Below are positions 1 through 30,062 of a DNA stretch of 30,062 bases, piece after piece. The translations under genes were made by a program, and so were the position numbers. Numbering within the stretch: position 1 is the stretch's first letter; each line of letters starts with the position of its first letter. Location of the stretch: positions 1 through 30,062 of IMG/VR virus record IMGVR_UViG_3300025319_000079; one strand, written 5' to 3'. The stretch comes from a virus. The notes under the pieces are model-generated. The model ran no database searches, was not told the DNA's origin, and worked only from the letters and a program-made list of their open reading frames with translations.

Positions 1-3000
1 GAGGACTGCCAGCTGGGGTACGAGCAAGCTTAGCTGCTCAGGTGCCCATCCTGACCGATACCAGTGATTTACTGGAAGCACAGAAGAACCGTCTGCGCGA
101 AGTACAGATGGCCCACCGTGGTTTTGCTTCGCACACGGGAACTAGCGCCCAAGCTCTCCTCTTCCTCCAGTCAGCAACCCAGGGCGTGATGACAGCACTG
201 GCCCTTCTCCGCGGTAACCTCATGTTTGCGGGCTTTGGCCTTATCTTCATGCGCTTCACTGTCGTCCGGGTGATGCTTGCCTTCACCGCACTGACCTTTG
301 TTCTTGGCGGAGTGATGAAGCTCTGGACCGGCTTCATTGCTGGCGCCAAGGGGGCCGGTGCTGCTATGCAGGTGCTTCGCTTCCAGATGATGCGGCAGCT
401 GGGGAGTGCCCGGGAGGTGGGTGCCTTCTTCAGAGCCGCCGAGGTGCTCGTGCGACGCTTCGGCTTCGCTTTGGACGACACCACATCCGGTCTGACGAAG
501 ATGCAAAGAGAGGGTCTCGGTCCGCTGCTTGCCAACCGGGACCTCGTAGCCGACTTTGCTCGTACCTTCAGCCTTAGCTTCGAACAGGCCACAGATACTC
601 TTACCAGTGCAATTGGACGTCAGCGTGGATCACTGGAGACTCTTGGTGACACCATGGGTGTCATCCCGGAGATCTTTAACAAGAATCTGGACAAGCTGAA
701 TGAGGCCAGCCGATCTGAGCGAGCTGAGTTTGTTATCAACCTCCTTCAGCGCTACAAGGGTGCTGCTGAGGACTATGCAAGAACGCTGCCAGGCGCACTG
801 AACAGGGTCAGGGAGGCCTTCAACGGCTTCGTCAGGGATGTCACTGAGCCGTTCGCAAGGAACGTGCTGGCGCCGGCCATGAATGGTCTGGCTAACCTTC
901 TCAATACAGTCTCCCTACTCGTGCGAGGCCTAAAGGCTTCCGAGCCGGCGCAGAGGCTGTGGAACAAGTTCCTTACCAACATGCGTACGGCCATGCAGCT
1001 CCTTGTTCCTGACACAGAGAAGTTTGGCAAGACGATTGGAGTTCTGGTAGTGGGCAGCCTTCTGCTAGCGCTGAAGTTGGCAGTGCTGCTGTCGGCAGCT
1101 CTCGTCAAGCTAGCTGCCTTCATCCATCTGGCTGCCGGCGCCTTCCGCCGCTTCCTCCAACTTATCAAGCCCGTTATCGACCAGCTCCGGGCTCTTGCTC
1201 AGATGCTCAAGTCCTTGAACCTCGGCGGTCAGTTCGCCAAGCTGAAGAACTTCGCTGTCGACCTGGCAGATGGTCTGCTCTCCTTGGGCAAGCCTTCGCA
1301 CTTGGCGGTCATTGGACTGCACGCTGTGACCTTGGCCTTCGCCGACTTCGTGAAGGGGTTCGTGGGAGCTGGTGGTAGTGCTCTTGGCAGACGTATAGGG
1401 AGAGCACTGAATCCAGCAGCAAGGGCTATCGGTCAGTTTACTGACGACATGGCGCGGATGTTTGGTACCAGTGCCGACGAGGTAGCTGAGAGTGGACTCA
1501 GACGCTGGGCAGCGGCCGCGGGGCGTCTAGGCAAGGGAGTCGTTAGGTTCTTTACGAAGGACTTCACTGATCCTCTGGGTGACCTGCTCCGCCTGCGCGT
1601 CATCTCCAAGATAGCAAAGGAAGAATCCGACACTCTCATCGAGACGATCCTCAAAAGCATGACTGCTCCCGGCCGACTGGCGATGGCACCGATTACCACC
1701 CCGTTCCGTATCCTCGGCTCCAGCCTGAAGGCTGGCCTGATGCTAGTCATACGGGACATCCCGACCATGCTGAGGGCCGTGTTCACCAAGCTGAACATAG
1801 GTCTGCTGATAGCTGAGATCTTCACTCGCAGCATGATTGAAGCTTTCGTACCGGGTAAGTTCCAAGGACTGGCCCTGATCGTCTCCGATGTTATCTTCGG
1901 AGCCATCAGTGGGGCGTTGGCTGGGGCTGCTGTTGGGTCCGCGGTATTCCCAGGTGTCGGTACCGTCGTAGGCGCCGTCGCCGGTGCCATAATCGGAGCT
2001 ATTGCCTCCGTGGCCTTGGACATCTTCCTTGACGACCGTGTGAAGAAAGCATTCACAGAGGGCGTGGGAAAGCTAGGGAGCTTCTTGAAGGGATTGCTTC
2101 CGGCTCAGCTGCGTGAGGCTCTAAGCGGTATCAGCTTGCCCTCTCTGGCACTGCCATCTCTGACTCTGCCCGATCTGGGTCCTTCGTTGGGTGTACTTTC
2201 TGGCTTCCTCGGACCACTGCGTGATTTGGGCGGGGCTACATCTGAACTCTTGTCCTCGTTCGGTGTCTTGTTCAAGGGAATCAGCGACTTCAGCAAGGGG
2301 CCGGTGCTGCCAATCCTGATTGCTGCATTGGGCGGGCTAGCTAGGATCTTCAAGGCAGAGATTCAGCCCGTACTCGATTTCCACATAGTACTCTTTAGAC
2401 TACTAGCGAAGACAGTCAACGATGTTGTAGTGATCGCATTCGAAGAGCTGGTAGACTTCCTCTCCAGCTCACTGGCCCCGGCCCTGAAAGTTCTTAGGGG
2501 ACTCTTCAAGGTCGCTATGGCTCCGATCATAGCCCTTGGGGAGGGCCTGGCAGCCATGGTCTCGCTGGTCGGACACCTGCTCAGTGGTGAGTGGGGAAGG
2601 GCTTGGAGAGACTTCGTCCGTCTCGTGACTACTCCCCTACGCATGGTAGAGCGTACGGTCTCGGGGTTCATGGATGTCATAACCGGCGTCTTTGAGATAG
2701 GGCTCAATAACATCGAGGCAGTCTGGGATATCTTCCGCCGAAGCCTTGTCGCAATAGTTACGAACACTCTCGATGCGGCTCTTGGCTACTTCAAGGACTT
2801 CCCAGGCAAGGTTGTTGGTTACGTGTCTGAGCTGGTTGACGCTGTAATCGACTTCTTCAAGATGCTGGCAAGGGAGCTGGTGGGTGCCTCCATCATTCCA
2901 GACCTGATCGATGATATCGTCGGTTACTTCGCCAAGCTGCCGCAGAAGCTATTGGCTCTGCTAACTACTGCCATGGGTAAGATCATCTCTGCGATTACCG

Positions 3001-3800
3001 GCGCCGTGGCCGCAGTCTTCACGGCAGCAGTAACACTAGGAGGAAAGATCGTGTCTGGTCTCGCCTCCGGTGTAGGCAATCTCCTGACATGGGCTACGGG
3101 CAAGGTTGCCGGGCTGATCCAAGGGATGAAGGACAAGTTCACCGATGTCTACAACACAGCGGTAACGCTTGGAGGCAAGGTGCTGGGCGGATTCAAGTCA
3201 GGTCTCGGAGACTTGGGAGCAGTGATTGTCGCGGCTCTGAATGCGGCCAAGGTAGCTGTCATAGGCACGGCGCGTAAGGTAAGTAGTGTGGTGACTACAC
3301 TCAGTGGTGTTGGATCCAGTCTAGGGGGTGCTATCGCCAGCGGGTTTGGTAGTGCCGTTAAGTCTATTAAGAACACCCTGCTAGATGCAGTCATTGGGCT
3401 GCTGAAGGTTCTCAACAAGATACCGGGTGGCTTCTTCACCAAGTTTATCTTGGGTGCTATCGGAATCCCCAACTTGGATACTGCTATCAAGTCGCTTGAG
3501 GGGCTGAAGAGCAAGGCACTGGGTGGTCTAGCTGGCGGTCTCATCAAGGTGGGTGAGCAGGGCGAGGAGATTGTCGCTGTTCCTACAGGCAGCCGCGTGC
3601 TCAGCAATCAGCAGACAAGGGGCCTGATGGGTACTCTTGCCGGCAACACTGGAGCCCAAGCTCCGGTCACCTTCGTCAACACCTACCAGATTGGCAACGT
3701 TGTAGGCCAGGGTGGGATGAAGCAGCTGGCTGAGATCGTCACCGAGCACCAGATGCGAGTCTTCCGCGGCACGTACAGAAGAGGGTTCGTGAGGAGCTAG
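1..3800 (+). CDS. Phage tail tape-measure protein (5' end may lie outside the window)
   Basis: This protein would set tail length and run through the tail tube; in many phages it helps DNA cross the cell envelope. The reading frame is open from the first bases of the window, and the first usable start (GTG at 42) has no clear ribosome binding site, so the gene probably begins further left. From GTG 42 it is 1252 residues, a normal tape-measure length. Visible features are long hydrophobic stretches around residues 330-365, a Gly/Ala-rich zipper-like region around 615-665, and many amphipathic helical segments. Near the C-terminus is the motif VGEQGEEIVAVPTGSRVLSN, a tail common in phage tape-measure and minor tail proteins. 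It is followed by tail genes on the same strand. The family call is secure; the exact start is not. Confidence 0.88.
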   Translation, partial: GLPAGVRASLAAQVPILTDTSDLLEAQKNRLREVQMAHRGFASHTGTSAQALLFLQSATQGVMTALALLRGNLMFAGFGLIFMRFTVVRVMLAFTALTFVLGGVMKLWTGFIAGAKGAGAAMQVLRFQMMRQLGSAREVGAFFRAAEVLVRRFGFALDDTTSGLTKMQREGLGPLLANRDLVADFARTFSLSFEQATDTLTSAIGRQRGSLETLGDTMGVIPEIFNKNLDKLNEASRSERAEFVINLLQRYKGAAEDYARTLPGALNRVREAFNGFVRDVTEPFARNVLAPAMNGLANLLNTVSLLVRGLKASEPAQRLWNKFLTNMRTAMQLLVPDTEKFGKTIGVLVVGSLLLALKLAVLLSAALVKLAAFIHLAAGAFRRFLQLIKPVIDQLRALAQMLKSLNLGGQFAKLKNFAVDLADGLLSLGKPSHLAVIGLHAVTLAFADFVKGFVGAGGSALGRRIGRALNPAARAIGQFTDDMARMFGTSADEVAESGLRRWAAAAGRLGKGVVRFFTKDFTDPLGDLLRLRVISKIAKEESDTLIETILKSMTAPGRLAMAPITTPFRILGSSLKAGLMLVIRDIPTMLRAVFTKLNIGLLIAEIFTRSMIEAFVPGKFQGLALIVSDVIFGAISGALAGAAVGSAVFPGVGTVVGAVAGAIIGAIASVALDIFLDDRVKKAFTEGVGKLGSFLKGLLPAQLREALSGISLPSLALPSLTLPDLGPSLGVLSGFLGPLRDLGGATSELLSSFGVLFKGISDFSKGPVLPILIAALGGLARIFKAEIQPVLDFHIVLFRLLAKTVNDVVVIAFEELVDFLSSSLAPALKVLRGLFKVAMAPIIALGEGLAAMVSLVGHLLSGEWGRAWRDFVRLVTTPLRMVERTVSGFMDVITGVFEIGLNNIEAVWDIFRRSLVAIVTNTLDAALGYFKDFPGKVVGYVSELVDAVIDFFKMLARELVGASIIPDLIDDIVGYFAKLPQKLLALLTTAMGKIISAITGAVAAVFTAAVTLGGKIVSGLASGVGNLLTWATGKVAGLIQGMKDKFTDVYNTAVTLGGKVLGGFKSGLGDLGAVIVAALNAAKVAVIGTARKVSSVVTTLSGVGSSLGGAIASGFGSAVKSIKNTLLDAVIGLLKVLNKIPGGFFTKFILGAIGIPNLDTAIKSLEGLKSKALGGLAGGLIKVGEQGEEIVAVPTGSRVLSNQQTRGLMGTLAGNTGAQAPVTFVNTYQIGNVVGQGGMKQLAEIVTEHQMRVFRGTYRRGFVRS

Positions 3801-3803
3801 TTG

Positions 3804-3926
3804 ATGCTACCCAGACGAGCTGAGTGCGACGATACGGGCGTCTTTATCACAGCCGATAGGTGGAGTGGCCCTCTGTTGTCCTACGGCCCTCTGGTGGCCT
3901 CTACAGGCCTCAAGGAGTTTCCTTAA
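3804..3926 (+). CDS. Small 40-residue tail-region protein, unknown function
   Basis: This short ORF fills the gap between the tape-measure and hub-like genes. It starts with ATG four bases after the tape-measure stop, has GAGGAG about seven bases upstream, and ends in TAA directly abutting the TTG start of the next gene. The product begins MLPRRAECDD and ends STGLKEFP; it has no recognisable domain, signal peptide or membrane segment. The exact fit between neighbours and the good ribosome binding site are the evidence for it. It may be a translational-coupling leader for the hub gene or a small tail protein. No homology is claimed. Confidence 0.5.
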   Translation: MLPRRAECDDTGVFITADRWSGPLLSYGPLVASTGLKEFP

Positions 3927-5321
3927 TTGCCTGTCACGATTACCATCGATGGGGTGGATCAAACCTTGAGGGTGCGGATGGAGACTATTGAGATCCGAGA
4001 CTCCATCCCTGCCCGTATGGATACGGCTCAGTTCGATATGATCATCCTCTCTGCAGATATAGCCAATCGGCCGGTGTCTGGCAACGAGGTCTCCATTGAC
4101 GTCGACGGCTCCATTGAGTTCGCAGGAGAGGTGACAACAGCCCAAGAGGTTCGTCTCATCAACCCTGATGCTTATCTTTACCAGATAACCTGCAACGATT
4201 GGAGCAGACGGCTCGACAGACAGCTTGTCGTAATCCAAGAGATTGGCCCCAGCTTGGCCGGCGACATCGTCAAAGAGGTGCTTGGCGACTTCGCACCAGA
4301 GTTCGCCGTGGATCTAACACAGATACAAGACGGGGTGCTGATCCCGGAGCAGCAGTATGACTACTCGACCGTGTCATCCATCCTAGACCAGCTGGCCACT
4401 CTCAGCGGCTACGTCTGGTACATCGATGTGGACAAAGTCCTGCATTTCATCCCTCCTCCAGACTTCATCTCTCCCCTGACTGGTAATCAGTACGATGTGG
4501 ACACCGACCTGCAGCTAGGAGACATGGCGTGGCAGGAAGATGCCAGCCAAGTCAAGAACAGGATCTTCCTCAAGGATGGGGTTGTACCGGACGCGGACAG
4601 CAGGCAGGACACCTTTATCAGTGACGGTGTCGCCTCGTTCTTCTCCCTCTTCCAAGAGCCTGAGGGCGTAGGGACCACCAGTGTTGTCTCCAAGAAGCCT
4701 GATGGTAGCACCAAGATGTGGAACCCCGCTCTTGACCCTCTGGACGCGGCTGAGGGCACTCTGCGTGGGGATCCAGACACAGTTTACGTTTGTTTGCTCA
4801 ACGTTGGTATCAGATTTCCTCTCGACTCAGAGGACAAGGTCGTGCTCGAACCCAACGAGATCATCGAGGTGACCACCAAGCCTATGCGCGAGGACATCGT
4901 CTTCATGGTTGAGGACATCGACAGCCAGAAGATGATGGCGGACAGGGAGGGCCTGACATGGGGTCAAGGCACCGCCGGCATATACGAACACATGGAATCC
5001 TTGGATGGTGCCAGGCTCGGTAGCCAAGAGTCAGCTGAGGCCTATGGGCTGATACTACTGACACAGACAGCTTGGCCTGAGGTTACAGGCACATTTCGCA
5101 CGCAGCAACTGAAGGGTTGGAAAGCTGGACAGACCTTTGACCTGAAGTCATCCAAGCGTGATCTCTTCGATGCAGAGACATTCTGGAAGACAGCAGTGAA
5201 GGTGGACATACCAGTCTGGGTACAGCAAGTAACCAAGCAGGTTCTCCCAGCCGAGGATCAGCCAGACGGTGTTGTCTTCGAGACTATCGTTGAGTTTGCC
5301 AACAGGGCAATTATGGGATAG
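3927..5321 (+). CDS. Phage tail hub / baseplate-type minor tail protein
   Basis: The product is 464 residues and probably forms part of the tail tip or hub below the tape measure. The start is TTG with AAGGAG about nine bases upstream (3912-3917), directly after the preceding stop. The N-terminus (MPVTITIDGV) and an early beta-rich domain of the kind 'VSGNEVSIDVDG...FAGEV' resemble gp27/hub and siphovirus tail-component proteins. A segment near residues 155-180 (LATLSGYVWYIDVDKVLHFI) matches the typical hub domain with its 'GYVWYID' strand. Position immediately after the tape measure supports this. The assignment rests on pattern recognition rather than catalytic residues. Confidence 0.72.
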   Translation: MPVTITIDGVDQTLRVRMETIEIRDSIPARMDTAQFDMIILSADIANRPVSGNEVSIDVDGSIEFAGEVTTAQEVRLINPDAYLYQITCNDWSRRLDRQLVVIQEIGPSLAGDIVKEVLGDFAPEFAVDLTQIQDGVLIPEQQYDYSTVSSILDQLATLSGYVWYIDVDKVLHFIPPPDFISPLTGNQYDVDTDLQLGDMAWQEDASQVKNRIFLKDGVVPDADSRQDTFISDGVASFFSLFQEPEGVGTTSVVSKKPDGSTKMWNPALDPLDAAEGTLRGDPDTVYVCLLNVGIRFPLDSEDKVVLEPNEIIEVTTKPMREDIVFMVEDIDSQKMMADREGLTWGQGTAGIYEHMESLDGARLGSQESAEAYGLILLTQTAWPEVTGTFRTQQLKGWKAGQTFDLKSSKRDLFDAETFWKTAVKVDIPVWVQQVTKQVLPAEDQPDGVVFETIVEFANRAIMG

Positions 5322-5328
5322 GTGAACT

Positions 5329-5580
5329 ATGTCTCTTCGTGGTACTTCCGAACTGACAAGAATTCTGAGAGAGCTGTTTGATCGTCATAACCGGACCTTC
5401 AAACGCTCTCCTCACTCCACGACTGTGCGTATTAGGGACTTGCCAGAGCAGCCGCCTACAGCTGACAGGGTTGTGATGGATGACACCCAGCCCTCCTTGA
5501 CGCCGAAGTGGGGTGCTGTAACTACATGGTCAAGAGTCTCCAACAACGTTCTCTGGGGAGAAGGTGCCAAATGGCAATAA
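5329..5580 (+). CDS. Small tail-region protein, unknown function
   Basis: This is an 83-residue protein encoded eight bases after the hub gene, with only a weak GATAGGTGA-type ribosome site. The N-terminal third is helical and basic. The C-terminal third is rich in Trp and Gly and ends WGEGAKWQ, a style seen in small minor tail proteins placed between hub and fibre genes. Its end overlaps the start of the next gene by ten bases, so the two are probably translationally coupled. No specific function can be assigned. Confidence 0.65.
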   Translation: MSLRGTSELTRILRELFDRHNRTFKRSPHSTTVRIRDLPEQPPTADRVVMDDTQPSLTPKWGAVTTWSRVSNNVLWGEGAKWQ

Positions 5581-7160
5581 CGGATCAGATAGCTCTCTCT
5601 CGTCCCCGCGGCACCATAGAACTGGAGCTGGAGGAGGTTACTGCGGGGGGACTGATTCTACGTACGACCAGAGTGCTAGACAACGTGGTGACATACGCCT
5701 TCCGCAACGAGATATCCAAGTGGCTGGCAGGGCAGAGTTCCGTACTGCCTGGCTTCTTGGCTATCGGTGCCGGCCAAGAGGCTGCCAGCGTGAACCAGAA
5801 GACAGTGACTGAGATGGTGGACGAGTTCTTCCGGAAGGATCTGGCTACGTCCCCACAGGTACTGTCCGATGGGACTCGGTACCGAGCAGTGTTTGGTGCG
5901 GCTGAGATCGCAGGGGATATTGAAGAGGTCATGCTCTTCAGTGCCGATGCAGTTGTTGTAATCCTTGACGCTCTCGATGCAATAACTGGTTGGAGCACCG
6001 GCGCCGGTCAAACCTTATCTGTGGAGACTTCGGACAGGATGCAGGGGACGGGCAGCTTGGAGTCTGCTAGCTCAGGAGCTGGACCAGCTGATCTGACTTT
6101 CAAGAAGACCACGCTCTCTGCCGATATCTCCTTGGCTGACACGGCTCTGCAGGTCTGGTTCTATGTCGATGACAAGACCAAGCTCTCTGGGAATATTGCC
6201 ATACAGCTATCGTCCAGCATCACGACCGGACAGCACCAGTGGGCATGGACGGTGGCAGCTTCCGGCTTGGTGAATGGTTGGAACTACTTCGATCTAGATC
6301 TGACAGCGGCCACAATCACCGGTAGCCCGGACAAGACCGCCATCGTTCGCTTCGAGCTATCTGTCACGAAGACTCACCCCGTCACTGTTCGCATCGATAA
6401 CCTGCGAACCTTCAAACCGGCAGGGACAGGTCTCGCCCGGGCAGAGCTGACACCTGCCTTTACGAAGCAGATAGGTAGTGTGCTCAACATCACGTGGACC
6501 ATACGTCCAGACTACGAATCCAAGATCAATACGTTCTTGTGGGAGGGGGATGACGATCAGGCAGTAAGCGCCGACGTGACAGCTCAACTAGCCGAGACCG
6601 GCGCTGGCACATTCCCTGCGGTAACAAGCCATCCGTGGACCTACACCTCAATGTGGCTCCCAGCAGCTTCTGGCTACATGACTGGTGGTCTGTTGGCGTT
6701 GGACTCGCAGGCCGGGTGTATCGCTGTCTGGGCTCGATTTGGGGCAGTGGAACCATCCAATGGAGCGCTGGTCTTCGACTGGCGCCAAGACGGCAGTAAC
6801 ACTATCAGCTTGTATTGGGATAGTGCTAGCAATCTATGGACTGCGGTGTATACGCGTAGTGGTGTGACAGTGACTAGGACAGCTGGTGACACACCGACGA
6901 ACAATGACTACGCCTTCTTGGTTGTTGGCTGGGATGTCAATGGCCTTGGTCTCAGTCTTAATGGTGCTGCGATGTCCAAGGTTGCGATCGCCACTCTCAT
7001 CAGTGCCATAACTGCTCAACCCACATGGGGAGGGGGGAGCGGTCTCGTAACTACAAATGCCAAGCTAGGACCTGCCTTGGCATTCAGCAGAGTCCTGTCT
7101 GATGCTGAGATCGCAGCACTCTACGCCTTGGGTAGATTCTACGTATATGGAGAGGACTAG
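5571..7160 (+). CDS. Minor tail / receptor-binding protein with C-terminal LamG-like lectin fold
   Basis: ATG 5571 is preferred over an upstream in-frame ATG at 5508 because GGGGAGAAGG lies about seven bases before it; this gives 529 residues. The N-terminal part (MAITDQIALSRPRGTIELEL onward) is beta-rich and may attach to the tail. Roughly residues 356-529 look like a concanavalin/LamG beta-sandwich: repeated strands of the kind 'GCIAVWARF', 'TISLYWDSASNLW' and 'FLVVGWDVNGLGLSLNGAAM', then 'AFSRVLSDAEIAALY', the usual end of LamG domains. Such modules often bind host glycans. It belongs to the run of fibre genes and is likely exposed at the tail tip. The fold is inferred from sequence texture. 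Confidence 0.68.
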   Translation: MAITDQIALSRPRGTIELELEEVTAGGLILRTTRVLDNVVTYAFRNEISKWLAGQSSVLPGFLAIGAGQEAASVNQKTVTEMVDEFFRKDLATSPQVLSDGTRYRAVFGAAEIAGDIEEVMLFSADAVVVILDALDAITGWSTGAGQTLSVETSDRMQGTGSLESASSGAGPADLTFKKTTLSADISLADTALQVWFYVDDKTKLSGNIAIQLSSSITTGQHQWAWTVAASGLVNGWNYFDLDLTAATITGSPDKTAIVRFELSVTKTHPVTVRIDNLRTFKPAGTGLARAELTPAFTKQIGSVLNITWTIRPDYESKINTFLWEGDDDQAVSADVTAQLAETGAGTFPAVTSHPWTYTSMWLPAASGYMTGGLLALDSQAGCIAVWARFGAVEPSNGALVFDWRQDGSNTISLYWDSASNLWTAVYTRSGVTVTRTAGDTPTNNDYAFLVVGWDVNGLGLSLNGAAMSKVAIATLISAITAQPTWGGGSGLVTTNAKLGPALAFSRVLSDAEIAALYALGRFYVYGED

Positions 7161-7171
7161 GGAGAGATCAG

Positions 7172-8161
7172 ATGCCACCAATCAGCAGTCCAGTCAGCGC
7201 TGGCGACAATATCCTAGACAGCCAATACAACAACCTCCGTGCCGACGTCCTGAATGTCTCTACAGGTCACAGACACGGCGGCGCGGCCGAGGATGGCAGG
7301 CTGATCCCTCCGGCTAGTATCTCTCCGCAGGGTGCTGCCAGTGGCTTGGATGCGGATAAGTTCGAGGGTAAGCAGTTCACTGAGCTGTTTGCTCAAGGCA
7401 CATATGCGTCCATGCTAGCCTCTTCTCCTGCCCTGGCAGGTCTGCGGTGGTACACGACTGACCTAGGTGCCGAGTTTCTCTGGGACGGTAGTAAGTGGCG
7501 CCTTATAGGGCACAACCCGGAGGCATGTGAGCACTTCTTCGATGACTTCCTTGGTCCTTCTCCTCTATTGCAAGGAGGTTCCGATGCTGGCAGTGGGGGG
7601 CAATCCGGTTGGCGCTGGATCACAAGTCTTGGTGGCACGTTTGACATTGGAGATACGAGTAGGTCGCAGGCATCTCTCGTCACTAGTGCCGGTTCTGGTG
7701 GCTCTATTTTCGTCAGAACCAGCAACTTCTATGCCATTGGGGCCGCTAATGTCCCGGCTCTTATCCGGGCAAGGAGCATACAAATCAATGCCACAAGCTC
7801 TACGTGGGCCTACACCGGGCTGGTGGACACGTATCCGGGAGGGGCGGTTAAGCCTACCTCCGGTATCTTCTTCTTTGCTGATGGCCAAACAGACGGCAAC
7901 TGGCACGCTATAACACGATCCGGTGGTGCCGATCTCGTCAATACTGATACAGGGATTGTCTTCACTGGGGTGAACCTCTTGTCGATAGAGATCATGTCGA
8001 CAACAGAAGTCAAGTTCTACATCGATGATGTTCTCAAGGCAACCCACTCGGTCACCCTACCTACGAGTAACTTGGGATTCACGCTGCGTCTGACGAATCA
8101 GGGTTCGGCTAACAGATCGTGGCTCGTTGATTGGGTCGGGTTCTGGGGCGCTAGGGGATAG
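7172..8161 (+). CDS. Tail-fibre-like protein with beta-sandwich C-terminus
   Basis: The product is 329 residues; the ATG is preceded by GGGAGAG and follows the previous stop by 11 bases. The N-terminus carries a 'TGHRHGG' segment followed by 'DGRLIPPASI', a combination common at the base of phage fibres where His-rich metal-binding turns trimerise the chain. Roughly residues 125-329 are rich in Ser, Gly and aromatic strands and include 'EVKFYIDDVLKATHSVTLP', typical of lectin-like beta-sandwich domains. It is probably a structural or adhesin component. Its gene ends next to an AGGGGA site that also serves the following gene. Confidence 0.6.
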   Translation: MPPISSPVSAGDNILDSQYNNLRADVLNVSTGHRHGGAAEDGRLIPPASISPQGAASGLDADKFEGKQFTELFAQGTYASMLASSPALAGLRWYTTDLGAEFLWDGSKWRLIGHNPEACEHFFDDFLGPSPLLQGGSDAGSGGQSGWRWITSLGGTFDIGDTSRSQASLVTSAGSGGSIFVRTSNFYAIGAANVPALIRARSIQINATSSTWAYTGLVDTYPGGAVKPTSGIFFFADGQTDGNWHAITRSGGADLVNTDTGIVFTGVNLLSIEIMSTTEVKFYIDDVLKATHSVTLPTSNLGFTLRLTNQGSANRSWLVDWVGFWGARG

Positions 8162-8164
8162 ATA

Positions 8165-10135
8165 GTGGCCGTCTGGCTGGTACCAATATCGGCAGCTCCT
8201 CCGACGGAGTCCACCACGATCATCGAGAAGGTGGATCAGCTTCTCGTGATCGACCCGGATAACCCTGGTGGATTTGTCTGGGTTGTTGTTAGGAATGACA
8301 TTGTTCTTGACAACTATCTCCATCCCGGCCACGGAAGCGGTTATGTTGCAGTAATCACAGAGTCCGGATTACCAGCAACTGGATACACGTTTGATTACCT
8401 TACCGGACGGGTGACATTTACTGCTCAAAAGGGCACTGAGGACATCCTTCGCATTGTGGCCTATCGTCCTGCATTTTTGCCTGGTGGCGGTGTACCCCTA
8501 GTAGGCCACACTCTTGCTTCACACACAGACACAGGTGCTGGTGGGGGTCAGTTGGACGAGCTGGTAAGTGGAGGTGCAACTACCCTACACAGCCACCCTG
8601 GCGATCCTGGTAATGATCTTGATGCTATCCATGTTGACGTAGCGGGGGAGATTGCGGCTATTGCCGAGAAGGTGACGCCTGTCGCTGCGGACTTGGTTGT
8701 CGTCGAGGACTCAGCGGCGGGGAACGTCAAGAAGCGGGTGCAAGTCGGGAATCTTCCTGGCGGCGCCGGCGGCATCACCGAACTGTATACGAAGCAGTCT
8801 GTCCAGAATATCACGGCAGCTTCGGATACCATTACAGTTACGGATGGTTCGCCCTATCGTCTCCTCTCGGCCAATGCAGCCTATACTCTCACTTCCCAAC
8901 CAACTATTGCTGCGGGGCGCGACGGCCAAGCAGCATTCCTTAAAAATGTAGGCTCATTCAATATCACCCTGCAGGATGTCAATGCTCTCGGCGGATCCCT
9001 ACTTCGTCTGACAGCAAACACTCTGACTATCCAGCCAGGTGGGACGATGAAGCTGATTTACGATGCGACGATAGGGTTCTGGATCGAGCAGTACCTTCTC
9101 AATCCGCAGACTTTCACACCTTCGATTTCTGGTTATACAGTCGACGGTTTCTCGTCGGCTACACATGAGGTGGGCGGAGCGAGCGAGCTCGAGACCGCTC
9201 CCACACTACATGACCATGCATTAACTTATGTGGGAACACCATCAGCTTGCTCTATTGACATCAGTGGGGGAGAGGTAAGCGGAGCAGACTACCCTATCTC
9301 TCTTGTCACCCCATTTCTTGCGTATGCCGATTCTCCGAACTTCTATCGTGGTACGACAGTTGGCAGCACTAGGATCTTCACAGCAACTGCAACGGTGGCG
9401 GGGCAGGGAGGATTGCAACGAACAGTTACTATCACCTACAATCAGCGTCGTTACATGGGGCCCAATGCACAGGCAACGCTGCTATCCGTGGCGCAGGTTC
9501 GAGCCTTGGATGGGGCGGGTGGGGTTTCGGATCTTACTAATAGCAGATCCGGCAGCTTTGCAGTAACGATAGGTGCCGGCGAGTACTGCTGGTTTGCCTA
9601 CCGTGAGGCAGTGACCGGTACCCTATACTTTGCCATCGCCTCTGAGATAGTAGCTTTCAATGATCTATCTACTCTTGCAGGATTCACCAACGATTTTAAT
9701 GGTCCTGCAGGGGGTGAGACATTCCACGAGTGGCGTTCTGCCAATCAAAATCTAGGCGCTGTAACAGTAGTTACCCAGACGTCACAGCCTAACAATCGCA
9801 TCTACATGGGACCGCACACAGGAGCGGACATCACCGATGCGCAGATACTGACTCTTGACGATACGGTGGATGGGGAGTCTGTTGTCTCATCGAGCGTGGC
9901 AAGGACATACACAGCCATCAAGATTGAGGCTGGGGAATACCTCTGGTTCTGCCATCCAGATCGCGTCCCAGACTTGGCGACTATCAAGGATGACGCGACT
10001 GGTTTTGGTATTGATGGAGCCTACCAGTCTGATATTGTGCATACTAACCAGTGGGGATACCAAGAGACCTATCGGCGCTGGCGCTCCACGAACACTGGCA
10101 TCTTCCCATCGGGGACGAATATCACGGTAACGTAA
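8165..10135 (+). CDS. Tail fibre / receptor-binding protein with duplicated C-terminal domain
   Basis: This is a 656-residue protein starting at GTG with AGGGGA (8153-8158) about six bases upstream, inside the end of the previous gene. The first 120 residues form a tail-binding-like beta domain, followed by 'LHSHPGDPG', a His-containing fibre turn. Residues from about 425 hold two related domains: the first begins RRYMGP near residue 429 and the second RIYMGP near 545. Each has a 'GEYCWF/GEYLWF' strand and ends in an 'EWRS/RWRSTN' segment. The duplication suggests an evolving receptor-binding tip. The DNA of this gene has lower GC than the following fibre gene. Confidence 0.66.
   Translation: MAVWLVPISAAPPTESTTIIEKVDQLLVIDPDNPGGFVWVVVRNDIVLDNYLHPGHGSGYVAVITESGLPATGYTFDYLTGRVTFTAQKGTEDILRIVAYRPAFLPGGGVPLVGHTLASHTDTGAGGGQLDELVSGGATTLHSHPGDPGNDLDAIHVDVAGEIAAIAEKVTPVAADLVVVEDSAAGNVKKRVQVGNLPGGAGGITELYTKQSVQNITAASDTITVTDGSPYRLLSANAAYTLTSQPTIAAGRDGQAAFLKNVGSFNITLQDVNALGGSLLRLTANTLTIQPGGTMKLIYDATIGFWIEQYLLNPQTFTPSISGYTVDGFSSATHEVGGASELETAPTLHDHALTYVGTPSACSIDISGGEVSGADYPISLVTPFLAYADSPNFYRGTTVGSTRIFTATATVAGQGGLQRTVTITYNQRRYMGPNAQATLLSVAQVRALDGAGGVSDLTNSRSGSFAVTIGAGEYCWFAYREAVTGTLYFAIASEIVAFNDLSTLAGFTNDFNGPAGGETFHEWRSANQNLGAVTVVTQTSQPNNRIYMGPHTGADITDAQILTLDDTVDGESVVSSSVARTYTAIKIEAGEYLWFCHPDRVPDLATIKDDATGFGIDGAYQSDIVHTNQWGYQETYRRWRSTNTGIFPSGTNITVT
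9446..10132 (+). repeat. Diverged tandem domain duplication within the fibre gene
   Basis: Two protein-level copies lie about 117 residues apart. Shared landmarks are R-x-Y-M-G-P at the start, G-E-Y-x-W-F in the middle and W-R-S near the end. The copies are too diverged to read as a DNA repeat, so the duplication is old. Confidence 0.6.
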
Positions 10136-10136
10136 C

Positions 10137-13100
10137 ATGCCTATCGACATCACTGGATCCTTCACTCCTTCTGCGGGAGCCAACGCCTTCAAGATTTACG
10201 ATTTCATCGATATCGATGTCGGCACTCCCGTCTCCAAGACACTTGCCTCTGACGCATTCACACAGACGACGGTCTACCATGTTCTGCAGCCCCAGACTGG
10301 AACCGCAGACGATCTCGCGACAATTACGCCCATAGCCGCACCTTCGGCTCGTTCTATCATCCTGCTGCGTTGCGAAGATGCTGCCGACACGATCACGATC
10401 AAGCACAATGTCGGGAACATTCTAGTCTCGGGTGGCTCAGACTTTGTGCTGTCGGGCCAAGACGATTTCGCACTAGGCTTCTATGATGGTGTGCTATCGA
10501 AGTGGGTGATGATTGGTGGATCCGTTGGTGGCGCTGGCGGCACTCTTAATGACGCCTACGACTTTGGTGGCGTAGGAGCTGGTCGCGTCATCACCGTCGA
10601 CAGCGGCTTACCGGTCACCCTTGAGGGTGTTACGGACTACGGCCTCCTCTGGTTCCAGCAGAGCGGCGATGCCGCTCCTCGCCTGTCGATCTACAGAGAC
10701 GGCAAGCTGGAATGGGGGAGTGGTAGCGGAGCCGCCGATGTCGTGCTTCAGCGGGCTGCGGCCAACGTGCTGGCTCTTGCGGCAGACGACACGCTCCGTC
10801 TCAAGAACATCGACACGGCAGCAGGTGATCTGCTAGTCAGGCCAGCAACCGGCGTGATCGATCTCATACACGATGGCGGTGCGGCGAGCATGCGCGTCAC
10901 TCGCTATCAGGACGGAACCGCTGGAGCCTGGTTTGAGGGCCTTCACGCCCGCGGGACTGAGGCCCTTCCGACTGCTGTCCTGTCTGGCGACGACCTTGTC
11001 GTTATCGAGGCGTCTGGTCATCATGGAGGTGCCTTCGTAACAGGTGGCCAGCTGGTCTTCGAGGCGGCCGAGAACTGGGCAGGGGCTGCTTGGGGAACCC
11101 AGATGCGGCTTCTCCTGGTGCCCATTGGAACCTTCAGCAACGGCACCCAAATCATCTGGTCTGTCGCCGGCGGCGTGATTACCGTCGCCCATGAGCGCGC
11201 GACGATCCTCTCGACAGTTGCAGGCGACTTAACGCTTGATCCGGCCGGTAACATCGACGTTCTGGCGAACACACTCCGAGTTGCCTCGCTCGACACGGCG
11301 GCGGGTGACCAGATAACCCGGCCGGCAACGGGAATTTTTAGTGTCATACGAGATGGCGGTGCGGCGGGGAGTTACGTCACACGCTACCAGGACTCGGTTA
11401 GTGGGGCGCAATTCGTGGGGCGCCACGCGAGGGGAAGCGAGGCCACTCCCACAGTCCTTCTGTCCGGCGACGATATCCTTGTTGTGGAGGCCGTAGGCTA
11501 CAGGACTGGGGCCTTCGCGACAGGCGGGCAGCTGGTCTTTGAGGCATCGGAGAACTGGGGCGCGGTCTGGGGAACCCAGATGAAGCTCAGGATGGTTGCT
11601 ACCGGTGGCTTCAGCCTCGCAGACCAGATTATCTGGTCTGTGGCCAGTGATATCCTCACTGTCGCTTATCAGCGGGAAACGATCCTGTCCACGGTTGCAG
11701 GCGACCTGCGTCTATCCCCGTTCGTCGACATCGATGCCGACGGCAACGCGATCGAGAATGTTCTGTATCAGGACTTCGACGAGGGCGCCGCTCCTGGGAC
11801 TCCACCGGCAGGCCATGTGCGACTTTATGCGAAGACGGACGGCTCGATCGCCTCCAAGGACGATGCAGGCGCGGAGACAGTCCATGGCGCGGGCGGCGGC
11901 TCTGGTGATGTAGTTGGCCCCGCGAGCGCCACCGATATGGCCGTCGCGCTTTACGATGGTGTTACGGGCAGGCTCATCAAGAACTCGGTCGTCGTGTGTG
12001 ACGCTTCCGGGAACATCACGGGTGTTCTAAGCATCACTGGTCCTGCCGGGGGGTCCACTATTACTGGCGGCACGGGGCCAGGCGATGACCTAATCCTCAT
12101 CCCTACCAGCCACGCAACCAAAGGCGACCTGCTGGTAGATGACGTAGACATATTCAAGGTCGTCCATGAAGCGTCCGGTTCCGCCAAGTTCCAGGTGCAG
12201 AGGGCCGGGTTGGCGCAGCCATCCTTTACGATGCAGGCCGGAGCCACAGCTGGGGTTATGAAGTTCGGGTCTGGGGCCATTGCCCCGGATGCGGGAATAC
12301 AGCACAACGGTGCGGGCAAGCTTCGTGCGGACGTGACGGAACTTCTGGTTTATCCGGGCATCGGCGCGGGCCTGGCGCTGGATTACGTCGTCGGCGGCGC
12401 CGGCACATTGAGGCTCACCCCTCACGCGGCCCAGACCGCCGATAGGGCTATCAGTTTCCCTGACGCCTCTGGCGAGGTGGCGTTGGATTCTGAACTACAC
12501 GCCGAGGCCCACGCTGCATCCCACGCCGAGAACGCTGCCGATGAATTGGATGCTGCAAGCCTAGGCTCAGGCGCGAGCACAGACGGACAGGTTCTCACTT
12601 CTGACGGCTTGGGGGGCGCAGCTTGGGAGGCTGCGGGCGGTGGCGGCGGTTCCAGTGCTGTCGCCGCCACTCTGGTCGTGCCTGGTTACATGCCCTCTGT
12701 CGCTGCCAACGATCTCTCGTTGCATGTCCCCAACCCTGGCGGGGCTATCACCCTCACGAACTACGAGGCCAGGGGTAGGCTGACCGACAACGGCAGCATG
12801 ACCCTGCGAATCACCAACATGGCCGAGCTGGACGGAGCCTGGCTCGACTCTGACGGCGATGGGCAGGTAAACACCGACAATACGACTGAGGCGGGGCTTC
12901 AGATCGGGACGGCGTTCAACCTGCTGGAGGACTCCACGGACTACTTCTGCTTCGGCTACGTCTCTGCGTTTGTCGGCCTCCAGTTCGACCTTAGCACCCT
13001 TGGCAGCTACGCCACTCCCACCTGGGAATACTGGAACGGGGCAGCCTGGGCTAGCCTGACCGTCACGGACGGGACATCAAACTTCTCCGTGGATGGGCAG

Positions 13101-13409
13101 GTGACCTGGACGCCACCCGGAGACTGGGCGGCAGTCGCGCTCACCAAGGATGCAGGCGGCTCGACCGCTAGTCTCTTCTGGGTGCGTGTCAAGATGGGCA
13201 CGGTGACGACTGTAGCGACAGTCTACGAGATCAAGACGCTGGTGTGGCGAGAGTCGTTCACGGTGGCCGCCGACGCGCAATACGCCGCCGCCGCTCTGGG
13301 CTCGAACAGGGCATGGGTGCAGAGCGAGTATCTGACGCTGGACATCACGACGATCAACAACTCTGCAGCGATGGGTTGGGTGGTCGTAGCGAAAGGAACC
13401 TGGGACTGA
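10137..13409 (+). CDS. Long tail fibre / stalk protein with internal repeats
   Basis: This 1090-residue protein begins one base after the previous stop, with no strong ribosome site, so it is probably coupled. The N-terminal 130 residues (with 'IKHNVGNILVSGGSDFVLSG') resemble the tail-attachment end of many phage fibres, followed by Gly-rich 'TLNDAYDFGGVGAGR'. Two tandem stalk repeats of about 160 residues start near residues 226 and 386, both beginning 'DTAAGD...RPATG' and ending 'ILSTVAGDL'. Around 770-845 is an Ala/Glu-rich helical segment and 'DGQVLTSDGLGGAAWE', a recurring fibre motif. The C-terminal part includes 'TWEYWNGAAWASLTVTDGTS', a beta domain seen in phage adhesins. DNA here becomes clearly more GC-rich than upstream. 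Confidence 0.72.
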   Translation: MPIDITGSFTPSAGANAFKIYDFIDIDVGTPVSKTLASDAFTQTTVYHVLQPQTGTADDLATITPIAAPSARSIILLRCEDAADTITIKHNVGNILVSGGSDFVLSGQDDFALGFYDGVLSKWVMIGGSVGGAGGTLNDAYDFGGVGAGRVITVDSGLPVTLEGVTDYGLLWFQQSGDAAPRLSIYRDGKLEWGSGSGAADVVLQRAAANVLALAADDTLRLKNIDTAAGDLLVRPATGVIDLIHDGGAASMRVTRYQDGTAGAWFEGLHARGTEALPTAVLSGDDLVVIEASGHHGGAFVTGGQLVFEAAENWAGAAWGTQMRLLLVPIGTFSNGTQIIWSVAGGVITVAHERATILSTVAGDLTLDPAGNIDVLANTLRVASLDTAAGDQITRPATGIFSVIRDGGAAGSYVTRYQDSVSGAQFVGRHARGSEATPTVLLSGDDILVVEAVGYRTGAFATGGQLVFEASENWGAVWGTQMKLRMVATGGFSLADQIIWSVASDILTVAYQRETILSTVAGDLRLSPFVDIDADGNAIENVLYQDFDEGAAPGTPPAGHVRLYAKTDGSIASKDDAGAETVHGAGGGSGDVVGPASATDMAVALYDGVTGRLIKNSVVVCDASGNITGVLSITGPAGGSTITGGTGPGDDLILIPTSHATKGDLLVDDVDIFKVVHEASGSAKFQVQRAGLAQPSFTMQAGATAGVMKFGSGAIAPDAGIQHNGAGKLRADVTELLVYPGIGAGLALDYVVGGAGTLRLTPHAAQTADRAISFPDASGEVALDSELHAEAHAASHAENAADELDAASLGSGASTDGQVLTSDGLGGAAWEAAGGGGGSSAVAATLVVPGYMPSVAANDLSLHVPNPGGAITLTNYEARGRLTDNGSMTLRITNMAELDGAWLDSDGDGQVNTDNTTEAGLQIGTAFNLLEDSTDYFCFGYVSAFVGLQFDLSTLGSYATPTWEYWNGAAWASLTVTDGTSNFSVDGQVTWTPPGDWAAVALTKDAGGSTASLFWVRVKMGTVTTVATVYEIKTLVWRESFTVAADAQYAAAALGSNRAWVQSEYLTLDITTINNSAAMGWVVVAKGTWD
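10812..11710 (+). repeat. Tandem ~480-bp internal repeat in the stalk gene (two copies)
   Basis: Copy one starts with GACACGGCAGCAGGTGA at 10812 and copy two with GACACGGCGGCGGGTGA at 11292. Near the repeat ends the shared phrase ACGATCCT occurs at 11202 and 11679, so the period varies between 480 and 477 bases. Both DNA and protein similarity are visible, indicating a more recent duplication than the one in the preceding gene. Confidence 0.8.
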
Positions 13410-14164
13410 TGGCCGCTATTACGAGTCTGGAGATAGAAGGTAATGTCATCGTCCTGAGAGAGGCCCAACTTGGTGAGGTGCGAATTGACACTCAGGTCAT
13501 CGCGACCAGTCTCCTGCGACCCTGGGACAGAGAGGAGGCGCGGCTGACCATCGCCTCCCAACTACCGGAGGAGGTGGGGCCGCTGCTCATCGTGGAGCTC
13601 GGCCCGTTCTTCCGGGGTGAGTTCATCGAACGTCCGCCCACTTTGCCCGCGCGGGCCTACCTGAACGGGCTCACCTCCAGCGGCAATCTGGGCAACAGGG
13701 CGAACGTTTACGCGAGCGGCTGCAACTTCTCGGGGGCCACTATCGGGAACCTCACTTACGTTGACCTGGTGGACACGAGCTGCGACGGGGCCGTGTTCAC
13801 CGGCAAGCTGACGTTGGTGCAGGCCCACAACACCAGCTTTGCAGGCTGCACGCTCCCATCCGAGGTTCCGCCCGATCTGTATGGGATGGTTGAGGAGGCG
13901 TTCCGGCAGGGCTACCAGCGACTGCCGAACAACATCAAGACGAGAGTCCGGAACGCGATGCTGAAGACGCTCTCCTGGGTTGAGGGGATTGAGGACGGCA
14001 AGAGGTACTTCCACTCTTGGTATGACGTAAGCAAGAAGATGATTACCGAGTTCGGGTTTGCCGGCTTCGACGAGATGATGCGCCGCATCTTGGGGCCGTG
14101 GCCCAACCTGATAGAGCACTACGACGCCGTGCTGCTCCGGCTGAAGGCCGAGGGAGTTATCTAG
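13409..14164 (+). CDS. Tail-region protein with pentapeptide-like beta-helix segment
   Basis: ATG 13409 overlaps the previous stop (TGATG) and has AAAGGAA upstream, giving 251 residues. Residues from about 103 to 150 have the spacing of a short right-handed beta-helix: 'CNFSGATIGNLTYVDLVDTS', then 'CDGAVFTGKLTLVQ' and 'TSFAGCTL', with small or hydrophobic residues every five positions as in pentapeptide-repeat proteins. The remaining C-terminal 100 residues are helical with many charged and aromatic residues. It lies between two fibre-type genes and is likely a structural accessory or fibre-associated protein. The beta-helix call is inference; the helical end is unassigned. Confidence 0.5.
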   Translation: MAAITSLEIEGNVIVLREAQLGEVRIDTQVIATSLLRPWDREEARLTIASQLPEEVGPLLIVELGPFFRGEFIERPPTLPARAYLNGLTSSGNLGNRANVYASGCNFSGATIGNLTYVDLVDTSCDGAVFTGKLTLVQAHNTSFAGCTLPSEVPPDLYGMVEEAFRQGYQRLPNNIKTRVRNAMLKTLSWVEGIEDGKRYFHSWYDVSKKMITEFGFAGFDEMMRRILGPWPNLIEHYDAVLLRLKAEGVI

Positions 14165-15424
14165 GTGTCCTACGTCTCCCCGGCCAACATCTACTGGTTC
14201 ACCGGCTTCGAGGCGGGGGCTGTTGGGCACGAATGGGCGACCGACACAGGGGGCACCTACCAGACCACTGAGGCCCTGATAGGGTCGGGAGCACGCCGGA
14301 AGAAACTCTCTGGCGCCACCTGTATCTCCAAAGACCCTGGCTTCAACCAGGACTGGAGCGTCATCCAGTTTATGGTTGACTTCGACACAGCGGGCAGCAG
14401 CGCGGACAAGCATATGTGCGGCAAGCTGGTCAAGGCAGGGATTTTTCAGCGCCGCTTGGGGTTCATCCGGGCCACCTTAAAACATACCTGGCATCTCTAC
14501 GACGCCAGCAACAACTCCCTTGCTTCCGTGACCGTCCCCCGTGGGACTTTGCTGAACGACATCTGGTACATCATCTGGCAGTTCAAGGCCACGGCGCCTG
14601 AGTACCACGTCATCGACATCTTCCATATGGATTCAACCGGAGTGACCGGCACCGACGACAATAGCTACCTGGAGCGGACGCCCAAGGACCACGCCAGGCT
14701 GGTCTACACCTCCGCCAGCGACATCAGCACGATAGACCGCTTTGACGTAGAGGCGAACATCATCTCGGGCGGCAAGAGTCCGCCTGCTTGGGCGGGTATC
14801 ATGGACGATGCAGTGGCCCTCGATGCGCCCGTGGCACGGCTGGGAGTGCTGTGCTCCCTGGCAAACGGGAACGTGGGGGCTCCCGATAACGATTGGGAGG
14901 ACTCCGTTGCCGGCGGGTCAGACGATGGCGACTATGCTCAGTGGAACAACATCCCTGCCACTGACTCGACCTTCAACCAGAGCCCCGACACTGGTGGCAC
15001 GGACCGCCAGATGTCAACGATGCAGGGCAGCGCTGAGATGGTCGACTGCTTAGCTAACCGAGGGGTCGGGAACATCACCAACTCTGGCAAGGCGCGGCTC
15101 ATTGAGGGTGTGGCCTACGTCCTACGGCACGCAGACCAAGGCTCCATCACGGCGGATATCCTTCCCACCCTGCGAATCAGCGGTGAGACTGCTGTCGCTG
15201 GCTCGGCCGTGCCGGACTCTACCCCTCTCAAGAGCAACGACAACTTCTGGTGGCACAAGCAGACACCTGAGGCTATACCTACCCGCTGGACGCCGGAGAA
15301 GCTGGACAATCTGGAGGCGGGAGTGACAGCCAGTGGAGCGAGTGCGACCAACCGTAAGGTCTCAAACATCTACGCGATGGTGCTGTTCCAACAGCCTTAC
15401 ATAGCGGACTGCGGATTCTACTAA
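14165..15424 (+). CDS. Putative tail-tip / lectin-like minor tail protein
   Basis: The GTG start directly follows the preceding TAG, with GGGAG about nine bases upstream. The 419-residue product starts with 'SPANIYWFTGFEAGAVGHEW', typical of proteins that describe a small beta-sandwich or lectin-like particle-surface domain. It continues with alternating strands ('WHLYDASNNSLASVTVPRGT', 'IWYIIWQFKATAPEYHV'). The C-terminus, 'WTPEKLDNLEAGVTASGAS...SNIYAMVLFQ', is a signature I associate with phage minor tail proteins in fibre clusters. It is probably an adhesin or decoration protein; the specific ligand is unknown. Confidence 0.6.
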   Translation: MSYVSPANIYWFTGFEAGAVGHEWATDTGGTYQTTEALIGSGARRKKLSGATCISKDPGFNQDWSVIQFMVDFDTAGSSADKHMCGKLVKAGIFQRRLGFIRATLKHTWHLYDASNNSLASVTVPRGTLLNDIWYIIWQFKATAPEYHVIDIFHMDSTGVTGTDDNSYLERTPKDHARLVYTSASDISTIDRFDVEANIISGGKSPPAWAGIMDDAVALDAPVARLGVLCSLANGNVGAPDNDWEDSVAGGSDDGDYAQWNNIPATDSTFNQSPDTGGTDRQMSTMQGSAEMVDCLANRGVGNITNSGKARLIEGVAYVLRHADQGSITADILPTLRISGETAVAGSAVPDSTPLKSNDNFWWHKQTPEAIPTRWTPEKLDNLEAGVTASGASATNRKVSNIYAMVLFQQPYIADCGFY

Positions 15425-15453
15425 GCACAGGGCAACATGAACGGAGAATTGCC

Positions 15454-15795
15454 GTGAAGAAATTGAACAGCCTCACCAACCCCCTTCTTGGGTTGGACGG
15501 GCAACCACTGATGAACCAGGTGGGCACGCACCCCGACGGAACACCCATTCTTGTCCCTGAAACCATCGGGAAGACCCTGGCGAACGTGCTAGCTCGCGGT
15601 CAGTCTTCGGACGCTGTCCAGGCGATGATGATAGCGATGCGCGTCCACTCCGAGAAGTCGGTCGATTTGGAGGACGCTGATTTCGCGCTGGTCCGGGAAG
15701 CGGTGACGAAAGACACGATGCTGACGAACCTGGGGAGGGCTGCCCTCCTAACGGCGTTGGACGGAGCTCAGGCGAAAGGAGACCACAATGCTTGA
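15454..15795 (+). CDS. Small late-region phage protein (113 residues), unknown function
   Basis: The GTG start has GGAGAA about seven bases upstream. The product contains 'NPLLGLDGQPL', then 'ETIGKTLANVLARGQS', and a C-terminal helical part 'LEDADFALVREAVTK' followed by a Leu/Ala-rich end. This layout (short leader, 'GKALAN'-like helix, 'L-x-D-x-D-F' helix) recurs in small proteins encoded next to phage tail genes, but no biochemical role is known to me. It overlaps the next tiny ORF by eight bases, so both are probably made together. Confidence 0.65.
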   Translation: MKKLNSLTNPLLGLDGQPLMNQVGTHPDGTPILVPETIGKTLANVLARGQSSDAVQAMMIAMRVHSEKSVDLEDADFALVREAVTKDTMLTNLGRAALLTALDGAQAKGDHNA

Positions 15796-15877
15796 CGCAG
15801 CAGAACCAGCCCTTGTCAATGCTGTTCCCGAAATCGAACAGATGGAGAAGAACAAGTATTCACAAGCTTCTGTTTGA
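15788..15877 (+). CDS. 29-residue ORF, possible small peptide
   Basis: The ATG overlaps the end of the 113-residue gene and is preceded by a strong AAAGGAGA site about six bases upstream, better than that of many longer genes here. The peptide begins MLDAAEPALV and ends NKYSQASV, with an acidic helical look. No family is recognised. It may be a genuine small protein or a coupling ORF. Confidence 0.4.
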   Translation: MLDAAEPALVNAVPEIEQMEKNKYSQASV

Positions 15878-15937
15878 GCCATGTCTCTTGGCTTTCCCTA
15901 TCCGCTCGCGGTGTTCTGGATGGGCTGGCTCTACTTG

Positions 15938-15960
15938 ACATAGTATCTTATACTCATTGT
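15938..15960. promoter_or_regulatory. Operator-like palindrome before the holin candidate
   Basis: The sequence AGTAT-CTT-ATACT forms a perfect 5-bp palindrome, flanked by ACA and TGT that extend the symmetry loosely. It follows a perfect TTGACA (15935-15940), but no -10 box lies at a normal distance, so a standard promoter is not supported. It may be a repressor site or chance. Confidence 0.25.
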
Positions 15961-15988
15961 GACGAAAGCTGGTTGGAGGTACGAGCAG

Positions 15989-16216
15989 ATGCGTTATGAG
16001 TTCAAACCGCTAGCGGAACTGGGCTGGATCGTGGCGGTGGCAGTTGTGACAGAGGCTGCCCAGATGCTGAGTCAGAGCAGCGTTGATGATGTCTTGGCGG
16101 ATCCAGAGGCTTGGCTGGTGACGGCCGGTGCCTCTTTGGCCCGGATTGCTCTTGCAGTCTTCCGTGGCAATGTTGGACGTCTGGTCGGCGCCTTCTTCGG
16201 GGCAAGAGAGGGCTAG
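15989..16216 (+). CDS. Small two-segment membrane protein, candidate holin
   Basis: ATG 15989 is chosen over GTG 15959 because GGAGGT lies eight bases upstream; this gives 75 residues. Two hydrophobic segments are visible: residues 8-27 (around LGWIVAVAVVTEAAQML) and 41-58 (around WLVTAGASLARIALAVF), separated by an acidic loop with 'DDVLADPEA'. The size, two segments and position at the end of the late tail operon fit a phage holin that opens the inner membrane for lysis enzymes. The lysis enzymes found in the window lie on the opposite strand. Other small phage membrane proteins could look the same, so the call is tentative. Confidence 0.5.
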   Translation: MRYEFKPLAELGWIVAVAVVTEAAQMLSQSSVDDVLADPEAWLVTAGASLARIALAVFRGNVGRLVGAFFGAREG

Positions 16217-16294
16217 GGTGAGGGGACGGTCGCCTGCGAATCATAGCTATCCGGAGGAGGTCAGGGCGAATAGGTGCTGAGTCGCCTAAGCTAA

Positions 16295-16648
16295 CTGTCC
16301 ACTGATAGCTACGGACTCTACGAAGACGACGACTACGTATTTCCTCTCGATCGTCCCATACAAGGAGCGCCCTTAGGACAGATAGCTGTACCGGATCGCA
16401 ATGGTAACGGTGCCAAGAACTGGGAAATACCAATGGTGCCGATGGCGCCTCCGGCCTTTTGTCAAAAGCAGGGGTTCTCCACTACCAACTGTTTCGACTG
16501 TATCCGTAGCAACTGCTACTTCGAGCGCTTACCGGATAGGGAGCACGTCTGGACGAAGCCTACCAAGGACAATCTTAGGCAGAGAGGGCTGCTGCCACGC
16601 TTGCCACGACGTCGGGGGGGTCGTCAGGTAGTTGGTAGCCTCGCCTGA
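16295..16648 (+). CDS. Orphan ORF at the strand switch, no canonical start; possibly broken gene
   Basis: A protein-like frame begins right after an in-frame TAA at 16292-16294 and runs to TGA 16648; the first ATG is at 16433. The part before that ATG already looks coding ('DSYGLYEDDDYVFPLDRPIQ', 'DRNGNGAKNWEIP'), and further on is a Cys pattern 'CFDCIRSNCYFERLP'. Upstream lie GGAGGAGGT (16253-16261) and GTG 16274, whose frame reaches only six codons before the TAA. So either CTG 16295 is used, the stop is read through or an error, or the gene is decayed. Its last 74 bases overlap the convergent RuvC-like gene. No family recognised. Confidence 0.4.
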   Translation: MSTDSYGLYEDDDYVFPLDRPIQGAPLGQIAVPDRNGNGAKNWEIPMVPMAPPAFCQKQGFSTTNCFDCIRSNCYFERLPDREHVWTKPTKDNLRQRGLLPRLPRRRGGRQVVGSLA

Positions 16649-17123
16649 TACCACCTACCAGTCTCTCCAGATAGGCAGCCAGCAACAGACTTTCAGCTCT
16701 CCCATGATCCTGTTTGCGAATTAGGATCCTAGCCGTGCCAGGAAAGAGCTGCTGAGCTCTTATTCTGGAAGCATCCTTGTCTCGTCCTACGCCCTGAATC
16801 ATAGCTCTCTTCCACTGTGAGGGATCAACCAGGGTGTAGGGTATTCCTAAGCCCGCAAGTATGCCCTTCCAGATCCCGAATCCCTCTCCGAAGGAGAACA
16901 CCGACTTCGATCCTTGCTTGGGCATGGAGTGTACAGCCTCCAAGATTGCGTGACAAGGACCGGCCGCATGTGGACGTAGGAGATCTGCCATTGCAGCTTC
17001 CAAGTAGACCCGACGGGTTGTCTTTCCCTTTGTCACTACAGCCACTGGGGTATCTGTGACAATCAGATCTGGCAGTATAGCTACTGCTCCGGCTAAGCCG
17101 ACATCGATGCCTATGTATCGCAC
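16575..17123 (-). CDS. RuvC-like Holliday-junction resolvase
   Basis: The product cleaves four-way DNA junctions during recombination and packaging of replicated phage DNA. GTG 17123 (VRYIGIDVGLAG) is chosen because the RNase H-fold strand with the first catalytic Asp (D7) sits right there; the frame continues upstream without a matching domain. The 182-residue length fits the family. Other acidic residues are in 'AILEAVHSMP' (E62) and 'DHGRAESLLLAAYL' (D139, E144), the canonical C-terminal motif. It overlaps the upstream zinc-ribbon gene by 13 bases. Together with the ATPase and nucleases further right it makes up a phage recombination set. Confidence 0.86.
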   Translation of the reverse strand: MRYIGIDVGLAGAVAILPDLIVTDTPVAVVTKGKTTRRVYLEAAMADLLRPHAAGPCHAILEAVHSMPKQGSKSVFSFGEGFGIWKGILAGLGIPYTLVDPSQWKRAMIQGVGRDKDASRIRAQQLFPGTARILIRKQDHGRAESLLLAAYLERLVGGIRRGYQLPDDPPDVVASVAAALSA

Positions 17124-17308
17124 TCTGCCTCTTGGTTCGCTTGTGCCTCTCCGCGGTCTACGCTCCAGCCGCAGGACAGGCAGAAGAAGTAGGAACCGTG
17201 TTGATCTGCTTCTGTGATAATGTTTGATCCTCCGCAGTGCGCACAGCTCTCGGGACACTTGATTGGTAGATCAGTCCTGATTGGATACAGAGGTGTAGCT
17301 CTTGTCAT
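17111..17308 (-). CDS. Small zinc-ribbon protein (65 residues)
   Basis: ATG 17308 is supported by GGAGGAG eight bases upstream, within the end of the preceding gene. The product holds two Cys pairs, C22-x2-C25 in 'CAHCGG' and C43-x2-C46 in 'FFCLSCGWS', the layout of a single zinc ribbon, with an acidic C-terminal tail. Such proteins commonly bind nucleic acid or serve as small adapters; no specific role is visible. It overlaps the RuvC-like gene start and follows the 100-residue gene closely, so the three are probably cotranscribed. Confidence 0.7.
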   Translation of the reverse strand: MTRATPLYPIRTDLPIKCPESCAHCGGSNIITEADQHGSYFFCLSCGWSVDRGEAQANQEAECDT

Positions 17309-17310
17309 TC

Positions 17311-17613
17311 CTACAGCTCCTCCATCATGATTCCTAGAACTGGGCGTCCCAGCGCGACCTCTTCTCGAATACATATGTGGCGACGTAATGCGATCTCCAT
17401 GGGTTCGCGTCCGATCAGTGCTGCCAGTGCATCTAGGTCTATCCTTCCGTCAGTCAGAGGCGCTATGCGATTCATCAGATCGAAGATGTAGGCATCCCTG
17501 TGTGTGAACCTGCAGCTGGACCAGATCATCTTGTGTTCTGTATATACATAGATAGGCAAGCTGCGTAGGAGTTGGGCTGTGTTCGGTATCATTCTGGTAT
17601 AAGGATGCACCAA
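17311..17613 (-). CDS. Small hypothetical protein (up to 100 residues)
   Basis: The longest frame starts at TTG 17613; an internal ATG gives MIPNTAQLLR and may be the true start, but neither has a convincing ribosome site. The middle 'DAYIFDLMNRIAPL' and 'LDALAALIGREPMEIALRRH' are amphipathic helices, the second looking like a small helical DNA-binding element. No family is recognised. It lies just downstream of a terminator-like hairpin and leads into the zinc-ribbon and RuvC-like genes. Confidence 0.6.
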   Translation of the reverse strand: MVHPYTRMIPNTAQLLRSLPIYVYTEHKMIWSSCRFTHRDAYIFDLMNRIAPLTDGRIDLDALAALIGREPMEIALRRHICIREEVALGRPVLGIMMEEL

Positions 17614-17629
17614 TCACGCGTTTGGTGTC

Positions 17630-17669
17630 AAAAATGAGAAGAGGCGGATCTTGTGCTGATCGATCCGCC
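17630..17669 (-). terminator. Rho-independent terminator-like hairpin
   Basis: Perfect 8-bp arms GGCGGATC (17643-17650) and GATCCGCC (17662-17669) enclose an 11-base loop. Read on the minus strand the stem is followed by a pyrimidine stretch ending in five T residues (17634-17630). It would end transcription coming from genes to the right. Confidence 0.6.
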
Positions 17670-17736
17670 CCCGAGAGAGGTGAGGGAAGACGGTTCGGGT
17701 GCCGACGTGGAGACGGTGCTACCCGTACCGATTCCG
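17630..17736 (-). ncRNA. Candidate small RNA between a promoter and the terminator
   Basis: A promoter-like site at 17743-17772 and the terminator at 17630-17669 would frame a transcript of about 105 bases without a useful ORF (only a 17-codon TTG ORF at its upstream end). Inside, short complementary pairs are visible (for example CGGT/ACCG and GGGT/ACCC), so the RNA could fold. This is inference from signals only. Confidence 0.3.
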
Positions 17737-17742
17737 CTGCCT

Positions 17743-17772
17743 ACTATAGCAGATGGTTCCGGCTATAGACAA
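17743..17772 (-). promoter_or_regulatory. Extended -10 promoter candidate
   Basis: On the minus strand TTGTCT (17772-17767) is followed after 18 bases by TATAGT (17748-17743), preceded by TGC, giving an extended -10 (TGCTATAGT). It starts a transcript heading left toward the terminator and the genes ending with the RuvC-like resolvase. Confidence 0.4.
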
Positions 17773-17779
17773 GTACTCC

Positions 17780-18079
17780 TTAGGGATCTTTTCGTGCTAT
17801 TGGCACGGCTTGTCCTACGCGGATCAGTGTCTCTACCTCTTCTGGCGAGATCATGGCAGAGAGATCGACCAGGTCGGTGTCAATGACAGCTTGGGGGGTG
17901 CGGCAGCGTGCGCAGGCCTTGACGTGGTAGACGTAGGGAGTTGGGTGCTGTCCCGGGCCCAGTGGAGTGTCATAGCCCCCCTTGCTTAGTAGCTGCAGCC
18001 CCCAGTCAAAGAAGAGGATGCTGCCGCAGCTATTCGCTACGCATGGGTAGACATTAAGTTCTGCAGGCCTGTCTGCCAT
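17780..18079 (-). CDS. Hypothetical Cys-rich protein (99 residues)
   Basis: ATG 18079 has AAAGGA about ten bases upstream. The product carries two Cys pairs, C13/C18 in 'YPCVANSCGS' and C56-x2-C59 in 'KACARCRTP', probably one zinc-binding site, followed by a helical acidic part 'ISPEEVETLIRVG'. It resembles other small phage zinc-binding proteins in this cluster but no function is known. It is the last gene before the terminator-bearing intergenic gap, downstream of two related small genes. Confidence 0.65.
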   Translation of the reverse strand: MADRPAELNVYPCVANSCGSILFFDWGLQLLSKGGYDTPLGPGQHPTPYVYHVKACARCRTPQAVIDTDLVDLSAMISPEEVETLIRVGQAVPIARKDP

Positions 18080-18098
18080 CTGGCAATCGTCCTTTCTG

Positions 18099-18320
18099 CT
18101 ATTCCTTGTAGGCCCTATTGAGACGAGCGGGGCCCAGAGGATCGTTCTTCATTCCCTTCATGATCTCGCTGTGTGGTGTGTAGGTATCTTGGTAGGCACC
18201 CTTGGAGTTGCGAAACTGCCGCTCTTCGCCGCAGAGCTTGCAACGGCCGGGGGAGAACTCCCCTCCTGTGGGACTTGCGATGACCCAGTGGTGTCGACAA
18301 AGCTCCGGGCTGTCTGTCAT
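18099..18320 (-). CDS. Small zinc-ribbon protein of the 'CKLCGEE..F.NS' type
   Basis: ATG 18320 overlaps the stop of the upstream gene (ATGA), so translation is coupled; the product is 73 residues. The core is 'CRHHWVIASPTGGEFSPGRC' followed by 'KLCGEERQFRNS', with C8, H10 or H11, C27 and C30 as likely metal ligands. I recall this C-x-H-H-W ... G-x-C-K-x-C-G ... F-x-N-S pattern from short proteins frequent in Chloroflexota genomes and environmental phage contigs, which is a weak host hint. Function unknown. Confidence 0.7.
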   Translation of the reverse strand: MTDSPELCRHHWVIASPTGGEFSPGRCKLCGEERQFRNSKGAYQDTYTPHSEIMKGMKNDPLGPARLNRAYKE

Positions 18321-18892
18321 AGGCCACAACCGTCTACGCAGCCCTCGCGACAAGGGAGGCTGCGGCTCATACGATCAAGGTCCTCGCCGTCTGGGATGGG
18401 GAAGCCCATCAGTTCGCAGATCAGCTTGAGCTTGGGAGCTCCGTAGCTAGGATACAGAGTCTTCCTGACTTCAGCCAATATATCATCCTGCTCGAGTAGC
18501 CAGAGCCATGCTTCCATCTTTTCGATGCTACGGCCGGCGCTGAGTCCTCGGTGGTCACGTGCCTTCCCCCAAGCGAATTCCATGTACTCGCGCATGTCTC
18601 TTAGAGCTTTGGTCTTGTCGAGCGGATCAGGAACCCAATCGCTCATGTCCGCGCCTGCCTTCAGGAAGGGCCTGAGTTGCTCTATGCTCAGATAGGAAAG
18701 TAGGACCTCACCACGGAAGCCGAACATGTCATCGGCTTTGATGATCTCGTAGTACGCAGCGATCTCTTCGGTGGTTCTCATTGCAAGTTGTCGGTCGTGG
18801 GTCAGCAGCTTAGGGTGTCGCAACCAACCAATATCCAGCAGCTTTGCCACGACCAGAGCGGAATGGTAGCAGGCGTCCCTGTGAGATGTCAA
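18317..18892 (-). CDS. Hypothetical protein (191 residues, start uncertain)
   Basis: The frame begins at TTG 18892, whose bases also read TTGACA; a downstream ATG at 18781 (MRTTEEIAAYYEI) would give 154 residues. Neither has a good ribosome site. The N-terminal helix 'ACYHSALVVAKLLDIGWLRH' argues for the longer form. The rest is helical and acidic, with 'EYMEFAWGKARDHRGLSAGR' and a Cys-containing end 'REGCVDGCGL'. No known domain recognised. It starts an operon-like run reaching 17780 and begins next to a structured intergenic region. Confidence 0.6.
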   Translation of the reverse strand: MTSHRDACYHSALVVAKLLDIGWLRHPKLLTHDRQLAMRTTEEIAAYYEIIKADDMFGFRGEVLLSYLSIEQLRPFLKAGADMSDWVPDPLDKTKALRDMREYMEFAWGKARDHRGLSAGRSIEKMEAWLWLLEQDDILAEVRKTLYPSYGAPKLKLICELMGFPIPDGEDLDRMSRSLPCREGCVDGCGL

Positions 18893-18928
18893 GGTGGAAG
18901 CTTACATAATGAGAGGCAAAAGTCCGGT

Positions 18929-18964
18929 GTACGCGTACATGTACATATACATGTACATGTACAA
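18929..18964. repeat. Six-unit GTACAT hexamer array
   Basis: Units read GTACGC, GTACAT, GTACAT, ATACAT, GTACAT, GTACAA without gaps. Because GTAC and ATGTACAT are self-complementary, the array can also fold as alternative hairpins. It lies in the 295-base gap between the minus gene ending at 18892 and the plus gene at 19188. Confidence 0.8.
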
Positions 18965-18969
18965 TGTCT

Positions 18970-19040
18970 GGCGCCCGCGAGGGCCTGGGAAGGCACGAGC
19001 AGGGGGCGCCTATACAGAAAGGCGCTGACCGGAGGTCAGC
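18970..19040. other. Hairpin-rich part of the intergenic gap
   Basis: GGCGCCC (18970-18976) pairs with GGGCGCC (19004-19010), and GCTGACC (19024-19030) pairs with GGTCAGC (19034-19040) over a 3-base loop. Neither has a strong T run on either side, so termination is possible but unproven. Together with the neighbouring hexamer array it makes a structured, gene-free stretch. Confidence 0.45.
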
Positions 19041-19112
19041 TCCTTCCTGCAATCGGGGGCCATCCCTGGGAAGGGAATGCCACTGGCGAATCTAGCACTC
19101 GTCTTGCTGTGT

Positions 19113-19171
19113 GTCAACTCTTGACGGCAAGAATTGTGGGAGATACTCTCCTTGTGTTGACTACTCCCACA
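19113..19171 (+). promoter_or_regulatory. Promoter-like and operator-like region upstream of the plus-strand zinc-ribbon gene
   Basis: GTCAA-CTC-TTGAC (19113-19125) is a perfect palindrome overlapping a -35-like TTGACG (19121-19126); a weak -10, TACTCT, follows after 17 bases (19144-19149). TGTGGGAG (19135-19142) and CTCCCACA (19164-19171) form an 8-bp inverted repeat, and another TTGAC occurs at 19157. This suggests regulated transcription to the right. Confidence 0.35.
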
Positions 19172-19187
19172 CACCGGAGTCAGTGTT

Positions 19188-19421
19188 TTGGAAAAGAGAC
19201 CCGTGGATCTACCCTTGGACGAGCTGATTGCTATGGCCGACGACGTACTTGCTCGCAGCGGTCACGTTTGGCTGAAGTTCACCTGTCAGCACTGTGGTAG
19301 CCGACAGATGATTGATGAGCCGGACACTTTCTACATCTTCGCCTCGTGCGAAGAGTGCGGTCAGACCACATCATTAGGCGATGTTGGGGGTGGGCTGATG
19401 GTGATCCTACCGCTGTCCTAG
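19188..19421 (+). CDS. Small zinc-ribbon protein on the plus strand
   Basis: This is the only clear plus-strand gene within the minus-strand block. Ligands C33-x2-C36 ('CQHCGSRQ') and C54-x2-C57 ('CEECGQTT') form one zinc ribbon, preceded by a helix 'LDELIAMADDVL' and an aromatic strand 'HVWLKFTC'. The 'E-P-D/N' turn between the pairs is typical of a widespread small phage zinc-ribbon family of unknown role. The start may be TTG 19188 (77 residues) or GTG 19203 (72 residues); neither ribosome site is strong. It converges with the next minus gene, overlapping by three or four bases. Likely driven by its own promoter. Confidence 0.72.
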   Translation: MEKRPVDLPLDELIAMADDVLARSGHVWLKFTCQHCGSRQMIDEPDTFYIFASCEECGQTTSLGDVGGGLMVILPLS

Positions 19422-19837
19422 TCGATTAGGAAGTAGGGCCTGCGGTAGAAGTGTCCCGGGTATGCCAAGCGCATTTGTCCGATATTCAGTAGCTCAGAGA
19501 ATCGCTCCTGTTGCTCGGTACTGAGGTGCTGGAAGTAGAACTTCCCAACCTCTTCAAAGTCGATTGTCAGCTCCGAACCTTCTAGGAGGGGACGAGTCTC
19601 GATTGGCCGGCCGAGATAGGCTTTGTAGTTCTTGTCCGTCGGAACGACAGTCCAGTTCTGCGCCACGAAGCTTAGGAACTGCTCTGGGTGTAGGCTGCCA
19701 CAGAAGGAGCAGCTGAGAAATGCAGGATCATTGGTGTACTTGACGAAGCTGGTGCCAAGCCTCCAGCTATCGAGGTTCTCGGTTCTCTCCCAAGGCCCTG
19801 GTTCACTGATGCGTCGTGGGCAGGTTTGCTTTTGCAA
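19418..19837 (-). CDS. Phage zinc-binding protein of the 'CSFCGSLHPEQF' type
   Basis: TTG 19837 is preceded by GAGGAAAG. The 139-residue product has 'LSCSFCGSLHPEQFL' (C43, C46, H50) followed by 'VVPTDKNYKAYLGRP' and 'KFYFQHLSTEQQERFSELLN'. This order is familiar from many actinophage and environmental phage proteins, in which the 'GPTDKNYK' strand and 'FYFQHLS-x-EQ' helix are conserved; their function is unknown to me. It sits just upstream of the convergent plus-strand gene and downstream of the M23 gene. Confidence 0.74.
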   Translation of the reverse strand: MQKQTCPRRISEPGPWERTENLDSWRLGTSFVKYTNDPAFLSCSFCGSLHPEQFLSFVAQNWTVVPTDKNYKAYLGRPIETRPLLEGSELTIDFEEVGKFYFQHLSTEQQERFSELLNIGQMRLAYPGHFYRRPYFLID

Positions 19838-19863
19838 ATGCTTCTTTCCTCTGAATGGGTTGT

Positions 19864-20499
19864 CTAGGTCTGCAGGTCTCTAATCTCTGCCTGCATCTTA
19901 CTGATGATGTCCAGCAGCTTCTTCGACCCAACAATGCCCTTGTCCAAGCCGAGTAGCCCCTCTCGTGCTATCCGCCCGATCGCCTGTGCGATTGCAGCAT
20001 CTGTTGTAGTCCTCCTGATGACTGCTTCTACCTCTGCTGTTGTCAAGGCTGCCTCCTGTCCTAGATAGATGGCTGGATCCACTGCATAGAATCCCGCGGC
20101 TGGTTTCCAGACGATGCTGTCGTCTCGTATTATCTTGTTGGTCCAAAGATCAAAGTGCAGGTGCGGTCCTAGAGAGTTGCCAGTGGAGCCCACGTATCCG
20201 ATGATCTGTCCTTGACTGACCGAAGACCCGATGGTGACTTTGGCAGGTCCCGTCATATGCCGGTAGCAGCAGCGGATGATGATCCCGTCTCCGATAGCAG
20301 AGTCGATATAGACCTTGTAGCCGCTCTCGGAGTCGTAGCTCCGGACAGCTACTTTGCCCGCCAAGGAGGACTTGATTGGTGTCCACCAAGGAACGGCTAT
20401 GTCTACAGCGTAGTGCCTACCGAGATAGTAGAAGCTGGCAGCGTACCAGAAGCCTCGGAGGACGTTAGCTAAGCTACCACAGGGCCAAATGAACTTCAT
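19864..20499 (-). CDS. M23 (LytM-type) peptidoglycan endopeptidase
   Basis: The product cuts peptide cross-links in peptidoglycan; as a phage enzyme it could act in lysis or in cell entry. The zinc site is complete: 'GRHYAVDIAV' gives H29 and D33, 'CYRHM' gives H81, and 'GPHLHFDL' gives H113 and H115. The catalytic domain covers about residues 25-150. A C-terminal helical tail ('AEVEAVIRRTTTDAAIAQAI', then 'KLLDIISKMQAEIRDLQ') may oligomerise or bind a partner. No signal peptide is evident, so export would need a holin. It overlaps the FmdB-like gene by four bases (ATGA). Its place among early-type genes rather than beside the holin candidate is unusual. Confidence 0.85.
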   Translation of the reverse strand: MKFIWPCGSLANVLRGFWYAASFYYLGRHYAVDIAVPWWTPIKSSLAGKVAVRSYDSESGYKVYIDSAIGDGIIIRCCYRHMTGPAKVTIGSSVSQGQIIGYVGSTGNSLGPHLHFDLWTNKIIRDDSIVWKPAAGFYAVDPAIYLGQEAALTTAEVEAVIRRTTTDAAIAQAIGRIAREGLLGLDKGIVGSKKLLDIISKMQAEIRDLQT

Positions 20500-20747
20500 G
20501 GCTTCACTCCATCCTTTACGGAGTCAGACACGACTGCGTAGCCAGTCTCTTGTGGGTTAGGTAGCTGTGATCCGTGCTTCTTTGTGGTCCACCCCGAGCC
20601 ACGGAATATCGCAGCAGGCAGACTGAATTGGCGCCTGGCAACCTCTCTGCAGTTATCGCCCCTGCAGGGATGTTCCGGCTCTGCGTCGAATCCTTGGGTC
20701 AAGTCGTAGGTGTGCCCTTGGGGGCAGGCGTATTCGTAGATTGGCAT
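20496..20747 (-). CDS. FmdB-like zinc-ribbon protein
   Basis: The 83-residue protein begins 'MPIYEYACPQGHTYDL', the classic start of the FmdB/putative regulatory zinc-ribbon family. Ligands C8 and H12 pair with C28 and C33; 'FSLPAAIFRGSGW' matches the 'P-x-x-F-x-G-S-G-W' signature. Family members are thought to bind nucleic acid, but the phage role is unknown. It abuts the upstream gene (ATG right after its stop) and overlaps the M23 gene, so it belongs to one operon. Confidence 0.82.
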   Translation of the reverse strand: MPIYEYACPQGHTYDLTQGFDAEPEHPCRGDNCREVARRQFSLPAAIFRGSGWTTKKHGSQLPNPQETGYAVVSDSVKDGVKP

Positions 20748-21113
20748 TCAGGCCCTCGTGGTAGTCTGCAGTTCGCGCAGCAGGAGGCTCTGGATAGCTT
20801 CCGAGCGCAGACGTGCAACCAATGCGATTATCTCCTCTAGGTCTAGCTTACTACCATGCTTTTCCAGCTGTCGAATTAGGTTACGTCTAGTCTCTTCTGC
20901 CGTGCTGATAGCTGTGGCAAGGGCCGCTCTGCTACTAGAGCTAAGTATGGTATGCAAGGGAAGCACTGCCTCGTTCAGTGCTAGGCCTCGGTCGGCGGCT
21001 ACGGTTCGGATATCAAATAGGGGATCCCCCTCGAAGGCGATGTAACCAATGCCTTCTGGGGTGCTGAGACGTAGGTGTGGGACGTCAGTCTTCTTGCTCT
21101 GCTTCTTTGCCAT
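20748..21113 (-). CDS. Hypothetical helical protein (121 residues)
   Basis: No family is recognised. The basic N-terminus (MAKKQSKKTD) precedes 'VPHLRLSTPEGIGYIAFEGD' and then long helices 'AALATAISTAEETRRNLIRQ' and 'LEEIIALVARLRSEAIQSLL'. The ATG lies inside the end of the upstream gene, and only a weak AAGAAG site is seen. It may be a small structural or regulatory protein. It forms part of the operon continuing into the FmdB-like and M23 genes. Confidence 0.65.
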   Translation of the reverse strand: MAKKQSKKTDVPHLRLSTPEGIGYIAFEGDPLFDIRTVAADRGLALNEAVLPLHTILSSSSRAALATAISTAEETRRNLIRQLEKHGSKLDLEEIIALVARLRSEAIQSLLLRELQTTTRA

Positions 21114-21345
21114 GGCTTCTTGATTGAAACAGGAGCTCTCCGTCTTCTTGGATGCCTATGGCCAAGGTTCCCCTAATGACTCCGGTTAGCAGCAGTGCTC
21201 TGCTTCTGGTCTCTTCTGCCCAACGTACTGCAGCGATCGCTCTCTCCACCGGGACGTTGCCGCTGCCCAGTAGCACTGCCCTGTATATCGCTGTGACCTC
21301 TTCGAGGCTGAGGAGCTTGATCTCTCTCTCTTCACTCACCTGCAC
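21085..21345 (-). CDS. Hypothetical protein (84-86 residues)
   Basis: The start is GTG 21345 or GTG 21339 (MSEEREIKLLS). The product is helical: 'LLSLEEVTAIYRAVLLGSGN', 'VERAIAAVRWAEETRSRALL', then a strand 'GTLAIGIQEDGELLFQS' and a charged end. It overlaps the following gene by 29 bases, so translation is coupled. No known domain; not a shadow, because it fits the gap after the macro-domain gene and continues the operon. Confidence 0.6.
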   Translation of the reverse strand: MQVSEEREIKLLSLEEVTAIYRAVLLGSGNVPVERAIAAVRWAEETRSRALLLTGVIRGTLAIGIQEDGELLFQSRSHGKEAEQED

Positions 21346-21348
21346 GTA

Positions 21349-21807
21349 CTAACCTGCTCTCACGAGGATGAATCTGTTGTCGTTCAAGTAGCGCTCCAGA
21401 ATTGGCAGCACGTCCTCTTCTTTGAGCCGGCCGTTGCCACAACCAACCAGTGGCACAGCTATTTCACCAGCGAGGTGGAAAATGCGGGCCAGTCTGGCTA
21501 GCTGCTGTGCGCTCTTCTCAATCACCTCTAGGGAGGCCTCAGAGCGCCAGGAGAGCCAGGGGGCGTCCTCGTTAAGGGGTTTGACCGGGAAGAGGATCAA
21601 GTCCTCGTAGAGGTGGATCCTAGGGCCGCTGGTCATCTTCTGGCAGGCACCACCGTACCATTCAGCAAGACCGGGGTATCTCCCCTCGGCCTGTTTGGCC
21701 AAGCCGCGGCCCATCACGTTGGCTCCGTCTTTGCGCCATCCCACATTTGTTGGGATCACTTTGAGGTATTCTGCCAGAGACCAGATGTCGGCGACGATCT
21801 GTCGCAA
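21349..21807 (-). CDS. Macro-domain protein (ADP-ribose-binding fold)
   Basis: Macro domains bind ADP-ribose or its derivatives; some remove ADP-ribose from proteins or signalling molecules. The 152-residue product is a single domain. Signatures are 'GANVMGRGLAKQAEGRYPGL' (residues 28-47, the N-x-x-G-x-G-x-A loop) and 'VPLVGCGNGRLKEEDV' (118-133, the second loop). TTG 21807 follows GGGAGGGG closely, and a promoter-like pair lies just upstream. The neighbouring gene is a deoxyribosyltransferase-like protein. In a phage such a protein could counter NAD-based host signalling or process tRNA-splicing by-products; which, if either, is inference. Confidence 0.83.
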   Translation of the reverse strand: MRQIVADIWSLAEYLKVIPTNVGWRKDGANVMGRGLAKQAEGRYPGLAEWYGGACQKMTSGPRIHLYEDLILFPVKPLNEDAPWLSWRSEASLEVIEKSAQQLARLARIFHLAGEIAVPLVGCGNGRLKEEDVLPILERYLNDNRFILVRAG

Positions 21808-21837
21808 CTTCCCCTCCCTGAGTGGTTTGTGGTTGGG

Positions 21838-21868
21838 ACTATACCAAAGAGCAGGCTGTCGCTGTCAA
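21838..21868 (-). promoter_or_regulatory. Promoter candidate for the macro-domain operon
   Basis: On the minus strand a perfect TTGACA (21868-21863) is followed after 19 bases by TATAGT (21843-21838). Spacing is slightly long. It lies in the 71-base gap before TTG 21807, with the expected start of RNA about 25 bases before the gene. Confidence 0.45.
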
Positions 21869-21878
21869 GGCCTTATTG

Positions 21879-22364
21879 TCACGTGGAGGCAGTCTCTTCT
21901 TCAATGACTGCTATCTCTCTGAGGGTAGCTATCGCTGCGTCGAGAGAAGTCAGGAGAGGGATGCCATAGCGAACACAGACGATCTCCACGTTACCCCTGC
22001 GCCAGAATCCTTCAGGACAACAGACGACCAAGTGCTTGCTTCGGTGTGCGTGGAGACCGAGCTCGAGTAATGAGATGGGAGACATTGTTCTCGGGGAGAG
22101 ATAGAGGAGGATATAGCTGCAAGCCTCCAAGTACTTCAACTCCCACTCTACCTGCTCACGGAACTGTGGGTTGTTGATGGATTGCTCCCACGAAGAGTCC
22201 CAGTCATCCCTGCGAGGATTGAGCACGTGGAAGCCTGCTTTCTCTAAGACGCGGCCGCACTCTGCCTGCCAATCCTCAGCGGCGCCCATCTCGATGCTGC
22301 CGGCCAAGAATACTGATGTTGACTCGAACTGATCCAGTTCTTGGGGTGCCTTGGTGATTGTCAT
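21879..22364 (-). CDS. Nucleoside 2-deoxyribosyltransferase-like protein
   Basis: The 161-residue product matches the Nuc_deoxyri_tr2-type fold. Motifs are 'VFLAGSIEMGAAEDW' (residues 18-32, nucleotide-binding loop), 'VLNPRRDDWDSSW' (47-59), a helix 'REQVEWELKYLEA' and 'SPISLLELGLHA' (95-106), where the Glu of 'LELG' is the expected nucleophile. 'CCPEGFWRRGNVEIV' follows. Relatives exchange or remove bases from deoxynucleosides or nucleotides; phage versions may act on nucleotide pools. It overlaps the exonuclease gene by four bases and precedes the macro-domain gene. The substrate cannot be told from sequence. Confidence 0.8.
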   Translation of the reverse strand: MTITKAPQELDQFESTSVFLAGSIEMGAAEDWQAECGRVLEKAGFHVLNPRRDDWDSSWEQSINNPQFREQVEWELKYLEACSYILLYLSPRTMSPISLLELGLHAHRSKHLVVCCPEGFWRRGNVEIVCVRYGIPLLTSLDAAIATLREIAVIEEETAST

Positions 22365-22780
22365 GGCCGCTCTCCTTCTAGCAAACGCTCGAATGCCTCA
22401 ACGTTGCCCATTGCGTCGTTGACTGGGTTATGGTCGTGTGGGGTTACCCTAAGTGACTTCCACTCCTGCGTCTTGTAGAAGTCTCCGACCAGCCCAGCAT
22501 AGAAGTCGGAGATGCGACGAGCGGAGTGTCCAAAAGGGTTGTAGCCAAGATGCTTGTGGAAAGCGTAATTGATTCCCTGCCAATCATACGCAGGATTGTC
22601 GGAGACGAATATCGGTCGTCCGGGGAATTGCTGCAACCAGTCAACAAAAGCCTTGAAGGTGTCATGACTATCATTTTCACCATAGAAGGTCTTCCGTGTT
22701 TTGAATTCAACAGCACCGAACTCTCGCATCCGTCCTGCTAAGACATCGATGCCTTCGCAATCTACAAAAATGAGACTTAT
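22361..22780 (-). CDS. DEDDh-type 3'-5' exo(ribo)nuclease, start codon apparently ATA
   Basis: The enzyme trims RNA or DNA ends with two metal ions. Motif I 'LIFVDCEG' (D7, E9) lies upstream of the first ATG (22729), so the active protein must start earlier. The frame runs back to ATA 22780, which overlaps the TAA of the HNH gene; AGGGA lies just before. Motif II is 'VSDNPAYDWQGIN' and motif III 'HDHNPVNDAMGN'. From ATA it is 139 residues; from ATG it is 122 and lacks the metal-binding D-x-E. It appears to be the remainder of a gene invaded by the HNH element, since the HNH product starts with a second copy of motif I. It may be active, read through from the HNH gene, or dead. Confidence 0.72.
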   Translation of the reverse strand: MSLIFVDCEGIDVLAGRMREFGAVEFKTRKTFYGENDSHDTFKAFVDWLQQFPGRPIFVSDNPAYDWQGINYAFHKHLGYNPFGHSARRISDFYAGLVGDFYKTQEWKSLRVTPHDHNPVNDAMGNVEAFERLLEGERP

Positions 22781-23238
22781 CGCTTCCCTGCGACCTTCCT
22801 ACTCCGGACGTGCTTGGCCCGGCAAGTTCTACACTGCCTGAATCCCTTGGGGGTACGATAGGTGTTTCTAGGTGAATATGGATGGCCGCTTGGGCAAGAG
22901 GTCTTGGCAGCGTGTGCTGCCGTGATAGTCTTTCCCCGCAAGAGGTTAATTCTGCAGGTTACTGCCTCAAGGTGTTGGGGGCGAACACAAGCACGATTGC
23001 GGCAGAGATGATCTAGTTGGTGTCCAGCCGGAATCGGCCCGTAAACTTGCTCATAGGACCACCGATGCCCTAGGACAGGCCGACCGTTGATGTTGATTTC
23101 GGCGTACCCCGCTCCGGTGATGGCACCTAGCCAAAGCCAACAGTCACCTGACTTGTCCACCTTCTCCCAGAATCGTTCTTCAACCGAGCGGCCGGGGGCA
23201 GGACCGTGCCCTTCGCAGTCTACGAAGATCAGCGTCAT
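22777..23238 (-). CDS. HNH homing-type endonuclease fused to the exonuclease N-terminus
   Basis: ATG 23238 overlaps the stop of the DHH gene (ATGA). Residues 1-16 (MTLIFVDCEGHGPAPG) are not part of the HNH family; they match the start of the downstream exonuclease including its motif I. From residue 18 (SVEERFWEKVDKSGDCWLWL) it is a standard HNH_3-like enzyme: 'GHRWSYEQVYGPIPAGHQLD' then 'HLCRNRACVRPQHLEAVT', with H77 and H89 in the active site. A C-terminal zinc finger follows ('SCPSGHPYS...CRTCRAKH'). Total 153 residues. Such enzymes cut intron-less or intron-containing alleles to spread. No intron is apparent; the insertion lies inside a coding frame. Confidence 0.82.
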   Translation of the reverse strand: MTLIFVDCEGHGPAPGRSVEERFWEKVDKSGDCWLWLGAITGAGYAEININGRPVLGHRWSYEQVYGPIPAGHQLDHLCRNRACVRPQHLEAVTCRINLLRGKTITAAHAAKTSCPSGHPYSPRNTYRTPKGFRQCRTCRAKHVRSRKVAGKR

Positions 23239-24092
23239 GAGAAGGTGTCCGGTGTCGCCGGTGGTGGCTCGGGTGGCGCCTCCTTGTGTGGCCTCTTGCC
23301 TTGCTCTGTTGTAAAGCCAGCAGCAGCTGAATGTCCTCCGCCACCAAATTGCTTGGCTACCTCGCTGACATCGAAGCCGCCTTTGGAGCGCAGTCCCCAC
23401 TGTTGCTTGCCGTCTGCCCTATCGAAGTAGTAAGCAGCAAAGGGTGCCTCTTGGTACATCTCGCAGAGCTTCTCCCCGACCTCGCTGAAGAAGAGAGTAG
23501 CGTTGGCCACCGGCACTCGGTAGCCACCGAGCTCCATCCAAACAGCTTGCTCGCACATCTGCTCCACGCAGCGCGACTGGAAGCGGAGGATCGCCTTCCC
23601 TTCGCTGACGACCTTCTGCAGCTCCAACTCCAGCTGGAGATTAGCATGGTTCCACTGCTCGAAGTCCATCGGCCATGACCGCATCCAAGCCGCAATCTCT
23701 CGGCTGAATGGTAGACGAAATTGCCAGAGATCCCTGTCTTGGACATACATGATCAGCGGCGCGGGGGAATCGTCTGGACAGAAGTGTTCCCACGCCAGCA
23801 TCGCCCCGCTCTTCTCCATATCGAAGGTGCAGTAGTCCAGCCCGGCGAGATCAGTCTCCGCAGTCCTATGGTGATCTTTGACTAGCAGGGAGGCGCAGCG
23901 GTCGTGCAGATCCTCCAACACTACCCGAGGGTAGGAGAAGTCAACGATGACGACGTCCTGCCCGTCAAGGCCGCTTGGTGGTGAGTCTCCGTAGAGAACC
24001 GGTATGTACTCGGCAGTGTCTCCCAGCTTCAGCCAAGCAGCCCAAGCGGCACCGAAGCCATCGAAACAGTGTGCGTGGTAGAGGATCTTCAT
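23235..24092 (-). CDS. DHH-family phosphoesterase
   Basis: The 285-residue product is a two-domain DHH/DHHA1 phosphohydrolase, the superfamily of nanoRNases, cyclic-dinucleotide phosphodiesterases and RecJ. Metal-binding landmarks are H8 and D11 in 'HCFDGFGAA', D51 in 'VIVDFSYP', D73-H74-H75 in 'KDHHRTAE', and 'VQDRDLWQF' (D119/D121). 'FGGGGHSAAAGF' near residue 250 is the DHHA1 substrate-binding loop. The C-terminal Pro-rich tail is variable. ATG 24092 has GGAG six bases upstream and follows the HicB-like stop. Likely roles are degrading short RNA or signalling nucleotides; the substrate is not evident. Higher GC than the flanking genes. Confidence 0.85.
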   Translation of the reverse strand: MKILYHAHCFDGFGAAWAAWLKLGDTAEYIPVLYGDSPPSGLDGQDVVIVDFSYPRVVLEDLHDRCASLLVKDHHRTAETDLAGLDYCTFDMEKSGAMLAWEHFCPDDSPAPLIMYVQDRDLWQFRLPFSREIAAWMRSWPMDFEQWNHANLQLELELQKVVSEGKAILRFQSRCVEQMCEQAVWMELGGYRVPVANATLFFSEVGEKLCEMYQEAPFAAYYFDRADGKQQWGLRSKGGFDVSEVAKQFGGGGHSAAAGFTTEQGKRPHKEAPPEPPPATPDTFS

Positions 24093-24094
24093 GT

Positions 24095-24322
24095 CTACTC
24101 CAAGAGATATGCGAGCTCGCTTGGGATCTCTGACCCCAGTTCCTTCGCCGCGGCCAAGGTTTCCTTTAGGGCATCCTCAATGTTTGCAAGAGCCTCTTCG
24201 AAGGTCTCTCCCTGCGACACGCAGGATGGATAGAGGGGAACGCTAGCGACGTAGCCACCCTCCTCGGCCCGCTCGAATTCATACTCGATACCAGCTTGGA
24301 TCACCCTTAACTTCTTTGTCAT
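24095..24322 (-). CDS. HicB-like protein without a visible HicA partner
   Basis: The 75-residue product has the HicB/UPF0150 fold: strands 'YEFERAEEGGYVASVPLYP', then 'CVSQGETFEEALANIEDALK' forming the typical helix after 'S-x-G-x-T'. Full HicB antitoxins pair with a HicA mRNA interferase carrying a catalytic His, and often have an extra DNA-binding domain; neither is visible here. So it may be a solitary regulator or an anti-toxin that protects the phage from a host HicA. Its stop lies three bases before the DHH start. Confidence 0.78.
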   Translation of the reverse strand: MTKKLRVIQAGIEYEFERAEEGGYVASVPLYPSCVSQGETFEEALANIEDALKETLAAAKELGSEIPSELAYLLE

Positions 24323-24369
24323 ATCTTCAGTCTCCTCTCTTGCTCAGCTTGGACCTCTTGGAGCTTCTT

Positions 24370-24579
24370 CTAGTGTTCATTCTCCTTGTCTCCTATTAGC
24401 TTTACCTCTGCTGCACCCTTCACGCAGGTGGGACGATCGTTGCAGTAGCGGACGTTCTGGGTTGCCACCACACCATTTGGGAACTCTACTGGTGTAGAGA
24501 GTACAGAGATCTGTGCATCTGGGCGCTCCTCTCTGCAGACGTGGCAGGTCCAAGTCAGGGTTTGTGGATCGAAGACCAT
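24370..24579 (-). CDS. Small Cys-rich protein (69 residues)
   Basis: Four Cys, C12-x2-C15 ('TCHVCREER') and C46/C52 ('RYCNDRPTC'), suggest one zinc site, framed by strands 'DAQISVLSTPVEF' and 'VVATQNVRYC'. It begins within the end of the winged-helix gene (one-base overlap). A protein of this type is frequent in phage early operons but has no role known to me. Confidence 0.68.
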   Translation of the reverse strand: MVFDPQTLTWTCHVCREERPDAQISVLSTPVEFPNGVVATQNVRYCNDRPTCVKGAAEVKLIGDKENEH

Positions 24580-24980
24580 TAGCGGCGTCCTTTCGCTCCT
24601 GCTCCTCGTCTCATATCTCGCCTCTCTTCTCTCTGCTCTATGTTCTTTGTTCTCTCCGAGTCGTCTAGCTGCTTGAGCTGCCGGCCACGTCCTACTCTTC
24701 GCGCCTTGACTTCGTTCAGGAAGTCACCGAGATCCATGGCGGCCAACTGAAGAACGAGCTCTCCCTTCTTAGTGATCGTGTAGCTGATCTTCTTGTCACC
24801 TTGTCTCCAGTCCACACCCGGGTGGTGGGCGATTAGGCCCTCGGCAAGCAGTGTTTTGACTGTGCTTACGAAGCGACTATGGTCTATCCTGTCAAATAGC
24901 CGGTTGTTGGTTGTCGACTCTCGTATTGCAACCAGCACCTGGAGGTGCCGACCGGATAGAGAGATCTGGAAGAGGATCAC
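24579..24980 (-). CDS. Winged-helix DNA-binding protein
   Basis: The 133-residue product starts at GTG 24980. Residues 10-85 have the order of a MarR/PadR-like winged helix: 'LQVLVAIRESTTNNRLFD', a recognition helix 'SRFVSTVKTLLAEGLIAHHP' and a wing 'KKISYTITKKGELVLQL'. The C-terminal 40 residues are strongly charged and basic ('EQREERRDMRRGAGAKGRR'), which could bind DNA or RNA. It may regulate this early operon. Position between small genes gives no further hint. Confidence 0.72.
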   Translation of the reverse strand: MILFQISLSGRHLQVLVAIRESTTNNRLFDRIDHSRFVSTVKTLLAEGLIAHHPGVDWRQGDKKISYTITKKGELVLQLAAMDLGDFLNEVKARRVGRGRQLKQLDDSERTKNIEQREERRDMRRGAGAKGRR

Positions 24981-25001
24981 TGCTGCCCTACTTCCCAGTG
25001 A

Positions 25002-25229
25002 TCAGTCTGGGCGCTTCTTCACCGGCCACCTGTCCATCTCATCTGCAAATGCTCGGATCTCGCTGACAGTGTCCTCGTCATAGCCCTCGAATGCTAGCCG
25101 GGACGCGTAGTGGCGCACGATGTCCGCGGCGAACATGTCTTGGGCCCTGAGGAGGAAGACAGGTTCTCCTTCTGGGATCAGCTTCTCCGAGGTCAGGATG
25201 CGGCCGTACTTCGTGGCGTCGTTGACCAT
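25002..25229 (-). CDS. Conserved small phage protein (75 residues)
   Basis: The sequence 'KYGRILTSEKLIPEGEPVFL' followed by 'LRAQDMFAADIVRHYA' and the end 'FADEMDRWPVKKRPD' is a pattern I recognise from small proteins of many phages, where 'EPVFLLRAQD' and 'M-x-x-W' are conserved. Its role is unknown. ATG 25229 lies next to an AAGGAGAAGGAG run at the end of the upstream 44-residue gene, a strong ribosome site. Confidence 0.75.
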   Translation of the reverse strand: MVNDATKYGRILTSEKLIPEGEPVFLLRAQDMFAADIVRHYASRLAFEGYDEDTVSEIRAFADEMDRWPVKKRPD

Positions 25230-25230
25230 C

Positions 25231-25365
25231 TCACTCCTTCTCCTTCTTGGGTGGTTCGTTCTTATCTTTGCCAGTCACTACCGTGTCTGCTGCGTCGGCA
25301 AGTCCTTGTAAGACTCTGTACGGTGCCAGTACGGTTTCCTTAACGATCTTGCGCAGGATGTTCAT
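25231..25365 (-). CDS. 44-residue small protein
   Basis: This ORF fills the space between the ERCC4-type and 75-residue genes; it stops one base before the next ATG. It begins MNILRKIVKETVLAPYRVLQ and continues with an Ala/Asp-rich turn and a Lys/Glu-rich end (PPKKEKE). An amphipathic N-terminal helix may associate with membrane. Small phage proteins with a similar 'VL-x-P-x-R-V-x-x-G-x-x-D-A' start are known to me but lack a role. Tight fit and coding texture support it. Confidence 0.62.
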   Translation of the reverse strand: MNILRKIVKETVLAPYRVLQGLADAADTVVTGKDKNEPPKKEKE

Positions 25366-25373
25366 GCTTATAT

Positions 25374-26186
25374 CTAACCTCTCTTGTAGCTGGCGACCTT
25401 CCTGATCGAAGCCACCCTCTCCTTCCCCATTCCATATACCTTTAGCAGCTTCTTCCCTCCGTTCTCAAATACGTCCTGCAGGACCTCCCATGTTGACATC
25501 TCATTGAGTATGGTGCCGGCTATCTCCTCTCCGATCTTTGGGAACATCAGGGCCCGTAGTGCTGCCAGCTCGGTGTCATCCATGGAGAAGAGCGGCCGGC
25601 GAGTGTCCACCGACCACGTTGCCTTGTGGTCCTGCTTCTCGAAGTAGTGGACATAGCTCGCTACTCTATGCATGAGCAGTTGATTGTCAGGGACAGAGTC
25701 GACCAGAAGCCCGGGCAGATCCTGCGGCAGAGAGAGATGCAGCCAGTTCATGAAGCCATCGTAGAGAACCCGGTGCTGATCCCAACCGTACGTGTCGCAG
25801 AATCCGTCCTTGGTTACTGATAGCTTCCCACCAAAGCAGAAGATCGGTATGTCGTAGCTGTCGTAGAGCCCGCGTAGCTGACGTTGGAGCTCCTTTGTCT
25901 TGAAGCGAGCCAGCATCTCCGGAACCTTCTTCACCTCCACTCCTACAGTGAAGCCGTGCGTCCTTGATTGCCAGCAGTAATCCCCAAAGTCGAGCTCCGG
26001 GTAGGCCTGTGCTTGCTCGTAGAGGACTTCGAAGCCTCTTGCCTCAAGCTCCGCAATGCGCTCCGGGGGTTCTCGCCAATCAGCTACGACTGTTGGTAGC
26101 TTACTGTCGGCCGCAGTAGGGCCATGGTCCCCAGCTCGTTCCGCCCCGGGAGAGTAGGTAAGCAGCCCTCGCGTTCTCCCTGTCAT
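25374..26186 (-). CDS. ERCC4 (XPF)-type nuclease with C-terminal HhH region
   Basis: The enzyme probably cuts branched or flap DNA. The nuclease domain starts near residue 31: 'TVVADWREPPERI' (D36), 'LDFGDYCW' (D69) and 'VGVEVKKVPEML' (E84, K86) match the ERCC4 'GD...ERK' core with a conservative E-V-K-K. Residues about 215-270 ('FPKIGEEIAGTIL', 'LKVYGMGKERVASIRKV') look like helix-hairpin-helix DNA-binding elements. The only ATG/GTG/TTG start is ATG 26186, which lies 86 bases inside the upstream lysozyme gene and has no ribosome site; the first 30 residues may not be real. Partner of the ATPase and resolvase in recombination. Confidence 0.8.
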   Translation of the reverse strand: MTGRTRGLLTYSPGAERAGDHGPTAADSKLPTVVADWREPPERIAELEARGFEVLYEQAQAYPELDFGDYCWQSRTHGFTVGVEVKKVPEMLARFKTKELQRQLRGLYDSYDIPIFCFGGKLSVTKDGFCDTYGWDQHRVLYDGFMNWLHLSLPQDLPGLLVDSVPDNQLLMHRVASYVHYFEKQDHKATWSVDTRRPLFSMDDTELAALRALMFPKIGEEIAGTILNEMSTWEVLQDVFENGGKKLLKVYGMGKERVASIRKVASYKRG

Positions 26187-26730
26187 CGTACAGGTTCGTG
26201 TTGGCTGGCAGGGAGTGACCCAAGTGTCCTGTCCAGATTTGGAACAGACCGACGAACTTGCGTCCTTCGTGATACGCCGAGGGATTCTGACCGAAGGTGG
26301 ACTCGCACTCTGCTACTCGCTTCGCTTTGTCAGCTGTGGCGCCGAAGACTTCTTCGATGATTGCGGCGACGACTGCACGGCTGTTCCTGTCTCCAATAGT
26401 AGGCTTGGATCCCGCAGGCTCGTACTCGTTGTAGCCAGCCACAGCTTCCGCTGTAAGTGGATTGGGAGCAGGCGTAGGAGTTGGTGTGGGAGTAGGTGTC
26501 TGGCGAGGCGGACGAGGACGGAGGCTTTCTGCCAGCTGACGTCGGAGCGACAGGTCCGGCAGAAACTCCAAGTCCAGAGAGGCAGGTACCAGACTCTCTT
26601 GGACGACTGTGGATGGCTGCAGCTCATGTTGTTCCTCACTATGAAGACCACTGCCCAGCAAGCCTCCTAGAAGGCTGGCTAGAATGATGAACAGGTGTGA
26701 AGCTAGTTTCCTAGCTGTTCTGTTCCTAAT
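26101..26730 (-). CDS. SLT-like lysozyme/transglycosylase with signal-like N-terminus
   Basis: The product probably cleaves glycan strands of peptidoglycan. The C-terminal domain has 'AKRVAECESTFGQNPSAYHE' (E in 'CEST' as likely catalytic acid) and 'FVGLFQIWTGHLG', the G-L-F-Q-I motif of transglycosylases, ending 'RGGTSWGPWPYCGRQ'. A Pro/Thr linker (PTPTPTPTPAP) separates it from the N-terminus. The first TTG is 26661, but the frame upstream encodes a perfect signal or membrane anchor: 'RNRTARKLASHLFIILASLL' then 'GGLLGSG'. It extends to ATT 26730, after an in-frame TAG. So ATT, CTG or a sequencing error may hide the start. Downstream of a strong promoter. Confidence 0.75.
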   Translation of the reverse strand: MRNRTARKLASHLFIILASLLGGLLGSGLHSEEQHELQPSTVVQESLVPASLDLEFLPDLSLRRQLAESLRPRPPRQTPTPTPTPTPAPNPLTAEAVAGYNEYEPAGSKPTIGDRNSRAVVAAIIEEVFGATADKAKRVAECESTFGQNPSAYHEGRKFVGLFQIWTGHLGHSLPANTNLYDDRENARAAYLLSRGGTSWGPWPYCGRQ

Positions 26731-26741
26731 GGTCTAGGGGA

Positions 26742-26814
26742 CCTGAGGTTCAGGCGTCTAGGCCGATGTCTCTGCTGAGGATTCCCTTGCCAAGGGGAAT
26801 CAGGCCTGCCTCAG
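26742..26814 (-). promoter_or_regulatory. Structured leader upstream of the lysozyme gene
   Basis: CCTGA-GGT-TCAGG (26742-26754) is a perfect 5-bp hairpin. CTGAGG (26775-26780) pairs with CCTCAG (26809-26814), enclosing GATTCCC (26780-26786) paired with GGGAATC (26795-26801). The leader from the promoter at about 26866 to the gene therefore folds, which fits post-transcriptional control, but no known riboswitch class is recognised. Confidence 0.4.
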
Positions 26815-26872
26815 GCTCCTTCTCTGTATCAAGATTTGATCCATCCTTTCGCAGGGCTTCAACGTCGTCGGC

Positions 26873-26900
26873 ATTATAACAGACTTATCCTTATTGGCTA
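26873..26900 (-). promoter_or_regulatory. Extended -10 sigma70-type promoter
   Basis: On the minus strand a perfect TATAAT (26878-26873) preceded by TGT forms an extended -10, with TAGCCA (26900-26895) as a 4/6 match to the -35 at 16 bases. It is the best promoter in the window and points at the lysozyme/ERCC4 operon. Confidence 0.6.
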
Positions 26901-26975
26901 GGTGAGCTACACGGCGAAGCCCGTAAAGGCCGAGGGTGCGGCGACTTTTGGTACTGTACCGTGTAGCTCACTTAG
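26898..26975. other. Long inverted repeat, candidate structured RNA or DNA element
   Basis: GTGAGCTACACGG (26902-26914) and CCGTGTAGCTCAC (26959-26971) are perfect complements; with a G-T pair and CTA/TAG outside, the stem reaches 17 bp (26898-26914 with 26959-26975). The 44-base interior holds a second stem: AAAGGCCG pairs with CGGCGACTTT around an AGGGTG loop with a small bulge. It has no T run. The right arm overlaps the stop of the coiled-coil gene, and the left foot overlaps the -35 of the adjacent promoter. It is not a tRNA. Confidence 0.55.
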
Positions 26976-27159
26976 ACAACAAAGGTGCCAGCTGCTCTTT
27001 CAACTCGCGAATGGTGTCCTCCAGTGAATCTACTCTTCGGTTGATGGCTTCCAGTGCGCTGTCGGCATCGCTTGGGTTGTCTCGGCGGTGTGTAGGGAGC
27101 TGAGGGGGCAGGGAATGTCCGGGGTGTGATTCTTTCTTCCCTTGGCGCTCAGCCATCAT
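26968..27159 (-). CDS. Small coiled-coil protein (62-63 residues)
   Basis: The start is one of two tandem ATG codons overlapping the stop of the ATPase gene. The first 30 residues are basic and Pro-rich ('HPGHSLPPQLPTHRRD'); the rest is a heptad-like helix 'ALEAINRRVDSLEDTIRELK' ending LAPLLSK. It may bind the ATPase or serve as an oligomerisation factor. The gene end forms part of the long inverted repeat. No family recognised. Confidence 0.62.
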   Translation of the reverse strand: MMAERQGKKESHPGHSLPPQLPTHRRDNPSDADSALEAINRRVDSLEDTIRELKEQLAPLLSK

Positions 27160-29042
27160 CCTATCCTATCCACGAGATCATCAAAGGTGGCGTTGATCAT
27201 CTCTTCGCCCGTCAGTTCAGCATTAAGGCCGCAGTCTTCAATCCTGAGCGTGTAGGTAGGAAGTCCGGCTTTGGGCTGCTTCTTGGCCTGCAATCGGATG
27301 ACCACATCGGCCGCCCTACTAACCAGCTTGTCCCCCTGTGCCTTCTGCCCTGTTATCTGTCCCTCGGCACCGTAGAGATCCGTGTCGTGGTGGATGAAGA
27401 TGACATTACGTCCGGAGTCGCGGGCAGAGGATAGCAGGCGCCTGAAGAAGTCGTTGCGCATCGTGTACTGTATCCAAGGTTGATTGGCAGGTGCTTTCTT
27501 TTGAAGTACATGGCCGGCGATGTTGAACACCAAAGTTCCAGTGTCGATCACCGCAGTTCCGCCCGGAGGTAGGCCGTACTTCTCTACTAAGGTGTTATCC
27601 ACCATCTCGAACCAATCTGTCTCGAACTGGTCGAGGATCTCCCTAGCGTTTTCGATGTCCTCTGCCTTCAGACCTCCCTTGTTGTCTTTTGACTTGATCC
27701 GGCCGACATAGTCGGTCACGACAATCAAGCCACCAGCATGCCGCTCAGCAAATGAAGGGACGATGGGAATACTATCGCTGGAGGCCAGCATGCTCTTCTC
27801 GACTCTATCGTAGCCGCGGTCGAAGTTGTAGAGATAGACCGGGGTGGGAGCTGTCATGCCCCAGCGCGTCTTGCCGGAGTTGTGTACCAAAATGTTGTTG
27901 GCGATGAAGGAGTGGCCCTCGGGAACACTGAGGTCGTATGTGGGTTGTCTTAGAGTCTCCTCGCGCTTGGAGATAATGGGATCCCAAAGGATGTCTCCCA
28001 TCCCCTCTCTGTGGAGGCCAGAGGGTCTCTTTATCCTACTGGTATATGTTTTTAGATTTGTTACAAGCTCGTTTAGCCTCCTGTTCTTCTCTCCTAGTAG
28101 ACCTATCTCCTCGGCAAAGATCTGGATTGCTTGCCGGTTGGTGGTTATCACTGTCCAGTATTGTTGCGGTCTGCCCATCACCCTTCTCGGGTAGAGTCTG
28201 GTAGCAATTCCGTAACGGAGCAGGAGGTGTTGGACATCTAGTGCTAACCTCTTAGAGGCCGAAGAGTAGCCCAACTCCAAGCTGGTTACACGACCATCGT
28301 CCTCGTTACGGAAAGAGATCCACCCATCGCAGGTTATGAGTCGATTAAGGAACAGTGAGAGCAGCTTCTTGCTCAGTCTGAATATCGATGGCGAGACGTA
28401 CTTCTCCGGAGAGCGGTGGTGCAAGATCTGCTCGTGCTTTAGCCAGTCTTGTAGGGGGTTCGGCCTTCCGCGAGCCACGGTAGCGGCCAAGGTAACAGTC
28501 TTCCCTCTTCTGGCTCTCAACACAGCTCTTCTACCTTGAAGTTCCTCCGCTGCGGTACTGAACCTATCCAACACAATTGGATCTGCGTTTGTGAAAGCCA
28601 GATGGGGCATATATCCATCACCGAGCAGGAAGGCAACCAGCTCGACCAGAGGTTCGGGCAGTTCATCTGTACCAAAGAATGGGATGGTAGCAGCAACAGC
28701 GATCTTGTCGCCTACCCGTAGCTCTCGCAGCTCCTGCCAGCCTCGACTTTTCTCGAGAACAGGGTGATTAGCTGTGGCTGTCAATTCGTGACCGAGCTGG
28801 GTACGGATAGTGTAGACCTGCTTTAGACCGTTGGTGTAGATGTGTTCAGCGTCTGTAGCTTGCAGCTTGACAGTGTCCAAAGATGCTACGACCGGAGGCG
28901 CTAGCAGATCGCTTACCGGCCTGTAGGCTCCTGTATGGGCATCCAGTATTCGGGTACTCGGAGCTAAGCACTTCTCTCTACCCCAAACTTCGATGATGTA
29001 GTAGGGGCTTCTTTCGCGCTGATTGACCGGCTTGAATGGCAT
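27156..29042 (-). CDS. RecA-fold ATPase (Sak4/AAA_24 type) interrupted by an intein
   Basis: After splicing this would be a 264-residue phage recombination ATPase. The exteins are residues 1-24 and 389-628. Joined, they give Walker A 'GREKSGKT' (G21 to T392). Downstream are 'PVYLYNFDRG', Walker B-like 'GGTAVIDTGT', and a sensor strand 'NVIFIHHDTD', as in Sak4-like single-strand annealing or AAA_24 proteins that act with phage nucleases and SSB. ATG 29042 has a strong AGGAGAGAGGGA site. Without splicing the ATP site is split, so activity depends on the intein. It lies between the PD-(D/E)XK nuclease and the coiled-coil protein. Confidence 0.85.
   Translation of the reverse strand: MPFKPVNQRERSPYYIIEVWGREKCLAPSTRILDAHTGAYRPVSDLLAPPVVASLDTVKLQATDAEHIYTNGLKQVYTIRTQLGHELTATANHPVLEKSRGWQELRELRVGDKIAVAATIPFFGTDELPEPLVELVAFLLGDGYMPHLAFTNADPIVLDRFSTAAEELQGRRAVLRARRGKTVTLAATVARGRPNPLQDWLKHEQILHHRSPEKYVSPSIFRLSKKLLSLFLNRLITCDGWISFRNEDDGRVTSLELGYSSASKRLALDVQHLLLRYGIATRLYPRRVMGRPQQYWTVITTNRQAIQIFAEEIGLLGEKNRRLNELVTNLKTYTSRIKRPSGLHREGMGDILWDPIISKREETLRQPTYDLSVPEGHSFIANNILVHNSGKTRWGMTAPTPVYLYNFDRGYDRVEKSMLASSDSIPIVPSFAERHAGGLIVVTDYVGRIKSKDNKGGLKAEDIENAREILDQFETDWFEMVDNTLVEKYGLPPGGTAVIDTGTLVFNIAGHVLQKKAPANQPWIQYTMRNDFFRRLLSSARDSGRNVIFIHHDTDLYGAEGQITGQKAQGDKLVSRAADVVIRLQAKKQPKAGLPTYTLRIEDCGLNAELTGEEMINATFDDLVDRIG
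27879..28970 (-). mobile_element. LAGLIDADG intein inserted in the Walker A motif
   Basis: The intein is 364 residues, from C25 to N388 of the precursor. Splicing landmarks are complete: C25 as first residue, block B 'TATANHPVL' (T90/H93), C-terminal 'SFIANNILVHN' with H387 and N388, and Ser as the +1 residue. Two homing motifs are present, 'VELVAFLLGDGY' (acid D142) and 'LFLNRLITCDGW' (acid D239), so the endonuclease may be active. Lower GC than the DHH and HNH region. The site, inside the P-loop between Lys and Ser-Gly-Lys-Thr, is a common place for inteins in ATPases. Confidence 0.9.
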
Positions 29043-29071
29043 TCCCTCTCTCCTCTTTGCTTACTTCTCTC

Positions 29072-29275
29072 TCAACCGGTTACGTGCTCGGCGCTTGGCT
29101 CCCCTTCGAGTCCTGCTATCCAGCGATCCAGCCATGCGGAGACGACTGAGCGCAGCTCCTCGGCGTCTGCACACAGATACATGTCGTCTTGATACGTGCT
29201 GACACTACTCTGTTGCAGGACAGCATAGCCGTCCTCCAGTTCCTTGATATCGAATGTGAGCTGCGGTCGTCTCAT
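29072..29275 (-). CDS. Small hypothetical protein (67 residues)
   Basis: ATG 29275 overlaps the stop of the upstream nuclease (ATGA) and follows GGAGGG; a longer frame upstream has no ribosome site. The product starts MRRPQLTFDIKELEDGYAVL, continues with 'DDMYLCADAEELRSVVSAWL' and ends in an acidic tail. It looks like a compact alpha/beta protein. No family recognised; coupled to the nuclease and placed just before the ATPase. Confidence 0.65.
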   Translation of the reverse strand: MRRPQLTFDIKELEDGYAVLQQSSVSTYQDDMYLCADAEELRSVVSAWLDRWIAGLEGEPSAEHVTG

Positions 29276-30062
29276 TCTTCTATTCCCTCCAAGGCACCTG
29301 CTCTGTATTTGCAATCAATGAAGTGTCCATCGTACATGCACCGTCTTCCCGGTGAGGGAGGAAAAGCAGAGGCAGCATGTGCAACAGCCTCTGGGTCATC
29401 ACGCCAGAGGGCAATGTCTCCCATCTCGGCGTACAGCTGCTTTAGGGAGCGATCGATGTCTCTGGCAGTGTGCTGCACGTAGGCAAGGAACCAATCGATG
29501 TCCTGCTGGGTTCTTGTGGTGGTATGTGCCTTGATTGACACTCCCCTGTCTCCACGAATGAGCTCGATGAACTGCAGGAGTGTTGGTTCTCCTCTGAGTG
29601 CTGCGTACGTAGTCGGTTGCAGATCGAAGTCCATGCCGTCCCAAGAACTCGATCGTTTTCGTACTTTCCAATCGACTACTATTCCAGTCTCGTCCTCGAG
29701 ATCCAAGATACCCACTAGCTTCTGTACGTACTCCCCAGGTAGCACTAGCTCTACCCGTCGCTGTACTGCTTCTGGCTGGATCATAGCTGCGGAGCGGAGG
29801 GGAACGAAGTCTGCTTCATCCTCAGAAGCCCACTCCTTTTCGAAGTAAGCTAGGATAAGCTGATCCCCCTGCTTGACCATTGTCTCCTTCTCTTCACCGC
29901 GCCAGAAGGGGCTCAGGGGGGCAAGCAGCAATCTTGGTTGGCCAGCGTCCTCTGGTATGTCACGGTCGAACGCCTCGTGGAAGATGGCAGTGACTACCTC
30001 TGGGGCCAGGTACTGACCAGTCTCTTGCCTGTGGCGGCTGCTCTCACTCAGAGCCTCGTCTA
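29272..30062 (-). CDS. PD-(D/E)XK nuclease (Cas4/RecB-like), 5' part outside the window
   Basis: The frame is open to the right edge; apparent TTG/ATG starts inside are not needed. The nuclease core is visible: 'LVGILDLEDETGIVVDWKVR' with the D...D-W-K motif (DWK at about 29667-29675), then 'LQPTTYAAL' (the Q-x3-Y helix of RecB/Cas4 nucleases). N-terminal helices include 'FEKEWASEDEADFVPLRSAA'. C-terminally 'AFPPSPGRRCMYDG...DCKYR' carries a Cys pair that could be part of an iron-sulfur or zinc site. It probably resects DNA ends for the annealing ATPase encoded next to it. The family call is good; the complete domain order is unseen. Confidence 0.82.
   Translation of the reverse strand, partial: DEALSESSRHRQETGQYLAPEVVTAIFHEAFDRDIPEDAGQPRLLLAPLSPFWRGEEKETMVKQGDQLILAYFEKEWASEDEADFVPLRSAAMIQPEAVQRRVELVLPGEYVQKLVGILDLEDETGIVVDWKVRKRSSSWDGMDFDLQPTTYAALRGEPTLLQFIELIRGDRGVSIKAHTTTRTQQDIDWFLAYVQHTARDIDRSLKQLYAEMGDIALWRDDPEAVAHAASAFPPSPGRRCMYDGHFIDCKYRAGALEGIEE

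Follow-up and report, generated by a model that had tools for sequence, protein, structure and literature searches.

A predicted class 1 intein with a nested LAGLIDADG endonuclease in the P-loop of a Sak4-like phage ATPase

A gene for a putative recombination ATPase in the window (the whole 30,062-nt stretch of viral DNA analysed here, IMG/VR record IMGVR_UViG_3300025319_000079) carries 364 codons in the middle of its Walker A motif, raising the question of what these residues are and how an ATPase encoded in this way could come to bind ATP. From sequence comparison we conclude that the P-loop of this phage Sak4-like ATPase is almost certainly split by a complete intein with a nested LAGLIDADG endonuclease.

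An intein in the Walker A motif and its empty-site counterpart

The precursor ORF (Table 1) is 1887 bp long, is open throughout and encodes three cysteines only. The insert of 1092 bp (364 codons) begins with C1 and ends with H363-N364, and is followed by Ser+1. Joining the exteins in silico gave a 264-aa product that carries the Walker A motif GREKSGKT and matches phrog_124, in agreement with the original prediction of a GREK to SGKT junction in a Sak4-like P-loop.

Table 1 Features of the split ATPase gene and of the HNH element in the window
Feature	Position	Strand	Size or basis
Precursor ORF, Sak4-like ATPase split by intein	27156..29042	(-)	628 aa
N-extein	28971..29042	(-)	24 aa; aligned with intein-free L003
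Walker A first half, GREK (end of N-extein)	28971-28982	(-)	
Intein, class 1 type (Cys1 ... His-Asn, +1 Ser)	27879..28970	(-)	PF14890, TIGR01443, TIGR01445; ends set by the L003 empty site
Intein block B, GHELTATANHPVLE (TxxH; TANH)	28752..28793	(-)	alignment with other inteins
First LAGLIDADG motif, LVELVAFLLGDGYM, with acidic residue	28608..28649	(-)	alignment with other inteins
Second LAGLIDADG motif, LLSLFLNRLITCDGWI, with acidic residue	28317..28364	(-)	PF14528 and alignment
Intein blocks F and G, TYDLSVPEGHSFIANN-ILVHN	27879..27941	(-)	TIGR01443 and alignment
C-extein	27156..27878	(-)	240 aa and stop; phrog_124, AAA_24
Walker A second half, SGKT (start of C-extein)	27867-27878	(-)	
Walker B-like GGTAVIDT in C-extein	27540-27563	(-)	by eye
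HNH endonuclease ORF	22777..23238	(-)	PF13392 E 5.3e-14; phrog_826 E 2.2e-49
HNH gene, copied exonuclease 5′ end and diverged second copy	22361-23238	(-)	

The intein signal is far above chance level. The insert matched the Intein_splicing family PF14890 with E 3.6e-19 and 69.5 bits (cut-off 35.8); its N-terminal region (block A, C1 LAPSTRILDA) scored 29.1 bits against the TIGR01445 cut-off of 24.5, its C-terminal region (ILVHN^S) scored 29.9 bits against the TIGR01443 cut-off of 15.6, and the best NCBIfam match (E 2e-57) was to the intein segment of DnaB PRK07773. Blocks A, B, C, D, E, H, F and G were all readable, and the residues that define a class 1 intein were found in full: Cys1, the TxxH of block B, the block F Asp (in YDLSVPEG, by alignment with other inteins), and His-Asn followed by Ser+1. 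The PF14528 (LAGLIDADG_3) match at residues 229-314 (E 2.2e-13, 50.7 bits, cut-off 22.5) takes in the region of the second LAGLIDADG motif only, the first being placed by alignment with other inteins; this alignment identified the helices FLLGDG and LITCDG, each with an acidic residue at its end. The block alignments thus bore out the earlier claim that the splicing residues and both LAGLIDADG motifs are intact, all of them being present at the expected positions. A structure model of the intein was of modest confidence (pLDDT 62) and retrieved intein-endonuclease structures as its top Foldseek matches (7qsu, E 7e-14) with low TM-score, and the sequence relatives of the intein in the PDB were intein splicing domains.

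Comparison with intein-free Sak4 homologues had been proposed as a check, and one such homologue was found in the IMG/VR contig L003. It is 67-68% identical to the window protein over the full joined-extein length, and its Walker A motif, IIEVWGKEKSGKTR (GKEKSGKT), is uninterrupted. The DNA at the insertion site reads ...GGTAGAGAGAAG^TCCGGCAAGACG in the window and ...GGCAAAGAGAAG^AGTGGCAAGACA in L003, where the flanks join in frame without the insert. Together, this empty site and the above-cut-off matches to PF14890, TIGR01443 and TIGR01445 reproduce exactly the ends first proposed for the intein. The same comparison ruled out the reading of the 364 residues as a normal inserted domain of an ATPase subfamily: L003 lacks the insert and joins cleanly, the intein models match both ends of the insert with the correct splice residues, and no homologue appeared in which the 364 residues formed part of a normal domain, leaving that reading a vanishingly small probability.

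The Sak4-like host protein and its predicted splicing

The assignment of the extein as Sak4-like appears fair but distant. The window extein matched phrog_124 (Sak4-like ssDNA annealing protein) with E 3.2e-6 and 27.7 bits, and the L003 homologue with E 2e-8; we consider the assignment fair because the characterised HK620 Sak4 scored lower on this family (E 1.9e-5, 25.2 bits) than the window extein did. The C-extein also matched AAA_24 (E 1.9e-4, just under the Pfam gathering score), and the joined extein combines GREKSGKT with a Walker B-like GGTAVIDT, recognized by eye, as for a RecA core. A search of the PDB with the extein alignment returned chance matches only and no solved relative, and the structure model of the intein-free L003 homologue reached a pLDDT of only 43, too low for use. 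No relatives of the C-extein were found in named phages at E up to 1, none of the extein were confirmed in bacterial genomes by a scan that reaches close relatives only, and a profile search of viral contigs revealed no loci beyond the same two. The known exteins of this Sak4-like subfamily are two distinct ones, that of L003 and that shared by the window and a near-identical virus, IMGVR_UViG_3300025327_000039 (L002, G001). The gene order of the latter (helicase, Cas4-like exonuclease, Sak4-like ATPase) is similar to that of Pseudomonas phage 73, in which a helicase is followed by a Cas4-domain exonuclease, an SSB and Sak4.

The locus is very probably best explained by class 1 splicing that restores the Walker A motif. 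The gene would be translated as a 628-aa precursor with the intein lodged between Walker A residues 4 and 5 of the Sak4-like, putatively RecA-core ATPase; an acyl shift at Cys1, transfer to Ser+1, cyclisation of Asn364 and a final acyl shift would then remove the intein and join GREK to SGKT in a 264-aa ATPase. Until spliced, the precursor should not bind ATP because the 364 residues split its P-loop. The nested LAGLIDADG endonuclease may act on P-loop DNA that lacks the intein in related phages, such as an L003-like allele, and repair of the cut allele would then insert a copy of the intein. The sequence shows the anatomy of the gene, its family matches, the empty site and the identical intein in a near-identical virus; from these we infer that the intein splices in the cell, that ATP binding depends on this, and that the endonuclease is active and homes. 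In HK620 Sak4, ssDNA binding needs ATP (PMC5928155). In PA73 Sak4, a mutation of Walker A removed only a part of the recombineering activity and left much of it (PMC5928155), so phage function may depend on splicing strongly or only in part.

That some Sak4 activity outlasts Walker A mutation (PMC5928155) also speaks for a different reading, in which the intein is present but splices poorly or not at all, and either the ATPase gene has lost its function or the precursor works without ATP. We regard this reading as extremely unlikely, since the splicing residues are all intact and the frame is open, and since the near-identical virus, 99.4% identical to the window over the 8.9 kb compared, differs at 51 sites in that region and shows zero base changes across the entire 1887-bp Sak4 ORF, intein included. 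Decay would be expected of a dead gene, yet the ORF is unchanged between the two viruses.

Further homing-type elements in the recombination block

The near-identical virus G001 carries a second P-loop intein, of 345 aa (L007:12513-13547), in the Walker A motif of an SF2-type helicase. The helicase gene lies ~6 kb from the Sak4 gene, just beyond the window's end, and the window's contig stops before it. The helicase intein (APTGSGK^C...HN^SGIALG) sits between the K and S of Walker A and contains Hom_end_hint and LAGLIDADG_3 domains; the helicase homologue in the contig of the L003 virus (L008) is intein-free (APTGSGKTGIAIG). The Sak4 and helicase inteins share only about 23-24% identity and were therefore probably acquired independently. 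Upstream of the helicase gene in the near-identical virus, we also observed a low-complexity repeat encoding TYTYTIHIHILYIYIY (L007:13686-14048, (+) strand).

The original prediction had counted two independent homing systems in the block, the intein and an HNH element. The HNH element is real and belongs to an unrelated nuclease family; the count, however, comes to three homing-type elements in the recombination block of G001 (Sak4 intein, helicase intein and HNH ORF). The HNH ORF opens with 16 codons, MTLIFVDCEGHGPAPG, that represent the 5′ end of an exonuclease-like gene next to it; among intact relatives of that gene in other viral contigs, one example is MALIFVDCEGHGPAAG...EFGAVEYKTR. The remainder of the exonuclease-like gene, downstream of the HNH ORF, opens with a diverged second copy of this end, ISLIFVDCEGIDVLAGRMREFGAVEF, the start codon of which is GTG in L002 and GCG in the window. 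Because the HNH ORF is fused to one copy of the 5′ end and is followed by a second, diverged copy, it seems that the HNH gene was inserted into the exonuclease gene at its 5′ end, along with a repeat of that end. Rfam gave no match, even at a permissive threshold, and a group I or group II intron surrounding the HNH ORF was accordingly rejected.

Three further ORFs on the (-) strand of the window were recorded. The first (24095-24322, 75 aa) resembles a HicB-type antitoxin by eye; the second (25374-26186, 270 aa) weakly matches the Hef nuclease model NF010337 (E 2.8e-5) over the C-terminal portion of that nuclease; and the third (26101-26661, 186 aa), placed between the Hef-like nuclease and Sak4 genes, encodes a PTPTPT linker and then a lysozyme/transglycosylase-like domain by eye.

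An extension of the splicing explanation, which leaves the identity of the intein unaffected, would make the intein a conditional switch: splicing would be withheld until a signal such as ssDNA, so that annealing would be on only during phage replication. Such a role could be suggested by the P. horikoshii RadA intein, located in the P-loop of a RecA-family protein and stimulated to splice by ssDNA (PMC5790916), by the relatedness of the present extein to an ssDNA-annealing RecA-core protein, and by the presence of another P-loop intein within this block in the sister virus. We gave conditional splicing a low probability because no sequence feature points toward an ssDNA response; moreover, the intein retains an endonuclease, as an ordinary mobile element would, its relatives occur in unrelated proteins, and the three precursor cysteines leave little scope for a disulfide switch. 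That the two distantly related P-loop inteins jointly gate the recombination block, with ATP use by both enzymes awaiting splicing that responds to an infection signal (ssDNA, for example), is very unlikely. The near-identical virus with its two P-loop inteins in one block would offer a convenient pair for the question of whether such inteins are tolerated or act as switches.

P-loop inteins in Sak4-like and other hosts

The P-loop is a classic intein site, and about 70% of inteins sit in ATP-binding proteins (PMC5050341). We searched viral contigs for stretches that would translate as V-H-N-S-G-K-T, allowing Ser only as TCN, and obtained 114 VHN^SGKT stretches, about 99 of them with an intein-like C-terminal motif as judged by a simple pattern. 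Among 65 non-redundant C-exteins, Pfam identified terminases (13 and 12, with two models), ResIII (10), RecA (9), SNF2 (8), DnaB (2), AAA_24 (2) and others. The kind and site of the insertion are ordinary and belong to a recurrent pattern of P-loop inteins, Sak4-like hosts included. A literature search of partial coverage found no report of an intein in Sak4. In the present locus, a phage annealing recombinase has its P-loop cleanly interrupted by an intein and an empty-site partner is available for comparison, and Sak4-like ATPases emerge as a recurrent P-loop intein host in which three kinds of insertion were found.

Like the window, L294 (2408-4204), L295 (2345-4204) and L297 (1895-4126) carry LAGLIDADG inteins in the Walker A motif of Sak4-like proteins (phrog_124 E 9e-45, 8e-46 and 4e-43, respectively), with those of L294 and L295 being 34% identical to the window intein; their site, GK^S, is three residues further on. 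The Sak4-like protein of L114 (444-2234; phrog_124 E 5.5e-13), which is one of those picked up by the VHN^SGKT scan, is interrupted at the same residue as in the window (GDTG^SGKT), but by a 270-aa intein with an HNH nuclease. L114, L073 (5202-6929) and L066 (2655-4355) encode three P-loop ATPases that are related to one another and have an HNH-type intein at ^SGKT; L114 is clearly Sak4-like, L073 weakly AAA_24, and L066 is without a Pfam or PHROGs match.

Relatives of the window intein reach at most about 35% identity, and their hosts include DnaB, TerL, Sak4-like and other proteins. In a tree of 114 intein sequences the window intein lies near phage TerL inteins (support 0.76, weak) on a long branch, so that no intein donor can be named. 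Actinobacterial DnaB inteins (Euzebya, P-loop site; Nocardia, RESG^SLEQ) are also class 1 and of LAGLIDADG type, with 32-33% identity over ~350 residues; they differ in their replicative helicase host, their size of 425-477 aa and an extra sequence before block F that is missing in the window. The TerL inteins of Bacillus phage KLEB27-3 and of L109, L123 and L081 share the P-loop insertion, the latter three also the ^SGKT junction and the LAGLIDADG type, but reside in a terminase and show 24-30% intein identity. Finally, P. horikoshii RadA is a RecA-family ATPase that is likewise split in its P-loop, but by an ssDNA-responsive mini-intein without an endonuclease (PMC5790916).
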